Source: Propionicimonas paludicola
GTDB lineage: Bacteria > Actinomycetota > Actinomycetes > Propionibacteriales > Propionibacteriaceae
NCBI RefSeq assembly: GCF_002563675.1
Contig: NZ_PDJC01000001.1
Span: 2,480,001-2,544,000 of the forward strand
Length of the DNA: 64,000 bases
Direction of reading: 5' to 3'
Shown: piece after piece, positions 1 through 64,000 of the stretch
Layout: each line of letters begins with the position of its first letter
Numbering within the stretch: the stretch's first letter is position 1
Translations under genes and position numbers: made by a program
The notes under the pieces: generated by a model
Database searches by the model: none
What the model was told of the DNA's origin: nothing
What the model saw: only the letters and a program-made list of their open reading frames with translations

Positions 1-480
1 TCTGCCGTCGTACTGGCCCTGCCCCTTGTCGAACTCCAGTTCTTGACGGGCTGCGAACCCGAGCTTGCGCGACTCGTCCCCAACCCGCAGGTACACATCG
101 CCGGCGCGGGTCTCGTGGACCAGTTCACCGGGATCAACACGGATCACGAGGAGTGCGTCCACTTCACCTGCGTCGTTGATGCAGCCGACCTGCTCCACGT
201 GCGCTCGCACAGGAGGGACGGTGAAGTCCAGGGCCGCTTGCCGGATGGCGTTCTGTTTCGACGCGTGGGATCGAATCCCTTCCACTCGCCCGTCAGACAG
301 TCCGATCACGATGACCCCGCCCTCTGCGTTGGCGAAGGCGGTGAGCGGCCTGTCGAGGTCCTGCGCCCGGACGCGAATCGACTTGCGATCGAACCACTGG
401 TCCTCCGGCAACGCCAAGAGGCGCCGGCCAACGTCCGACCGATCAGCCGCGAGCGCCGCATCCACCTGGTTCGCCGTCAT
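1..480 (-). CDS. AlbA_2/Schlafen-type putative DNA-binding protein, 3' part outside window
   Basis: Reading leftwards from an ATG at 478-480, the frame stays open for 160 codons to the window edge, so the C-terminal part is missing. The visible part reads WFDRKSIRV, then AFANAEGGVIVIGLSDG at about residues 53-69, then LVIRVDPGE and DVYLRVGDESRKL. This is the layout of the AlbA_2 (Schlafen AlbA_2) domain, which in bacteria is often joined to an ATPase or winged-helix region that cannot be seen here. It lies inside the integrative element, beside the integrase, so it is cargo or an element regulator. Members of the family have been linked to transcription control and to defence; the function here is unknown. 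CAAGTAG-type repeats lie directly upstream of its start. Confidence 0.75.
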   Translation of the reverse strand, partial: MTANQVDAALAADRSDVGRRLLALPEDQWFDRKSIRVRAQDLDRPLTAFANAEGGVIVIGLSDGRVEGIRSHASKQNAIRQAALDFTVPPVRAHVEQVGCINDAGEVDALLVIRVDPGELVHETRAGDVYLRVGDESRKLGFAARQELEFDKGQGQYDGR

Positions 481-614
481 GGCTCTACTTTAAACTTCTT
501 CATGTTCCATGCAAGTAGCCGCGCGGCCTCGCGCGCCGAGCCCCCCAGCCGCCCAGCCGCCCAGCGACATCGCTACTTGAAACTCCGGGCTTCAAGTAGC
601 TTTCAAGTAGAGCC
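481..614. promoter_or_regulatory. CAAGTAG repeat cluster and inverted repeat between AlbA gene and integrase
   Basis: CAAGTAG occurs at 512-518, 593-599 and 604-610 and its complement CTACTTG at 573-579, with a variant CTACTTT at 485-491. GCTACTTGAA (572-581) and TTCAAGTAGC (591-600) form a perfect 10-bp inverted repeat with a 9-base spacer. The last two direct copies are 11 bases apart, about one helical turn. The segment covers the upstream region of the AlbA_2 gene and the downstream side of the integrase. It could be an operator array, and the inverted repeat could also serve as a terminator for the integrase transcript. Confidence 0.55.
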
Positions 615-664
615 CGACTGATCGCAGGCCACGTCAAGAACCTCCAGCGCGCTTCGGGCGGGGG

Positions 665-1939
665 CTACGTCTCGGCTCGCGGGCCGTCGATACCCGTGGA
701 CTGAACGACTCCGGGCTCTGCGAGCAGCGCCATGCGGTCGGCGATGATCCGGTCGCGGCCCTCGGCGACGTGCTGGTAGACCAGCGCAGCCTTCGCCGTG
801 GAGTGCCCCATGCGCGCCATCAGCTCCGCGAGAGTGGCGCCGGCCTGCGCGGCCATGGTCGCCGCGCTGTGCCGAAGGTCGTGGAAGCGCAGGTCCGGCC
901 GTCCGGCCACCTGACGAGCCCTGTGGTAGGTCTTGCTGAGCGTGTTCACGTGCAGGTGGCCCGTCTTGGTCGCGTTCGGGAACAGCAGCCCGTCCGGGCC
1001 GGGCATGGCGTGCTCGGCGAGATGCCGCTTCAGGGCCGGACGCAGGTTCGGCGGGAGTGCGATCGTGCGGACGCCCGCTCGGGACTTGGGTGTGCCGACC
1101 GTCGCCTCGCCCTTGCGCCACACGACGGCGCGTTCGACCCGAACCGACATCGAGGCCAGGTCGAGGTCCTTGCGTCGCAGCTCGCTCACCTCGCCCCAGC
1201 GGAGGCCGCACCAAGCCGACAGCAGGATCAGCGCCTGGTACTTGTCGGGCATGTTCTCCACGATGATGGCGATCTGCTGAGGCGTGGCCGGCTTCGGCTC
1301 GAAGGTGCGGTGAAGGACCGTCGGATGCTCCACCTTGCATGGGGAGTCCGGAATCAGCGGACGGCGGCCCGTGCTGGCGCTGCGCATGATGGTCGACAGC
1401 AGCGAGTAGGCGTGTGCCCGCCGGGTCGGAGCGGCGGGCAGCAGCATCGCGTACCAGTCGTCGATGTCGTCGGCGGTGATGTCGGCCAGGTGCCTGTCGC
1501 CCAGGGTGGGCAGGATCTGCTTGTCGAGCAGGATGCGGTAGAGGTCCTTCGTCCGGGGCTTGAGCGGCTGGCCGTCCCGGGTGCGTCGGCGCTCGAGCCA
1601 GATCTCGGAGTAGTCGCGCAGTGTCGGGGTCTCGGCCGGCTGCGGGTCGGGCGGACGCCAGCGATGCTCCTCCAGTTCGGCCCGGCGCATCGACAGCCAC
1701 GCGTCGGCGTCGCCCTTGGTCTCGAACGTCACCGGGGCCAGATAGCGCTCCCCGTTCTCGCCGAGATAGCTGGCCTGGTAGCGGCCCGACCGCTGCTTCG
1801 CGATCTTTCCGAAGGCCCGCCGGCGTCGGGTCGACCTGGTCCGAGTGGACGGCCGCGGAGCCGAACCGGTGCGCGCGGGCGTACCCGCAGCCCCGTCCAC
1901 CAGTCGGAGATTGGTCACCCTGTCACCCTGCCCTTGCAT
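665..1939 (-). CDS. Tyrosine recombinase / phage-type integrase
   Basis: A 424-residue site-specific recombinase. The C-terminal catalytic domain shows the expected residues: Arg in GLRWGE (about residue 248), HDLRH near residue 353, and the MGHSTAKAALVYQH block with the GH histidine and the nucleophilic Tyr. The region at about 100-185 (TPTLRDYSEIWLERR, LADITADDIDDWYAML) resembles the SAM-like core-binding domain, and an AP2-like arm-binding segment (GRYQASYLGENGERY) precedes it. This is the usual layout of integrases of actinobacterial integrative elements. The start faces the tRNA-derived attachment site about 150 bases away, as is typical. The ATG at 1939 is preceded by AGGTGAG; a GTG at 1918 is the alternative. 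It should carry out integration and excision at the tRNA site described below. Confidence 0.93.
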   Translation of the reverse strand: MQGQGDRVTNLRLVDGAAGTPARTGSAPRPSTRTRSTRRRRAFGKIAKQRSGRYQASYLGENGERYLAPVTFETKGDADAWLSMRRAELEEHRWRPPDPQPAETPTLRDYSEIWLERRRTRDGQPLKPRTKDLYRILLDKQILPTLGDRHLADITADDIDDWYAMLLPAAPTRRAHAYSLLSTIMRSASTGRRPLIPDSPCKVEHPTVLHRTFEPKPATPQQIAIIVENMPDKYQALILLSAWCGLRWGEVSELRRKDLDLASMSVRVERAVVWRKGEATVGTPKSRAGVRTIALPPNLRPALKRHLAEHAMPGPDGLLFPNATKTGHLHVNTLSKTYHRARQVAGRPDLRFHDLRHSAATMAAQAGATLAELMARMGHSTAKAALVYQHVAEGRDRIIADRMALLAEPGVVQSTGIDGPRAET

Positions 1940-1946
1940 CTCACCT

Positions 1947-1966
1947 GCATCCTAACGCATCCTAAC
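1947..1966. repeat. Tandem 10-bp repeat upstream of integrase
   Basis: GCATCCTAAC is present twice with no gap (1947-1956 and 1957-1966), just upstream of the integrase start. Its position between int and the att core would suit an arm-type integrase binding site or an int operator. No further copies were noticed nearby. Confidence 0.5.
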
Positions 1967-2085
1967 GACAGCCCATTTCTGCCTATTTGCGCCAACTTCG
2001 CGTTCGAGAGGCAGCGACCATCACACCTAGTCATCGCGCTGAAACTAGTAGTCAGGAGAGGTAGACGAAAGAGCCCGAGGTGGCA

Positions 2086-2109
2086 GTTCAAATCCTGTCA
2101 CCCCGACCA
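2086..2109 (+). other. Attachment site: 3' end of a tRNA gene (probably tRNA-Pro)
   Basis: The segment begins with the T-loop sequence GTTCAAATC and ends with CACCCCGACCA, that is, the 3' T-arm, acceptor strand, discriminator and CCA of a tRNA. CACCCCG is the acceptor 3' strand expected to pair with CGGGGTG of actinobacterial tRNA-Pro. No D-arm or anticodon arm precedes it; the bases before 2086 do not extend the T-stem properly. Next to a tyrosine integrase, this is the duplicated 3' fragment (attR-like) left by integration into a tRNA gene. The complete tRNA should lie at the other end of the element, left of position 1. Confidence 0.75.
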
Positions 2110-2118
2110 CAAGCGGAG

Positions 2119-2161
2119 AGCCGCTCTGACCTGGGATCTGATCCCGGTTCGGAGCGGCTTT
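2119..2161 (+). terminator. Hairpin terminator following the tRNA remnant
   Basis: AGCCGCTC (2119-2126) pairs with GAGCGGCT (2152-2159) and is followed by TTT; an inner GGGAT/ATCCC stem extends the structure. It begins 10 bases after the tRNA CCA, so it is probably the original tRNA terminator and belongs to the chromosome rather than the element. Confidence 0.7.
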
Positions 2162-2309
2162 CAGCGTTTCGTGCCCCCGCCGCTGGCCGAGCCTGGCGAA
2201 GCCTGCACCGCCGACCGCACGTGCACCACACCAACCCCGATCCGGCCCAGCCTTGATCTGGCGTGATCCGCACAGCGGGCATGCGCATCGACGGCTAGCC
2301 TCGGAAGGC

Positions 2310-3530
2310 GTGGGTCGCGAAACAGTGTTGTTGTCGGAGGCGTCCTCGCTGACGGCTCGTGAGTTCACGACCGTGCTGGGCCGATCAGGCGTCAAGGTCG
2401 AGGCCGTCAGCCCTGCCATGGCGCCGCTGGTGAAGTTCAGCCGATGGTGCCGACGCGTCCATCGGGCGCCGGCACCATCGACTGACCCGATCGGCTATCT
2501 GCGCCGGGTGGACGAGCTGATGGCCTCCGGCCGCTTCGCAGCTCTCCTGCCCACCCATGAGCAAGCCTGGCTGTTCGCAGCCGGCCGGCATCTGCTGCCG
2601 CACGCCACAATGGCGGTCGCGGGGTTGGATGCGTTCGATCAGGTGCAGTCGAAGCCTGCGTTCGCAGCCCTCCTGGACTCACTTGGACTGCCGCAGCCGG
2701 CCTGGCGGTTGGTCGAGGCCGAGAGCGATCTGAGCGCGCTCGGCTTCCCAGTGTGGGTGAAGTCCGCCTTCTCCACCGCGGGACGAGGCGTCGGCCTTGC
2801 GGCCGACCATGAGCAGGCCGCATCACTGTGGACGATGATGACCCGAACTCCCGGCACGTCCGTCATGATCCAGAGTCCGGCAACGGGGCGCTATGCCCAA
2901 GTGCAAGGGCTCTTCGACCACGGACGGCTCGTCGCCGCTGCTGCCAGCGAACAGCTGGCGATCGGCGCGGGCGGGAGTGCCGCCGCACGCCTCAGCGTCG
3001 ACCACCCGGACGCGATCGCGGCGATCACCACACTCGGCGCCAGGCTCGGTTGGCACGGCGGCCTCACCCTTGACTACTTGCATGTCGACGGGGCGCCGTC
3101 CTTCATCGAGTGCAACCCGCGCACCGTCGAGCCTGGAAACGCGGCTGCAGCCGGGGTCGACTTGCCGGCACTGTCGATCAGGCTGGCCACGGGCGGCGAA
3201 CTCCCGACAAAGCCGCTGATCGCACGCGCCGGCGTCCGAACCAGATCGACGATGGCCATCGCGCTCGGTGCCGCCGAGCAGCACCACACCCGTCGCGCCG
3301 TCTTGTCCAGCATTGTTGGCTCGGTGAGTCAGCGATCGTCGCTGCGGGGCAGCACCGAGGTGCTCACTCCGCTCCTGGCTGACCCTCCCTCGCTGGTTCC
3401 GCTCGCGGTCGCAGTGGGAACCGTCCTGGCCAACCCGGCCCGGGTAGCCGAGCTGGCCGGCGGAACGGTCGAGACCTACACGGTCACCCATGAGGCCGTG
3501 CGGCGAGTGATGGACGTCCCGCACCCATAG
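2310..3530 (+). CDS. ATP-grasp domain protein
   Basis: An approximately 406-residue protein. The N-terminus (VLLSEASSLTAREF) resembles a pre-ATP-grasp fold. The middle part has KPAFAALLDSLGLPQP and FPVWVKSAFSTAGRGVG, an ATP-grasp lysine/glycine-loop region. FIECNPRTVEPGNAAAAGVDLP carries the Glu/Asn metal ligands typical of carbamoyl-phosphate-synthase-like ATP-grasp enzymes. Such enzymes ligate a carboxylate to an amine or thiol using ATP; the substrates here cannot be told. The frame is open back to 2253, but GTG 2310 is favoured because TAGCCT (2296-2301) fits a -10 box placed 8 bases before it and the conserved fold begins right after. It is the first chromosomal gene after the integration site and stands alone. 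Confidence 0.8.
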   Translation: MGRETVLLSEASSLTAREFTTVLGRSGVKVEAVSPAMAPLVKFSRWCRRVHRAPAPSTDPIGYLRRVDELMASGRFAALLPTHEQAWLFAAGRHLLPHATMAVAGLDAFDQVQSKPAFAALLDSLGLPQPAWRLVEAESDLSALGFPVWVKSAFSTAGRGVGLAADHEQAASLWTMMTRTPGTSVMIQSPATGRYAQVQGLFDHGRLVAAAASEQLAIGAGGSAAARLSVDHPDAIAAITTLGARLGWHGGLTLDYLHVDGAPSFIECNPRTVEPGNAAAAGVDLPALSIRLATGGELPTKPLIARAGVRTRSTMAIALGAAEQHHTRRAVLSSIVGSVSQRSSLRGSTEVLTPLLADPPSLVPLAVAVGTVLANPARVAELAGGTVETYTVTHEAVRRVMDVPHP

Positions 3531-3727
3531 CGCTGCGGCGATCTGGGCAGCTTCGACTCCCTGGCCCGGGCCGCGAAGTGGAGCATCGCCCGAAGCCACG
3601 AGGACGGCCCGGTCTGTTCGATCGTCTCGCGACGACGCTGAGCCGGTACCGCTGTCCCTGTTTCACAAGGGCCGGTGCCGGGTAACGAAGTGTGCAGGCT
3701 CTTGCCGGCGCAACCTCAGGAGGGCAC

Positions 3728-4120
3728 ATGCCCAGCTATCCCGAAGACCGACCCGTTCGCGCAGTTCCCGAGGACGTGCAGCCGACGCCGTCCCCGACTC
3801 TCGCCGCGCCGCTCACCCCGATTCCGGCTCCGGCACCGCGACCCGCCCCGGCCCGCGCCCGCAACCTGTCCGGCACCGCCTGGACGGCACTGGTGGTCGG
3901 AGTCGTGGCCTTGGTGTTCATCCTCATCTTCGTGCTGCAGAACAACGTCCCCACTCAGATCACCTTGCTGGCCTGGACGTTCAGCCTGCCGGTCGGCATC
4001 GCCGCGCTGTTCGCGGCCATTGCCGGCGCACTGATCACCGCAGGGGTGGGCACGGTCCGAATGATCGTGCTGGGACGCAGCGTCCGCCACCTGCGCCGCG
4101 ACGCGGCCCGGGCCAACTGA
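3728..4120 (+). CDS. LapA-domain (DUF1049) small membrane protein
   Basis: A 130-residue protein with a proline- and alanine-rich N-terminal tail (to about residue 45). It then has two hydrophobic segments (about 53-73 and 85-110) joined by LQNNVPTQITLLAWTFSLP, the hallmark of the lipopolysaccharide-assembly-protein-A-like domain. In actinomycetes, which lack LPS, the role of this family is not known. ATG 3728 is chosen because AGGAGGG stands just before it; the upstream extension to 3692 has no ribosome site. It is monocistronic. Confidence 0.85.
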   Translation: MPSYPEDRPVRAVPEDVQPTPSPTLAAPLTPIPAPAPRPAPARARNLSGTAWTALVVGVVALVFILIFVLQNNVPTQITLLAWTFSLPVGIAALFAAIAGALITAGVGTVRMIVLGRSVRHLRRDAARAN

Positions 4121-4274
4121 GCCTGACCCCCGCGGGGAAGCATCAGCGGCCCGCGGTTGTTCCACTAAGCAGGTTCACTCCCCGGACGGGCCACCTCGCG
4201 TCAGCGACGGCAAAGCTGGGTACCTGCACCTGGGCCATTTGGCCCCACCCCAACAGCAGAGAGGCGGACAGAAC

Positions 4275-4580
4275 ATGCGTATGCAGGCTGTCTTCAACGG
4301 AACCGTGATCGCCGAGAGCGACCAGACCGTGGTAGTCGAAGGTAACCACTACTTCCCGATCGAGTCCGCGCACACCGAGTACTTCGAGCCGTCCGGGACC
4401 CACACGGTCTGCCCGTGGAAGGGCATCGCCTCCTACTACACGGTCAACGTGGACGGGCAGAGCTCGTCCGACGCCGTTTGGTACTACCCGAAGCCCTCGG
4501 ACGCCGCCGTCGAGATCACCAACCGGGTCGCGTTCTGGCGCGGCGTCGAGATCCGTCCGGCGGACGAGGCTCAGCAGTGA
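4275..4580 (+). CDS. DUF427 domain protein
   Basis: A 101-residue protein that is nearly entirely a DUF427 domain: FNGTVIAESDQTVVVEGNHYFP, then CPWKGIASYYTV with the conserved Cys-Pro-Trp-Lys-Gly, then AVWYYPKPSDAAVEI and VAFWRGVEI. The family has a beta-rich fold; its biochemical role is not established. The start is set by GAGG at 4261-4264 before ATG 4275. The stop codon overlaps the GTG of the following oxidoreductase (GTGA, 4577-4580), so the two are translationally coupled and probably work together. Confidence 0.9.
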   Translation: MRMQAVFNGTVIAESDQTVVVEGNHYFPIESAHTEYFEPSGTHTVCPWKGIASYYTVNVDGQSSSDAVWYYPKPSDAAVEITNRVAFWRGVEIRPADEAQQ

Positions 4581-5950
4581 GCCCGGACGCCGACGTCATC
4601 GTCGTCGGCCTGGGGGTCGCCGGCGAGGCGATCGCCGGGAAGCTGGCCGAAGCCGGGCTGAGTGTGATCGGAATCGAGGCCGAACTAGTCGGTGGCGAGT
4701 GCCCCTACTGGGGCTGCATCCCGACCAAGATGATGATCCGGGCAGCGGACGCTCTAGCCGAGGCTCGCCGAGTCGGCGACCTGGCCGGCAGCGCCGAGGT
4801 TCACTCCGACTGGAGCCTGGTGGCCGAGCGGATCCGCAGCGAGGCCACCGACAACTGGAACGATCAGGTGGCCGTCGATCGGCTCACCGACAAGGGGATG
4901 CGCTTCCTCCGCGGACGGGCCACCATCCGCTCGACAACTCAGGTTGAGGTGCCCAGCGTCGGCACCCTCACCGCCGGCCAGGCACTGGTGGTCACCACCG
5001 GCACCACCTCGGCCATCCCGCCGATCCCCGGCCTGGCCGACGTCCCCTACTGGACGAACCGGGACGCCGTGAAGGCCGAGACTCTGCCCGGCGAACTGCT
5101 GATCATCGGGGCCGGCGCCATCGGCACCGAGATCGGTCAGGCCTGGGCCCGGTTCGGCGTGAAGGTCACCCTGCTGGACGCCGCCGACCGCCCACTGGCG
5201 CAGGAGGAAGCCGAGTCCGGCGCCCTGCTGGCCGAGGTGCTGGCCGCCGAAGGCATCGAGCTGAGGCTCGGGGTCGGTATAGCCAAGGTCAGCCACGATG
5301 ACTCCGGCTTCACCGTCGAGCTGGCCGATGGCAGCTCCGTCCACGGCGAGAAGCTGCTGGTGGCCACCGGACGCAAGCCCACCCTGGACGCCGACACCTG
5401 GCAGGCCCTCGGCCTGACCGGCAAACCGGGCACCCTGCCCACCGACGAGCAACTGCGCGTCGGCCACGGAGTCTGGGCGGCCGGCGACATCACCGGCCAC
5501 GGCGCCTTCACCCACATGGCGACCTACCAGGCCGACATCGTGGCTGCCTCGATCCTCGGCGAGCCGATCGCCGGTGCCGACTACCGTGCGGTGCCGCGGG
5601 TGGCGTTCACCGACCCGGAGATCGGTGCGGTCGGAATGACCGAGAAGCAGGCCCGCGAAGCCGGCTATGCCGTGCAGACCGGGTCGGCGCAGTTACCGTC
5701 CACCTCTCGCGGGTGGATTCACAAGGTCGGCAACGCTGGCTTCATCAAGCTGGTCGCCGACACCGATGCGGACGTCCTGCTGGGCGCCACCACGGCCGGT
5801 CCCAACGGCGGCGAGATTCTGGGGGCACTGGCGGTGGCCGTCCATGCCAGAGTGCCGATCAGCACCCTGGAGACGATGATCTACGCCTATCCGACCTTCC
5901 ATCGCGGCATCTTGGACGCCGTCCGGGATCTGCGGGCAGCCCAGCGCTGA
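4577..5950 (+). CDS. FAD/NAD(P)-dependent disulfide oxidoreductase (lipoamide dehydrogenase/mercuric reductase superfamily)
   Basis: A 457-residue class I pyridine nucleotide-disulfide oxidoreductase. It has an N-terminal FAD-binding GLGVAGEAIAG motif, the redox-active GGECPYWGCIPTK (Cys-x4-Cys) at about residues 38-50, and the NAD(P)-binding GAGAIGTEIG. The second FAD motif AAGDITG and a C-terminal dimerisation domain are also present. The C-terminus reads YAYPTFHRGILDAV, in place of the HPT-x-x-E block that supplies the catalytic base in lipoamide dehydrogenase. It is therefore unlikely to be a true E3 component, and its disulfide substrate is unknown. Start GTG 4577 overlaps the DUF427 stop. 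A strong hairpin follows. Confidence 0.88.
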   Translation: MSPDADVIVVGLGVAGEAIAGKLAEAGLSVIGIEAELVGGECPYWGCIPTKMMIRAADALAEARRVGDLAGSAEVHSDWSLVAERIRSEATDNWNDQVAVDRLTDKGMRFLRGRATIRSTTQVEVPSVGTLTAGQALVVTTGTTSAIPPIPGLADVPYWTNRDAVKAETLPGELLIIGAGAIGTEIGQAWARFGVKVTLLDAADRPLAQEEAESGALLAEVLAAEGIELRLGVGIAKVSHDDSGFTVELADGSSVHGEKLLVATGRKPTLDADTWQALGLTGKPGTLPTDEQLRVGHGVWAAGDITGHGAFTHMATYQADIVAASILGEPIAGADYRAVPRVAFTDPEIGAVGMTEKQAREAGYAVQTGSAQLPSTSRGWIHKVGNAGFIKLVADTDADVLLGATTAGPNGGEILGALAVAVHARVPISTLETMIYAYPTFHRGILDAVRDLRAAQR

Positions 5951-5969
5951 GCCGCACCTGGACGCAAGA

Positions 5970-5999
5970 CGGCCCCGCCGGATGACTCCGGCGGGGCCG
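5970..5999. terminator. Strong bidirectional hairpin between convergent genes
   Basis: CGGCCCCGCCGG (5970-5981) and CCGGCGGGGCCG (5988-5999) form a perfect 12-bp stem with a 6-base loop. It lies between the oxidoreductase stop (5950) and the stop of the convergent osmoprotectant-binding gene (6008), so it can end both transcripts. There is no long T-run on either side. Confidence 0.75.
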
Positions 6000-6007
6000 C
6001 TGCATGC

Positions 6008-6934
6008 TCAGGCCAGGCCGTTGGCCTTCAGCCACTCCGCAGCCACGGCGGACGCGTCCTGCTTGTCGACGACCACCTTGGTGACCAGGCCGGCCAGCGT
6101 GTCGGTGTCGAGCTTGGCCGAGACCCCGTTCAGCGCGGCGGTCACCTCAGGGGTGGCCTTGCTCGCGGTGAGCACCGGAATCACGTTCTGGGCACCGAAG
6201 AAGCTCTTGGTGTCCTCCAGCGAGACGAAGTCATTGGCCTTGATGGCCGGGTCGGTGGTGAACAGGTTGGCCGCCTGTACCTGCCCGTTCTTCAACGCCT
6301 GGACGGTCAGCGGACCGGCCACGTCCAGCGCCTTGAACTCCTTGAACACCAAGCCGTAGGTCTTCTTCAGGCCGGGGACGCCATAGCTGCGGCCCTTCCA
6401 CTCCGGCGGCCCGCCGAGCACCAGCTGCCCGGCCACCGGGACCAGATCCTCGATGGTCTTCAGCGAGTACTTGTCGGCGGTGGCCCGGGTGACCGTGATC
6501 GAGTCCTTGTCCTGGGCAGCAGCCGGCTGCAAGGCGGCCAGGGTCTTGGGCAGCGCGGCCTGCAGCGAGGCCAATGCGGTCGCCTCGTTGGAGGTGTCCG
6601 CGTCGGGGTTGAGGTACTTGGCGAAGGCGCCGGCGTACTCCGGGATCAGGTCGATCTCGCCCTTGGTGAGCGCCGGCACATAGGTCTCCCGCGAGGCGAT
6701 GTTCAGCTTCTTGGTGACCGACACCCCCTTGGCCTCCAGCGCACCGGCGTACAGCTCGGCGAGCAGCTCGCTTTCGGGGAAGTTGGCCGAGCCAACCGTC
6801 ACCGCAACCTGCGCCGCGGTGTTGGACGCGCTGGCCGAAGTCGCGCTGGGCGATGCCAGCGGGTCTCCGGTCGCGCAGGCCGACAGCAGCATGGCCGAGG
6901 CCAGTGCCGCCGCCAGGATCAGCTTCTTCATCAT
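6008..6934 (-). CDS. Osmoprotectant (glycine betaine/choline-type) ABC transporter substrate-binding lipoprotein
   Basis: A 308-residue lipoprotein: signal peptide with lipobox LSAC (Cys about 20), then an OpuAC/ProX-like fold. Recognisable parts are VTVGSANFPESELLAELYAGAL, RETYVPALTKGEIDLIPEYAGAF, the TADKYSLKTIEDL segment and VSAKLDTDTLAGLVTKVVVDKQD. Type F/OpuC-like binding proteins capture quaternary ammonium compounds for the membrane permeases. It is the last gene of the four-gene operon, 20 bases after the second permease. The ATG pair at 6934/6931 is preceded by AAGGAG. Confidence 0.9.
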   Translation of the reverse strand: MMKKLILAAALASAMLLSACATGDPLASPSATSASASNTAAQVAVTVGSANFPESELLAELYAGALEAKGVSVTKKLNIASRETYVPALTKGEIDLIPEYAGAFAKYLNPDADTSNEATALASLQAALPKTLAALQPAAAQDKDSITVTRATADKYSLKTIEDLVPVAGQLVLGGPPEWKGRSYGVPGLKKTYGLVFKEFKALDVAGPLTVQALKNGQVQAANLFTTDPAIKANDFVSLEDTKSFFGAQNVIPVLTASKATPEVTAALNGVSAKLDTDTLAGLVTKVVVDKQDASAVAAEWLKANGLA

Positions 6935-6954
6935 CGATACTCCTTCTTCCTCGG

Positions 6955-7677
6955 CTAAGCCGGGTCGGGGACCAGCCGCGTCCGAGTGGCGCGGCGAGAC
7001 GTGGTGGGCTGCAAGCCCGGGGAGACCACGGTGCGTTGCACCGCGGCGAAGATCAGGTCGACCAGGACGGCCAGGACAGCCACCAGCAGCGCCCCGCCGG
7101 CCATCTGGCCATAGTCGCGGTAGGCCTGGCCGTCGATCAGGAACCGGCCCAGGCCGCCCAGGCTGACCGAGGCGGCCAAGGTGCCGGTGGCGATCACCTG
7201 GAGCGCGGCCGAACGCAGCCCGCTGAAGATCAGCGGCAGCGCGCAGGGCACCTCGACCTTGGCCAGCACCTCGAGCGGACGCATGCCCATCCCGCGGGCC
7301 GCGTCGCGGGCGGCCGGATCGACACTCTCCACTCCGGCATAGGCACCGGCCAGGATCGGCGGGATGGCCAAGATCACCAGCACGATGATCGCCGGCGCCA
7401 GGAAGGCCAGATCGCCGCCGAGCCGCGGGCCGAGCACCAGGACGGCCACGAACAGCAGCCCCAGGGTCGGCACCGAGCGCATCCCGTTGGCCAAGTTCAC
7501 CACCACCAGCCGTCCGCGGCCGGTGTGGCCGATCCACAACCCGAGCGGGATGCCGATCAGCGCGGCCAGCAGCAGGGTCACCGAGGCGTAGCCCAGATGC
7601 TCGCCCAGGCGCGCGAAGATGCCGTCGCTGCCGAGCCAGTGGGCCGGATCGACCAGCCATCGCCAGATCGCGCTCAT
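6955..7677 (-). CDS. Osmoprotectant ABC transporter permease (second)
   Basis: A 240-residue inner-membrane permease with about five to six membrane segments. The conserved loop region ILAGAYAGVESVDPAARDAARGMGMRPLEVL is the BPD_transp_1 EAA-type motif that contacts the ATPase. The pattern NGMRSVPTLGLLFV is typical of OpuCB/OpuCD-like permeases. Its ATG overlaps the stop of the preceding permease (ATGA), indicating a heterodimeric channel made from coupled genes. Confidence 0.9.
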   Translation of the reverse strand: MSAIWRWLVDPAHWLGSDGIFARLGEHLGYASVTLLLAALIGIPLGLWIGHTGRGRLVVVNLANGMRSVPTLGLLFVAVLVLGPRLGGDLAFLAPAIIVLVILAIPPILAGAYAGVESVDPAARDAARGMGMRPLEVLAKVEVPCALPLIFSGLRSAALQVIATGTLAASVSLGGLGRFLIDGQAYRDYGQMAGGALLVAVLAVLVDLIFAAVQRTVVSPGLQPTTSRRATRTRLVPDPA

Positions 7678-8318
7678 GCCGTCCTCCCCCGCTGCTGCCA
7701 GGGAGTCAGTACCCGGCTGGCGACCAGAATCACCAGATCGAGGACGAGTGCCAGCGTCATGCAGGCCACGATCCCGACCACGATCGGGTCGACGAAGTCA
7801 CGGGCGAAGCCGTCGGTGAACAACGAGCCCAGCTGGGAGATGCCGAGCAGGGCCGCGACCGAGACCACCGAGACATTGCTCACCGCGGCCACCCGCAACC
7901 CGGCCGCGATCACCGGGACGGCCAGCGGCAACTCCACGGTGAAGAACCGCCGCAGCGGACCGACGCCCATGGCGGTGGCCGCCTGGACGACCTCGTCCGG
8001 CACCGAGGCCAGGCCGTCGGCCACCGTGCGGACCAGGAGCGCCACGGTGTAGACGCTCAGCGCAATCACCACATTGATCGGATCCAGGATCCCGGTGCCC
8101 AACACCAGCGGCATCAGCACGAACAGCGCCAGCGACGGGATCGTGTAGAGCAGTCCGGTGCCGGCCACCAGCGGCGCCGTGAGCCAGCGGTAGCGGTGGG
8201 CAAGCCAGCCCAGCGGCACGGCCAGCAGCAGGCCGATCAGCAGCGGGATCACGGCCAGCGCGGTGTGGGTGGCCAACAGGCCGCCCACCTGAGACAGATG
8301 GCCGAGGAACCAGGTCAT
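7674..8318 (-). CDS. Osmoprotectant ABC transporter permease (first)
   Basis: A 214-residue permease. It shows hydrophobic segments throughout, GTGLLYTIPSLALFVLMP early in the core domain, and the EAA-like loop SVPDEVVQAATAMGVGPLRRFFTVELP. It is the partner of the following permease. Its start overlaps the end of the ATPase gene by four bases, and its stop overlaps the next permease start by four bases. Confidence 0.9.
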   Translation of the reverse strand: MTWFLGHLSQVGGLLATHTALAVIPLLIGLLLAVPLGWLAHRYRWLTAPLVAGTGLLYTIPSLALFVLMPLVLGTGILDPINVVIALSVYTVALLVRTVADGLASVPDEVVQAATAMGVGPLRRFFTVELPLAVPVIAAGLRVAAVSNVSVVSVAALLGISQLGSLFTDGFARDFVDPIVVGIVACMTLALVLDLVILVASRVLTPWQQRGRTA

Positions 8319-9415
8319 GGCCGGCCACCGTCGTCACGCTCGATCTCGACCAGGACGTCCGCGGCCCGGACGGTGCCGACCAGCCGTCCGTCGTCGTCGA
8401 CCAGCACTCCGCGCCGACTAGGTGCCGACAGTGCGGCGTCGAGTGCGGCGCGCAGCGTCCCCCCTTGTCGAGCCACGGTTCCGCCGCGGTGTAGGTCATT
8501 CGGGCCGATCACTGTGGTGAGCGCGGACGGGCGGACCCAGCCGACCGGGGCCTGCGCATCGTCGACCACCAGCAGCCAGGACGCACCTGCGGCCAGCCGT
8601 CGGGCATCATCGGCGGAGGAGCCGAGCACGGCCACCGGTTCGGGACTGACCTGCAGGTCGGGGGCGGCCGCGAAACCCAGCCCGCGGTAGCCGCGATCGC
8701 GGCCCAGGAAGTCGGCCACGAAATCGTCGGCCGGGTCGGCCAGCAGGTCGGCCGGGGCGGCCAACTGGGCCAGCGCCCCACCGACCCGCAGCACCGCCAC
8801 CTGATCGCCGAGCTTGATGGCCTCATCGATGTCATGGGTGACGAAGACGATGGTCTTGCCGAGCTCGGCCTGTAGCCGCAGGAACTCGTCCTGGAGCTGC
8901 TCACGGACCACCGGATCGACGGCACTGAACGGCTCGTCCATCAGCATCACCGGCGGGTCTGCGGCCAGCGCACGGGCCACTCCGACCCGCTGCTGTTGGC
9001 CGCCGGACAGCTCGTTGGGGTAGCGCTTGGCCAGGTCCGGAGCCAGCCCGACCCGTTCCATCAGCTCGGTGGCCACCGATTTCGCTCGGCGCCGATCCCA
9101 GCCCAGGAGCAGCGGGACGGTGGTGATGTTGTCCAGCACCGTCCGATGCGGGAACAGGCCGCCGCCTTGAATCACGTAGCCGATGCCGCGACGCAGTTCG
9201 CCGGGCTCGAGGTCGGCGGTGTTCACCCCGTCGATCTCGATCCGTCCGCTGGTCGGCTCGATCATTCGGTTGATCATCCGCAGCGTGGTGGTCTTGCCGC
9301 AGCCCGATGGCCCGACCAGCACGGTGATCTGGCCCGTGGGCACCACCAGAGTCAGGTCGCCGACGGCCGTGGTGCCGCCGGGATAGACCTTGGTCACGGA
9401 CAACAGGTTGATCAC
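8315..9415 (-). CDS. Osmoprotectant ABC transporter ATP-binding protein with CBS domains
   Basis: A 366-residue ATPase: Walker A GPSGCGKTT (35-43), Q-loop VIQGGGLFPH, signature LSGGQQQR, Walker B VMLMDEP and switch His in VTHDIDEA. The region after about 245 matches paired CBS modules (VGWVRPSALTTV and LVGTVRAADVLVEI), as in OpuA/ProV-type transporters, where they sense ionic strength or c-di-AMP. The GTG start at 9415 follows GGAGG. It is the first gene of the operon. TACGGT (complement of 9473-9478) could be its -10 box. Confidence 0.92.
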   Translation of the reverse strand: MINLLSVTKVYPGGTTAVGDLTLVVPTGQITVLVGPSGCGKTTTLRMINRMIEPTSGRIEIDGVNTADLEPGELRRGIGYVIQGGGLFPHRTVLDNITTVPLLLGWDRRRAKSVATELMERVGLAPDLAKRYPNELSGGQQQRVGVARALAADPPVMLMDEPFSAVDPVVREQLQDEFLRLQAELGKTIVFVTHDIDEAIKLGDQVAVLRVGGALAQLAAPADLLADPADDFVADFLGRDRGYRGLGFAAAPDLQVSPEPVAVLGSSADDARRLAAGASWLLVVDDAQAPVGWVRPSALTTVIGPNDLHRGGTVARQGGTLRAALDAALSAPSRRGVLVDDDGRLVGTVRAADVLVEIERDDGGRP

Positions 9416-9560
9416 GCGCCGGTTCCTCCCGGTTGTGCGGGCGCCCCGGGGTCATGGCGTCCGTTTGGTCCAACCGTAGGTGGCCCCTCCGACATTCCCG
9501 GGACGGAGATTTCCGCAGCGTCCACGCTCACGACCGGACGCCCGGTCGCTGGTATCGCGA

Positions 9561-9578
9561 TTTCAAGATATTCTGAAA
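9561..9578. promoter_or_regulatory. ArsR-type operator overlapping the -10 box
   Basis: TTTCA (9561-9565) and TGAAA (9574-9578) form an inverted repeat around AGATATTC. The -10 candidate TATTCT (9569-9574) lies within it and is 6 bases from the GTG of the ArsR gene. Binding of the regulator here would directly block its own promoter, the usual mode of ArsR-family autorepression. Confidence 0.55.
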
Positions 9579-9580
9579 CC

Positions 9581-9961
9581 GTGAAACCAAGTGAGGCGCC
9601 GCTGTACGAGATCAAGGCGAACCTGTTTCGCGCTCTCGCCCACCCGGTCCGGATCCGCGTGCTCGAGTTGCTGGTCGCCGCCGGCAACCAGCCCGGCAGC
9701 GACGGCGAAGTCTCGGTCACCGAGCTCCTCACCGATCTCGGCGGCTCGCCGTCCCACCTGTCCGGCCACCTCGGAGTGCTGCGCCAGTACGGCGTGGTCA
9801 GCTCGCGACGGGTCGGCTCCCGGGTGCTCTACCGCACCGCCCATCCCGCGGTCGTCGACCTGCTGGCCAGCGCCCGCCGCTTCCTGATCGACACGCTGGC
9901 CGCCAGCGGCGACCACCTCTCTGCAGCCACCGCCCTGCCGCCGCTGGGCGAGCGCCGCTGA
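9581..9961 (+). CDS. ArsR-family winged-helix transcriptional regulator
   Basis: A 126-residue protein. EIKANLFRALAHPVRIRVLELL is the classic ArsR start. The recognition helix region is GSPSHLSGHLGVLRQYGVVSSRRVGSRVLYRTAHPAV. No Cys residues are present, so it is not an ordinary thiolate metal sensor and the inducer is unknown. GTG 9581 is chosen because the conserved fold begins a few residues later and TATTCT sits 6 bases upstream, which suggests a leaderless mRNA. The SulP transporter follows after 31 bases and is the likely regulated partner. Confidence 0.9.
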   Translation: MKPSEAPLYEIKANLFRALAHPVRIRVLELLVAAGNQPGSDGEVSVTELLTDLGGSPSHLSGHLGVLRQYGVVSSRRVGSRVLYRTAHPAVVDLLASARRFLIDTLAASGDHLSAATALPPLGERR

Positions 9962-9992
9962 TCCACCCGCCCATCTCGACCCGAACGGCCCG

Positions 9993-11687
9993 ATGACCAC
10001 CGCCACCACACCGCGACCCGCCCTGATCCCCGCCCACATCCGACGACACCTGACCGGCCTCCTGCCCGGTCCCGCCGACCTCGCCCCCATGCGGACGAGC
10101 TGGCGCCGCGACCTGATCGCCGGCATCACCGTCGGCGTGGTCGCGCTGCCGCTGGCCCTGGCCTTCGGGGTGAGCTCCGGCCTGGGCGCGTCCGCCGGGC
10201 TGATCACCGCGATCGTGGCCGGCGTGGTGGCCGCGGTCTTCGGCGGTTCCCACGTCCAGGTGTCCGGGCCGACCGGGGCGATGGCCGTCGTCCTGGCCCC
10301 GATCGTGGCCGCCCACGGCCCGCACGCGGTGATCGTGGTCTCGGTGATCGCCGGAGTGATCCTGGTCGCGGCCGGCGCACTGCGGCTGGGCCGAGTGGTG
10401 GTCTACATTCCGTGGCCGGTGATCGAAGGTTTCACCGCCGGAATCGCCCTGGTCATCGCGTTGCAGCAGGTGCCACTGGCCTTGGACACGTCCACCCCGA
10501 CCGGAGAGCGGACGATGCTGGCCGCCTACGACGCCGTCCGGCTGGCTGACTGGAGCCACGCCTGGCTGCCGCTGACCATCGCCCTGGGCGTGGTGGTGCT
10601 GGTCGAGGCGCTGCGCCGGCTGCCCGGCTCGCTGCCCGGTGCCCTGATCGCCGTGGTGGCGGCCACCATCGTGGCCGAGGTGGCCGGACTGAATGTCACT
10701 CGGATCGGCGAACTGCCTTCTCACCTGCCGATGCCCAGCATCCCCATGATCGACCCCAGCATTCTCAGCGAGCTGGCCGGACCGGCCCTGGCCGTGGCCG
10801 CACTGGCCGCCATCGAGTCGCTGCTGTCGGCCCGGGTGGCGGCCGGCATGGCCCCGACCGGACGGGTGCTGCCCGACCGCGAGGTCTTCGGCCAGGGATT
10901 GGCTTCGATCGCGTCCGGACTGTTCGGCGGAATGCCGGCCACCGGCGCCATCGCCCGGACCGCGGTGAACGTCCGCGCCGGCGCCCGCTCCCGGCTCTCA
11001 GCAGTCACTCACGCCGTCCTGCTCACCGCGGTGGTCGCCTTCGGCTCCGGACTGGCCTCCCGGATTCCGCTGTCCGCCCTGGCCGGGGTGCTGATCGCCA
11101 CCACCTTGCACATGGTCAACCCGCGCGAGGTGCGCGGCCTGATGAAGGTCGGACGCAGCACGGCGGCCACCTTCGTGGTCACCATCGCCTGCACGGTGCT
11201 GCTCGACCTGCTCACCGCGGTCGAGGTCGGACTGGTGCTGGCCGCCTTCTTCGCGCTGCGCGCCATGGCCGACACCACCCACGTGGCCACCCAGCCGCTG
11301 CCCGGCCCACCGACCCGAGGCGATGAGCACATCGCTCTGCTGCGGCTGGAGGGATCGCTCTTCTTCGGGGCCGCCGATCGGGTGATGGACGACATCGCCG
11401 ACGCCGAGGCCTGGGTGGTGATTCTGCGGCTGTCCAAGGTGGAGCTGCTCGATCCCACCGGCGCGCACCGGCTGGCCGAGATCGTCCGGCTGCTCGAGGC
11501 CCGCGGGGTCACCGTCCTGATCAAGGGTCTGCGCAACCGACACCAGCGGATGGCGGCCCGGGCCGGCGTCCTGGAGGCGCTGCGCACCGATCAGCACCTG
11601 TTCAACGACCTGGACGTCGCCGTGGCCCACGCCCGCAGCCACGTCGCCCGGCAGCTGGCCGGCCAGCCCGTCCCTCGTCGCCGGTAG
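9993..11687 (+). CDS. SulP-family inorganic anion transporter with STAS domain
   Basis: A 564-residue protein with a SulP membrane domain (about residues 30-400; RDLIAGITVGVVALPLALAFG near the N-terminus, GSHVQVSGPTGAMAVV and the FGGMPATGAIARTAVNVRAGARSRLS block). It ends in a cytoplasmic STAS domain (about 430-540, HIALLRLEGSLFFGAADR and KVELLDPTGAHRLAEIV). SulP proteins move sulfate, bicarbonate or dicarboxylates, usually with Na+ or H+; the substrate cannot be read from sequence. It is probably cotranscribed with the ArsR gene 31 bases upstream. No clear ribosome site precedes the ATG, consistent with coupling. Confidence 0.92.
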   Translation: MTTATTPRPALIPAHIRRHLTGLLPGPADLAPMRTSWRRDLIAGITVGVVALPLALAFGVSSGLGASAGLITAIVAGVVAAVFGGSHVQVSGPTGAMAVVLAPIVAAHGPHAVIVVSVIAGVILVAAGALRLGRVVVYIPWPVIEGFTAGIALVIALQQVPLALDTSTPTGERTMLAAYDAVRLADWSHAWLPLTIALGVVVLVEALRRLPGSLPGALIAVVAATIVAEVAGLNVTRIGELPSHLPMPSIPMIDPSILSELAGPALAVAALAAIESLLSARVAAGMAPTGRVLPDREVFGQGLASIASGLFGGMPATGAIARTAVNVRAGARSRLSAVTHAVLLTAVVAFGSGLASRIPLSALAGVLIATTLHMVNPREVRGLMKVGRSTAATFVVTIACTVLLDLLTAVEVGLVLAAFFALRAMADTTHVATQPLPGPPTRGDEHIALLRLEGSLFFGAADRVMDDIADAEAWVVILRLSKVELLDPTGAHRLAEIVRLLEARGVTVLIKGLRNRHQRMAARAGVLEALRTDQHLFNDLDVAVAHARSHVARQLAGQPVPRRR

Positions 11688-11824
11688 CTCCTCCCCATGT
11701 CGAATGCACTCGGGCGGCGCCTAAATCCTAGTGTCGCGAGCCGCTTGTGATGAATCCTGGGTCTAGCAGGGCGCAGCCTCACAAGTGTACGTTTGGCGCA
11801 CATGCTCATGTAGCTACACCCCGA

Positions 11825-14275
11825 ATGCGAGAACCCATGCCAGCCAGCCGCGACCACGAGCAGCCGCTAGCAAAGGCAGAGCTACTTTCCGCCTACCCCG
11901 ACCCGGAATGGAGATCTAGATACCTCGAGTTATCGGATCTTCGGGACCTGCTGCGCGCATGCATCCTCAGCCCCGGCTACACAATATCCGATGCACTAAA
12001 CTCGGCCATACACCTCAGCGACTCCGGATCAAGACTGCGGACTCAGGTAGCCACCAGGAAGACAGGCCCTATACCTGCGAAAGAAGCGACCGTTCTTTGC
12101 TTTCTCAGGCTGGGCTACACGGATCTCCTAGTTGACATCGAAAAGACTAACCCTGACCAGGTGCGCAGCTCTATCAACGATCAACTGCTAGCGCGGAAGA
12201 TCCTCCTGCCTCACACATATGGAAGACTGCTGTACGACAAGGGCGCGGACCTATTTCCCTATGAGACCCCACGCCTAACTTTCGATGAGACGATACAATT
12301 GCTCACCGATACCCCGATTGGCTTCACTCAGCTTGGATACTGGACCACAGGGCCAATGGGATTCCTCAAATCTCTGGAACAAAGATGGATACCGCCGCGG
12401 CGACGGGTACCCTTCTACCACTGCTCCAACCTGGGATGCAGCATCATTCACTATGCCGAACTCTCAACCAATCATGGCGCAGCTGTGAATCCCTACACTG
12501 ACCAGTTCGACAGATCTTTGAGAACGATCTCCGAACAGTCGTCTGAATGGGCACAGTTTGAGGCCGAGATAGTCAAGGGTGCCAAGCGGCCGTATGACGA
12601 CCGCTCCCAGCTTGCGACGCACTGGCTTCTGGGCGACTGCCTGTCGTCAGAGGAGCTGGCCTTGCTCTTGAGGCACCTAATGGACGAAGACCACGAGAAG
12701 GCAGATCTCCGGCAGGTGCTGGCAAATGCTGGCATCCACGGCGCCTCCTCAGCCGTCCTCGATCGCTCACAGGCCGAGTTGATGCAGTTGACACTGCTCG
12801 CTCGGGACGAGGCCATCGTCCGCTCCCTAGACAAGCTCGTCGGGCGACAGGTAGTGAGTGTGCCAGGCGAGGAGATCCGGCGGCCCATAATCAACGCCGG
12901 TGCTGGCAGTGGGCACTATGGCCTACGCCCAGAACTCAGTGCCGATGGAGTGCGGTTTGTCGCTCGCTTCGAGGATCTGGCACCACTCCGCCTTAAGCGG
13001 CTTGTGCGCAGGCTCTACCCAACAAGGGAGAGCGGAGACATCATCGAGTTTGACTGGCAGCTCCGAGGAACCGATGCGATCACAGCTGAAGGGAAGCTTG
13101 AGCAGTTCATTCGCAGCAACACGCCAGAACAGGTGGTCAAGCGTCTGGTTCTGGCCTCCAAGGCCAACGTAATCACTACGGGAGTCGAACTGGCGATTGA
13201 CACCGACGATTATGACACTGACGATGCATTCGTACGAAGGGTTCTCTGGAAGCTCGGATATCCGGCGCAAAGTTCCGAGGACTTCAACCAGAGGTTCTGG
13301 CGGCTTCACGATGAGATGTCTCGCCTATCTCAGACAGCAGGCGTAAGCGCAGTGGTAGACGAGTCCGCGGTCCGCTCGCTCGCGAGCAACTACTTCGTCG
13401 AGCTCGAAGGTGTGCTAGATGACTCGCTCGCTTTCATCACCTGGCTGCTCCTGATGGAGCACATGTCGGACACCGAGCCATTCACCTATCACATCGAACG
13501 TGACCGACTTGAGGCATTCAGACTGCTTTCGCAGATATCTTTGAGCCATACATCCACACAGGAAGTCATCACATTCTCCGAGCAGAACCAGCTGCACCCC
13601 CTGTGCCGTGGCTTTGCCGTACTTGCGGACCACCTCAAGAGCCTAGTAGCCGAGGAGCGGTCACACAGGCGACCCGAGAGCGAGCTCCCAGTTGGAGTTC
13701 ACGGATCCGATCTCAAGACCTACCCTTTTTTCCACTACGAAGTGTATCTAGACCTCACCAAGGACGCCCAGACCGCGATAGTCGACCTTCTCCACGAGGT
13801 GTCTCGCAGACTCCTCAGCGCAGATGTCCCCCACATTCGCAATAGCTGGCAGCACTACCGCCGATCCACTGTCGCCATCGAGCCGCTGATCTCCTGCCTT
13901 CAGAGCGTCGCCTCGGTTATCTCCTCTCTCGAAGGCGCTGGCCTGTGCCGGATAATGTACTCACACACTGGGCTTTCTTTTGACGCATGGGGTCGCGGGT
14001 TCTTCCGATTTCAGGACCGGCGAGGTCGCGAAATATCACTCGCAACGCCCTCCACATTGGACCTCGGGGCGCTGCCATCTCCGACAATGCCGCAGTACCT
14101 CGCGACTATCGCACTCCTCTCCGGCTCGGGCGACTTCGTCCGCTGCAAGAGAGAAGAGCCGAGCGAGTTCTCTCGCGTGTGGTCCGGCTATCCGACGCGA
14201 CGACATGAGGGCAAGACCAAGGAGACGGGGGAGGGCGAGCAACTACCGGAGGGGGATGTTGACGTCGAGATATGA
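11825..14275 (+). CDS. Large protein of unknown function, AT-richer than its surroundings
   Basis: About 816 residues; I do not recognise the family. There is no signal peptide, no clear membrane segment and no Walker A. A short cysteine pair occurs in FYHCSNLGCSIIHYAELST (about residue 200). The C-terminal half is mixed helical with many Leu/Ile (SSLEGAGLCRIMYSHTGLSFDAWGRGFFRF near 730) and the tail is charged. Composition is unlike the neighbours: 12121-12180 has 30 G+C of 60, against 49 of 60 at 10141-10200, and codons such as ATA, AGA and ACA are used freely, suggesting recent acquisition. Possible starts are 11747, 11825 and 11837; a TGTAGCTACA palindrome (11809-11818) with TAGCTA 8 bases before 11825 favours the middle one. 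It stands alone between core genes. Confidence 0.75.
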   Translation: MREPMPASRDHEQPLAKAELLSAYPDPEWRSRYLELSDLRDLLRACILSPGYTISDALNSAIHLSDSGSRLRTQVATRKTGPIPAKEATVLCFLRLGYTDLLVDIEKTNPDQVRSSINDQLLARKILLPHTYGRLLYDKGADLFPYETPRLTFDETIQLLTDTPIGFTQLGYWTTGPMGFLKSLEQRWIPPRRRVPFYHCSNLGCSIIHYAELSTNHGAAVNPYTDQFDRSLRTISEQSSEWAQFEAEIVKGAKRPYDDRSQLATHWLLGDCLSSEELALLLRHLMDEDHEKADLRQVLANAGIHGASSAVLDRSQAELMQLTLLARDEAIVRSLDKLVGRQVVSVPGEEIRRPIINAGAGSGHYGLRPELSADGVRFVARFEDLAPLRLKRLVRRLYPTRESGDIIEFDWQLRGTDAITAEGKLEQFIRSNTPEQVVKRLVLASKANVITTGVELAIDTDDYDTDDAFVRRVLWKLGYPAQSSEDFNQRFWRLHDEMSRLSQTAGVSAVVDESAVRSLASNYFVELEGVLDDSLAFITWLLLMEHMSDTEPFTYHIERDRLEAFRLLSQISLSHTSTQEVITFSEQNQLHPLCRGFAVLADHLKSLVAEERSHRRPESELPVGVHGSDLKTYPFFHYEVYLDLTKDAQTAIVDLLHEVSRRLLSADVPHIRNSWQHYRRSTVAIEPLISCLQSVASVISSLEGAGLCRIMYSHTGLSFDAWGRGFFRFQDRRGREISLATPSTLDLGALPSPTMPQYLATIALLSGSGDFVRCKREEPSEFSRVWSGYPTRRHEGKTKETGEGEQLPEGDVDVEI

Positions 14276-14406
14276 CGCGACACGCTCGCTGGATCGGACG
14301 CCGAGTCCAGAGGTCGGCCAGCGCTAGCACCTCGCTAGTTCTCGAGAGTTGACCCAGAATGTGAGCGGGCCGCTGCCGTGACGGCTCTGCGGAAGGGCCG
14401 GACGAC

Positions 14407-15177
14407 ATGGGTGGGCTCACCTGGACCTGGGACTACTTCTTCGTCCCGCAGAACCGACCCACCCCTGGCGACGCCGGCTTCGGCATGTTCTCCACGATCC
14501 ACCTCGGCGTGCTGGCCCTGATCGGATTGGGCATCGTGGCGCTGGCCGTCGGCTACCGCCGGGCCGGCCAGGAGCGACGCCGCACGATGCGGCTAACCAT
14601 CGGCTGGACGGTCCTGTCACTCGAAGTGCTGCGTCAGACGTCCTACCTGGTCAACGGCTGGTACAGCGCCGAGATCCTGCCGCTGCACCTGTGTGCCTTC
14701 GCCACGGTCGCGGTGTTCATCGATGCCCTGCGGCCCAACCGCTGGACCGGTGACTTCCTCTACGCGATGGGCTGGTGGGGCGCCCTGGCCGCGAACCTGT
14801 TCCCGGACTGGGCCACTCGCCCGATCCTCAACATCTTCACCTGGCAGAGCTTCTCGATCCACGGCCTGATCTTCGGCTACCTGGTGATGCGGCTGGTCGG
14901 CGGCGACCTGGTTCCGGACGTCCGCAACCTGTGGCGGGTGGTAGTGATCGCCGCCGTCGGCTGCCTGATCGGTTTCAGCGCAAACCAGGCCTTCGGGACC
15001 AACTTCTGGTTCCTCAACGCCGGCGCCCCCGGCTCCCCACTGGAGCCGATCCAGAAGCTCGCCGGCCCCTGGTACATCCCCGTGCTGATGGTGCTGGTCT
15101 CCCTGCTCTGGACGCTGCTCTACCTGCCCTGGATCATCCGCGCTCGCCGCGCCGAGGCGGAGCCGGCACAGGCCTAG
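14407..15177 (+). CDS. YwaF/TIGR02206-type integral membrane protein
   Basis: A 256-residue protein with about six to seven hydrophobic segments. Characteristic parts are WDYFFVPQN at the start, ILPLHLCAFATVAVFIDAL in the middle (conserved Leu-His-x-Cys) and GPWYIPVLMVLVSLLW at the end, which match the YwaF membrane family. The family function is unknown. GGAAGG upstream of ATG 14407 serves as ribosome site. It is followed after 36 bases by an MFS transporter. Confidence 0.82.
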   Translation: MGGLTWTWDYFFVPQNRPTPGDAGFGMFSTIHLGVLALIGLGIVALAVGYRRAGQERRRTMRLTIGWTVLSLEVLRQTSYLVNGWYSAEILPLHLCAFATVAVFIDALRPNRWTGDFLYAMGWWGALAANLFPDWATRPILNIFTWQSFSIHGLIFGYLVMRLVGGDLVPDVRNLWRVVVIAAVGCLIGFSANQAFGTNFWFLNAGAPGSPLEPIQKLAGPWYIPVLMVLVSLLWTLLYLPWIIRARRAEAEPAQA

Positions 15178-15213
15178 GATCGCTTCGGATCGGACGACTC
15201 CAGGAGGCCGGAC

Positions 15214-16434
15214 GTGACCGAGCAACCCACACAGGACCAGACACCCAGCGGGTGGCTGACTCCGGGTGTGTCCAGCGTCGCGGCGGCGTCCTTCTTCTCC
15301 GACACCGGCCATGAGATGGCTACCTCGCTGCTGCCTGGCTTCGTCACCGGAGTGCTCGGCGGCGGCGCGTCCGCCTTGGCCGCGATCGACGGGGTGGCGG
15401 ACGCTCTGACCGGGCTCAGCAAGCTGGCCGGTGGCCCGCTGGCCGCCGAGCCCAAACGCCGAGGATGGCTGGCCCGCAGCGGATACCTCGGGACGGCATT
15501 GGCCACCGCTGGCATCGGCCTCACCACAGCCATCTGGCAGGTGGCGATCCTGCGTGCGATCGCCTGGGTCTCCCGTGGCCTGCGTTCGCCGGCCCGGGAC
15601 ATGGTCCTGACCGACCTCACCACGCGTCGCAGCGTCGGTCGAGCCTTCGGCCTGGAACGGGCCGGCGACAATCTGGGGGCGATCCTCGGGCCGCTGCTCG
15701 CCTCGGCCCTGGTCGGCGTGTTCGGCGTCCGGTGGACGATCCTGCTCGCGCTCATTCCCGGCGCCCTGGCCGCGATTGCCATCTCCGTGGCCGTCGGCGA
15801 GGCCCGGGCCACCCTGACCACAGGCACAGCCAAGGCTCGACTTTCGCTGAACCTGCGCGAACTGAGCCGCGAAGGCATCTGGCGCACACTGACGCCGGTC
15901 TCGCTGTTCGAGCTGGGCAACCTGGCCAACACCCTGCTGATCCTGCGAGCCACCGATCTGTTGGTCGGCTCAGGCTGGCATCCGGGTGCCGCAGCCAGCG
16001 CAGCCATCCTGGCCTACGCGGGCCACAACGCCGTCGCCGTGGGCAGCGCCTTGCTGGCCGGACAACTCACCGACCGACGCAGCCCACGAGCCGCATTCGC
16101 CCTTGGTGCAGCCTGTTTCGTGGCCGCCTACCTGACCTTCGCCTTCGGCACCGGGATCGCTGCAGTGATTGTCGGCTTCGTGCTGGCCGGAGCCGGAATC
16201 GGGCTGGCTGAGACCGCCGAGTCGGCGGTGGTCGCGCTGTCGGTGTCGGCCGAGAATCGCAGTCACGCCTTCGGCCTCCTCGGACTGGTCCAGTCAGTCG
16301 GCGACTTGGGGGCGACCGTGGTGGCCGGCATCTTGTGGTCGGTGGTCTCACCGCAGCTGGCTTTCGGCTATGCAGCCACCTGGATGCTGCTCAGCCTGAT
16401 CAGCGGACGCCTGCTGACTCCGCGTCCAGCCTGA
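15214..16434 (+). CDS. MFS transporter
   Basis: A 406-residue polytopic protein with about 10-12 hydrophobic segments. An MFS-like half starts with SVAAASFFSDTGHEMATSLLPGFVTGVLGGG; the loop AWVSRGLRSPARDMVLTDLTTRRSVGRAFGLERAGDNLGAILGPLLAS is typical of major facilitator proteins, and the second half has AGQLTDRRSPRAAFALGA. The substrate is unknown. The GTG start is preceded by CAGGAGG. It may be cotranscribed with the membrane gene upstream; the enolase downstream has its own leader. Confidence 0.88.
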   Translation: MTEQPTQDQTPSGWLTPGVSSVAAASFFSDTGHEMATSLLPGFVTGVLGGGASALAAIDGVADALTGLSKLAGGPLAAEPKRRGWLARSGYLGTALATAGIGLTTAIWQVAILRAIAWVSRGLRSPARDMVLTDLTTRRSVGRAFGLERAGDNLGAILGPLLASALVGVFGVRWTILLALIPGALAAIAISVAVGEARATLTTGTAKARLSLNLRELSREGIWRTLTPVSLFELGNLANTLLILRATDLLVGSGWHPGAAASAAILAYAGHNAVAVGSALLAGQLTDRRSPRAAFALGAACFVAAYLTFAFGTGIAAVIVGFVLAGAGIGLAETAESAVVALSVSAENRSHAFGLLGLVQSVGDLGATVVAGILWSVVSPQLAFGYAATWMLLSLISGRLLTPRPA

Positions 16435-16634
16435 GCCGCGCACTGGCGTCCGCCAGCGACTACAGTCGAACCAGGCGGTGGGGCTCACCTAACCCAAACT
16501 GTCGCTTCGGCGGCCAACAGTCCCTATCTCGTGCACGGCGCAGTTGCGGCGAGATAGGCCCGTCCATCTCACCTCAGCCCTCGTGCACGCAGCCGAGTTC
16601 CACAGGGGAACCGTGCGGACGAAAGGGGCCGACA

Positions 16635-17897
16635 GTGGCTTTCGAAATCAATGGTGTGCAGGCGATCGAGATCCTCGACTCCCGCGGACGTCCCACCCTC
16701 AACGTGACGGTCAGCCTGGCCGACGGCACGGTGGCCGAGGCCGGAGTCCCGTCCGGGGCGTCCACCGGAACCCGAGAGGCCGTCGAGCTTCGCGACGGCG
16801 ACCCGTCCCGCTTCGGTGGGTCCGGGGTCAGCAAGGCCGTCGGGAACGTGAACGGCGAACTGAACACCGCACTGTCCGGGCTCAGCTGGACCAGCCTGGC
16901 CGAGGTCGATCGAGCGATGTGCGACCTGGACGGCACCCCGAACAAGGCCCGGCTCGGCGCGAACGCCCTGATCGGCACCTCGATGGCGCTGGCCCGGGCG
17001 CTGGCCGCGTCCGCCGGCCGTCCGATGTACGAATGGCTGCCCGGGATCAGCGAGGCCCGGCTGCCGGTGCCCTGCTTCAACGTGCTCAACGGCGGCGCCC
17101 ACGCGCCCAACCCGCTCGACTTCCAGGAGTTCATGGTCTGCCCGCTGGGGGCTACCTCGATGCGGGAGGCCATCCGGGCTGGCGCCGAGGTGTACCAGGC
17201 GCTGCGCAAGCGCCTGGTGGCCGGCGGACACGCCACCGGCCTGGGCGATGAAGGCGGCTTCGCCCCCAACCTGGCCGAGCCCGAAGAGGTGCTCGAGCTG
17301 ATCGTGGCCTCGATCAACGATGCCGGCTACCCCAGCGGCACGGCCGGCATCGGGATCGCCCTCGACCCGGCCGCTTCGGAGTTCTGGACCGCCGACGGCT
17401 ACAAGGTCAACGGCACGCTGCTGAGCAGCGCCGACATGATCGCCCGCTACGCCGAGATGGTCACCCGCTTCCCGATCTGGAGCATCGAGGACGGTCTGGG
17501 TGAGCAGGATCCGGACGGCTGGAAGCAGCTCACCGCGACCCTGGGCGAGCGGATCCAGTTGGTCGGCGACGACAACTTCTGCACCAACCCGGCCATCATC
17601 ACCGCGGCCATCGCGGACGGCATCGCCAACGCAGCTCTGATCAAGGTCAACCAGATCGGCACCGTCACCGAGACCGTGGAAGCCATGCGGATCTGCCATG
17701 AAGCCGGCTATGGCCAGATGGTCTCGCACCGTTCCGGCGAGACCCCGGACACCTTCATCGCCGACCTGGCGGTGGCCACCGGCTGCGGCCAGATCAAGAC
17801 CGGCGCCCCGGCCCGCGGCGAGCGGATCGCCAAGTACAACCGGCTGGTCCAGATCGAGGCCGCGCGCCCGTCCCTGAGCTACGGACTGGCCGGCTAG
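16635..17897 (+). CDS. eno: Enolase (phosphopyruvate hydratase)
   Basis: A 420-residue enolase that dehydrates 2-phosphoglycerate to phosphoenolpyruvate in glycolysis. Conserved blocks are all present: the SGASTG mobile loop (near 40), NGGAHAPNPLDFQEF, GDEGGFAPN, the metal ligands in ALDPAASEF, SIEDGLGEQD and GDDNF, the catalytic Lys in LIKVNQIG, the SHRSGET loop and IKTGAPARGER. The GTG start follows AAAGGGG. It is not next to mazG or ftsB/divIC-type genes, where the actinobacterial housekeeping eno usually lies. It might be a second copy or simply a rearranged locus. Confidence 0.95.
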   Translation: MAFEINGVQAIEILDSRGRPTLNVTVSLADGTVAEAGVPSGASTGTREAVELRDGDPSRFGGSGVSKAVGNVNGELNTALSGLSWTSLAEVDRAMCDLDGTPNKARLGANALIGTSMALARALAASAGRPMYEWLPGISEARLPVPCFNVLNGGAHAPNPLDFQEFMVCPLGATSMREAIRAGAEVYQALRKRLVAGGHATGLGDEGGFAPNLAEPEEVLELIVASINDAGYPSGTAGIGIALDPAASEFWTADGYKVNGTLLSSADMIARYAEMVTRFPIWSIEDGLGEQDPDGWKQLTATLGERIQLVGDDNFCTNPAIITAAIADGIANAALIKVNQIGTVTETVEAMRICHEAGYGQMVSHRSGETPDTFIADLAVATGCGQIKTGAPARGERIAKYNRLVQIEAARPSLSYGLAG

Positions 17898-17911
17898 CCC
17901 TCCCGTCCTGG

Positions 17912-17937
17912 GCCCCACGGAGTCACCTTCGTGGGGC
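17912..17937 (+). terminator. Hairpin downstream of enolase
   Basis: GCCCCACG (17912-17919) and CGTGGGGC (17930-17937) form an 8-bp stem with a 10-base loop 14 bases after the enolase stop. It lacks a clear T-run. The rest of 17938-18080 shows no gene or recognisable site. Confidence 0.55.
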
Positions 17938-18083
17938 GCCGACGCCTGGGCTGCGCCGCGTCTGCGCAAACCGGACCGAGGAGCATCGAGTCGCCCCCAT
18001 TCGAGGCACCCAGCGGACGAAAAGTGGACGTCACCCGGGCGGGGACGCAAAGTCCCTAGTAGACGCCGATCCGACGATCCAAT

Positions 18084-18201
18084 TGTGAGCGCTCATGTGA
18101 GCCATGGCGGGACCGCTCTCAGTCGTGCCCACTAGGCGCGGTAACGAGTTCATAACGGATTGTCACAGCTGATTGTTAGGGCTCACATGTGAGCCCTAAC
18201 A
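18084..18201 (+). promoter_or_regulatory. Promoter region with two LacI-type operators
   Basis: TGAGCGCTCA (18086-18095), inside TTGTGAGCGCTCA, is the central LacI/GalR-type palindrome. A second site at 18174-18201 is a perfect 28-bp palindrome with half-site TGTTAGGGCTCACA. The two centres are 97 bases apart, suitable for a DNA loop. TTGTCA near 18160 could be a -35 box with its -10 region inside the second palindrome, so repressor binding would block initiation of the sugar importer operon, whose own LacI regulator is encoded at its end. Confidence 0.75.
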
Positions 18202-18278
18202 TTTCGCTACGGCCACGGGCGGCCGTTCCTCGCGGTGGTTCCTGCATCACCGCGAGTTGCGAACAAGGAGGTTCAAAA

Positions 18279-19283
18279 ATGAAGAAGACCGTTGGTCTCT
18301 TCGCAGCCGCTGCGCTGGTCATGGCGCTTTCGGCTTGCAGCGGCGGGGCTACCCCCGCGGCTACCGGTGGTGCCGCTGGCGGCGGTGCCGCGAACAAGCC
18401 GCTGGACAAGATCGTCGTCGGCTTTGCACAGGTGGGTGCCGAGAGTGGCTGGCGCACCGCCAACACCAAGGACATCCAGGAATCCTTCAAGGCGGCCGGG
18501 ATCGACCTGAAGTTCTCCGATGCTCAGCAGAAGCAGGAGAACCAGATCAGCGCCATCCGTTCCTACATCCAGCAGGGTGTGGACTACATCGCGTTCTCCC
18601 CGGTCGTCCAGACCGGTTGGGACGCCGTCCTGAACGAGGCCAAGGCCGCGAAGATCCCGGTCATCCTGACCGACCGCGCGGTCGACTCCAAGGACACCTC
18701 GCTCTACGCCACCTTCCTGGGCTCGGACTTCGTGCTTGAGGGCAAGAAGGCCGGCGAGTGGGTTGCCAACGAGTACAAGAGCGCCTCGGCTCCGGTGAAC
18801 ATCGTCCAGCTCGAAGGCACCACGGGTTCCGCCCCGGCCATCGACCGGGCCAAGGGCTTCGCCGACGCCATCGCTTCGAACACCAACCTCAAGGTTGTGG
18901 CCAGCCAGACCGGTGACTTCACTCGCGCCGGCGGCAAGCAGGTCATGGAGGCCTTCCTGAAGTCGCAGCCGAAGATCGATCTGGTCTTCGCGCAGAACGA
19001 CGACATGGGTCTGGGTGCCATCGAGGCCATCGAGGCAGCCGGAAAGGTTCCGGGCAAGGACATCAAGATCGTCACCGTTGACGCGGTCAAGGACGGCATG
19101 CAGGCTCTGGCTGACGGCAAGATCAACTTCATCGTCGAGTGCTCCCCGCTCCTCGGCAAGCAGCTGATCGACATCGTCAAGAAGCTGAACGCCGGCCAGC
19201 CGGTCGAGAAGCGGATCGTCACCGAAGAGACCACCTTCACCCAGGACCAGGCCAAGACGGCTCTGCCCACCCGCAAGTACTGA
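18279..19283 (+). CDS. ytfQ: Galactofuranose-type sugar ABC transporter substrate-binding lipoprotein
   Basis: A 334-residue periplasmic-binding-protein type I family member. It has a lipoprotein signal with LSAC (Cys 20), then VGFAQVGAESGWRTANTKDIQ, FSDAQQKQENQISAIRSYIQQGVD, FSPVVQTGWDAVLNEAK, ILTDRAVD and SQTGDFTRAGGKQVMEAF. These blocks run closely parallel to E. coli YtfQ, the galactofuranose-binding protein. In the cell it would capture the sugar outside the membrane and deliver it to the permeases. AAGGAGG precedes the ATG. It is the first gene of a five-gene operon, about 80 bases after the palindromic operator. Confidence 0.88.
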   Translation: MKKTVGLFAAAALVMALSACSGGATPAATGGAAGGGAANKPLDKIVVGFAQVGAESGWRTANTKDIQESFKAAGIDLKFSDAQQKQENQISAIRSYIQQGVDYIAFSPVVQTGWDAVLNEAKAAKIPVILTDRAVDSKDTSLYATFLGSDFVLEGKKAGEWVANEYKSASAPVNIVQLEGTTGSAPAIDRAKGFADAIASNTNLKVVASQTGDFTRAGGKQVMEAFLKSQPKIDLVFAQNDDMGLGAIEAIEAAGKVPGKDIKIVTVDAVKDGMQALADGKINFIVECSPLLGKQLIDIVKKLNAGQPVEKRIVTEETTFTQDQAKTALPTRKY

Positions 19284-19388
19284 GCGATAGCCCAGTAGTT
19301 TCACCCGCCCCGGGGTGGGTGTGTGGTAACCCCACGCACCCACCCCGGGTGCACCCCATCAATGGTTCTGCCGACGAGATGAGCAACG

Positions 19389-20984
19389 ATGCCTGACAGC
19401 GCGAACCCGCTAGCCCCAACCGAAGCGGTGACGACAGCGCCCGTGGTCGAGATGACCGACATTTCGATCACCTTCCCCGGAGTCAAGGCCCTGGACGGGG
19501 TCGACTTCCGGATGTTCCCCGGCGAAGTCCACTCGCTGATGGGTGAGAACGGGGCCGGAAAGTCCACCCTGATCAAGGCCCTGACCGGCGTCTACAGCAT
19601 CGACTCCGGCGAGATTCGGCTCGGCGGCGAGTCGGTCGTCTTCATCAACCCGGCCCAGGCTCAGGCCGCCGGGATCAGCACGGTGTACCAGGAGGTGAAC
19701 CTGCTGGGGAACCTGACGGTCGCCGAGAACGTCATGCTCGGCCGCGAGCCGCGCCGACTCGGTGGCATCGACTGGCGAGCCATGCGGCGTCGCGCGAAGG
19801 ACGTCCTGGAAGGCCTGCACCTCCATATCGACCCGAACTCCCTACTCAACTCACATTCCCTCGCCGTCCAGCAACTGGTCGCCATCGCCCGAGCCATCGA
19901 CATTCAGGCGAAAGTGCTGATCCTGGACGAGCCCACCTCGAGCCTGGACACCGAAGAAGTCGCCGAGCTGTTCCGGGTGATACGCTCCTTGAAGGAGCGC
20001 GGTGTGGCGATCCTGTTCGTCAGCCACTTCCTGGATCAGGTCTACGAGATCAGCGACCGGCTCACCGTGCTGCGCAATGGCCAACTGGTCGGTGAGTACC
20101 TGACTCCCGAACTGCTGCGGATCGACCTGGTCCAGGCGATGATCGGCAAGGAACTGACCGCCCTGGAGGATCTGGGCAGCCGCGTCCATTCCACCGAGAA
20201 GGACGACGAGCCCGACGCGAAGGCGGTCACCTTCCTGTCCGCCAAGGGCGTGACCCGCAAGGGCTCGATCGCCCCCATCGACATCCAGATCGATGCCGGC
20301 GAGGTGGTCGGCCTGGCCGGCCTGCTCGGGTCCGGACGCACCGAGCTGGCCCGACTGATCGGCGGCGTCGACCGCGTCGACGGCGGCCAGCTCAAGGTGA
20401 ACGGCAAGGTGCTGAAGCTGCGCACCCCGCGGCAGGCCATCAAGCATCAGATCGCCTACTCCTCGGAGAACCGCCGCGCCGAAGGCATCGTCGACGACCT
20501 CTCGGTCCGCGACAACATCATCTTGGCCCTGCAGGCCGACCGGGGCTGGTTCCGTCCGATCCCCCGCAAGCGGCAGGACGAGCTGGCCGCCAGCTACATC
20601 GAGGCATTGAACATCAAGACCCCGAATGCGGACGCCCTGGTCCGCAACCTCTCCGGCGGAAACCAGCAGAAGGTACTGCTGGCCCGGTGGCTGGCCATCG
20701 CCCCCCGGCTGCTGATCCTGGACGAGCCCACCCGCGGCATCGACGTCGGGGCCAAGGCCGAGATCCAGAAGCTGGTCTACTCGCTGGCCGAGAACGGCCT
20801 GAGTGTGTTGTTCATCTCGGCCGAGCTCGAAGAAGTGCTCCGGCTGAGCAACCGGATCGTGGTGCTCCGCGACCGGCGCAAGGTGGCCGACCTGGTCAAC
20901 GACGGGCTGAGCGTGGACGACCTGCTGGCCGTCATCGCCGAAGGCGCGGCCGAAACCGAGATCAAGACTGGAGCAGCATCGTGA
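19389..20984 (+). CDS. ytfR: Sugar ABC transporter ATP-binding protein with two nucleotide-binding domains
   Basis: A 531-residue duplicated ATPase of the RbsA/MglA/YtfR class. The first half has GENGAGKST (about 52-60), signature-region SLAVQQLVAIARA and Walker B LILDEPTSSLD. The second half has GLAGLLGSGRTEL in place of a standard Walker A, signature LSGGNQQKVLLARWLA and LILDEPTRGIDVG. Degenerate ATP binding in the second domain is usual in this class. It powers uptake through the two permeases encoded next. Its stop overlaps the first permease start (GTGA). Confidence 0.93.
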   Translation: MPDSANPLAPTEAVTTAPVVEMTDISITFPGVKALDGVDFRMFPGEVHSLMGENGAGKSTLIKALTGVYSIDSGEIRLGGESVVFINPAQAQAAGISTVYQEVNLLGNLTVAENVMLGREPRRLGGIDWRAMRRRAKDVLEGLHLHIDPNSLLNSHSLAVQQLVAIARAIDIQAKVLILDEPTSSLDTEEVAELFRVIRSLKERGVAILFVSHFLDQVYEISDRLTVLRNGQLVGEYLTPELLRIDLVQAMIGKELTALEDLGSRVHSTEKDDEPDAKAVTFLSAKGVTRKGSIAPIDIQIDAGEVVGLAGLLGSGRTELARLIGGVDRVDGGQLKVNGKVLKLRTPRQAIKHQIAYSSENRRAEGIVDDLSVRDNIILALQADRGWFRPIPRKRQDELAASYIEALNIKTPNADALVRNLSGGNQQKVLLARWLAIAPRLLILDEPTRGIDVGAKAEIQKLVYSLAENGLSVLFISAELEEVLRLSNRIVVLRDRRKVADLVNDGLSVDDLLAVIAEGAAETEIKTGAAS

Positions 20985-22045
20985 AGGACGTCTTCTTCAA
21001 AGTCATCGGCCACCGGCTGTTCTGGCCGCTGGTGATGCTGGTAGCACTGGTCGCGGTGAATGTGATCCGGGTGCCCGGCTTCCTCTCGATCACCATCAAC
21101 GCCGACGGCAACCTGTTCGGCTCGCTGATCGACATCCTGCGCAACGGGGCTCCCACGCTGATCATCGCGGTCGGCATGACCCTGGTGATCGCCACCCGCG
21201 GCATCGACTTGTCGGTGGGCAGCCTGTGCGCCATCTCCGGCGCCATGGCCTGCTCGATCATCCTGACCTCCTCCGACCCGCACAGTGTGGGCACGGTCAC
21301 CGTGGCCGTCCTGGTCGCCCTGGCCCTGGCCCTGGTGCTCGGCCTGTGGAACGGCATGCTGGTCTCGGTGCTCGGCATCCAGCCCATCATCGCCACGCTG
21401 ATCCTGATGACCGCCGGCCGCGGCATCGCCATGCTGATCACCGAGGGCCAGATCCTGACTGTCCAGAGCACCCCGTTCAAGTTCCTGGGCTCGGGCTTCA
21501 TCTACGGCGTCCCGGTGGCCACCGTGGTGGCGGCCGTGGTGCTGGCCTTGGTGGCTCTGCTGACCAGGCGGACGGCACTGGGCATGCTGATCGAGTCGGT
21601 CGGCATCAACCCCGAAGCCAGCCGGCAGGCCGGCGTCCGGGCGCGCGGGCTGCTGTTCCTGGTCTACGGGCTGTGCGCCCTGCTGGCTGCCGTGGCCGGC
21701 ATCATCCTCACCTCGAACCAGACCGCGGCGGACGCCAACAACACCGGCCTGTTCATCGAGCTGGACGCCATCTTGGCCGTGGTCATCGGCGGCACCTCGC
21801 TCAACGGCGGACGCTACTCGCTGACCGGCACCCTGGTCGGTGCCCTGGTGATCCAGACCCTGATCACCACCGTGTACACCGTGGGCATCCCGCCGATCGC
21901 CACCATGGTGTTCAAGGCGGCTGTGGTGGTCGTGGTCACCCTGCTCCAGTCGCCGACCACGAATGCGGCGCTGGAACGCTGGCGATCCAGACCCAAGTCT
22001 GTGAAGCCCGCATCCCGTCCGAGCGAGCCGGCGGTGGTCCGATGA
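20981..22045 (+). CDS. ytfT: Sugar ABC transporter permease (YtfT-like)
   Basis: A 354-residue membrane protein with about eight to ten hydrophobic segments. It has IIAVGMTLVIATRGIDLSVGSLCAISGAMA early in the domain and VVIGGTSLNGGRYSLTGTLVGALVIQ later, both hallmarks of RbsC/YtfT-type permeases. It forms a heterodimer with the following permease. GTG 20981 overlaps the ATPase stop, and its own stop overlaps the next start (ATGA). Confidence 0.92.
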   Translation: MKDVFFKVIGHRLFWPLVMLVALVAVNVIRVPGFLSITINADGNLFGSLIDILRNGAPTLIIAVGMTLVIATRGIDLSVGSLCAISGAMACSIILTSSDPHSVGTVTVAVLVALALALVLGLWNGMLVSVLGIQPIIATLILMTAGRGIAMLITEGQILTVQSTPFKFLGSGFIYGVPVATVVAAVVLALVALLTRRTALGMLIESVGINPEASRQAGVRARGLLFLVYGLCALLAAVAGIILTSNQTAADANNTGLFIELDAILAVVIGGTSLNGGRYSLTGTLVGALVIQTLITTVYTVGIPPIATMVFKAAVVVVVTLLQSPTTNAALERWRSRPKSVKPASRPSEPAVVR

Positions 22046-23052
22046 CAACTCTCGAAGCCCCCAAGAGCGGCGTCGCCCGCCTGCTGGAGCGCGCCCGCGA
22101 TGCCTTCACCAGCCCGAAGTCCGGGCCGGTGCTGGTCACCGCCGTGCTGTTCATCGTGATGTTCGTGGCCGGTGGCGTCCGCTACAACGGATTCTTCTCG
22201 GCCACCACGATCCTGAACCTGCTGGTCAGCTACTCCTACCTGCTGGTGCTGGCCATCGGGATGAGCTTCGTGATCATCTCCGGCGGCATCGACTTGTCGG
22301 TCGGCGCCGTGCTGGCGCTATCCACGATCATCGCCGCCAAGGGGCTGCAGATCGGGATGCCCCCGGCCGTGGTGATCGTGCTGATCCTGGTCTGCACCTC
22401 CGTGCTCGGCCTGCTGGTCGGGCTCATGATCAACGTGTTCCAGATCCAGCCGTTCATCGCGACTCTGGCCGCTATGTTCCTGGCTCGCGGCTTGTGCTAC
22501 ATCATCGCCAAGGAGTCGATCGCCATCACCGATCCGTTCTTCACCTCGATGGCTCAGCCGATCATCCTCGGCCCGCGGCTGTCGATCACGGCCAGCGTGA
22601 TCATCGCGCTGGTAGTGCTGGTGATCGCGGTCTGGGTGTTGCAGTACACCCGGTTCGGACGCACCACCTACGCCATCGGCGGCGGCGAGCAGTCCGGCAC
22701 CCTGATGGGCCTGCCGATCGCCCGAACCAAGGTGTTGGTCTACGTGATCAGCGGCTTCTGCTCGGGCCTGGCCGGCTTGCTCTACTCCTTCTACACGCTG
22801 TCCGGCTATGCGCTGACCGGTGTGGGCGGGGAGCTGGATGCGATCTCCGCAGTCGTCATCGGTGGCACCCTGCTGACCGGCGGCTACGGCTTCGTCCTCG
22901 GCTCAGCACTGGGTGTGCTGGTACTCGGCCTGATTCAGACGATGATCACCTTCGAAGGCACGCTGAGCTCTTGGTGGACCAAGATCTTCATCGGCGCGCT
23001 GCTGCTGGTGTTCATTGTGCTGCAGAAGGTACTCACCTCTAGACGGGCTTGA
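22042..23052 (+). CDS. yjfF: Sugar ABC transporter permease (YjfF-like)
   Basis: A 336-residue permease paralogous to the preceding one: AIGMSFVIISGGIDLSVGAVLALSTIIAA, QPFIATLAAMFLARGLCYIIAKESI and ISAVVIGGTLLTGGYGFVLGSALGVLVLG. ARGLCY and the AKESIAI stretch resemble E. coli YjfF. It completes the four-component importer. A TTG at 23049 overlaps its stop but is not the preferred start of the regulator that follows. Confidence 0.92.
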   Translation: MTTLEAPKSGVARLLERARDAFTSPKSGPVLVTAVLFIVMFVAGGVRYNGFFSATTILNLLVSYSYLLVLAIGMSFVIISGGIDLSVGAVLALSTIIAAKGLQIGMPPAVVIVLILVCTSVLGLLVGLMINVFQIQPFIATLAAMFLARGLCYIIAKESIAITDPFFTSMAQPIILGPRLSITASVIIALVVLVIAVWVLQYTRFGRTTYAIGGGEQSGTLMGLPIARTKVLVYVISGFCSGLAGLLYSFYTLSGYALTGVGGELDAISAVVIGGTLLTGGYGFVLGSALGVLVLGLIQTMITFEGTLSSWWTKIFIGALLLVFIVLQKVLTSRRA

Positions 23053-23126
23053 GTGGTCCGGTGTCGGTAGCATCTGGCCCCGGGAGGACCGTTGGAGTCC
23101 GCAAACCCGGGACAGCAGGTACGGCG

Positions 23127-24140
23127 GTGACGACCGAGGAAGAACGCACCAAGGCGGCGACGATCTTTGACGTGGCCCGCCTGGCTGGAGTGTCCCACCA
23201 GACGGTCTCGCGCGTGCTCAACGAGCTACCGAACGTCCGTCCGGCCACCAGGGAGCGGGTCCAGCGCGCGATCCAACAGCTGCGCTACATCCCGTCCCCC
23301 GCGGCCCGGGCTCTGGTCACCCGTCGTTCCCGGACGATCGGGCTGATCACCACCGGACTGCCCGAGTACGGCCCGTCCACCACGGCGGTCTACTTCAATG
23401 AGGCCGCCCGGGACGAGCGCTACGCGGTGATCATGGCCAGCCTGCTGCAGTCCGACGCCACTGCCCTGCGGCAGGCCGCCGAAACCCTGGTCCGGCAGAA
23501 CGTCGAAGCCATCGTGCTGATCACCTCGAATGGGGCCGCGCTGGGCCTGCTGCAGAGCATGGACCTGGGCGTCCCCTTCCTGGGCGTGGTCTCCCAGGGC
23601 AACGACCTGCACCGGGTCTCGCTGGATCAGTACGCCGGCGCCAAGCGGGCCGTGCGGCACCTGATCGAACTCGGCCACACCAAGATCCGGCACGTGTCCG
23701 GCCCCATCGAGTCGATGGACGCCCTGGAACGGGCCCGCGGCTGGCGCGATCTGCTGGCCGAGAACGATCTGGTCGCCCACGATCCGATCGTCGGTGACTG
23801 GTCGGCGGCCAGCGGGTACGCGGCCGGACGACGGCTGCTCGAGGACGACTTCACCGCGGTCTTCTGCGGCAACGACCAGATGGCACTCGGCCTGATCCAC
23901 GCCCTCACCGAAGCCGGCCGGGACGTGCCGGGCGCGGTCAGCGTGATCGGCTTCGACAACATCCCCGAGGCTGCCCACTTCTCACCGCCGCTGACCACCA
24001 TGCATCAGGACTTCGCCCAACTCGGCCGCGACGCCATGGAAGTGATGCTGGCAGTGCTGACCGACGAGGCGGCTCCCAACCCGCTGCTGCGGGTGCCCCA
24101 GCTGGTGTTGCGGGCCAGCACGGCGCCACCACCGGCCTGA
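23127..24140 (+). CDS. LacI-family transcriptional regulator
   Basis: A 337-residue repressor. The N-terminal helix-turn-helix is ATIFDVARLAGVSHQTVSRVLNELPNVRPATRERVQRAIQQL, followed by the hinge helix region YIPSPAARALVTRRSRTIGLI and a periplasmic-binding-like effector domain ending in VSVIGFDNIPEAAHFSPPLTTMHQDF. It is the last gene of the importer operon and very likely binds the palindromes upstream of ytfQ, with the imported sugar or a derivative as inducer. GTG 23127 is preferred: it stands 8 bases after AGCAGG and just before the conserved fold. The frame is open back to a TTG at 23049. Confidence 0.92.
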   Translation: MTTEEERTKAATIFDVARLAGVSHQTVSRVLNELPNVRPATRERVQRAIQQLRYIPSPAARALVTRRSRTIGLITTGLPEYGPSTTAVYFNEAARDERYAVIMASLLQSDATALRQAAETLVRQNVEAIVLITSNGAALGLLQSMDLGVPFLGVVSQGNDLHRVSLDQYAGAKRAVRHLIELGHTKIRHVSGPIESMDALERARGWRDLLAENDLVAHDPIVGDWSAASGYAAGRRLLEDDFTAVFCGNDQMALGLIHALTEAGRDVPGAVSVIGFDNIPEAAHFSPPLTTMHQDFAQLGRDAMEVMLAVLTDEAAPNPLLRVPQLVLRASTAPPPA

Positions 24141-24179
24141 CGGGAGGACCCGGCGGACGAGCGTTCGGGGCTGGAGATG

Positions 24180-24217
24180 GCTGGTGGGCCGGAAGCGAAG
24201 CCGACCGACCCACCAGC
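24180..24217. terminator. Inverted repeat between convergent lacI and pfkB-type genes
   Basis: GCTGGTGGG (24180-24188) pairs with CCCACCAGC (24209-24217). It lies 40 bases after the lacI stop and about 70 bases before the end of the convergent kinase gene. It is a probable shared terminator, although a T-run is absent. Confidence 0.5.
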
Positions 24218-24286
24218 GAGGACCAGGCATCGGAAGGATCGGCGAACCCTGTTCCGAGCGATCTCAGATCCAGTTTGCCGCAGCGT

Positions 24287-25249
24287 TCAAGCGCCCACCC
24301 TGGCAGTCTCGATGGCCTGGTGATGAAGCTGCACCCGGGCCGGGTCGGCCGCTCCCGGCCGGAACTGCTCGATGGCCGCCGAGGAGGTGGCCATTCCCCA
24401 GCCGACCGCCTCGGCGAACCGGACGCCCTGCTCGAGCCGGGCCACCAGCCCACCCAGGAAGGCATCGCCGGCCCCGATCGGGTTGCGGACCTCGACGACC
24501 AGCCCGGTCAGCGTGCCGGAGCCGTCCGGGCCGGACCAGGCCAGCCCCGCCGATCCGGCCGTGACCACCACCCAGCGCACCCCGAGGGCTCGCAGGCCGT
24601 CCGCGGCGGCAGCTGCACGGTCCAGGGCATCGGCGTCGACGCTGGTCGGCTCGGGCGCGATCTGCCCGCTGAGGATCGACTCGGCCTCGGCCAGGTTCGG
24701 ACTGATCAGCTCCGGCTTCACCAGCCCGGCCAGGGCCGCCGACAGCCAGCCCGGGCCGGTGTCCAGAGCCAGTCGGCCGCCGACTTCGGCCACTCGCGCA
24801 GCAAGGGACGTCACCGCGCTCAGCCCCACCCCGGGCGGGAAGCTGCCGCTGCAGACCACCCACTCCTCGGGCTCCAGCCGGGTCAACGACTCGGTCAGGA
24901 AGTCGGTCCAGGCGTCCGCGCTCACCTCGGCTCCGGTGCCGTTCAGCACGCTCACCCGTCCGGAGTCCTCCAGGAGAATGATCGACTCGCGCACCGTCCC
25001 CGGAACCAGGGTGGCGCCGATCCGCAGCCCCTCCTCGACAGCAGTGGCCAGGTACCAGCCGCTGCCCTGCTCGGGCAGCAGCACCCGGACGTCCGCCTGG
25101 ACGCCGTTGGCCCGCGCACCGCGCGCGGCCGAGACCGACTTGCCGGCCGGATGGGCCTGGTTCTGCCGAACCCGATCGACTCGGCCGGGCACCAGCTCGT
25201 CCAGCAGCACCAGTCGGTCGATGGTGGGGTTGGGACAGATCGCTCGCAT
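24287..25249 (-). CDS. PfkB-family sugar (phosphate) kinase, 1-phosphofructokinase-like
   Basis: A 320-residue ribokinase-fold kinase. The start CPNPTIDRLVLLDELVPGRVDRV matches the 1-phosphofructokinase/tagatose-6-phosphate kinase branch. The C-terminal NPIGAGDAFLGGL supplies the anion hole and catalytic Asp. The usual GGKG near residue 40 is changed to AGKS, which could alter the substrate. ATG 25249 is preceded by GAGGAGG. It lies convergent to the galactofuranose-type operon and starts immediately upstream of nothing else on its strand except the PAS gene ending 14 bases before it, so the two may be cotranscribed. Confidence 0.85.
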   Translation of the reverse strand: MRAICPNPTIDRLVLLDELVPGRVDRVRQNQAHPAGKSVSAARGARANGVQADVRVLLPEQGSGWYLATAVEEGLRIGATLVPGTVRESIILLEDSGRVSVLNGTGAEVSADAWTDFLTESLTRLEPEEWVVCSGSFPPGVGLSAVTSLAARVAEVGGRLALDTGPGWLSAALAGLVKPELISPNLAEAESILSGQIAPEPTSVDADALDRAAAAADGLRALGVRWVVVTAGSAGLAWSGPDGSGTLTGLVVEVRNPIGAGDAFLGGLVARLEQGVRFAEAVGWGMATSSAAIEQFRPGAADPARVQLHHQAIETARVGA

Positions 25250-25263
25250 CGCGCCTCCTCGGC

Positions 25264-26613
25264 TCAGCCCAGGCTCGTGCGGGCCTGGGTCAGCAGGGCG
25301 ATCCACTCTCGCACCGGCCCCAGGTCGGGCACCTTGGCCAGCTCCCGGCCGGACGTGGCCAGCCCACCCAGGGTGGCGATACCGGCCTCGCTGCGGTCCA
25401 GATGGTCGCTGACCCAGTCGACGAACTCCGCCGACGAGTGCGCCCCGCCCTCGGCCACCCGGACCAGCCACTCCCGGATCAGCGACTGCGGCAGCTCCAG
25501 CAGCCCGGTCACCCCGTCCAGCTGGTAGGCCAGCTCGGCGGCCAGCGTGAAGCAGCGTGTGGCCTGCGGTGCCAGCTCGTCCAGATCATCGGCCAGGGCC
25601 TGACCCAGGTCGGCCAGCGCCGCGCCGACCGCGCCGGCCTGCGGCACCTCGTCGATCACTTCCAGCACGTACTGTCCGGCGGCCATGTTGTGCAGCACGG
25701 TGAGGGCCAACTCGGCCCGGGCCAGCGCGCAACTGTGGCGCAGGTCATTGAACTGATCGAGCAGGTCGGCCAGCACTGCGGCGACCTCGCGTGAGGTCTC
25801 GGCCCAGGTGCGCAGGTACACCGCGGCCGGCTCCAGCCGTCCGCTGGCATTGTCGAACCGGACGCCCTCAGCCGCCGCCTGGCTCTGCTCGAGGATCTCC
25901 AGCAGCCGCGGGCTGTAGTCGGCCAGGTTGATGGCGGCATCCTGCAGCCGGTCGTAGCGATCCAGCCAGTCGACCAGGACCCGTTCCAACCCCCGGGTCG
26001 CGGCCAGCAGCTCGGCCGGCTGCCCGTCGGCAAGCGGACGGGCCCCGATTCGGATCCCCCGATCGAGCCGGGCCTGCACCTCGGCCAGCAGCACCGAACG
26101 TCCGAACTGCTCAGGGCTCGGGTAGCCGGACGCGGCCAGCCCCGACTCCAGTTGCTCCAAGCCCAGCCGGGCGGCATCCTCCGCGCTCCAGCCGCGGGTG
26201 CGGCATTGCTCCTCGAAGACACCGACCCGCGAGTTCAGGTTGTGGGCCAGCCGCCACCAGTTCTTGGCCAGCGGACGACCGCGCACCGACAGGAACCGCT
26301 CGCCGAGCGGCACCACCGTCGAGAAGACGTCATACGGGCGGCCGTCCGAACCGAGGTCCCGGAAGTACAGGAAGGCCGGCCGAGCCTCCTTCAGCGAACG
26401 CCACATGCTGGCGAAGGTCGCGCCGGGCATCTGCGGGTGCCGGACCAGGTTGTGCGAGGCCCCGACCAGCTGCTCGCGTCGATAGCCGGACAGCCGCAGA
26501 AACACCGAGTTCACTTGGTCGATCACCCCGGCGGCATCTGTCGTGGAGAACAGCAACTCCCCCGCGCCGAGCACGCGCCGCTCCCGCGGCGGCGCCACCA
26601 GTGGAGTTGCCAT
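25264..26613 (-). CDS. Aer-type PAS domain protein without a methyl-accepting domain
   Basis: A 449-residue cytoplasmic protein. Residues about 15-115 are a PAS domain: LLFSTTDAAGVIDQVNSVF, YRREQLVGASHNLVRHPQMPGATFASMWRSL and FLYFRDLGSDGRPYDVF, typical of the Aer/energy-taxis PAS subgroup. The rest is long and helical (WRLAHNLNSRVGVFEEQCR, AAINLADYSPRLLEILEQSQ, AVLADLLDQFNDLRHSCALARAELALTVLHNMAAGQYVLEVI). The hairpin-tip sequence of chemoreceptors is not seen, and no kinase or cyclase output domain is recognised. It may sense redox state or bind flavin. ATG 26613 follows GGAAGA. The pfkB-type gene begins 14 bases downstream. Confidence 0.75.
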   Translation of the reverse strand: MATPLVAPPRERRVLGAGELLFSTTDAAGVIDQVNSVFLRLSGYRREQLVGASHNLVRHPQMPGATFASMWRSLKEARPAFLYFRDLGSDGRPYDVFSTVVPLGERFLSVRGRPLAKNWWRLAHNLNSRVGVFEEQCRTRGWSAEDAARLGLEQLESGLAASGYPSPEQFGRSVLLAEVQARLDRGIRIGARPLADGQPAELLAATRGLERVLVDWLDRYDRLQDAAINLADYSPRLLEILEQSQAAAEGVRFDNASGRLEPAAVYLRTWAETSREVAAVLADLLDQFNDLRHSCALARAELALTVLHNMAAGQYVLEVIDEVPQAGAVGAALADLGQALADDLDELAPQATRCFTLAAELAYQLDGVTGLLELPQSLIREWLVRVAEGGAHSSAEFVDWVSDHLDRSEAGIATLGGLATSGRELAKVPDLGPVREWIALLTQARTSLG

Positions 26614-26747
26614 GTGCGCATTCTTCCATCGCCGGACGGCTGTGTTGAGCGATACCACCGGCAACCTCTGCGAAGGCTCCGATGGGCGGGCGTCCGCGCT
26701 GGCCGGGCCGCGGGAAAGCCCCCAGTCGGGCCGAGTCGACCTCGACG

Positions 26748-28355
26748 TCAGGGCCGTCGTGGGCAGACCGTGTACCGGCCGATGGTCTTGGCGCTGTCGC
26801 AGTCCCAGTAGGTGTCGATGGTCGTGACCACGTCCTCGGGAGCGGACTTGAGGCGCAGCCAGCTCCGGTCCCAGATCAGCCAACGCAGGTTCGGGTTGGC
26901 CAGGCAGTTGAGGTTCTCCTCGCGGTCGGCCGGTGGCACCTTCTTGTCCGCATGCACGCGCTGCAGGAGCAGCGGTGAGGGGTAGCGGCATTGGGTGGGG
27001 TTTCCGAGGGTGTAGGTGTCGGAACCGAAGGTGAGGTAGGCGACCGATGTGTCGTCGCCGATCAGGGCGTGCACCTTCGCGGCGGCGGCGAGGTCGGACC
27101 GAAGAACCGCGGTGGCCCCGACCGAGGTTCGTCCGGCGGTGCTGAGGGTGAGCGACTCGGCCGAAGCCGGGGCTTGGGTGGCCAGCAGGGCCAGGGTGAC
27201 GAGCAGACCGGACCACCAGTACGTCCGGGCCCGCGAGAGCCGCACCGCCGAACGCCTCAGGGCCCACCACTGCCACCCGGTCAGGATCACGACCCAGGCT
27301 GCGGTGATCAGGTAGAGCCGCAGCGGGTGAGCCAGACGCCATTCGACAGGGGTGAGGAACAGAACGAAGGTCCAGGCCATGAGGACGAGGAGTGGCCACC
27401 GGAGCGCGCCGCGGGAGCGCACGATCGTGGCCACGGCCAGCAGGGTGGCCAGAGTGACGAAGCCGAGCGAGTGATAGACGAAGTACTGCCCCTGGACCAG
27501 GAAGGCGAACGCGGTCAGGACGAGACCGACGAGCGCCGTCCAGACTTCAGTGCGGCGGGCCCGAATGAAGAAGGCCGGCAGCAGCGCCACGGTCGGCCAG
27601 CGGGCGGCCAGGTTGAACAGGTAGTCCCGGGCCTCGATGGCGTGGGCCATGGTCCACGGGTCGGGCTGCAGGGCCTTGATGTCCAGCAGCCAACTGATCT
27701 CCCACGGCGCCAGCCACCAGATCAGGCCGACTGCCGCCAGGCCGCTCACCAGTGCCACTGCTGCTGCGAGCCACCCCCGCCGCCGGTCGAGGACCCAGAG
27801 CACGACCAGCCCGGCCACGGCGACCGGGAGCGTGCTGATCTTCACCAGTGCGGCCAGCGCCAGCAACACCCCGCTCACCGGAGCACCCACCGCAGGTCGC
27901 CACAAGAGACCGGCGCCCACCGCTGCGACGGTCAGCGCAGCGGCCATCCAGTCGGGCTCTCCGGTGGCCGGAGCGCTGAAGGCCAGTGCTGCGAAGGCGG
28001 CCATGCCATAGGGCCACGCCGCAGTACCCCAGCGCCGGGCCAGGCCTCGCCACAACAGCACTGCTGCTCCTGCGGCCGCCAGCATCGCGATGAGCCGGAA
28101 CCCGGACTCGAACACGACAATGCCCTCCCACGATGTGGTGGGGCCGGCGAGCCGGCTGACCTGTTCGGGGAGCCATGCCTGGGCCGCGCTGAGCAGCCGG
28201 AAGAGGATGGGACGATGGGAGAAGGTCTCGGCCACCGAGTAGCCGGAGACCCGTCCGACACCGACCTGGTAGCGGATGTTGCCGTTGAGCATGAACCCGA
28301 GCAGAGCGACGGCCGCCAACGCAGAACCGGCGACCACCCACCAACGACGCAACAT
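26748..28355 (-). CDS. Polytopic membrane protein, probable GT-C-type glycosyltransferase
   Basis: A 535-residue protein with about ten hydrophobic segments, then a soluble C-terminal part (from about residue 420) starting near AESLTLSTAGRTSVGATAVLRSD and containing Cys in TQCRYPSP, NLNCLANPNLRW and YWDCDSAKTIGRYTVCP. The build (N-terminal loop, multiple membrane spans, extracytoplasmic tail) resembles polyprenyl-phosphate-sugar-dependent GT-C enzymes, but a clear Asp-Asp/Glu catalytic motif in the first loop was not found. The call is tentative. The frame is open to 28517; ATG 28355, preceded by GGAGGACGGGGA, is chosen. Confidence 0.55.
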   Translation of the reverse strand: MLRRWWVVAGSALAAVALLGFMLNGNIRYQVGVGRVSGYSVAETFSHRPILFRLLSAAQAWLPEQVSRLAGPTTSWEGIVVFESGFRLIAMLAAAGAAVLLWRGLARRWGTAAWPYGMAAFAALAFSAPATGEPDWMAAALTVAAVGAGLLWRPAVGAPVSGVLLALAALVKISTLPVAVAGLVVLWVLDRRRGWLAAAVALVSGLAAVGLIWWLAPWEISWLLDIKALQPDPWTMAHAIEARDYLFNLAARWPTVALLPAFFIRARRTEVWTALVGLVLTAFAFLVQGQYFVYHSLGFVTLATLLAVATIVRSRGALRWPLLVLMAWTFVLFLTPVEWRLAHPLRLYLITAAWVVILTGWQWWALRRSAVRLSRARTYWWSGLLVTLALLATQAPASAESLTLSTAGRTSVGATAVLRSDLAAAAKVHALIGDDTSVAYLTFGSDTYTLGNPTQCRYPSPLLLQRVHADKKVPPADREENLNCLANPNLRWLIWDRSWLRLKSAPEDVVTTIDTYWDCDSAKTIGRYTVCPRRP

Positions 28356-28653
28356 CAGTTCCCCGTCCTCCACACTTCTGATGAGGTCGGACGCGGAGCA
28401 GGCAGATCGCAGCCCCCTGGACCAGGCGTCGTGGCCGGCGTGCATCGCCCACACCCCGCAGTGAAGCCTGATCGCGTCCCGGCCGCGGATCCGAAGGACG
28501 CCGCTATCGCCCGACATGAGCGTTCAGCACCAGGTGGGATCCTGGCCGCGGAGGCCCATGCCGGAATCGTAGTGGGGCCCGTGGTCGCACACGCACACAT
28601 TGGCCGATGCCACCTCGCTGCCGTCGGGATCCGGGATCCGGGAGTGGCCACTC

Positions 28654-29640
28654 CTAGTCGCCGGGCGGAACCACGGCACAGCCGGACGGCTCCAGTCCGA
28701 CCCTCAGCTCGACTCCGGCGGCGACGTCGTCGCTGACCCGAACCTGCCCGCTCTGGCCGCCGGGCAGCCGCACGGTGGCCTCACTCGGGCCCCGGCGATG
28801 ACGCACCTCCAGCACCGGCAGGGCCACGCCGTCCGCGCGCTCCACCAGGCCGGACGGGCCGACGGCGACCTGGCCGGACGGCGGTCCACCGGGCCAGCCG
28901 AGGGCGAGCGCCTCGGCCGGGCTGAGCAGCGGATCGTAGCCAAGGAAACTGGCCACCGTGGCGTCGGCCGGGTGATGCCAGAGGTGTCGTGGTGGATCGA
29001 TTTGGCGCAGCCGTCCGTCGACCAGCACACCGACCCGGTCGGCGATGGCGAAGGCCTCGTCCTGGTCGTGAGTCACGTACAGCGCTGAGGTTCCGGTAGC
29101 GCGCAGACTGGAGCCGAGCACCTCGACCAGCCGCTCGCGTAGCCCCCGATCGAGCGCCGACAGCGGCTCATCGAGCAGCAGCAGCCGCGGCTTGGCGGCC
29201 AGCGAGCGGGCCAGCGCCACCCGTTGTGCCTGCCCACCGGACAGCTCGGTGACCGGACGGCGCTGGTAGCCGGCCAGCCCGACCAACTCCAGCAGCTCGG
29301 CCACCCGAGCGTCCCGGTCGGTACGAGACATCCCGGTCAAGGCGTAGCCGACATTGCCGGCCACAGTGCGGTGCGGGAACAGCTGCCCGTCCTGGAACAT
29401 CATCACGAAACCGCGCCGGTGCACCGGGGTCGACGTGAGTTCGACGCCGTCCCAGTGCACGCTGCCGGTGGCCAACGGCTCCAGCCCGGCAACTCCGCGT
29501 AGCAGCGACGACTTACCCGAGCCGGAGGCGCCGAGCAGCGCGACGATCTCGCCGGGGGCGACCTCCACAGACACCTCGGCCACCGCAACCACCGACCCGT
29601 AGCGGACGCCCGCCCCTCGCACCTGCAGGCCACTCACCAT
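28654..29640 (-). CDS. thiQ: Thiamine ABC transporter ATP-binding protein
   Basis: A 328-residue ABC ATPase: Walker A GASGSGKSS (about 35-43), Q-loop MMFQDGQLFPH, signature LSGGQAQRVALARSL, Walker B LLLLDEPLSALD and His in VTHDQDEA. A C-terminal TOBE-like region follows. It is the last gene of a three-gene operon whose leader is a TPP riboswitch, and so it powers uptake of thiamine or a close relative. ATG 29640 lies inside the end of the permease gene (7-base overlap). The 298 bases between its stop and the divergent-looking membrane gene start on the same strand show nothing recognisable. Confidence 0.88.
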   Translation of the reverse strand: MVSGLQVRGAGVRYGSVVAVAEVSVEVAPGEIVALLGASGSGKSSLLRGVAGLEPLATGSVHWDGVELTSTPVHRRGFVMMFQDGQLFPHRTVAGNVGYALTGMSRTDRDARVAELLELVGLAGYQRRPVTELSGGQAQRVALARSLAAKPRLLLLDEPLSALDRGLRERLVEVLGSSLRATGTSALYVTHDQDEAFAIADRVGVLVDGRLRQIDPPRHLWHHPADATVASFLGYDPLLSPAEALALGWPGGPPSGQVAVGPSGLVERADGVALPVLEVRHRRGPSEATVRLPGGQSGQVRVSDDVAAGVELRVGLEPSGCAVVPPGD

Positions 29641-31283
29641 GGCTGCCCCCTTCTGGGTCCGATCCATTCCGCCACACCCATCACCACACCGGTGAGCAGG
29701 GCCAACACCACCGAGGCGGCCAGCGCCGTCCCCAGGTTCTCCGCACCCGGCCGTCCGATCAGCCGGAAGATCATCACCGGCAGCGTCGGACGATCCGGAC
29801 GGGCCAGGAAGCTGGTCGCCCCAAACTCGCCGAGGCTGGTTGCGAAAGCGAAGCCGATGGCCAGCCCGAAGCCGCGCCAAGCCAACGGAGCGTCGATCGT
29901 GGCCACGACCCGAGCCGGGCTCGCTCCCAGGGTCGCCGCGGCCTGCTGCAACCGCGGGTCGATCGCGCGCAGGGTCGGCAGCAGGCTGCGCACCACCAGC
30001 GGCAGTGCCACCACGGCCTGGGCCAGCGGCACCAGCAGCCAGGAGCCGAGCAGATTCAGCGGCGGCGCGGTCAAGGTGATCAGGAAGCCGAAGCCGACGG
30101 TCACCGCTGAGACCCCCAGCGGCAGCATGAAGGCGGCGTCGGCCGTAGCCAGCGCCGTCCGTCCGGCCGCAGAGGCGGGCCGCCGGGAGAGCAGGAAGCT
30201 GACGATCGCGCCCAGACTCAGCGAGATGGCCGAGGCCACGGCCGCAGTGGCCAGCGAGTTGCCCAGGGCCGGCCACACCCCGGTGCTGAACCCCGCCTCG
30301 GCCTCGGTGGCCAGGGCCAGATAGTTGCCGAACCCGTAACCCGAGCTGGTCTGCAGGGATCGGATCACCAGGGTCACCAGCGGAGTGACCAGCAGCCCGA
30401 GCACCACGATCCCGGTGACCAGCGCAGCCGGCAGGTCGGCCGGCCCGAAGTCGTGATCGACCGGCGGACCGGACAGCTTCAGCGCGCGCTCCTGGCGAGC
30501 CCGGGTGTGGTTGGCGACCAGCAGCGAGGCCACCACGATCACCAGTTGCACGATCGACAGGGCCGCGGCCGCCCGCAGATCGAGCAGCTGCGTGGTCTGG
30601 TACCAGATCTCGGTCTCGACGGTGCCCCAGCCGTTGCCGCCCAGCACCAGCACCACGCCGAAGGCGGACGCGCAGAACAGGAACACCAGCGCCGCGGCCG
30701 AGGCCACCGCCGGCGCCAGAGCCGGCCAGGTCACCGTCCACCACACCCGCCAGCGGCTGGCGCCCAAGCTGCGGGCCGCCTCCCCGGTGCGCGGGTCGAG
30801 GTGGGCCCACAGGGCCCCGACCGTCCGGACCACCACCGAGTAGTTGAAGAAGACCAGCGCGGCCACGATCGCGGTGAGCGACTCCTCCAGGCCCAGGCCG
30901 CCCAGCGGACCCTGCTCGGCCAGCAGGCTGCGGAAGGCCACCCCGACCACCACGGTGGGCAGCACGAAGGGCACCGCGACCACCGCCCGCAACAGGCGAC
31001 GTCCGGGGAACCGGACTCGATAGAGCAGGTAGGCGGCCGGCACTCCGAGCAGCACCGAGATCGCGGTGCCGAGGACGGCCTGGACCAGGGTCTGTCCGAT
31101 GATCCGCCAGGTGCGCGGGGCGGCCAGCACCTCGCTCACTCCGGCGAGGCTGAACCCGTTCTCGTCAGTGAAGCCCCTGGCCACCAGCGACGCCACCGGC
31201 CAGACGAAGAAGATGGCGAGGAAGGCCAGCGGCACCAGCGCCAGTGCCGCCCAGCCCAGAACCCGCCCGGTCGGGCGGCTCAC
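29634..31283 (-). CDS. thiP: Thiamine ABC transporter permease, duplicated
   Basis: A 549-residue protein with two BPD_transp_1 domains, about twelve membrane segments in all. EAA-type loops occur in each half: AARSLGASRWRVWWTVTWPAL (about 175) and AAATLGASPARVVATIDAPL (about 445). This fused two-domain design is that of ThiP and the ferric-iron permeases; the TPP riboswitch points to thiamine. GTG 31283 overlaps the binding-protein stop by four bases, and the ATPase start overlaps its 3' end. Confidence 0.9.
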   Translation of the reverse strand: MSRPTGRVLGWAALALVPLAFLAIFFVWPVASLVARGFTDENGFSLAGVSEVLAAPRTWRIIGQTLVQAVLGTAISVLLGVPAAYLLYRVRFPGRRLLRAVVAVPFVLPTVVVGVAFRSLLAEQGPLGGLGLEESLTAIVAALVFFNYSVVVRTVGALWAHLDPRTGEAARSLGASRWRVWWTVTWPALAPAVASAAALVFLFCASAFGVVLVLGGNGWGTVETEIWYQTTQLLDLRAAAALSIVQLVIVVASLLVANHTRARQERALKLSGPPVDHDFGPADLPAALVTGIVVLGLLVTPLVTLVIRSLQTSSGYGFGNYLALATEAEAGFSTGVWPALGNSLATAAVASAISLSLGAIVSFLLSRRPASAAGRTALATADAAFMLPLGVSAVTVGFGFLITLTAPPLNLLGSWLLVPLAQAVVALPLVVRSLLPTLRAIDPRLQQAAATLGASPARVVATIDAPLAWRGFGLAIGFAFATSLGEFGATSFLARPDRPTLPVMIFRLIGRPGAENLGTALAASVVLALLTGVVMGVAEWIGPRRGQPW

Positions 31284-32332
31284 CCGATGACTGCCGCCGT
31301 CCATGCCTTGATCCAGCCGTCCCGCCCGGCGCTGATCTGCGCGGCCGACAGGGTGTAGGGGTGCTCGGGCAGGACCGCATGAGCGACCCACTCCTTGGGC
31401 AGCTTCACCGAGGAGTCGACCGGGTAGACGTACATCTGGTCGGGGATCTCGGCCTGCACCTTGGCGCTGAGCAGGAAGTCGATGAACTTGCCGGCGCCCA
31501 CCTGGTTGGCCGAACCGGCGACCACCCCGGCGTACTCGATCTGACGGAAGCAGGTCTGGTTGAGTGACTGGGTGGCCGGTTCGAAAGCCGGGGACGAGGC
31601 ATAGGAGACCACGAGCGGACGCTTGCCCTTGCCCGACGACCCGGAGAACTCGACGCTGTAGGCCTCGGTCCAGCCCTTCACCACCTTCATCCCGTTGTCG
31701 CGCAGCGCCTTCCAGTAGCCCAGATAGCCGTCCTCGCCCTTGGCCGCGATGGTGGCCAGCAGGAAGCCCAGGCCCGGCGACGAGGTGGCCGGGTTGGCCA
31801 CCACCAGCAGATCCCGGTACTCCGGCTTGAGCAGATCGTCCAGGCTGACCGGGACGGCCAGCCCCTTGCCGGTGAACCAGGCGGTGTCGGCGTTCAGACA
31901 GACGTCGCCGTAGTCGATCGGGGTGAGCCGGGACGAGTCGTCGGCAGCGAACTTCGCGGCATCGGCCGGCAGCGCGGACGAGGTGTAGGGGCTGAGCACG
32001 CCTTCGGCGAAGGCCCGGCCGGCGAAGGTGTTGTCGATGCCGAAGACCACGTCGGCGATCGGGGCGGCCTTGGTCAGAACCAGTTGGTTGACCACGGTGC
32101 CGGCATCGCCGGGAGCGTTGAAGACGACGTCGTACCCGGTCTCGGCCTTGAACGCAGCGATCGACTCCTTGGACAGTGCGAACGAGTCGTGGGTGATCAC
32201 CCGCAGCTGCTTGCTCTCTGTCGGCGCGGACGAACTGGCCGACGCGCTCGGGCTCGGTGTCGCCGATGGGGCGGCACAACCCCCCAGCAGCAATGCCCCG
32301 GCCAAGGCCAGGGCCCATGACTTCTTCGACAT
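31280..32332 (-). CDS. thiB: Thiamine ABC transporter substrate-binding lipoprotein
   Basis: A 350-residue binding protein: lipobox GGC (Cys 19), a Ser/Pro/Ala linker, then LRVITHDSFALSKESIAAFKAETGYDVVF, IADVVFGIDNTFAGRAF, PIDYGDVCLNADTAWF and LDDLLKPEYRDLLVVANPATSSPGLGFLLATIA. These are the blocks of ThiB/TbpA-type proteins. The mRNA leader carries a TPP riboswitch, which makes thiamine, TPP or a derivative the expected ligand. GGAGGAGAT is the ribosome site and appears to be the element controlled by the riboswitch. Confidence 0.92.
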   Translation of the reverse strand: MSKKSWALALAGALLLGGCAAPSATPSPSASASSSAPTESKQLRVITHDSFALSKESIAAFKAETGYDVVFNAPGDAGTVVNQLVLTKAAPIADVVFGIDNTFAGRAFAEGVLSPYTSSALPADAAKFAADDSSRLTPIDYGDVCLNADTAWFTGKGLAVPVSLDDLLKPEYRDLLVVANPATSSPGLGFLLATIAAKGEDGYLGYWKALRDNGMKVVKGWTEAYSVEFSGSSGKGKRPLVVSYASSPAFEPATQSLNQTCFRQIEYAGVVAGSANQVGAGKFIDFLLSAKVQAEIPDQMYVYPVDSSVKLPKEWVAHAVLPEHPYTLSAAQISAGRDGWIKAWTAAVIG

Positions 32333-32379
32333 ATCTCCTCCATAAGGCTCGGAGGGCTCGGGTGTCGTCCCGAGGAGAT
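32333..32379 (-). promoter_or_regulatory. thiB: Riboswitch expression platform: anti-Shine-Dalgarno and competing hairpin
   Basis: In the RNA, ATCTCCTC (complement of 32372-32379) can pair perfectly over 8 bases with the ribosome site GAGGAGAT (complement of 32333-32340). A competing stem CTCGGG/CCCGAG (complement of 32369-32374 and 32357-32362) would occupy part of the anti-Shine-Dalgarno. This is the expected layout of a translational switch. Confidence 0.7.
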
Positions 32380-32382
32380 TCC

Positions 32383-32469
32383 CGACTCCCTACGCCGGTG
32401 CTAGCCGGATCAGGTTCGAGGGTCTGCGGCCGTCCGCACTCTCAGCGCCCCTGCGGCGCTCCCCTGTCT
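32383..32469 (-). ncRNA. TPP riboswitch (THI element)
   Basis: Reading leftwards, the RNA shows GGGGAGC, then CGCTGAGAGT (conserved CUGAGA), then ACCCTCGAACCTGATCC (conserved ACCUGAUC), CGGCTAGCACCGGCGTAGGGAG, closing GAC/GTC of P1. These are the hallmark segments of the TPP aptamer in the right order and spacing. It lies about 50 bases upstream of thiB. TPP binding should lower expression of the operon. Confidence 0.95.
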
Positions 32470-32705
32470 TCGCGACGACCATACCACCGAGCCAGACCGC
32501 GCTCCCGAGCCGGGGCGAGCGCCATTGATCGGCGACCGGCGACGCGAACATGCGGTTGCCCGCACGATTTCCCGGCATTCCCCCAAAGGGGTGACTATAT
32601 TGAGGATCGGCGAAAGCCACATGGCAGGTCCTTTAGGGATAGGGGACTCCGGCCCCGCCCCATCCCGGGCGGGGCGTAGCCATTTCTACGCCCGAAAAAC
32701 CCCGC
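32470..32705. other. Intergenic region between thiamine operon and galK
   Basis: No gene was supported here. It should hold the promoter of the thiamine operon on the minus strand. On the plus strand TATATT (about 32599-32604) resembles a -10 box. Nearby are two mutually exclusive hairpins: GCCCCGCCC (32652-32660) with GGGCGGGGC (32667-32675), and GGGCGTAG (32672-32679) with CTACGCCC (32686-32693). They lie just downstream of the galK stop and may end its transcript. Confidence 0.5.
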
Positions 32706-33854
32706 CTAGAGCAGCCGTGCGCCGGCCACCGCGCGCACCTCGAACTGCACCGGCTCCGCGAAGCCGGCTCGCCCGAACGCCTCCGCGATCGCGGCCTGCG
32801 CATCCCTGGCCCGCTCCACCGGCATCAGCGCGATCGCCGAGCCACCGAAACCGCCACCGGTCATCCGAGCCCCCAGCGCACCGGCGGCCACTGCAGTCTC
32901 GACGGCGAGGTCCAGTTCGGGTACCGAAATCTCGAAGTCGTCGCGCATCGACACGTGCGACGCATCGAGCAGGGCGCCGATCTGGCCGGGCCCGGACGTC
33001 CGCAGCGTGGCCACGGTGTCGAGCACCCGCTGGTTCTCGGTGACCACGTGCTTGACCCGGCGATAGACCACGTCGTTGAGCATGCTCTTCGCCCGATCCA
33101 AGTCGTCCACCCCGACCTCGCGCAGCGACGTTGCCCCCAGCACTCGGGCACCCTCCTCGCACTGAGCGCGGCGAGTGGCATAGCCACCGGTGGCGTGCGC
33201 GTGACTGACCCGGGTGTCGATCACCAAGATCTCCAGGCCGGCAGCGTCCAGGCCGAGTGGAATGGCGGACGCCTGGAGACTGCGGCAGTCCAGGAACACT
33301 GCCGAGTCGGCCTCGCCCAGCAGCGATGCGGACTGATCCATGATTCCGGTCGGGGCACCGACCACCACGTTCTCCGCGCGCTGCCCGACCCGAGCCAGAG
33401 TGCGCCGATCCAGACCGAGGCCCCACATGGCGTCCAGGGCCAGCACGGTGGCGCTCTCGATCGCGGCGGACGAGGACAGTCCTGCGCCCACCGGCACGTC
33501 GGAGTGCAGGGCCAGGTCGAAGCCGGTCGCCGCATGGAGATCGGCACCGAACTCACCCAGCGCCCAGGCCACTCCGAGCGGATAGGCCGACCAGCCGCCG
33601 GCACCTTCCAGGTGGTCCAGGTCAGAGGTGATCACGCCGGGGGCGAAGTCTGTGGCCAACCGAATCTGACGGTCGGCCCGAGGTCGGAAGGCCGCCACCG
33701 CTGCGCGGTCGATGGCGAACGGCAGGACGAAGCCCAGGTTGTAGTCGGTATGTTCGCCGATCAGATTGGCTCGTCCCGGCCCGAGGGCAAATCCGGTGGG
33801 CTCGGCGCTAAAGGCTGCAGCGAAGACCTCAGCCGCAACATTGGTGCTGGTCAC
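32706..33854 (-). CDS. galK: Galactokinase
   Basis: A 382-residue GHMP kinase that phosphorylates galactose at C1 in the Leloir pathway. Signature GRANLIGEHTDYNLGFVLPFAI (about 27-48), ATP loop PVGAGLSSSAAIESA (near 122), and motif 3 GALGARMTGGGFGGSAI (near 328) are intact; MDQSASLLG contains the active-site region Asp. It stands alone rather than in a gal operon; galE lies 19 kb away in the same window. The promoter region carries palindromes of the LacI type. Confidence 0.94.
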   Translation of the reverse strand: MTSTNVAAEVFAAAFSAEPTGFALGPGRANLIGEHTDYNLGFVLPFAIDRAAVAAFRPRADRQIRLATDFAPGVITSDLDHLEGAGGWSAYPLGVAWALGEFGADLHAATGFDLALHSDVPVGAGLSSSAAIESATVLALDAMWGLGLDRRTLARVGQRAENVVVGAPTGIMDQSASLLGEADSAVFLDCRSLQASAIPLGLDAAGLEILVIDTRVSHAHATGGYATRRAQCEEGARVLGATSLREVGVDDLDRAKSMLNDVVYRRVKHVVTENQRVLDTVATLRTSGPGQIGALLDASHVSMRDDFEISVPELDLAVETAVAAGALGARMTGGGFGGSAIALMPVERARDAQAAIAEAFGRAGFAEPVQFEVRAVAGARLL

Positions 33855-34339
33855 TCGGACATGTTAGCGCTATCTCGGCGGCTAATGCTAACCCACCATC
33901 CGCCCCAGTGGGACCCCAGCCCACCCGGTGATCCGAGGCTCTCACGGCGGTCAGCCTCGGCCCGGAGGCAGTATCACCAGGTGACCCTCTGCGAACGGCC
34001 GCTGCGGCCCGAACAGCACCCGCGCCTCCACCCTCGGTGCGAATCCGTCGGCCCGGCCGAGGCGAGCAACCCCCAGCCGGCCCGCAGCCGCCTGCAGACC
34101 TCGAACCCGGTTCAGACAAGCGGCGATGTCCAGCATGTGAGCACGGCGGCGGTCGGCGCAACGTCTGCTAAACCGGTCGAGAGGCGCCCAAGGCAGCGCG
34201 GCGAAAGCCCGATAATCACGCTTTGATAACGCGCAACCCGGCTCGGACTAGCCATTACGCCGCTTAGCGTGGCGTGGTACATTACCGTCCACCCGTTGAG
34301 CAGCTACCTTTTCGGGCATTGACGAAAGAGGGGAACCGG
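33855..34339. other. Divergent intergenic region with operator-like palindromes upstream of galK
   Basis: GTTAGC (33863-33868) and GCTAAC (33887-33892) form an inverted repeat, and TAGCGCTA (33865-33872) is a perfect palindrome of the LacI/GalR type, just upstream of the galK ATG. The remainder up to the peptide permease at 34340 holds no supported gene. TACATT at about 34279-34284 is a weak -10 candidate for the peptide operon, and GAGGGGA before ATG 34340 is its ribosome site. Confidence 0.5.
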
Positions 34340-35308
34340 ATGGCAGACACCACGGCTGTGGATGGTGCCGTCTCGATCACCGGTCGCACGCCGTGGCAGA
34401 TCACCCGGGCAAGGCTGGCCAAGGACCGGGGCACGATGGTGGCGCTGGGCGCGGCAATCTTCTTCGTTGTGTTGGCCGTCGCCGCGCCCGCCCTCACTGC
34501 CATCGGGGTGATCAACCCCTATGACGGGAATTCGAAGCTGGTCGGTGGCCTCGGATCGCTGCCGATCGGGCCGGCCGGCGGGGTGTCCGCTCAGCACTGG
34601 ATGGGCGTGGAGCCGGGCACCGGCCGCGACATCCTCTCCCGGGTCATCGCCGGACTGACCGTGTCGTTGGTGGTCGCCGTGTGCGCGGTCATCGTCTCGG
34701 TCGTTCTCGGCACCGTGATCGGCCTGGTCGCCGGTACCGCCGGTGGACGCGTCGACTGGTGGCTGTCCCGCCTTACTGACTTCGTGCTCAGCTTCCCGCA
34801 GACGCTGATGCTGATCGCGTTGTCGACCATCGTGATCGACATTCTCCAAGCTGCAATGGGTTCGGACCGGACACCGGCGTCCATGGTCTTCATGATCTTG
34901 GTGATGGGCTTCTTCGGGTGGCCGGTGTTCGCCCGTGTGATTCGTGGCCAGGTGCTGTCGCTCAAGGAGCGGGAGTTCATCGAGGCGGCCCGCTCGCTGG
35001 GCGCCAACCGGCGGCGGATCTACTTCAAGGAACTGCTGCCCCACCTGTGGGCGCCGATCCTGGTCTACACGACCCTGGTGATGCCGCAGAACATCGCCAC
35101 TGAAGCCGCGCTGGGCTTCCTCGGGGTGGGCATTCAAGCCCCCACCCCGTCCTTCGGCTCGATCCTGAATGATTCCGTGCACTACGCGAACTCGGATCCG
35201 GCCTACTTCATCTTCCCGGGCATCACTTTGTTCTTGGTGGTGCTGTCCTTCAACCTGCTCGGTGATGGCCTGCGCGATGCGCTGGACCCCAAAGCCGATC
35301 GGCAGTGA
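34340..35308 (+). CDS. dppC: Dipeptide/oligopeptide ABC transporter permease (DppC/OppC-like)
   Basis: A 322-residue permease. It has an N-terminal cytoplasmic tail, one membrane helix (about 35-55), the OppC-type segment HWMGVEPGTGRDILSRVIAGLTVSL and a domain with about five further segments. The EAA loop is EFIEAARSLGANRRRIYFKELLPH, and it ends NLLGDGLRDALDPKADRQ as DppC/OppC proteins do. It is the first gene of the operon, before the binding protein, an order different from the usual A-B-C-D-F. ATG 34340 has GAGGGGA upstream. Confidence 0.93.
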   Translation: MADTTAVDGAVSITGRTPWQITRARLAKDRGTMVALGAAIFFVVLAVAAPALTAIGVINPYDGNSKLVGGLGSLPIGPAGGVSAQHWMGVEPGTGRDILSRVIAGLTVSLVVAVCAVIVSVVLGTVIGLVAGTAGGRVDWWLSRLTDFVLSFPQTLMLIALSTIVIDILQAAMGSDRTPASMVFMILVMGFFGWPVFARVIRGQVLSLKEREFIEAARSLGANRRRIYFKELLPHLWAPILVYTTLVMPQNIATEAALGFLGVGIQAPTPSFGSILNDSVHYANSDPAYFIFPGITLFLVVLSFNLLGDGLRDALDPKADRQ

Positions 35309-35351
35309 CCGGGAAGACCAGATCTCCGCAACAAACCAAGAAGGAGAACCA

Positions 35352-37100
35352 ATGAAGCGCACGAAGATCGTCGCAGGTGTGGCGACCGTGCTGGCGCTTG
35401 GTCTCACTGCCACCGCTTGCGCGGGCGGCGGTTCGGCCACCCCGGCGCCCAGCGCGAGTGCAGGGGGGAGCAGCGCTCCGGCGGCAGCAGCTGGCGGCAC
35501 GCTGTCCATCCTGTCCGGCACCGCGACCGAGCACTGGGATCCGCAGCGGGTCTACGTCGGCGTGAACATCGAGGCGGGCAACCGTCTGTTCACCCGTACC
35601 CTGACCACTTTCGCTCCGGTCAGCAAGGACGGCGAGCCGGCCAAACTGGCTGCCGACGCCGCGACCGACACCGGCACCGTCTCCGCGGACGGCAAGGAGT
35701 GGAAGTTCACCCTCAAGGATGGGATCAAGTGGGAGGACGGCAAGCCCGTCACCTGTGAGGACTACAAGTACGGCATCTCCCGTACCTTCGCTGTCGACGT
35801 GATCACCGGTGGCCCGAACTACGCCATCCAGTACCTCGACATCCCGAAGAACAAGGACGGCTCGTCCGCTTACGCCGGCCCGTACAAGAAGACCGGTCAG
35901 GACCTGTTCGACAAGGCCGTGATCTGTGATGGCAACAACATCACCTTCAAAATGGCCAACCCGGCGGGCGACTTCAACATGGCTCTGACCATGACCGCCT
36001 TCGGCGCCTTCCGCAAGGACAAGGACCAGGGCGACAAGTCCAACTACGCCATCTTCTCCGACGGCCCGTACAAGCTGGACGGCGAGTGGACGGCCAACAA
36101 GGGTGGCACCTTCGTTCGCAACGATCAGTGGGACCCGAAGACCGACACCATCCGCAAGGCGTACCCGGACAAGATCACCTGGGACGAGTCGCTCACCCAG
36201 GAGACCCTGTACGAGCGCCTGATCGCCAACCAGGGCGACGACCAGAACGCGATCACCTTCGATCAGGCTCCGGTCACCGCGCTGTCCAACGTGGAGAGTG
36301 GCGCAGCTGGCCGCTTCTCGATCGTGGCTTCGCCGTACACCCGCTACCTGGTGCCGAACTTCAAGTCCAAGGTCATGAGCAACGACAAGGCCCGTGAGGC
36401 CCTGGCTCTGGCCACGGACCGCAGCGCCTACGTCCTCGCCGCCGGCGGCGACCAGGTCGTGAAGGCCACCAACTCCCTGATCAACCCGGCTCTGCCCGCG
36501 TTCCCGAACACCCCGCTGCTGGCGGGCGACAAGGGTGACCCGGCCAAGGCCAAGGAGGCCCTGCAGGCTTCCGGTCTGACCCTCCCGGTCAAGATCAAGG
36601 TGACCTACCGCAAGAACGACACGCTCGACAAGGTGTTCGCGGGCCTGAAGACCGGCTGGGATGCAGCCGGCTTCGACACCGAACTGGTGGGCATCCCGGC
36701 CGACCAGTACTACGGCACCCTGCAGTCTCCGGACTCCGCAACGAAGTACGACGCCTACTGGGCCGGCTGGGGTGCTGACTTCCCGTCTGCATCGACGGTC
36801 ATCCCGCAGCTCCTCGACTCCCGCAGCCAGATCTCTGCTGGCGGCCCGGGCCAGGACTACGGCTACTTCGATAACAAGGAGTTCAACGCTGGGATCGACA
36901 AGGCATACGCCGCCACCGGCGCGGATGCCGACAAGGCCTGGGGACAGCTCGACACCGAGGTTGTCACCAAGTACTTCGGCGTGATCCCGCTGATCAACGA
37001 TCAGTTCGTGTTCGTCCACGGCAGCAATGTCGAGGGCGCGGTCGTGAACACCACGTTCACCGGCTACTACGATCTGGCCGACGTCAGCGTCAAGCACTGA
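35352..37100 (+). CDS. dppA: Peptide ABC transporter substrate-binding lipoprotein
   Basis: A 582-residue SBP_bac_5 family protein. It has a lipoprotein signal with ATAC (Cys 23), a Ser/Pro/Ala linker, then GGTLSILSGTATEHWDPQRVY, DGKEWKFTLKDGIKWEDGKPVTCEDYKYGI, YLVPNFKSKVMSNDKAREALALATDRSA and YDAYWAGWGADFPSA. The family binds di- or oligopeptides, sometimes other solutes. AAGGAG precedes the ATG. A GC-rich hairpin follows and may limit read-through so that the binding protein is made in excess over the permeases. Confidence 0.93.
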   Translation: MKRTKIVAGVATVLALGLTATACAGGGSATPAPSASAGGSSAPAAAAGGTLSILSGTATEHWDPQRVYVGVNIEAGNRLFTRTLTTFAPVSKDGEPAKLAADAATDTGTVSADGKEWKFTLKDGIKWEDGKPVTCEDYKYGISRTFAVDVITGGPNYAIQYLDIPKNKDGSSAYAGPYKKTGQDLFDKAVICDGNNITFKMANPAGDFNMALTMTAFGAFRKDKDQGDKSNYAIFSDGPYKLDGEWTANKGGTFVRNDQWDPKTDTIRKAYPDKITWDESLTQETLYERLIANQGDDQNAITFDQAPVTALSNVESGAAGRFSIVASPYTRYLVPNFKSKVMSNDKAREALALATDRSAYVLAAGGDQVVKATNSLINPALPAFPNTPLLAGDKGDPAKAKEALQASGLTLPVKIKVTYRKNDTLDKVFAGLKTGWDAAGFDTELVGIPADQYYGTLQSPDSATKYDAYWAGWGADFPSASTVIPQLLDSRSQISAGGPGQDYGYFDNKEFNAGIDKAYAATGADADKAWGQLDTEVVTKYFGVIPLINDQFVFVHGSNVEGAVVNTTFTGYYDLADVSVKH

Positions 37101-37113
37101 TTGATTAAGGGTT

Positions 37114-37139
37114 GGGGGTGCGCCCACGGGCGCACCCCC
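37114..37139 (+). terminator. Intercistronic hairpin after the peptide-binding gene
   Basis: GGGGGTGCGCCC (37114-37125) and GGGCGCACCCCC (37128-37139) can form a very stable stem 13 bases after the stop. Without a T-run, it is more likely an mRNA-stabilising or attenuating structure than a full terminator, because the permease gene starts 20 bases later. Confidence 0.6.
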
Positions 37140-37158
37140 GGCTCCCTTAGGAGACTGC

Positions 37159-38175
37159 GTGTTCTATTACATCCTCAGGCGACTGGCCTCGGTCGTGGTG
37201 ATGGTCTTTCTGATCACAGCCACTACGTTCGCTCTGTTCTTCGCCTCGCCGATCGACCCGGCTCGATATACCTGCGGTAAGAACTGCACCCCCACCATCC
37301 TCGAGGGCAACCGCAAGGCCCTCGGCTACGACCAGCCCGCCACCGTGCAGTACGGCAAGTTCCTCGCCGGCCTGGTTGTCGGTCGTGAGTTCCCCGACAA
37401 CGAGCAGCTCAAGAAGGACCACCCCGAGCAGATCGTCAAGTGCCCGGCCCCGTGCCTTGGCTACTCCCCCTCGCAGCACCGCACCATCAACGAGATGGTC
37501 TCTGAAGCCTGGCCCATCTCCCTCTCGATCGCTATCGGTGCATTCACCTTGTGGATGCTGGTCGGCGTCGGAGGCGGCATCGTCGCCGCCCTGAACAAAG
37601 GCAGATGGCAGGACCGAAGTATCGTCGGCTCGGCGTTGATCGGGTTCTCGCTACCCACCTTCTTCGTCGGCCTTGTTCTCCTGACTTTCCCGGCCATCAA
37701 GTGGGGCTGGGTGCCGATTCCCAAGTACGTCAACTTCACCGACAACCCGGCGGCATGGGCGGCCAACCTGATCCTTCCCTGGATCACCCTGGCCTTCTTC
37801 TTCGCCGCCAGCTACGTCCGGCTCACCCGGGCGTACATGATCGAGACCCTCAGCGAGGACTACATCCGCACCGCTAACGCCAAGGGCGTGGCCAAGTGGG
37901 CAGTGATCTTCAAGCACGGCCTGCGCGCAGTGCTGACTCCGATCGTGACCGCGGCCGGACTCGACCTGGGCGGCTTGCTCGGCGGCGCGATCATCACTGA
38001 GAGCGTCTTCTCCCTGCACGGCCTCGGCTACCTGGCGGTGCACTCGGTGACCACGATGGATCTACCGACGATCGTGGCCATGGTGATGATCGTGTCCACC
38101 TTCATCGTGGTGGCGAACATGCTGGTCGACATCGCCTACGGCTTCATCGACCCGAGAGTGAAGCTGGCGAAATGA
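37159..38175 (+). CDS. dppB: Dipeptide/oligopeptide ABC transporter permease (DppB/OppB-like)
   Basis: A 338-residue permease: first helix MFYYILRRLASVVVMVFLITATTFALFF, an extracytoplasmic loop with four Cys residues (TCGKNC and CPAPC, about residues 39-99), then the transport domain. Its EAA loop is EDYIRTANAKGVAKWAVIFKHGLR and the end reads VDIAYGFIDPRVKLAK. The two Cys pairs in the loop could form disulfides outside the membrane. GTG 37159 follows TTAGGAGA. Its stop overlaps the next start (ATGA). Confidence 0.93.
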   Translation: MFYYILRRLASVVVMVFLITATTFALFFASPIDPARYTCGKNCTPTILEGNRKALGYDQPATVQYGKFLAGLVVGREFPDNEQLKKDHPEQIVKCPAPCLGYSPSQHRTINEMVSEAWPISLSIAIGAFTLWMLVGVGGGIVAALNKGRWQDRSIVGSALIGFSLPTFFVGLVLLTFPAIKWGWVPIPKYVNFTDNPAAWAANLILPWITLAFFFAASYVRLTRAYMIETLSEDYIRTANAKGVAKWAVIFKHGLRAVLTPIVTAAGLDLGGLLGGAIITESVFSLHGLGYLAVHSVTTMDLPTIVAMVMIVSTFIVVANMLVDIAYGFIDPRVKLAK

Positions 38176-39191
38176 ACAAGTTCCTGCGCGTCAACGACCT
38201 GAAGGTCTACTTCCCCACCGACGACGGCGTGGTCCGGGCCGTCGACGGCCTGACCTTCGACCTGGAGAAGGGCACCACTCTCGGTATCGTCGGCGAGTCC
38301 GGCTCGGGCAAGTCGGTCACCTCGCTGGCCATCATGGGGCTGCACCGCGGCACCCGGGCCAAGTTGAGCGGCGAGATCTGGCTGGACGACGTCGACCTGC
38401 TCAAGACCACCGACGAGGAGATCCGCGGCCTGCGCGGCTCGAAGATGGCGATGATCTTCCAGGATCCGCTGTCGGCGATGCATCCGTATTACACGATCGG
38501 CCAGCAGCTGACCGAGGCGATCCGGGTGCACCACAACGTGTCCAAGAAGGCGGCTCGGGTGACCGTGGTCGACATGCTGGCCCGGGTCGGCATCCCCAGC
38601 CCGGACAAGCGCTTCGACCAGTACCCGCACGAGTTCTCCGGCGGTATGCGGCAGCGCGCCATGATCGCCATGGCTCTGATCAACAACCCCGAGTTGCTGA
38701 TCGCCGACGAGCCCACGACCGCCCTGGACGTCACCGTGCAGGCGCAGATCCTGGACCTGATGCGCGACCTGCAGAAGGAGTTCGGCTCGGCGATCATCAT
38801 GATCACCCACGACCTGGGTGTGGTGGCCGAGATCGCCGACGACGTCCTGGTGATGTACGGCGGCAAGTGTGTCGAGTACGCCGAGGTGGACGACGCCTTC
38901 CACGCCCCCGACCACCCCTACACCTGGGGCCTGATGACGTCCATGCCGCGCCTGGACCGGACTCGGTTGGAGCGACTGGTGCCGGTGGCCGGCAACCCGC
39001 CGTCGCTGATCAACATTCCGCCGGGCTGTGCCTTCCACCCGCGCTGCACGTTCCGCGACTTCGCGTCCGCACCGTGCAACCAGGTGGTGCCGGAGCTCGT
39101 CCAGTCCTATCCGAAGCACGATTCGCGCTGCCACATTCCGGCGCCGAAGCGAGCTGAGCTGTTCGCCGAGCAGATCGCCCCGAGGCTGTAG
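38172..39191 (+). CDS. dppD: Peptide ABC transporter ATP-binding protein (DppD/OppD-like)
   Basis: A 339-residue ATPase: Walker A GESGSGKS (about 39-46), Q-loop MIFQDPLSAMHPYY, signature FSGGMRQRAMIAMAL and Walker B LLIADEPTTALDVT. The C-terminal oligopeptide-transporter extension has CAFHPRCTF with conserved cysteines that ligate an iron-sulfur cluster in some members. It is translationally coupled to the permease before it. Confidence 0.94.
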   Translation: MNKFLRVNDLKVYFPTDDGVVRAVDGLTFDLEKGTTLGIVGESGSGKSVTSLAIMGLHRGTRAKLSGEIWLDDVDLLKTTDEEIRGLRGSKMAMIFQDPLSAMHPYYTIGQQLTEAIRVHHNVSKKAARVTVVDMLARVGIPSPDKRFDQYPHEFSGGMRQRAMIAMALINNPELLIADEPTTALDVTVQAQILDLMRDLQKEFGSAIIMITHDLGVVAEIADDVLVMYGGKCVEYAEVDDAFHAPDHPYTWGLMTSMPRLDRTRLERLVPVAGNPPSLINIPPGCAFHPRCTFRDFASAPCNQVVPELVQSYPKHDSRCHIPAPKRAELFAEQIAPRL

Positions 39192-39199
39192 GAGAGACC

Positions 39200-40180
39200 G
39201 TGAGCCTGCTGTCCGTGAGGGACCTGCGCAAGCACTTCCCGACTTATCAACAAAAGCTCGTCCGCGTCGAGGGCGCCCCGATCAAGGCCGTGGACGGCCT
39301 GTCGCTGAGCCTGGAGCCCGGCGAGACCCTCGGCCTGGTCGGCGAGTCCGGCTGCGGCAAGTCCACGGCCGGGCGCACCATCCTGCGTCTGCTGGAGCCG
39401 ACTTCGGGCACCATCGAGTTCGAGGGCAAGGACGTCACCAGCGCCACCGGATCCGAACTGGCCCACCTGCGCCGTCAGATGCAGATGGTCTTCCAGGATC
39501 CCTACGGTTCGCTGAACCCGCGGCATCCGATCGGTGCGATCATCGCGGCCCCGTTCCTGATCCAGGGGATCAAGCCCGAGGGTGGCACCAAGCGCGCCGT
39601 CCAGGAGCTGATGGAGCGGGTCGGTCTGAACCCCGAGCACTACAACCGCTACCCGCACGAGTTCTCCGGCGGCCAGCGGCAGCGGATCGGGGTGGCCCGA
39701 GCGATCGCCCTGAAGCCCAAGCTGGTGGTCTGCGACGAGCCGGTCTCCGCGCTGGACGTGTCCATCCAGGCCCAGGTGATCAACCTGTTGGAGGACATTC
39801 AGCAGGAGCAGAACCTGGCCTATGTGTTCATCGCGCACGACCTGTCCGTGGTGCGGCACATCTCCGACCGGGTGATGGTGATGTACCTGGGCAAGGTGAT
39901 GGAGGTCGCCGACCGGGACGGGCTCTACGAGCGTCCGATGCACCCATACACGCAGGCTCTGATGTCGGCGGTGCCGGTGCCCGAGCCGCGGCGTGACCGG
40001 GAGCGGATCCTGCTCACCGGCGACCTGCCCAGCCCGCAGAACCCGCCGTCGGGTTGCGTGTTCCGGACCCGCTGCCCGATCGCGACCGAGCGGTGCGCGG
40101 CCGAGGTTCCGATGCCGGTCGAGCTCGAGCCGGGCCACCTGGTGGCCTGCCACTACCCCCAGGTTCGCCAGGTCATCTAG
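39200..40180 (+). CDS. dppF: Peptide ABC transporter ATP-binding protein (DppF/OppF-like)
   Basis: A 326-residue ATPase: Walker A GESGCGKST (about 52-60), MVFQDPYGSLNPRHPIG, signature FSGGQRQRIGVARAI, VCDEPVSALDVS and the C-terminal block GCVFRTRCPIATERCA. It forms the second ATPase of the heterodimer with the preceding gene, 8 bases upstream. It is the last gene of the operon; its stop runs 8 bases into the convergent beta-glucosidase gene. Confidence 0.94.
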   Translation: MSLLSVRDLRKHFPTYQQKLVRVEGAPIKAVDGLSLSLEPGETLGLVGESGCGKSTAGRTILRLLEPTSGTIEFEGKDVTSATGSELAHLRRQMQMVFQDPYGSLNPRHPIGAIIAAPFLIQGIKPEGGTKRAVQELMERVGLNPEHYNRYPHEFSGGQRQRIGVARAIALKPKLVVCDEPVSALDVSIQAQVINLLEDIQQEQNLAYVFIAHDLSVVRHISDRVMVMYLGKVMEVADRDGLYERPMHPYTQALMSAVPVPEPRRDRERILLTGDLPSPQNPPSGCVFRTRCPIATERCAAEVPMPVELEPGHLVACHYPQVRQVI

Positions 40181-42563
40181 TCGGCTGGGGCCAGCCCAGG
40201 TTCAGCAGCCGGATCAGCATCTGCAGAGCCGGCAGGCTCAGCCGTCCCTCGGCGTAGGTGATCAGTGCGCGCAGCGGCATCTGGCCGATCATGCGGTCCA
40301 AGGTCTCGGGGGTGCTGCCTTCGTCCTCGGGGCTAATCACCTGACCGGCCACTACTCGCAGCAGTCGGTACAGCGGACGGCCCAGTGGACGCAGTTGCAG
40401 CTCGGCCAGGGTCGAGTCCAGGTGCAGCGGCAGCAGCGGCCGTGGGGCCGGTAGCGGACGTCCGCACAGCGCGGTGAACTCGTTCCCGGTGGCCAATGCT
40501 GCAGCCGGGATCACCGCCGGAGTGACCCGATCCAGTGAGTCGACCCGGATGGTCGCACGCAGCCGGACGTCCCGGCTGGAGGCACCGACCCGCAGTTCGA
40601 ACTCGCCGGCCTCGACCAGCCAGTCGGCGGCCGGAACGTCGTAGACCGCGAAGGCACGACGGCCCAGGCTCAGCCGCACCGGGACGCTCTCCCCCGGCTC
40701 CAGCCACACCTTGGAGAAGGCCTTGAGCTCCTGCTCGGGACGGGCCACGCAGGCCTCGACGTCATGGACGTACAGCTGGACCACCTCGGCTCCGGCCCGC
40801 TCCCCGGTGTTGGTCAGCGTGAACGCCACCTCCCACTCGGTGCCGACCCCACTGACCTCCAGATCGGAGTACGCGAAGCTGGTGTAGCCCAGCCCGTGGC
40901 CGAAGCAGAACCGCGGCGCGATGCCGAAGGAGTCGTGGAACCGATAGCCGACGTTCAGGCACTCGCGGTACTGCACCTGGGTCGGGTGGGAGCGGAAGTT
41001 GTCCTGGGCAGGCAGCTGAGCCACCGCCACCGGAAAGCTCTCGGCCAGCCGTCCGCCGGGTTCGACATCGCCGAGCAGGACGTCCACCAGCGCCGAGCCG
41101 GCGGCCTGACCGCCCAGGTAGCCGAACACGAGGGCGGCTGGCTGATCGGCCCAGTCCAGCTCGACCGGAGCGCCGGCGATCACCACCACCGCCGTGCGGG
41201 GGTTGGCGGCCAGCACCGTCCGGACGATCGCGTCCTGGCCCTGCGGCAGCCGCAGGTCGTCCCGGTCGAAGCCCTCGGACTCATAGGCGGCCGGCAGCCC
41301 GACCAGCAGAATCACCTGGTCGGCAGCCGCGGCGGACGCCGCGGCCCGAGCCAACTGGGCGGCGCTGGTCTGGCCGGTCTCGGGGTCGTAGCCGGGGACG
41401 TAGTCGAGCTCGGCGGCCTCGCCCAGGCGCTCGCGCAGCGCGTCCAGAACGGTGTCCAGCTGGGTAGGTTGCACCAGCGAGCTGCCGGCGCCCTGGTAGC
41501 GGGGGTGCTCGGCGAAGGCACCGATCAGCGCCACCCGTCCCGACGGAGCCAGCGGCAGCAGCCCGTCGTTGGTGAGCAGCACGGTGCCCGCGGCCGCGGC
41601 CCGGCGGGCCAGCTGGTGATGGGCGTCCTTGTCCAGGCGCTCGAACAGCTCACCAGCGCCGCGGCCGGCCGCCGCTCTGAGCAGCAGCTCGATCACCCGG
41701 ACGCAGGCCCGGTCCAGCGCAGCCTCACTGAGTGCGCCGGAGTCCAGGGCGGCGGACACCCGGGCGTCCCAGGCGCCGTGGCTGCTGGGCATCTCCAGCT
41801 CCATTCCGGCGGCGACTCCGGCCGGACGGTCGGCGACCGCCAGCCAGTCGCTCATCACCAGGCCGTCGAAGCCCCACTCCTCGCGCAGAATGTCGGTGAG
41901 CAGCCGCCGGGACTCGCCGGTGTGCTCGCCGTTGACCTGGTTGTAGGACGACATCACCGTCCACGGACGGCCCTCGGTGACGGCGATCTCGAAGCCGGTC
42001 AGGTACAGCTCGCGCAGGGTCCGCTCGTCGATGATGGTGTCCAGTCGCATCCGGAAGTCTTCTTGGTTGTTGGCGGCGAAGTGCTTCACGCACGCGCCAA
42101 CCCCCGCCGACTGGATGCCGCGCACCATGGCGGCGGCCGCCTTCCCGGACAGCAGCGGGTCCTCGGAGAAGTACTCGAAGTTGCGTCCGCCGGCCGGATG
42201 CCGCTTGATGTTCAGGCCCGGGCCGAGCAGGACGGCGACGTCGGCGATCCGGCACTCCCGGCCGAGTGCGACACCGACCTCTTCGAGCAGCGCGACGTCC
42301 CAGGTCGAGCCGAGCGCGGAGGCGGTCGGGAAGCAGGTGGCCGGTACCGAGTCGGACAGCCCGGCGTGATCGGCCTTGCCGAGCTGCTTGCGCAACCCGT
42401 GCGGACCGTCGGTGACCATGATCGGCGAGATGCCGTGCTCGGGCAGCCCCTTGGTGTGCCAGTAGTCGGCCCCGGACAGCAGCCCGATCTTGGTGGCCCG
42501 GCTCAGCTTCACCACTACCTGCTGCGCCTCGGCCCGGTGCTCACTGTGGTCCTGATCCGCCAT
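40173..42563 (-). CDS. Beta-glucosidase, glycoside hydrolase family 3
   Basis: A 796-residue cytoplasmic GH3 enzyme without signal peptide. The N-terminal barrel has MVTDGPHGLR, LGPGLNIKRHPAGGRNFEYFSEDP, CVKHFAANNQE and the nucleophile Asp in GLVMSDW (about 245). The second domain has ALIGAFAEHPRYQGAGSS and LPQGQDAIV; a C-terminal fibronectin-like domain (TLTNTGERAGAEVVQLYVHD) follows. It removes terminal beta-linked glucose or a related sugar from oligosaccharides or glycosides. ATG 42563 is preceded by GGCGGAGG. It faces the peptide operon and overlaps dppF by 8 bases at the 3' ends. Confidence 0.92.
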   Translation of the reverse strand: MADQDHSEHRAEAQQVVVKLSRATKIGLLSGADYWHTKGLPEHGISPIMVTDGPHGLRKQLGKADHAGLSDSVPATCFPTASALGSTWDVALLEEVGVALGRECRIADVAVLLGPGLNIKRHPAGGRNFEYFSEDPLLSGKAAAAMVRGIQSAGVGACVKHFAANNQEDFRMRLDTIIDERTLRELYLTGFEIAVTEGRPWTVMSSYNQVNGEHTGESRRLLTDILREEWGFDGLVMSDWLAVADRPAGVAAGMELEMPSSHGAWDARVSAALDSGALSEAALDRACVRVIELLLRAAAGRGAGELFERLDKDAHHQLARRAAAAGTVLLTNDGLLPLAPSGRVALIGAFAEHPRYQGAGSSLVQPTQLDTVLDALRERLGEAAELDYVPGYDPETGQTSAAQLARAAASAAAADQVILLVGLPAAYESEGFDRDDLRLPQGQDAIVRTVLAANPRTAVVVIAGAPVELDWADQPAALVFGYLGGQAAGSALVDVLLGDVEPGGRLAESFPVAVAQLPAQDNFRSHPTQVQYRECLNVGYRFHDSFGIAPRFCFGHGLGYTSFAYSDLEVSGVGTEWEVAFTLTNTGERAGAEVVQLYVHDVEACVARPEQELKAFSKVWLEPGESVPVRLSLGRRAFAVYDVPAADWLVEAGEFELRVGASSRDVRLRATIRVDSLDRVTPAVIPAAALATGNEFTALCGRPLPAPRPLLPLHLDSTLAELQLRPLGRPLYRLLRVVAGQVISPEDEGSTPETLDRMIGQMPLRALITYAEGRLSLPALQMLIRLLNLGWPQPTR

Positions 42564-43042
42564 CTCGGTGCGCCTCCGCCTCGTCTGAGCCGATTGTCCC
42601 AACTCGGCCATCATGGCATCCAGTGTCCGCCGCTACTGCGGCTTCGCCGATGCCGGCCCGCGTCTCGTCGCGTCTCGTCGCGTCCAACCATCGGCACCGA
42701 ACCCTGTTCCCGCTACCGATCGCAACTCCTGCTACCGAGATTTCGGCAGCGAGGGTTCCGATCGGTAGCGCGAACCACTCGACAGGGAGCGAGGGCACGG
42801 CGACGAACTGACACAAGGTCCCTCGTCATCACCAAACCCACCAGTGCCACGGTTGCCATGGCAAGCACTCGTCGCCAGTTCTCATGACGGCGCTCAGCCG
42901 TCTGCTCCTCTCTGAACAGGCGGCGCTCGACCAGGCGCCGGGGTGGGCTACTCAACAGTTGGCTCAGCATGGCATCCAGATCCCAGCGGCTGTGTCGTTG
43001 GGCAGGGCACGGCCTCGGACAGCGTCTGGCAGGAGCGGCGGC
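42564..43042. promoter_or_regulatory. Region upstream of the GH3 gene with nested GCTACCGA repeats
   Basis: CGCTACCGATCG (42711-42722) and CGATCGGTAGCG (42759-42770) are a perfect 12-bp inverted repeat. Between them lie a further GCTACCGA (42731-42738) and an imperfect TCGGCAGC (42743-42750), so four half-sites are arranged symmetrically. A tandem CGTCTCGTCG repeat sits at 42661-42680. No gene is firmly supported between the GH3 start and the oxidoreductase stop at 43043. Confidence 0.5.
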
Positions 43043-44065
43043 CTACCGGATCCGGATCGGGATGGAGTTCGCGGCGAGTTGCCGACGAGCTTCATCGAGG
43101 ATCACCGCTACCGCAACCGAGTTCGCCAAAGGATGGACGGCCGACTGCAGCTCACCGGCGATGACCAGCCGGGAGAACTCGCGCAGTTCACCGACCAGTA
43201 GCGGCCCACTGCGCGGCCGGCCCAGTTCCACGATCTCCCGCGGCGGGCGACCAGACAGGCTGGAGGCCGAGCCAGCGGTGTGCAGCCGCACGCTGTCCGG
43301 GCTGGCGCAGTCGTCGAAGGTCAGCACCGAGCGCTCCCCCGCGATCTGCGACTCAATGCCCATGGTGGCCACCTTCGAATGCAGGCAGGCCACCTCGAAC
43401 CCGTCGTAGCCCAGCAGGATCGTTCCCTGGGCATCAGCGCCGTTGGGCAGCAGGACCCCGGTCGCTGTCACAGTGCGCGACTCACCGAAGAGATGGACGG
43501 CCAGCGAGACCGGGTAGAAGCCCAGGTCCATGGTGGAACCGCCACCCCGTCCCGGATCGAACGCGGCGTGAACCTGGCCGGCCTTGTACGCGTCAAAGCG
43601 GGAGGAGTACTGATCCATGATGAGAACCGCACGGCGCACCGGGCCAAGCTGTGCACAGGCGCGTCGGAGGACGGCGATGTTGGGTTCGAAAGCTGCCCGA
43701 TAGGCCTCCATGAGCAACACCTTGCGGCTGGTGGCGACCTGGACGAGCTCGCGGGCCTCGGCCGCAGAGGTGGCCAGCGGCTTCTCGATCAGGACGTGCT
43801 TGCCTGCGGCCATCATGGCCAGCGCCAACTCGTAGTGGGTCGAGTTCGGCGTCCCGACATAGACCGCTTGGATGGTGGGGTCAGCGGCGATGGCCTCCAG
43901 GCTGGCGAAGGCTTCGAGCCGATGCTCGGCCGCGAACGCTGCCGCGTGCTCGGGGTTGGCCGAGAAGATGCCGGCCACCTCGACCTCGTCCACCTCTTCG
44001 GCGGCCGCGCTGAACAGTCGGGCCGCCAAGCCAGCCCCGACCATGGCGATCCGGATGCGATCCAT
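43043..44065 (-). CDS. Gfo/Idh/MocA-family oxidoreductase
   Basis: A 340-residue NAD(P)-dependent oxidoreductase. The Rossmann start is RIRIAMVGAGLAARLF, then VYVGTPNSTHYELALAMMAAGKHVLIEKPLATS with the catalytic Lys of EKP. The C-terminal domain has FDPGRGGGSTMDLGFYPVSLAVHLFG, giving the conserved Asp/Tyr region. Such enzymes oxidise or reduce sugars and inositols. It is the last gene of the beta-glucoside operon, 48 bases after the antiterminator gene, suggesting work on a glucoside or released sugar. ATG 44065 follows GAGAGG with suitable spacing; GTG 44071 is an alternative. Confidence 0.9.
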   Translation of the reverse strand: MDRIRIAMVGAGLAARLFSAAAEEVDEVEVAGIFSANPEHAAAFAAEHRLEAFASLEAIAADPTIQAVYVGTPNSTHYELALAMMAAGKHVLIEKPLATSAAEARELVQVATSRKVLLMEAYRAAFEPNIAVLRRACAQLGPVRRAVLIMDQYSSRFDAYKAGQVHAAFDPGRGGGSTMDLGFYPVSLAVHLFGESRTVTATGVLLPNGADAQGTILLGYDGFEVACLHSKVATMGIESQIAGERSVLTFDDCASPDSVRLHTAGSASSLSGRPPREIVELGRPRSGPLLVGELREFSRLVIAGELQSAVHPLANSVAVAVILDEARRQLAANSIPIRIR

Positions 44066-44113
44066 GGGCACTGCCTCTCTGTGGGCCGGCCGCGCAGGCA
44101 GCGACCGGACGAC

Positions 44114-44974
44114 CTAGTTGCCGCTGTTCGGCTCGGCCTGGAGATCTCCGACCAGCCGGGCGACATGAATCGCCACAAAGGCGATCTCGTCGCCAGTGAT
44201 AGCTGCGCCCAGTCCCAGGCGGATCAGATAGGCGACCCGGTGCGCGCAGGCCATCTCCGCGGAGAAGTTGTCGGCGATGGACCGCAGGAGCTCATCGGGA
44301 GTATCGCCCAGTTGCGCGTGCCGCTCGATCCGGGCGAACACATAACGCAGATGGGTCACGAAACGGGACGCACTCATCGAGTCCCGGTCCACCCGGACAT
44401 TGAACGACGAATCGATGACGTCGAAGATCTGGGTGACCAAGGTGAGCTGACGCGTCCACGGCAAGCCATCCGGAGCACTTCCGGCCTGCGCGTTGATGAA
44501 ATGCATGGCGAAACTGATCGACTCGCCCTCGGGCAGTTCGACGCCCAGCCGGTTCCTCACCACACTGAGGGCGCCCCGCCCTACCGCGGCATAGGCCGGG
44601 TAGAGCTGGGCGATCTCCCACGCCAGCGGATACTCAATGGCAATCGAGTCGCGCAGCCGCTGAACCGCGAAGTTCAGGTGATCGGCAATGGCGATCACCG
44701 TCGCCTGACTCGGAGGAATGGACAACTCTGCGCTGGCGGCATCGCAGATCTCCAGCGCGGCGTCCAGGTAGGCGGGCGGGAGTTCGGCCAGGAAGGCGCT
44801 GAGCTGCTCCATCGGCTGGGCCGGGGTGGGACGGAAGATCCGCTCCACCTCCTGGTCCGGGAGCTCGGTGCCCTTCTTGTGGCGATACCCGATACCAGGA
44901 CCCAGCGCCACCACTTCACGTCCGTCGACCGAAGCGATGACGGCGTTATTGCTGAGGATCCGCTCGATGTACAT
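44114..44974 (-). CDS. licT: BglG/LicT-family transcriptional antiterminator
   Basis: A 286-residue protein. It starts with the RNA-binding CAT domain (MYIERILSNNAVIASVDGREVVALGPGIGYRHKKGTEL, residues 1-55). Two PRD modules follow (about 70-170 and 175-280), with His in HLNF, MHFIN, RHAQLGD, AHRVAYLIRLGLG and VAIHVARL as candidate PTS phosphorylation sites. In this family the PTS IIB domain phosphorylates PRD1 when no substrate is imported. The RAT site and terminator upstream of the PTS gene are its expected target. It is encoded in the same operon, 29 bases after the GH1 gene. Confidence 0.93.
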   Translation of the reverse strand: MYIERILSNNAVIASVDGREVVALGPGIGYRHKKGTELPDQEVERIFRPTPAQPMEQLSAFLAELPPAYLDAALEICDAASAELSIPPSQATVIAIADHLNFAVQRLRDSIAIEYPLAWEIAQLYPAYAAVGRGALSVVRNRLGVELPEGESISFAMHFINAQAGSAPDGLPWTRQLTLVTQIFDVIDSSFNVRVDRDSMSASRFVTHLRYVFARIERHAQLGDTPDELLRSIADNFSAEMACAHRVAYLIRLGLGAAITGDEIAFVAIHVARLVGDLQAEPNSGN

Positions 44975-45003
44975 CGTTGTCCATTCCCCGAATCAGCCCG
45001 CGC

Positions 45004-48332
<3,329 letters not shown>

Positions 48333-48379
48333 ACTGCCTCCTTTGGCTGTGGAATGTCTGAGCGGGCGATTCGGGGCAC

Positions 48380-48431
48380 AAAAAAACGAGCCCCAGACAT
48401 CGCACGCTGCTGTGCTGATGCTTGAGCTCGG
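48380..48431 (-). terminator. bglF: Leader terminator of the beta-glucoside operon
   Basis: In the RNA, CGAGCTC (complement of 48424-48430) pairs with GGGCTCG (complement of 48387-48393), with inner CATC/GATG and GCAC/GTGC stems, followed by seven U (complement of 48380-48386). It lies about 50 bases upstream of bglF and is an intrinsic terminator within the leader. Confidence 0.85.
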
Positions 48432-48456
48432 GTCTTGCCTTCGGAGTCACAACCCC
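48431..48456 (-). promoter_or_regulatory. Ribonucleic antiterminator (RAT) for the LicT/BglG-type protein
   Basis: The RNA reads GGGGTTGTGACTCC, a short GAA loop, then GGCAAGACC. This matches the BglG/LicT target pattern (GGATTGTTACTGC ... GGCAAAACC) with a few changes. Its 3' half abuts and overlaps the left arm of the terminator, so protein binding would prevent terminator formation. Confidence 0.85.
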
Positions 48457-48589
48457 TGGCTCTGGGACACCTTCGGTATCCGCGCGGCACACGCTAGCAC
48501 CGCCCGAAGTCGCTGTGAAGAGGTGAGTTCTCGGCAGATTCCGATCAGGAGCCGAGGGCAGGGGGAGGATGCTCATCATCGACGAGCCG

Positions 48590-48663
48590 TGGAGCGGATG
48601 ACGGGAATCGAACCCGCACTGTCAGCTTGGGAAGCTGATGTTCTGCCATTGAACTACATCCGC
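48590..48663 (-). tRNA. tRNA-Gly (anticodon CCC)
   Basis: A 71-nt tRNA plus encoded CCA. Acceptor GCGGATG/CATCCGC, D-arm TAGTTCAATGGCAGAAC, anticodon stem TCAGC/GCTGA with loop TTCCCAA (anticodon CCC), T-arm GCGGGTTCGATTCCCGT and discriminator T. It lies between the PTS leader and the divergent LuxR-type gene. Confidence 0.97.
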
Positions 48664-48849
48664 AAGCGCCGGTGCCCGGCGCGTGAGGCAGTCTAGCCGC
48701 TCGCGCGCGCGGCTCGCACACCGAGATGACAAGGATCGCCCGCCGCGTCGGAGGTGGAAACTATGCCGACTACGCAGGTTCTCTGACAGACTGGCACTCG
48801 GACATTCTCGCCGGCACACAGGCGACCCCAAAACGCAGAGGCGGTGAAG

Positions 48850-49545
48850 GTGACCAGGGAAGATCGGGCAATAACCCTCGTCGACCTGATGGCGCAGACG
48901 CTGGCGGTCATCGACCAGGGCGAGCAGCCTGAGGTTCTGATCTGTCGCGCACTGGCCAAAGCGAGCAATGCCGACGTGGCCGTGCTGATCGGTCTGGACC
49001 CGTCCCGGCGTCCACGCGTCCATGCCGCCGTGCCCGATGCGCGCAGTGCGGCCGCCCTTGCCGATGTCGCCGCCCGCAGTGGCGGGCGCAACCCGAACAG
49101 CCTGCTGCGCGGGGGCCAGCATCCGATTCTCGGCGAAGTCGTCCTGATCGGTCCCGAGTTCGACGAGAACACCATCCAACGCCGGGCCCGCGTGCTGGCG
49201 GTCAGCCGCCGCAACGGCTTCGCCCCGGACGCCCAGGCACTACTGGCCGAAGCGGTGGCTCCGGTCACCTTCATGATGCCGCGGGTCGCAGCGGCTTGTG
49301 TGTCCTCTCAGGCCGCCCGCGATGCCGCCGAGGCTGCCGCGGCGCTGAACCTGACTCCGCGTGAGGTCGAGGTGCTGCAGCTGCTCTCCGAAGGCCTGCT
49401 GGCCCGGACGATCGCGTCCCGGCTCGGCCTCTCCCCGCGCACCGTGCACAAGCACTTGAGCAACGTCTACACCAAGCTGGGGGTCCACGACCGGCTGGTG
49501 GCCGTCGGCATCGCCCGCGAGAACGGCCTGATCAGCCAGGTCTGA
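48850..49545 (+). CDS. LuxR-type (GerE HTH) transcriptional regulator
   Basis: A 231-residue protein. The N-terminal 150 residues resemble a sensory/GAF-like region without a recognised ligand motif. The C-terminal GerE helix-turn-helix is LTPREVEVLQLLSEGLLARTIASRLGLSPRTVHKHLSNVYTKLGVHDRLVAVGIARENGL. There is no response-regulator receiver domain (no conserved Asp pocket). GTG 48850 is preferred over GTG 48844 because AGAGG at 48837-48841 then has proper spacing. It is monocistronic; the next gene is convergent. Confidence 0.88.
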   Translation: MTREDRAITLVDLMAQTLAVIDQGEQPEVLICRALAKASNADVAVLIGLDPSRRPRVHAAVPDARSAAALADVAARSGGRNPNSLLRGGQHPILGEVVLIGPEFDENTIQRRARVLAVSRRNGFAPDAQALLAEAVAPVTFMMPRVAAACVSSQAARDAAEAAAALNLTPREVEVLQLLSEGLLARTIASRLGLSPRTVHKHLSNVYTKLGVHDRLVAVGIARENGLISQV

Positions 49546-49555
49546 GCCGCCGGGG

Positions 49556-50095
49556 TCACTCCCCGGTTTGACCGTCGATGCTCTCCCGGATCAGGTCGGC
49601 ATGCCCGTTGTGTCGGGCGTACTCCTCGATCATGTGCAGCAGGATCCAGCGCAGGCTGGGCACCTCCCCGTTGCTGCGCGGACGCTTGGCCAGCCGGTCC
49701 AGGCCGTCAGCGGCCAGCACCTCGTCCACCTGAGCCGACGACCGGGCCACGGTCGCGCGCCAGCGCTCGAAGAGCACCTCCGGCTCGGTCCGCGCTGCCG
49801 CATGCCACTCCCAGTCGGGATCGGCGTCCCAGTCCACGCTCGCCCACGGCTCGCTCGGTGCCACCCCGGCCAGCCGGTAGCCGAACCAGGTGTCCTCGAC
49901 CAGGGCCAGATGGTTCAGCAGCCCACCCAAAGTGATGGACGACGCCGCGGCCGTCCGAGCCAACTGGACGGCATCCAGGCCCGAGCACTTCCAGGCCAAA
50001 GTGGCCCGCTGATAGTCCAGGAACCCGATCAGAGTGGACGCCTCGTCGCCGGCCAGCGGCGGCTCCGGACGGTCGTCCCCAGGCAGGATGGTCAT
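49556..50095 (-). CDS. DinB-family (DUF664) protein
   Basis: A 179-residue four-helix-bundle protein with the DinB/DUF664 pattern: LIGFLDYQRATLAWKCSGLD, TLGGLLNHLALVEDTWFGYRL and LRWILLHMIEEYARHNGHADLIRE. The three His (NHL, HMI, HNGH) are the usual metal ligands. Relatives in actinomycetes are mycothiol-dependent thiol transferases, but the substrate here is unknown. TAGACT lies 6 bases upstream of the ATG, a leaderless arrangement. Confidence 0.87.
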   Translation of the reverse strand: MTILPGDDRPEPPLAGDEASTLIGFLDYQRATLAWKCSGLDAVQLARTAAASSITLGGLLNHLALVEDTWFGYRLAGVAPSEPWASVDWDADPDWEWHAAARTEPEVLFERWRATVARSSAQVDEVLAADGLDRLAKRPRSNGEVPSLRWILLHMIEEYARHNGHADLIRESIDGQTGE

Positions 50096-50214
50096 GGCGG
50101 CAGTCTAGGCCGCCCGGGACGACGCCCAGCGGCGCTCAGGGAGGTCCCCCAACCGTCCCCGGAAGCGGCCGTCAGAGCTTTCGGCGGCACCATCACCTGT
50201 TCTAGGTTCGACTC

Positions 50215-50826
50215 ATGAGCAATCCTTTGGAACCGACCGATGTCGGCCCTGCGGTCGGTGGCGATCTGGGCGTGGCGGAGAGCGATCGCCAGCACGTCAT
50301 CACGCTGCTGAACGCGGCCCACTCCGAAGGCCACCTGAGTGCCTACGACCGCGATCGCCGGATCGAGTCCGCCCTCGCCGCACAGACCTTCGACGATCTG
50401 GTTCCGCTGACCCGCGACCTGGTGGTGGCCAAGCCGGCCCCGCTGGTGAACTACCAGCCGGCCGGCTCCGAGCAGCCCGCCGAGCAGATCGTGGCGATCT
50501 TCTCCGGCACCAAGCGCTCCGGCCAGTGGGAGGTGCGTCCGAACACCTCGGTGCTGACCATGTTCGGTGGGGTGGAACTCGATCTGACTCAGGCGATCTT
50601 CACCAGCCAGACGATCGTGGTGAACGTGTTCTGCCTGTTCGGCGGCGTCGAGCTGACCGTCCCGGCCGGCAGCAACGTGGACAACCAGGTGATCGCCGTC
50701 TTCGGTGGCGCGGACGTGCACAAGGTCGCTCCGCCGATGACCGGCGCCCCCAAGATCATCGTCAAGGGCTTCGTCGGGTTCGGCGGGGTCGAGGTCAAAA
50801 ACCCGAAAGTGAAGCGGCGCGGCTAG
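50215..50826 (+). CDS. DUF1707 protein with LiaF-like C-terminal domain
   Basis: A 203-residue soluble protein. Residues about 18-70 are a DUF1707 domain (VAESDRQHVITLLNAAHSEGHLSAYDRDRRIESALAAQTFDDLVPL). The C-terminal half (VAIFSGTKRSGQWEV, SVLTMFGGVELDLTQA, VNVFCLFGGVELTVPAG, KGFVGFGGVEVKNP) is the repeated beta-strand domain of LiaF/cell-wall-active-antibiotic-response proteins. Such proteins are linked with envelope stress; the role here is inferred only. TAGGTT lies 6 bases before the ATG, so the mRNA is probably leaderless. Confidence 0.88.
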   Translation: MSNPLEPTDVGPAVGGDLGVAESDRQHVITLLNAAHSEGHLSAYDRDRRIESALAAQTFDDLVPLTRDLVVAKPAPLVNYQPAGSEQPAEQIVAIFSGTKRSGQWEVRPNTSVLTMFGGVELDLTQAIFTSQTIVVNVFCLFGGVELTVPAGSNVDNQVIAVFGGADVHKVAPPMTGAPKIIVKGFVGFGGVEVKNPKVKRRG

Positions 50827-50835
50827 ATTCTCCCT

Positions 50836-51324
50836 ATGAGCGAGCTGTTTACCGTCGGCGCTGACTGGCAACGCCTCCCTGCGAACGCGGCCACGGCCAA
50901 GCAGGTGGGCGCCCTGGCGATCAACCTGCCGGTGGCCATCGCCGCCGTGGTCGGCACCGGACTGCTGGCCAACTGGGGTTGGCCGGTCTGGCTGGTCGCC
51001 GGCCTCGGGGTGGCCTGGACGATCTGGCGGGTGGTCCGGGCCGGCCGTTGGGCGCGCAGCTTCGCCTATCTCGAACGTGAGCAGGATCTGCTGATCACCT
51101 CCGGACTGTGGAACAAGCAGTTCAGCGCCGTCCCCTACGGACGGATGCTGTCGGTCGAGGTCCAGTCCGGACCGATCGCCCGGCTGTGGGGCCTGGCCAG
51201 TGTGGCCATCGTGACCGCCAGCATCGCCTCCAATGCCACGATTCCCGCGGTCCCCACTGAGGTGGCCGCCGGCCTTCGCGACCGGCTGATCGCCGCCGGC
51301 GAGGCCCAGGCTCTGCCGCTATGA
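50836..51324 (+). CDS. Bacterial PH (bPH2/YdbS-like) membrane protein
   Basis: A 162-residue protein with two hydrophobic segments (about 26-46 and 48-66), then a bPH2 domain (YLEREQDLLITSGLWNKQFSAVPYGRMLSVEVQSGPIARLWGLASVAI). The pair with the next gene, overlapping by four bases (ATGA at 51321-51324), matches the YdbS-YdbT gene pair. Its -10 candidate TAGATT overlaps the stop codon of the DUF1707 gene and is 6 bases before the ATG. Confidence 0.88.
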   Translation: MSELFTVGADWQRLPANAATAKQVGALAINLPVAIAAVVGTGLLANWGWPVWLVAGLGVAWTIWRVVRAGRWARSFAYLEREQDLLITSGLWNKQFSAVPYGRMLSVEVQSGPIARLWGLASVAIVTASIASNATIPAVPTEVAAGLRDRLIAAGEAQALPL

Positions 51325-52793
51325 GCTTGCCCGACCCGGAGCTCACGACGTCCCAGCCGGTGCCGGCGCGGCCCGCGGAACGTCCTCATCCGCTCACCCC
51401 GCTGATCCGTGGCTGGGTGGTGCTGCTGGCGATCCTGATCGGGGTCGGCAAGGAGCTGCTGCCCAACGGCTCCGACGACTTCCGGCTGCCGCCGCTGGAA
51501 TGGCTGTTCGGCGGCATCGCGCTGATCACCGTGGGCGCTGCGCTGGCCGGCTTCATGTCGTGGCGGTTCACCCACTTCATCACCGACGAGCACGAACTGC
51601 GGATCGACACCGGGATGCTGTTCCGGCAGTCCCAGCGGATCGCCTACGACAAGGTGCAGGGCGTGGACGTCGTGCAGCCGCTGGCGGCCCGCCTGTTCGG
51701 CCTGGCCGAGGTGAGCATCGACATCGGCAGCGGGGCTCGGCCCAAAGTCCGGTTCCTCACTCTGGCCCGCGCCCATGGGATGCGGGACTACCTGCTGGCC
51801 CGGGCACACGGCGTCCGCCCGGCCGAGGTGATCACCCACGCCGAAGCCGGCTCGCTACTCACCGGGCTGACCGGCAACGACCAGGTTCTGGTCACGGTGC
51901 CCACCAAGACGTTGGTGGTCGCGGCGCTGACCACCCACGAACTGCTCACTGCGGTCGTCGGCTTGGCGATCGCGGCCGCGATGGCCGCCTGGGTGGGCCA
52001 TCCGTGGGTCGGGCTCGGCATCGCCGTGCCCGCGGCCAGCGCCATCTTCGGGCTGGTCAGCTCGCGGGTCCTCAAGCAGTTCAACTACACCTTGTCGCGG
52101 CGCAGTTCCGGGCTGCGGATCACTCGCGGCCTGACCACGCTGTCCAGCCACTCACTGCCGCCGCGGCGGGTCCAGGCCGTCCAGGTCAGCCAGTCGCTGC
52201 TGTGGCGCAAGCTCGGCCTGTACCGGGTCGATCTCGAGGTGATCGGCTTCAGCATCAGCGACGAACAGGACTCCGACAAGGTCTCCAGCATCATGCTGCC
52301 GGCCGGCGGCATCGAGCAGGTCCGGATCTGCCTGGACGCCATCTGGCCGGGCAGCGACTGGGAGCGGCTCACCGACCGGCAGGTGCCGTCCCGGGCCCGC
52401 TGGCTGCACCCGTTGTCCGGGCCTTTCCTGCGCTGGGGTCACGACGCACGCTTCGTGGTCACCCGGCGCGGCTGGCTGGTCCGGCGCTGGCAGGTGGTGC
52501 CGCTGGCCCGAGCCCAGTCACTCAGCGTTGTCCAGGGGCCGGTGTCCCGCCGGCTCGGCCTGGCCGACCTGCGGATCCAGACCGGCGGCCACCAGCTGAT
52601 GGTCGTGGCCGAGGGCTTGGACGCCGAGGAGCTCGCCGCCGAACTCCCGCAGCTGTGTCAGTTGCAGCGGGTCCGAGTCGAGCGGGACCCGACCGTGGGA
52701 CCGGCCCCGGTGAGCTTCGGCGAACCGGATCAGGCCGGGCCGGACGCCTTGCGGGCCGACCAGGCCGTGGAAACCATCTCCGAGGGCGAGTAG
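51321..52793 (+). CDS. Bacterial PH domain membrane protein (YdbT-like)
   Basis: A 490-residue protein with an N-terminal helix pair (about 28-45 and 55-75) and a second pair in the middle (about 195-235). There are repeated bPH2 domains: FITDEHELRIDTGMLFRQSQRIAYDKVQGVDV, then SRRSSGLRITRGLTTLSSHSLPPRRVQAVQVSQSLLWRKLGLYRV, then FVVTRRGWLVRRWQVVPLARAQSLSVVQGPVSRRLGLADL. Function unknown; YdbS-YdbT in Bacillus give resistance to amylocyclicin-type bacteriocins. Its last 64 bases overlap the convergent galE gene. Confidence 0.88.
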   Translation: MSLPDPELTTSQPVPARPAERPHPLTPLIRGWVVLLAILIGVGKELLPNGSDDFRLPPLEWLFGGIALITVGAALAGFMSWRFTHFITDEHELRIDTGMLFRQSQRIAYDKVQGVDVVQPLAARLFGLAEVSIDIGSGARPKVRFLTLARAHGMRDYLLARAHGVRPAEVITHAEAGSLLTGLTGNDQVLVTVPTKTLVVAALTTHELLTAVVGLAIAAAMAAWVGHPWVGLGIAVPAASAIFGLVSSRVLKQFNYTLSRRSSGLRITRGLTTLSSHSLPPRRVQAVQVSQSLLWRKLGLYRVDLEVIGFSISDEQDSDKVSSIMLPAGGIEQVRICLDAIWPGSDWERLTDRQVPSRARWLHPLSGPFLRWGHDARFVVTRRGWLVRRWQVVPLARAQSLSVVQGPVSRRLGLADLRIQTGGHQLMVVAEGLDAEELAAELPQLCQLQRVRVERDPTVGPAPVSFGEPDQAGPDALRADQAVETISEGE

Positions 52794-53704
52794 CTCATCT
52801 TCCAGCCCAGGTCGGCGGCCGCGGCGCTGCCGTCGGCCACGATCCGGGCCGGATCACCCGGACGCCGGTCGGCGATCTCCGGGGTGAAGTCGATTCCGCT
52901 GACCTCGGCCATGGTGTCCATGATCTGTCGGACGCTCAGCCCGGTGCCGCTGCCCAGGTTGTAGGCCGGCTTCAGCGGCGTCCCGGCCAGCAGCGCCTGC
53001 GCCGCGGCCACATGGGTGTCGGCCAGGTCGCCGACATGGACGTAGTCGCGCACACAGGTCCCGTCCGGGGTCGGGTAGTCCACGCCATTGATCCGCGGCG
53101 TCCGTCCGGCCAGCAAGGCCTCGATGACCAGCGGGAACAGGTTGTGCGGGCTGGCGTCGTAGACCTCGTCCGTGGCCGAGCCCACCACGTTGAAGTAGCG
53201 CAGGCAGACCCCGGTGAAGCCTTCACGGGCCCGGGCCACGTCGGCGATCAGCCACTCCCCGATCAGCTTCGACTCGCCATAGGGCGACTCCGGACGGGTG
53301 GCCGACTCCTCGGTGACCAGTTCTGTGTCGGGGGTGCCGAAGACGGCCGCCGAGGAGGAGAAGACGATGTGCTTGACCCCAGCGGCCTCCATGGCGGCCA
53401 GAACACTGGCAGTGCCGGTGACGTTCTGGGTGTAGGTGTGCAACGGACGCTGCACCGAGACCCCGGCGTACTTGAAGCCAGCCACGTGGATCACACCGAC
53501 GCAACCGTGGTCGGTGAGCGCCGCAGTCACCGCGACGGTGTCATTGATGTCAGCCTGGACGAAAGCCACCCCGTCCGGCACGAACTTCGCCAGCCCGGAC
53601 GACAGGTCGTCCAGGACGACCGGAGTCATCCCCTGCTGCTGAAGCGAGCGCACCACGTGCGCACCGATATAGCCGGCCCCGCCGGTCACTAGCCAGGTAG
53701 TCAC
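52730..53704 (-). CDS. galE: UDP-glucose 4-epimerase
   Basis: A 324-residue short-chain dehydrogenase/reductase. NAD-binding LVTGGAGYIGAHVVRSL at the start, VIHVAGFKYAGVSVQRPL, catalytic Ser in VFSSSAAVFG and the YGESK motif with catalytic Tyr/Lys (near 145), CLRYFNVVGS and GTCVRDYVHVGDLADTH. It interconverts UDP-glucose and UDP-galactose; with galK it serves the Leloir pathway. TAGACT is 7 bases before GTG 53704, suggesting a leaderless mRNA. Its 3' 64 bases overlap the convergent PH-domain gene. Confidence 0.93.
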   Translation of the reverse strand: MTTWLVTGGAGYIGAHVVRSLQQQGMTPVVLDDLSSGLAKFVPDGVAFVQADINDTVAVTAALTDHGCVGVIHVAGFKYAGVSVQRPLHTYTQNVTGTASVLAAMEAAGVKHIVFSSSAAVFGTPDTELVTEESATRPESPYGESKLIGEWLIADVARAREGFTGVCLRYFNVVGSATDEVYDASPHNLFPLVIEALLAGRTPRINGVDYPTPDGTCVRDYVHVGDLADTHVAAAQALLAGTPLKPAYNLGSGTGLSVRQIMDTMAEVSGIDFTPEIADRRPGDPARIVADGSAAAADLGWKMSYSPSEMVSTAWSARKASGPA

Positions 53705-53762
53705 GACCGCGAGTCTATGGCCACGAACGACACTCACCCGTCGCGCTGGCTAGGGTTGGGCC

Positions 53763-54533
53763 ATGCAGAACCAACCCGTCCTCGGGATCGATATCGGCGG
53801 CTCCGGAATCAAGGGCGCCCTGGTCGATCTCAGCGCTGGCGATTTCGCCACTGACCGCGTCCGGATCCCTACCCCGGAGAACTCGACTCCGTCGGCTCTG
53901 GCCGACGTGGTGGCCCAGATCGTCACCGAGTTTGCCGGTCAAATGGGCGACGGACCGATCGGTGTCACCGTGCCGGCCGTGGTCACTCACGGGATCACCC
54001 GCTCGGCGGCCAACATCCACAAGTCGTGGATCGACGCCCCGGCCGAGCAGATCTTCGAGGACCGGCTGGGTCGCGATGTCGTCCTGGTCAATGACGCGGA
54101 CGCTGCCGGCGTCGCCGAGGTCCGCTACGGCGCGGCCAAGGACAATGACGGCCTGGTGATGGTGACCACCTTGGGTACCGGGATTGGTAGCGCGCTGATC
54201 TACCAGGGGGTACTGGTGCCCAACACCGAGCTCGGCCACCTGGAGATCGACGGCTTCGACGCAGAGAAGCGGGCGGCCGCGTCTGTGCGCACCGCCGAGA
54301 ACCTCAGCTACGACGAATACGTGCCCCGGCTGCAGCGCTACTACGAGACCCTCGAAGCGCTGTTCTGGCCGGACCTGATCGTGGTCGGCGGTGGCGTCTC
54401 CAAGCATGCCGAGAAGTTCCTGCCGAAGCTGAAGCTCAAGACCCCGATCGTGCCGGCCGTCCTGATGAACAAGGCCGGGATCATCGGTGCCGCGGCGCTG
54501 GCAGCGGAGAAGGCGGCCAAGCACCACGGCTGA
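53763..54533 (+). CDS. ppgK: Polyphosphate glucokinase
   Basis: A 256-residue ROK-family kinase. The start VLGIDIGGSGIKGALVDL is the phosphate-1 motif; LVNDADAAGVAEVRYG and VTTLGTGIGSALI follow. ELGHLEI and PDLIVVGGGVSKHAEKFLPKL are typical of polyphosphate glucokinases, which phosphorylate glucose using polyphosphate and often ATP. The ROK cysteine zinc motif is absent, as usual for PPGK. TAGGGT lies 6 bases before the ATG. Confidence 0.93.
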   Translation: MQNQPVLGIDIGGSGIKGALVDLSAGDFATDRVRIPTPENSTPSALADVVAQIVTEFAGQMGDGPIGVTVPAVVTHGITRSAANIHKSWIDAPAEQIFEDRLGRDVVLVNDADAAGVAEVRYGAAKDNDGLVMVTTLGTGIGSALIYQGVLVPNTELGHLEIDGFDAEKRAAASVRTAENLSYDEYVPRLQRYYETLEALFWPDLIVVGGGVSKHAEKFLPKLKLKTPIVPAVLMNKAGIIGAAALAAEKAAKHHG

Positions 54534-54602
54534 GCAGGGCTTTCGCCGGGTTGATGCAACATCCGGCCTGGCGGGAGCGTGTCTGAATGCGAGGAGGTCG
54601 GA

Positions 54603-55808
54603 ATGGATCGACGCGAGTTCTTGACTCTGGCTGCGGCCTTGGGTGCGGTGTCCCTGGTGCCCGGCTGCGCGGCCCCGGTGGCCAGCCAGCCGAGCGTCAA
54701 GCCTAGTGGCAGCGGCACGGCCGCGGCCGTCGGCGGCCCACTTCTGGCCGACTTCGCGGCGTCCCTGCTGGCCGGGTTGGCGCCCAAGCCGACGAACCTG
54801 ATCCTCTCGCCGTGGTCGATCGCCATGGCCTTGTCGATGGTGCGCGAAGGCGCGGTCGGCAAGACCGCCGACGAGCTGGACGCTCTGCTGGGCGGCACCG
54901 CCCCTGCCTTGGGTGATGCCTTGCACAGCCAGACCGCCGCCTTCGCCACGGCCAAGGACGTCCAGGTAAACACCGCCAACGCGCTGTGGGGCCAGCAGGA
55001 TCTGGCTTGGCAACCGGCATTCCTGGATCGGCTGACCAAGGGCTACGGCGCCCCGTTGAACCAGGTGGACTTCGGGGCGCATCCCGACGACATCCGCGTA
55101 GACATCAACAAGTGGGTGGTCGACCAGACCAAGGACAAGATCAAGGATCTGCTCAGCCAAGGCAGCCTCACCGCCGACACCCGGTTGGTGCTGGTCAACG
55201 CGATCTACTTCAAGGCTGCCTGGGCCGTGCTCCTCGACAAGCTTGGCGACCGGGAGTTCCACACCGGCGACAAGACGGTCAAGGTTCCGTTCCTTGGCAA
55301 GCTCGGGCAGCGTCCGTGGTTCGAGGATGACACCTGGCGGGGCAGCGTCCAGTCCTGCAAGAACCCCGATTTCGCGCTGGTCGTGGTGTTGCCCAAGCAG
55401 GCGCACTCCACGGTGGCCGTGCCGTCCGGGCTGTTCGGGAAGGTGCTGGCCGCCGCCCCGGCCCAGGTGAAGCTGCGGATGCCGGCCTGGAAGACCGACT
55501 ACAGGACCCAGCTGCGTCCCCTGCTGGAGACCCTCGGCGTGGAGCTGGCCTTCAACCCCGACCTGGCCGACCTCTCGGGCATGACCACCCAGGAGAAGCT
55601 CTTCGTGAGCTTCGTCGTCCATCAAGCGACCATCGACGTCACCTCCGGTGGCATCGAGGCCGCCGCGGCTACGGCCGTCGGAATGGAGCTCACCAGCGGG
55701 GTCACCGATGCCAAGGAGCTGGAGCTGGATCGTCCGTTCAGCTACGCGCTGATGCACGTGCCCAGCCGGACGCCGCTGTTCGTCGGACAGCTGGCCGACC
55801 CCAGCTAG
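54603..55808 (+). CDS. Serpin-family protease inhibitor, predicted exported lipoprotein
   Basis: A 401-residue serpin. The N-terminus DRREFLTLAAALGAVSLVPGC has a twin-Arg start and a lipobox with Cys22. The serpin fold begins at LADFAASLLAGLAPKPTNLILSPWSIAMALSMVREGAVGKTADEL. It includes LVLVNAIYFKAAWAVLL and the hinge GGIEAAAATAVGMEL of an inhibitory serpin; it ends RPFSYALMHVPSRTPLFVGQLADPS. The alanine-rich hinge implies true trapping of serine or cysteine proteases. ATG 54603 follows GGAGG. It is probably monocistronic. Confidence 0.92.
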   Translation: MDRREFLTLAAALGAVSLVPGCAAPVASQPSVKPSGSGTAAAVGGPLLADFAASLLAGLAPKPTNLILSPWSIAMALSMVREGAVGKTADELDALLGGTAPALGDALHSQTAAFATAKDVQVNTANALWGQQDLAWQPAFLDRLTKGYGAPLNQVDFGAHPDDIRVDINKWVVDQTKDKIKDLLSQGSLTADTRLVLVNAIYFKAAWAVLLDKLGDREFHTGDKTVKVPFLGKLGQRPWFEDDTWRGSVQSCKNPDFALVVVLPKQAHSTVAVPSGLFGKVLAAAPAQVKLRMPAWKTDYRTQLRPLLETLGVELAFNPDLADLSGMTTQEKLFVSFVVHQATIDVTSGGIEAAAATAVGMELTSGVTDAKELELDRPFSYALMHVPSRTPLFVGQLADPS

Positions 55809-55913
55809 GCGTTCGGCCCGGACCCACCGGCGAACCGGACCTGCGGGAACCTCCTGCCGAAAAGCGGACTGTCCTCTTTTCGGTGGGGCGTGGCTCACCC
55901 CTACAGTGCAGGC

Positions 55914-57647
55914 ATGGAGTTCGAACTCGTCGCCATCATCGGCGTTCTGCTGGTGGTCGCCGCGTCCACCCTGGCCCCGAAGATCGGAGTGGCCAGCCCC
56001 CTCCTGCTCGTCGCGCTCGGCTTCGGGATCAGCCTGCTGCCCATGGTCGAGCCGATCGTGATCCCGCCAGAGCTGATCCTGGCCGGCATCCTGCCGCCGC
56101 TGCTGTATGCCGCGGCCGTGGACACCCCGGTGATGGAGTTCCGTCGCGATCTGGCCACCATCTCGGTCTTCTCGGTGGTGCTGGTGGCGATCACCGCGGT
56201 GGCCGTCGGCCTGATCGGGGTCGCCCTGGTGCCCGGAATGCCGCTGGGCGTCGGCATCGCGCTGGGTGCGGTGATCAGTCCCACCGACGCGGTGGCCACC
56301 TCGATCGTCCGCCGGGCCGGAGTGTCGAAGCGAATCGTCACGATTCTGCAGGGCGAGAGCATGTTCAACGACGCGTCCGCCCTGGTCCTGCTGCGGGCCG
56401 CGGTGGCGTCGATCGGCATCGGCGTCTCGTTCCTGGACGTGGCCGGCCAGTTCGTCTGGGCCGTGGTCGGCGCACTCCTGATCGGCGGGTTCCTCGGCTG
56501 GCTGAACCTCGTCGTCCGCGGACGGATCCATCAGGTGTCGGCGAATGTGGCGCTCTCCCTGGTGATCCCGTTCGCCGCGTACCTGCCCGCCGAGGCAGTG
56601 GGCGCGTCCGGCCTGGTCGCGGCCGTGGTGGCCGGGCTGGTCACCGGATACGGGACGCCGGCTCGGATGGGCGCCCAGGTGCGGATCGCCGAGCGGTCGG
56701 TGTGGAAGACCATCGAGCTGATCCTGGAGAGCGCGGTCTTCCTCATGGTCGGACTGGAGCTGCCCACCCTGGCCGCCGACACCGGCAACACCGGTCTACG
56801 GCTCCCGGCCCTGTTGGCCCTGCTGCTGGGCACCGTGGTGATGGCACTCCGCACAGGGATGGTGGCCTGGTCGGTGTGGGAGCTGGCCCGGCGCTATCAG
56901 CGGGCCGAGTCCGGCCGCGAGCGGATCAGCCAGATCCAGGCAAAACTCGATGCCGGGAACACCCTGGGAGCCGATTTCCCGAAGACCGGCGGGCCGATCC
57001 GACGCCGGCGTGGACAGTCCCACCCCAAGCCGGCCCGGGATCGGGTCGGCCAATGGCAGCGGATGCTCGACCGGCGCCGGGCCGACCTGGACTACCTTGC
57101 CGCCGAGCGGCTGGGCTGGCCGGAAGGAACCATCCTGGTCTGGGCCGGGATGCGCGGTGCAGTGACCATCGCCGCCGCCCAGACCCTGCCGGCCGACGTG
57201 CCCTACCGATCGCTGGTGATCCTGGTGGCCACCATGGTGGCGGTCGGCACTCTGCTGCTTCAGGGGCTCACCCTGCCGCCGCTCACCAAGCGCCTCGGGC
57301 TGGCCGACAACGGCCCCGCCACCGACCCGGCGCAGTGGGACGCCCTCCAAGCCGAGCTGGACGCCGCCGCGCTCACCGCGCTGGTGAACAGCGGCAACGA
57401 GCAGGCTGCCGCCGTCGTGGAGCGGTTGAAGGCCCGGCTCGACCGGTCCGACGCCGATGCCGAAGACCAGCGGGCCGGGATCGCGGCCCTGTCTGAGCTC
57501 CGGCTGACCGTGATCGAGGCTCAGCGGTCCAAGCTGCTGGATCTGCGCAGCGTCGGTAGCTACCCGTCCGCCATGATGGACGACGCCCTGGCCCAGCTCG
57601 ATGCGGCCCAGATCGGCCTGGAACTGCGCCAGCAGTACCTCGAGTGA
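55914..57647 (+). CDS. CPA1-family Na+/H+ antiporter
   Basis: A 577-residue protein: about twelve membrane segments over the first 440 residues, with GVALVPGMPLGVGIALGAVISPTDAVATSIVRRAGVSKRIVTILQGESMFNDASALVLLRAAVA carrying the conserved ND motif of cation exchangers. A charged cytoplasmic loop (about 325-395) and a long soluble C-terminus follow. It exchanges Na+ or K+ for protons. ATG 55914 is chosen over an upstream in-frame GTG because TACAGT lies 6 bases before it. It ends 17 bases from the convergent argS. Confidence 0.9.
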   Translation: MEFELVAIIGVLLVVAASTLAPKIGVASPLLLVALGFGISLLPMVEPIVIPPELILAGILPPLLYAAAVDTPVMEFRRDLATISVFSVVLVAITAVAVGLIGVALVPGMPLGVGIALGAVISPTDAVATSIVRRAGVSKRIVTILQGESMFNDASALVLLRAAVASIGIGVSFLDVAGQFVWAVVGALLIGGFLGWLNLVVRGRIHQVSANVALSLVIPFAAYLPAEAVGASGLVAAVVAGLVTGYGTPARMGAQVRIAERSVWKTIELILESAVFLMVGLELPTLAADTGNTGLRLPALLALLLGTVVMALRTGMVAWSVWELARRYQRAESGRERISQIQAKLDAGNTLGADFPKTGGPIRRRRGQSHPKPARDRVGQWQRMLDRRRADLDYLAAERLGWPEGTILVWAGMRGAVTIAAAQTLPADVPYRSLVILVATMVAVGTLLLQGLTLPPLTKRLGLADNGPATDPAQWDALQAELDAAALTALVNSGNEQAAAVVERLKARLDRSDADAEDQRAGIAALSELRLTVIEAQRSKLLDLRSVGSYPSAMMDDALAQLDAAQIGLELRQQYLE

Positions 57648-57663
57648 GGTGCCGCCGGCCGGC

Positions 57664-59307
57664 TCACATCCGGTCGGGGGCCTCGATGCCGAGCAGATCC
57701 AAGCCGGTGGCCAGCACCTTCTTGGTGGCCGCGCACAGCGCCAGCCGGGACGAGCGCACCGCACCCTCGCTCTTCAGCACCGGGCACTGCTCGTAGAACA
57801 CGCTCAGGGCGCCGGCCAGCTCGTAGAGGTACCCGCACAGCCGGTGCGGCTGCAGGGTCTCGCCGACCTGGGCGACCACCTCGCCGAAGCGGCTGAGCAG
57901 CAGTGCGACCTGATGCTCGGCGGGCTCGTCCAGCACCGTGACGTTCTCGAAGCCATAGCCCTCAGCCTCGGCCTTGCGCAGGATCTGGTTGGCCCGGGCG
58001 TGCGCGTACTGCAGGTAGGGGCCGGTGTCGCCGGTGGTGGCCACCATCCGCTCGGCGTCGAAGGTGTAGTCCTTCTGCAGGCCGGACGACAGGTCGGCGT
58101 ACTTGATGGCGGCCAGGGCGATCGGCGGGGCCGCCTGCTCCTCGGCCGCGTCCAGCAGCGAGTTCAAGGTGACCGCCGTGCCCTCGCGAGTGGAGAACTT
58201 CTTGCCGTCCGCGCCGAGCACCTGGCCGAAGCCGACGAACTCCGCCGACACGTCATCGGGCAGGTAGCCGGCCAGCCGGGCCACGGCGAAGACCTGCTGG
58301 AAGTGGTACTCCTGCGGCGAGCCGACCACGTAGATCAGTCGGTTCACGCCCAGCGTGCCGACCCGGTGCCGGATGGCAGCCAGGTCGGTGCAGGTGTAGC
58401 CGTAACCGCCGGCCGCATTGCGGATGATGGCCGGCGCCTGGGCGCCCTCAACGAACACCGCCAGCGCACCGTCGTCGATCCGGGCGATGCCACGCTCTTC
58501 GAGATCGGCGGCCACCACCGGCAGGTCGGCGTTGTAGATCGACTCTCCGGCCAGGTCGGCGTCGGTGAGCAGGATGTTCATCCGCCGGTAGGTGGCGTTG
58601 AAGCCGGCCAGCGAGACCTCGATCAGCTGCCGCCAGATCCGGCGGGTCTCGGCGTCGCCGGCCTGCAGCTTGACCACCCGCTCCCGGGCCCGGTCGGCGA
58701 ACTCCTCGGACTCCTTCAGGTGGGTGTTGGCCCGCTGGTACAGCGCCTCGGCACCGGGCAGGTCCAGGCTGGACGCGTCCAGACCCTCGTCGAGGATCTG
58801 CTCGACCAGCATTCCGAACTGCCGGCCCCAGTCACCGATGTGGTTCTGCGGGATCACGGTGTGCCCCTGGGCGCGCAGCACCCGGGTGAAGCAGTCGCCG
58901 ATGATGGTCGAGCGCAGGTGACCGACGTGCATCTGCTTGGCCACGTTCGGCGAGGAGTAGTCGACCACCACCCGCTGCGGGTGCTCGGCCGGGCTGATCC
59001 CGGCCCCCGGCTCGGTCAGCACGGCGGTGGCGACCGACGCCAGCACGTCCGCGCGGATCCGGAGATTGATGAAGCCCGGCCCGGCCACCTCCAGCGGCTC
59101 GCACAGGTCGGCGAGGTCGATCTTGGCCACCAGCTCGGCGGCCACCTCACGCGGCGGACGGCCCTGTTCGTTGGCCAGGCGCAGCGCCACATTGGTCTGG
59201 TAGTGGCCGAACTGGGGACGGGTCGCGGGACGCAACTCCGGATCGACTCCGGCCACGGCCGCAACGCGCTCGCTGAGCAACGAAGGCAGGGACAACATGG
59301 GCGCCAT
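57664..59307 (-). CDS. argS: Arginyl-tRNA synthetase
   Basis: A 547-residue class I synthetase that charges tRNA-Arg. The N-terminal additional domain is followed by VVDYSSPNVAKQMHVGHLRSTIIGDCFTRVL, with the HVGH form of the HIGH motif. IPQNHIGDWGRQFGMLVEQIL and LGADGKKFSTREGTAVTLNSLL (KMSKS-equivalent loop) follow. The C-terminal anticodon-binding domain contains GPYLQYAHARANQILRKAE and YLYELAGALSVFYEQCPV. ATG 59307 or 59298 are both possible. It is a single copy in this window and stands as its own unit. Confidence 0.96.
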   Translation of the reverse strand: MAPMLSLPSLLSERVAAVAGVDPELRPATRPQFGHYQTNVALRLANEQGRPPREVAAELVAKIDLADLCEPLEVAGPGFINLRIRADVLASVATAVLTEPGAGISPAEHPQRVVVDYSSPNVAKQMHVGHLRSTIIGDCFTRVLRAQGHTVIPQNHIGDWGRQFGMLVEQILDEGLDASSLDLPGAEALYQRANTHLKESEEFADRARERVVKLQAGDAETRRIWRQLIEVSLAGFNATYRRMNILLTDADLAGESIYNADLPVVAADLEERGIARIDDGALAVFVEGAQAPAIIRNAAGGYGYTCTDLAAIRHRVGTLGVNRLIYVVGSPQEYHFQQVFAVARLAGYLPDDVSAEFVGFGQVLGADGKKFSTREGTAVTLNSLLDAAEEQAAPPIALAAIKYADLSSGLQKDYTFDAERMVATTGDTGPYLQYAHARANQILRKAEAEGYGFENVTVLDEPAEHQVALLLSRFGEVVAQVGETLQPHRLCGYLYELAGALSVFYEQCPVLKSEGAVRSSRLALCAATKKVLATGLDLLGIEAPDRM

Positions 59308-59455
59308 TTTCGCACGTCCGACCGAACCCGCCCGCCGTGGCCGCATCAGCCACCGCCTTTGCGGCCATCCAACATCCAATTCACCTCGTCAGCTGGCTCT
59401 CGGGATGGTAATTTCAGCTGATCCAGATCGCCAAGCCTCGGCGAGGAGGGGTTTC

Positions 59456-60976
59456 GTGGGGGCTTACCTGCGCCGTGCACTGGCGAACGCGTTCGTCAGT
59501 GTGCTGCTTGCGGTCGCCCTGATGCCGGTGGGCCTACCCACTCAGGCCGCAGCCCTCGACGCCGTCACCGGCGTGTCATCCAGCCAGCGACCCACCATGG
59601 CCGTGGTGTCCTGGCGTCCGGTCGACGGAGCGTCCGGCTATCAGGTGCAGCGAAGCCTGACCAGCGATTTCGGCTCCGCCGAGACCCTGACCTCGGCGAG
59701 TTCGGCCGTCGTGCTGACCGGGCTGTCCCCGGCCACCAGCTACTACGTCCGGGTAGCTGCCGTGTCGGCGGATCAGAACGCCCCCCTCGGCTGGAGCACG
59801 CCGTTCACCTTCACGACGCCGGCCCAGATCTATCCGCTGGGTGCACCGAAGATCACCGTGGGCCTGGCCACCACGACCTCGCTGGAACTGACCTGGACCG
59901 CACCGGCCAGACATCTGCGCTACGAGGTGGGGGTGGGGACCGACCCGATGGCCCTCACCGTCACCCAGACCGCCGAGACCACCCACACCGTGTCCGGGCT
60001 GAAGCCGGAAACCGACTACTACCTGTCGATCAGGGCGCTGTGGCTCAGCGGGGAGGTCGCCAGCGACTGGTCGTCCCCGCAGCTGGTCAGCACCCCCGCC
60101 GATGCCCCACTGCGGGTCGGCAGCTACAACGTCCGCAATGGCACCGACAAGTCCGCACCCGCCTGGTCGAAGCGTCGAGCCGCAGTGGCGAACACCATCG
60201 CCTCTCAGAAGGTCTCTGTGGTCGGCCTCCAGGAGGCCACCTGGCGGCACGTGCCCGGACGCGGAGTCAGCCAGTACGGCGACATCGCCCAGTTGCTCGG
60301 CTCGAGCTGGAAGTCCACCACCTACGTGGGCAATGCCGGCCCGGAGGGCACCCGGATCATCTATGACTCGGCGCAGGTCACGTTGCTCCGGCAGGGCTAT
60401 CAGAAGCTGGCCGGCACCCACGCCAACAAGAACTGGCGCTACGTCACCTGGGCGGAGTTCCGGCAGCTGTCCACCGGCAAGACCTTCTTCTTCGTTGACA
60501 CCCATTTCCTCCAGTGGAAGAACGCCAAGGGCTACAAGAGCCGCAAGTCCTGCGCCCAGCAGCTGGTGAAGATCGTGGCCCGGGAGAACCCGGAGAAGCT
60601 GCCGACGATCATCGTCGGAGACTTCAACTCCCACAAGTTCCGCAAGCCCGACAACGCTCCGCACAAGATCATCACCCGGGCCGGCTACCTCGACCCGCTG
60701 GACAACATTGACGGGTGGCGTGGCGACGGTGCCCGCGGGGTGGCCGAACGCCGCATCAATGAGAACTTCTTCACCATCAACGGCTTCAAGCGGAAGGCCG
60801 AGCGCGCCACCGGCTATTCCACCGGCGTGATGCTCGACCAGATCTATGTGTCACCGATGCGAGTGGCCGAGTGGGAGACCGTGGTCCGGACCGACTCGTC
60901 CGGCCGGTTCGTCGGAGTCATCCCGTCCGACCACAACATGGTCCGGGCGACGGTCTATCTGCCCGATCCGTCCTAG
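59456..60976 (+). CDS. Secreted FN3-FN3-EEP protein (endonuclease/exonuclease/phosphatase fold), copy 1
   Basis: A 506-residue exported protein. Signal peptide YLRRALANAFVSVLLAVALMPVGLPTQAAA. It has two fibronectin type III domains (about 35-120 and 125-215; motifs AVVSWRPVDGASGYQVQRS and ATTTSLELTWTAPARHLRYEVGVG). An EEP domain follows (about 220-505): LRVGSYNVRN, VVGLQEATW with catalytic Glu, FFVDTHFLQW, IIVGDFNSHK with Asp-x-Asn, and VIPSDHNMVRA. It is probably a secreted DNase, RNase or phosphatase. GTG 59456 follows GAGGAGG. It is the first of three such genes in a row. Confidence 0.88.
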   Translation: MGAYLRRALANAFVSVLLAVALMPVGLPTQAAALDAVTGVSSSQRPTMAVVSWRPVDGASGYQVQRSLTSDFGSAETLTSASSAVVLTGLSPATSYYVRVAAVSADQNAPLGWSTPFTFTTPAQIYPLGAPKITVGLATTTSLELTWTAPARHLRYEVGVGTDPMALTVTQTAETTHTVSGLKPETDYYLSIRALWLSGEVASDWSSPQLVSTPADAPLRVGSYNVRNGTDKSAPAWSKRRAAVANTIASQKVSVVGLQEATWRHVPGRGVSQYGDIAQLLGSSWKSTTYVGNAGPEGTRIIYDSAQVTLLRQGYQKLAGTHANKNWRYVTWAEFRQLSTGKTFFFVDTHFLQWKNAKGYKSRKSCAQQLVKIVARENPEKLPTIIVGDFNSHKFRKPDNAPHKIITRAGYLDPLDNIDGWRGDGARGVAERRINENFFTINGFKRKAERATGYSTGVMLDQIYVSPMRVAEWETVVRTDSSGRFVGVIPSDHNMVRATVYLPDPS

Positions 60977-61299
60977 TCACAGGCATCGGCCGGGCCCGCG
61001 AGGGTATCGGTGCCTGATCCCGACCTCCAGCGGACGAGTCCAGCCTCCCCACCGCCGGGCATCGGGCCCAGGAGTGTCGGCACCCGCCCTGAGCGCCGCG
61101 CCACTGACGTCTCCGTGACCGCGCCGGGCACCGCCGTTCGGAGGGGCGGACGCAGCTAGCAAGAGTTCTGCCTCTTGATCCACTAGACGCGCCGAGGCCG
61201 ACTCTTATACTTCAGCGAGCAGTACACCCCCAGACCCACCTGGTCGGCGCCCCCCGCTCGTGTGTACACGCCGGTGAGCGTCGCCCCCAAGGAGGCCTC
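60977..61299. other. Intergenic region with a terminator hairpin and a -10 box
   Basis: CAGGCA (60980-60985) and TGCCTG (61011-61016) with neighbouring CG pairs form a hairpin just after the first FN3-EEP gene, a likely terminator. TATACT (61206-61211) is a good -10 box for the second gene; a matching -35 box is not clear. No gene was seen here. Confidence 0.5.
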
Positions 61300-62871
61300 A
61301 TGCCGTCCCCCCACTCTCGGCTCCGTTCGACGCTCACAGTTCTTGCCTTCGCCGCGGCCCTGGTTCTGCCGCCCGGGCTGAACGCACCGAGCGCCACCGC
61401 CGCCAGCTACTCCACGCCGTCCGGGCTCAAGGCGGTGACCTCGGCTCGCTCGGTGGCCCTCAGCTGGAACCCGGTGAAGGGAGCTCCGGCCTACCGCGTC
61501 CAGTTCTCGACCAAGTCGAACATGAGCGGAGCGAGGACCACCGATGTAGCCACCAACTACATCGAGTGGAACTATCTGGATCCGGACCCCAGCAAGAATC
61601 CGGGCCGGCTCAAGCCGAACACCAAGTACTACTTCAAGGTGCGCGTGGTCACCAAGAGCGACCTGAACAAGTCCGCCACCGGGCTGACGAAGTACTCCAG
61701 TCGGCTGACGGCCAAGACCAAGCCGTCCAGCTCATGGCCCTACCTGGCACCGGTCGCGCTGCGGGCCACGGCGCAGAGCCCCACCTCGGAGTACCTGTCC
61801 TGGAGTTCGCGTGGACCGGGGGTCAGCTACCAGGTCGAGTACGCCACCCAAGCCGACTTCAGCGGGAGCCGCCAGGAGCGCTTCGACTACAGCGGTGGCG
61901 TCCTGGACCAGCTGCGAGCGGGGACCCGCTACTACTTCCGGGTACGCGTGATCACCACGGCCGGAGCGACCAGCAGTGCAACCTCGGCCGCCCAGAGCTT
62001 CACCACGACCACCACCGATGCGGCGCCGTCGGCGGCCTTCAAGATGGCCAGCTACAACATCTGCAGTTGGGCCGGTGGCTGCTTCGCCAATGCGGGTTGG
62101 GACACTCGCCGCGAGCTGATGGCGCGCAGCCTGGCCACCCACGCTCCCGATCTGATCGCCATGCAGGAGGCCAACCGTTCGCCGGACCTGATGGACAGAC
62201 TCAGCCAGCTCAGCGGACGCGACTACCGAGTCGTCTCCTACAGCGACCATGCCGAACTGGGCTACAACGCCGATCGGTTCACCCTCGACCCGGATCGCTG
62301 GGGGGTGCACGCCTTCACCAACGATCAGAGCAAGAACCTGGTCTGGGCGGTGTTCACCGACCAGATCACCGATCGTCAGATCTTCGCCGTGTCGGTGCAC
62401 ATGACCAACAGTGACTCCGGGTCCGCGCAGGCCAACCGGATCGGCCAGGCCAAGGAAGTCGTGGACACCATTGCCGAGAACAACCCCGGCGACCTCCCGG
62501 TGGTGATCGGCGGCGACTTCAACGTCAGCAAGCGCAAGGCGGACCACCCCAAGGTCTACTCGACGATGACCGGTGCCGGCTTCATCGACTCGCTGGGCAA
62601 CCCGTCCGACTCCCGCTACCCGGACCAGGCCGCACTGGCCGCTCATCGCATCGACGTGGACTACGCCAGCGCCAACCAGTACCAGTCCCTGGCGTTGCGC
62701 GCTCAATGGGCCAACGGCTACTGCGTGGACTACCTGTGGCGGGACAGTTCGGTGGCGCTCGACATGGTGCAGACCGTGGTGGATCTGGATACCTCCCGGA
62801 GGTTCACCGGACCGGGTGGACGGGCCCCGTCCGACCACAATCTGATCACCGCGTGGATGCACCTCAACTAG
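61300..62871 (+). CDS. Secreted FN3-FN3-EEP protein, copy 2
   Basis: A 523-residue exported protein. Signal peptide LTVLAFAAALVLPPGLNAPSATAA, two FN3 domains (about 38-140 and 145-245; motifs SVALSWNPVKGAPAYRVQFS and TSEYLSWSSRGPGVSYQVEYA). The EEP domain (about 248-523) has FKMASYNICSWAGGCF, LIAMQEAN, FAVSVHMTNS, VVIGGDFNVSKRK, YCVDYLW and RAPSDHNLITAW. All catalytic positions are kept. It is paralogous to copy 1 but closer to copy 3. AAGGAGG is the ribosome site before ATG 61300. Confidence 0.9.
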   Translation: MPSPHSRLRSTLTVLAFAAALVLPPGLNAPSATAASYSTPSGLKAVTSARSVALSWNPVKGAPAYRVQFSTKSNMSGARTTDVATNYIEWNYLDPDPSKNPGRLKPNTKYYFKVRVVTKSDLNKSATGLTKYSSRLTAKTKPSSSWPYLAPVALRATAQSPTSEYLSWSSRGPGVSYQVEYATQADFSGSRQERFDYSGGVLDQLRAGTRYYFRVRVITTAGATSSATSAAQSFTTTTTDAAPSAAFKMASYNICSWAGGCFANAGWDTRRELMARSLATHAPDLIAMQEANRSPDLMDRLSQLSGRDYRVVSYSDHAELGYNADRFTLDPDRWGVHAFTNDQSKNLVWAVFTDQITDRQIFAVSVHMTNSDSGSAQANRIGQAKEVVDTIAENNPGDLPVVIGGDFNVSKRKADHPKVYSTMTGAGFIDSLGNPSDSRYPDQAALAAHRIDVDYASANQYQSLALRAQWANGYCVDYLWRDSSVALDMVQTVVDLDTSRRFTGPGGRAPSDHNLITAWMHLN

Positions 62872-63024
62872 CCGCCGGCCAGTCTTCAGGAGCCGTCGAG
62901 AGTAAGGACTGATTTCCCAACCAGCCCGTGACTAGCCAAGAGAAGCTGTCGTACGGTCAGTAGGTCCGGCTGGTTCGCGTGCCCCGCGCGCCCAGCAATT
63001 CGACATCGTCGAGGAGGCCACAGC

Positions 63025-64000
63025 GTGCCGAGCCTTCGCATCCGCCAACGCGACGGCCGACGGTCCTTGCTGATCGTTGCGCTGAGCCTTGCCTTGAGCG
63101 CCTCCCTGCTCCTGGTTGCGCCCGGTCGGGCCTGGGCGGCGAAGTACGCCAAGCCAACCGGGCTGACCGCGACCGTCAGCGCCAACACCGTGGCCTTGAC
63201 CTGGAAGGCAGTCAAGGGCGCCCCCGGCTACCGGGTGCAGTTCTCCACCGAGCCGAAGATGAACACCTTCGCGACCCTCGACGTGGTCAAGCCCTACGTC
63301 GAGTGGACGAACCTGGACATGGATCCGAATCGGAACGCTCCACGGCTGAGTCCGAACACGACCTACTACTTCCGGGTGAAGGTGATTACCCTCGCCAAGG
63401 CCAACCTGACCTCCTACTCGAAGATCTTGAAGGTCAAGACCGCCAAGGCCGACCGGATGGCTGAGCTGCCTCCGATCGCGCTCAAGGCCACCACCCAGAG
63501 CCCCTCTTCGATGTACCTGTCGTGGTCGTCCCGCGGACCGGGAGTCGTCTACCGGATCCGCTACGGCACCGGCAAGAAGCTCCCCCTCGGCAAGTCCCAG
63601 CTGGCCCACAGCGAGTATCCCGGCATGGTGCTGAGCGGGCTGGCCGCCGGCACCAAGTACTACTACAAGGTTCGGGTGCTCACCCCCGACCGCCTCGGGT
63701 ACCGTTCCGACTACTCCACGACCGGCTCCTTCACCACCGCAAAGAAGGCCGGCTCACCGGTACTCAAGGTCGGCACCTACAACCTGTGCAGCTCCCCCTG
63801 CGCGGGCTGGAACGGAACTCGCGAACCGGCAGCGGTGGCCAACATCGCCGCGCAGTCGCTGGACGTGCTCTATCTGCAGGAGATCTCCACCAGCAAGCTG
63901 CCGAACTTCCTGACCGCGCTGAATGCGGCCTCCGGCCGGCGCTACGTCAGCACCGATCCGGCTAACCGGAACGTCTCGAACACCACTCGGCTGGTGTACG
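63025..64000 (+). CDS. Secreted FN3-FN3-EEP protein, copy 3 (3' end outside window)
   Basis: The frame starts at GTG 63025 (GAGGAGG at 63011-63017) and stays open to the window edge, 325 codons. Signal peptide LLIVALSLALSASLLLVAPGRAWA; FN3 domains with TVALTWKAVKGAPGYRVQFS and SSMYLSWSSRGPGVVYRIRY, nearly the same words as copy 2; then the start of the EEP domain, LKVGTYNLCSSPCAGW and VLYLQEIS. The catalytic C-terminal half is not visible. Likely product of tandem duplication with copy 2. Confidence 0.88.
   Translation, partial: MPSLRIRQRDGRRSLLIVALSLALSASLLLVAPGRAWAAKYAKPTGLTATVSANTVALTWKAVKGAPGYRVQFSTEPKMNTFATLDVVKPYVEWTNLDMDPNRNAPRLSPNTTYYFRVKVITLAKANLTSYSKILKVKTAKADRMAELPPIALKATTQSPSSMYLSWSSRGPGVVYRIRYGTGKKLPLGKSQLAHSEYPGMVLSGLAAGTKYYYKVRVLTPDRLGYRSDYSTTGSFTTAKKAGSPVLKVGTYNLCSSPCAGWNGTREPAAVANIAAQSLDVLYLQEISTSKLPNFLTALNAASGRRYVSTDPANRNVSNTTRLVY

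Follow-up and report, generated by a model that had tools for sequence, protein, structure and literature searches.

In the 64-kb stretch of DNA analysed here (the window), an intact open reading frame of 816 aa runs from an ATG at 11825 to a stop codon that ends at 14275 (Table 1). It is preceded on the 5′ side by the gene of a SulP permease, which runs to 11687, and followed on the 3′ side by the genes of a TMEM164-family protein (start at 14407) and an MFS transporter. These flanks are ordinary, in agreement with the preliminary description, according to which no mobile gene lies beside the 816-aa gene; neither a defence nor a mobile gene adjoins the window copy, which counts against a defence role. 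The genome that carries the window consists of one contig of 3.26 Mb, and the gene is present in it in a single copy.

The 816-aa gene has a foreign composition. Its GC content is 0.578, as compared with 0.682 ± 0.022 for stretches of equal length outside it (z −4.8), and is the lowest among the same-size stretches of the window. The base counts from which a GC lower than on both sides had been read, 30/60 inside and 49/60 outside, are exact. The uncommon codons that had also been reported are borne out by the codon adaptation relative to the remainder of the window, which at 0.408 is the minimum among the window ORFs longer than 250 aa. A second patch of low GC3 (0.54–0.56), also with low codon adaptation, is located at positions 62932–63965, at the end of the window.

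The palindrome that had been put forward as a possible operator of the gene is indeed present upstream and occurs once in the window. However, perfect 10-bp palindromes number 134 in the window, so that one before the ATG is unremarkable, and TGTAGCTACA is absent from every homologue locus; the operator role is thus not supported.

Table 1. Features of the 816-aa gene and its surroundings, in window positions
Feature	Position	Strand	Basis or remark
816-aa gene, rare unnamed actinobacterial family	11825..14275	+	alternative start possible at 11837
Accessory segment without counterpart in G028	11684..14406		blastn of flanks; includes the last SulP bases, to 11687
TGTAGCTACA palindrome, 6 bp before the ATG	11809..11818		unsupported as operator
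H199-C200-x4-C205-x3-H209, zinc-site-like motif	12419..12451	+	alignment of 11 members
HEPN-like predicted four-helix-type bundle, residues about 508–708	13346..13948	+	AlphaFold2; weak profile match
R672-N673-x3-H677, HEPN-type RNase motif after helix 3	13838..13855	+	invariant in 11 members
Small predicted beta domain after the bundle, residues about 709–776	13949..14152	+	DSSP on models

The same site was compared in the closest relative, genome G028, whose SulP and TMEM164 proteins are 93 and 86% identical, respectively, to those of the window. In the blastn alignment, the 86% identity of the flanks breaks off at 11683 and restarts at 14407, and the corresponding site of G028 (L033 6070–6824) holds 755 bp with a 167-residue frame and nothing resembling the 816-aa gene. 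To judge from its sequence, this frame is probably of the MarR type. Since the flanks are broken at these two positions with the putative MarR gene in between, the segment is an accessory insert or a replacement, and the inspection of the site in relatives, proposed earlier, thus finds the gene missing from G028. In the other relatives that have a close SulP gene, TMEM164 is not kept beside it, which makes them uninformative about the site. Directly after the SulP stop of G028, there are two copies of GGGGACGGTTCCATTACCGTCC, a pair that is possibly a mobile repeat.

An initial scan of the genome contigs with the single protein as query gave no match. The genomes with a homologue number 3 of 30 for the genus, 8 of 392 for the order, 5 of 395 for the class, and 2 of 396 for the phylum sample (the window's own genome included in each), and homologues occur in about 1–2% of the sampled Propionibacteriales and Actinomycetia. 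The gene is accordingly not the orphan that it had been taken for, as at least 11 further members exist, and the genus counts do not show a gene conserved throughout the genus with codon use to match. The homologues are 23–36% identical to the window protein. The two same-genus copies (31 and 23%) are more distant from it than the Nocardioides copies (35–36%), which favours horizontal transfer. The GC3 of the homologues is about 0.53–0.81, mostly below that of the neighbouring genes, and the gene neighbours differ among the homologue loci inspected. The 816-aa gene is a patchy accessory gene, probably moved horizontally.

The absence of a recognised domain, as stated in the preliminary description, is confirmed by the searches: no significant family was found in Pfam, NCBIfam or PADLOC, no family up to an E of 10 among the 5027 models of PADLOC-DB 2.0.0 for the window protein, and no match in a sequence search of the PDB. 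MTase_II, at E 0.066 in one member, is the sole PADLOC match among the family members tested. A CdAMP_rec match in Pfam (E 0.27) and a ParD match in the PDB (E 0.05) are weak and were taken as chance. Homology to a housekeeping family, which would have spoken against the preliminary description, was looked for and not found, and such a family is ruled out by the absent matches and the patchy occurrence. A phage or plasmid gene was also discarded, as tblastn returned nothing in 50,697 phage and 72,556 plasmid records; a pattern scan of viral contigs found no relative of the protein.

The family alignment comprises 11 members with identities of 22–74% and contains 39 invariant columns. The R, N, and H of the C-terminal motif are invariant in all 11, in one of which the spacer from N to H is four residues long. 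The motif reads R672-N673-S-W-Q-H677 in the window protein, which fits the HEPN pattern Rx4-6H with a polar residue after R. When the invariant residues were shuffled, the arrangement R-polar-x3..5-H appeared in 0.07–0.3% of the trials (chance 0.0007–0.003).

The AlphaFold2 model of the full-length protein is too uncertain (pLDDT 63, pTM 0.41), while residues 505–790 alone give a pLDDT of 74.5 and a pTM of 0.76. In the model of this segment, a long helix (513–543), an extra helix (557–574) and a second core helix (590–609) lead to an insert, which is followed by the third helix (646–665), a short helix carrying the RN...H motif (668–677), the fourth core helix (685–704), and the beta domain. 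In the HEPN domains described by Anantharaman and colleagues (PMC3710099), helix 3 terminates in the motif, the R is followed by a polar residue, and insertions are placed between helices 2 and 3. The predicted order of the helices and the position of the motif in the model agree with this description.

A number of results count against the HEPN assignment. With hmmscan, no HEPN family of Pfam was found in nine full-length members or six domain segments, none of which reaches the family cut-off of PF18739 (HEPN_Apea). Foldseek and VIA-align searches with the full-length and domain models listed no HEPN structures; the full-length model had no match at all, and the best rows for the domain model, She2p, GPCRs, and lyases (Z < 6), seem to reflect widespread helical arrangements. 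The assignment is weakly supported by hhalign comparisons based on small fetched alignments, in which the RN...H motif falls in register with HEPN_Apea at E 0.005–0.009 and with Abi_C at E 0.008–0.014, as compared with E 0.11–0.29 for three other segments of the 816-aa protein taken as decoys; the probabilities for the HEPN families are nevertheless low, 3–7%. These comparisons cover HEPN_Apea and Abi_C, DUF4145 being left out on account of too few usable sequences. A gene of the DUF4145 family (HEPN-type) is found elsewhere in the genome of the window (L040, G000:C1:1623630-1623908). Since the fold search gave no HEPN match, we infer HEPN membership from the motif, the modelled helix order and the profile register, and regard the fold as unproven; the C-terminal bundle would then be a true HEPN domain.

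The region of about 500 residues that precedes the bundle is mostly alpha in the model. It contains the zinc-site-like motif, of which C200, C205, and H209 are invariant in 11/11 family members.

Known defence genes lie within 8 kb of the homologue in 5 of the 11 loci (Gabija, PARIS twice, PD-Lambda-1, DrmD/HEC-06, and SoFic). In L027 (genome G1091), a tyrosine integrase with an HTH is located directly upstream of the homologue, and GajA- and GajB-type genes are found at 6 kb. In L026, a PD-Lambda-1 gene adjoins the homologue and an AriAB (PARIS) gene lies 4.4 kb on; positions 12275–18067 of this locus, with PD-Lambda-1 and fused AriAB genes, form a compact defence island. An AriAB-type gene lies 2.6 kb off in L028, DrmD-type SNF2 and GmrSD/HEC-06 genes within 6 kb in L012 (Actinokineospora terrae), and a SoFic gene is the immediate neighbour in L032. 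A relaxase, integrase or tRNA stands beside five homologues, with TrwC relaxases in L024 and L010 and a tRNA 120–220 bp 5′ of the homologue start in L029 and L031. No defence gene, relaxase, integrase or tRNA was found near the homologues of L011 and L025. In G710, the homologue (L029 7665–10165) lies directly downstream of tRNA-His and consists of two overlapping frames, owing to a frameshift or a sequencing error. On its 3′ side, there is an apparent end of a tyrosine integrase.

For comparison, ten further stretches were taken from the contigs that carry the homologues, and their 110 ORFs were searched alongside the 111 ORFs of the homologue loci. At a PADLOC E below 1e-20, 7 families were matched by the control ORFs versus 62 by the homologue-locus ORFs. 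The control matches were judged generic (dGTPase, one fitting a DnaG-like and an RT model equally well, AAA, subtilase, helicase, and PbeA), and Gabija, PARIS or similar systems are found in none of the 10 control loci. With 5/11 defence loci against 0/10 accepted in this small control, the one-sided Fisher p is about 0.02, and it becomes about 0.09 if one ambiguous control AAA match is counted. The suggestion to look for homologues in defence islands has thus been fruitful, in that they are often found there or in mobile elements.

Taken together, a foreign and patchy gene, relatives near defence genes and integrative elements, and the catalytic signature of an RNase class that serves in abortive infection are most simply explained by a single-gene defence protein. 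We assign a probability of about 0.5 to the reading that the 816-aa gene encodes a horizontally acquired anti-phage protein with a HEPN-like RNase effector and an N-terminal sensor. The effector would be the C-terminal HEPN-like domain, acting probably as a metal-independent RNase through R672-N673-x3-H677. Cleavage of host or phage RNA would stop growth or phage production (abortive infection), phage being the presumed trigger. The preceding residues, with the C-x4-C-x3-H site, probably sense the infection and restrain the RNase. The defence role raised in the preliminary description stands as a proposal, given the company that the homologues keep.

Part of this reading would change if the protein served defence but the bundle were no RNase, RN-x3-H being structural and the effector residing elsewhere, e.g., in a zinc-dependent N-terminal activity. 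Such an arrangement would account for the lack of a HEPN match in Pfam and the PDB, and the invariance of C200, C205, and H209 equals that of the RN-H motif. We nevertheless consider it unlikely, in view of the HEPN-like spacing and position of the motif and of the profile comparison that puts the motifs in register.

Doubt may also be cast on the defence role itself. The gene could be cargo of integrative elements with another function (maintenance, a toxin against competitors, or regulation), the nearby defence genes being common cargo, and the TrwC relaxases at two homologues, the tyrosine integrase at one and the tRNA sites of two others are in line with this view. It is improbable in our judgement, since L012, L026, L028, and L032 are near defence genes with no obvious conjugation gene, and the plasmid records contain no match. 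The ordinary genes on both sides of the window copy would also suit an accessory gene with a physiological role and no tie to mobile elements that was lost in most lineages, its low GC being due to relaxed codon use. This explanation is very unlikely, as the same-genus copies are more distant than those of Nocardioides, GC3 is low in every homologue, and the neighbours differ between the loci inspected.

If the reading as a single-gene anti-phage protein is true, a one-gene defence family is added that Pfam, NCBIfam, and the PADLOC 2023 library do not contain, and the sensor region, in which no domain is recognised, would activate a HEPN RNase in a new manner. Clear mutation targets (R672, N673, H677, C200, C205, and H209) and diverse homologues would then be at hand. 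With slightly less assurance than even odds, we propose an undescribed actinobacterial single-protein immune system, in which a large, new sensor region bearing a conserved motif of the metal-site type controls a divergent HEPN RNase that the family libraries do not recognise.

Among the closest known systems are the HEPN_Apea (PF18739) abortive-infection proteins, which also have RN-x3-H between two helices in a C-terminal helical domain preceded by a large extra region, and are also rare and patchy in actinobacteria. In contrast, the 816-aa protein has no Pfam match to this family and a profile E of only 0.005–0.009; ApeA-NTD1 is about 300 aa and mostly beta (PMC3710099), whereas the region here is about 500 aa, mostly alpha in the model, and bears the C-x4-C-x3-H site. 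The abortive-infection C-terminal domain Abi_C (PF14355) shares RN...H followed by a helical stretch, with a weak in-register alignment. However, most Abi_C sequences fetched have an RN...GHG spacing longer than in the 816-aa protein, and their open frames, of about 125–520 aa, are shorter.

A works-like analogue, likened by description and not by sequence, is DS-11, a single protein with a CBS and a HEPN domain, the catalytic residues of the latter being required for defence (PMC13092281), i.e., one protein that combines a regulatory domain with a HEPN effector. The 816-aa protein differs in that no CBS domain was found in it with Pfam. The 816-aa family is missing from the libraries searched, while its proposed layout, since single-protein systems like DS-11 exist, is already known.
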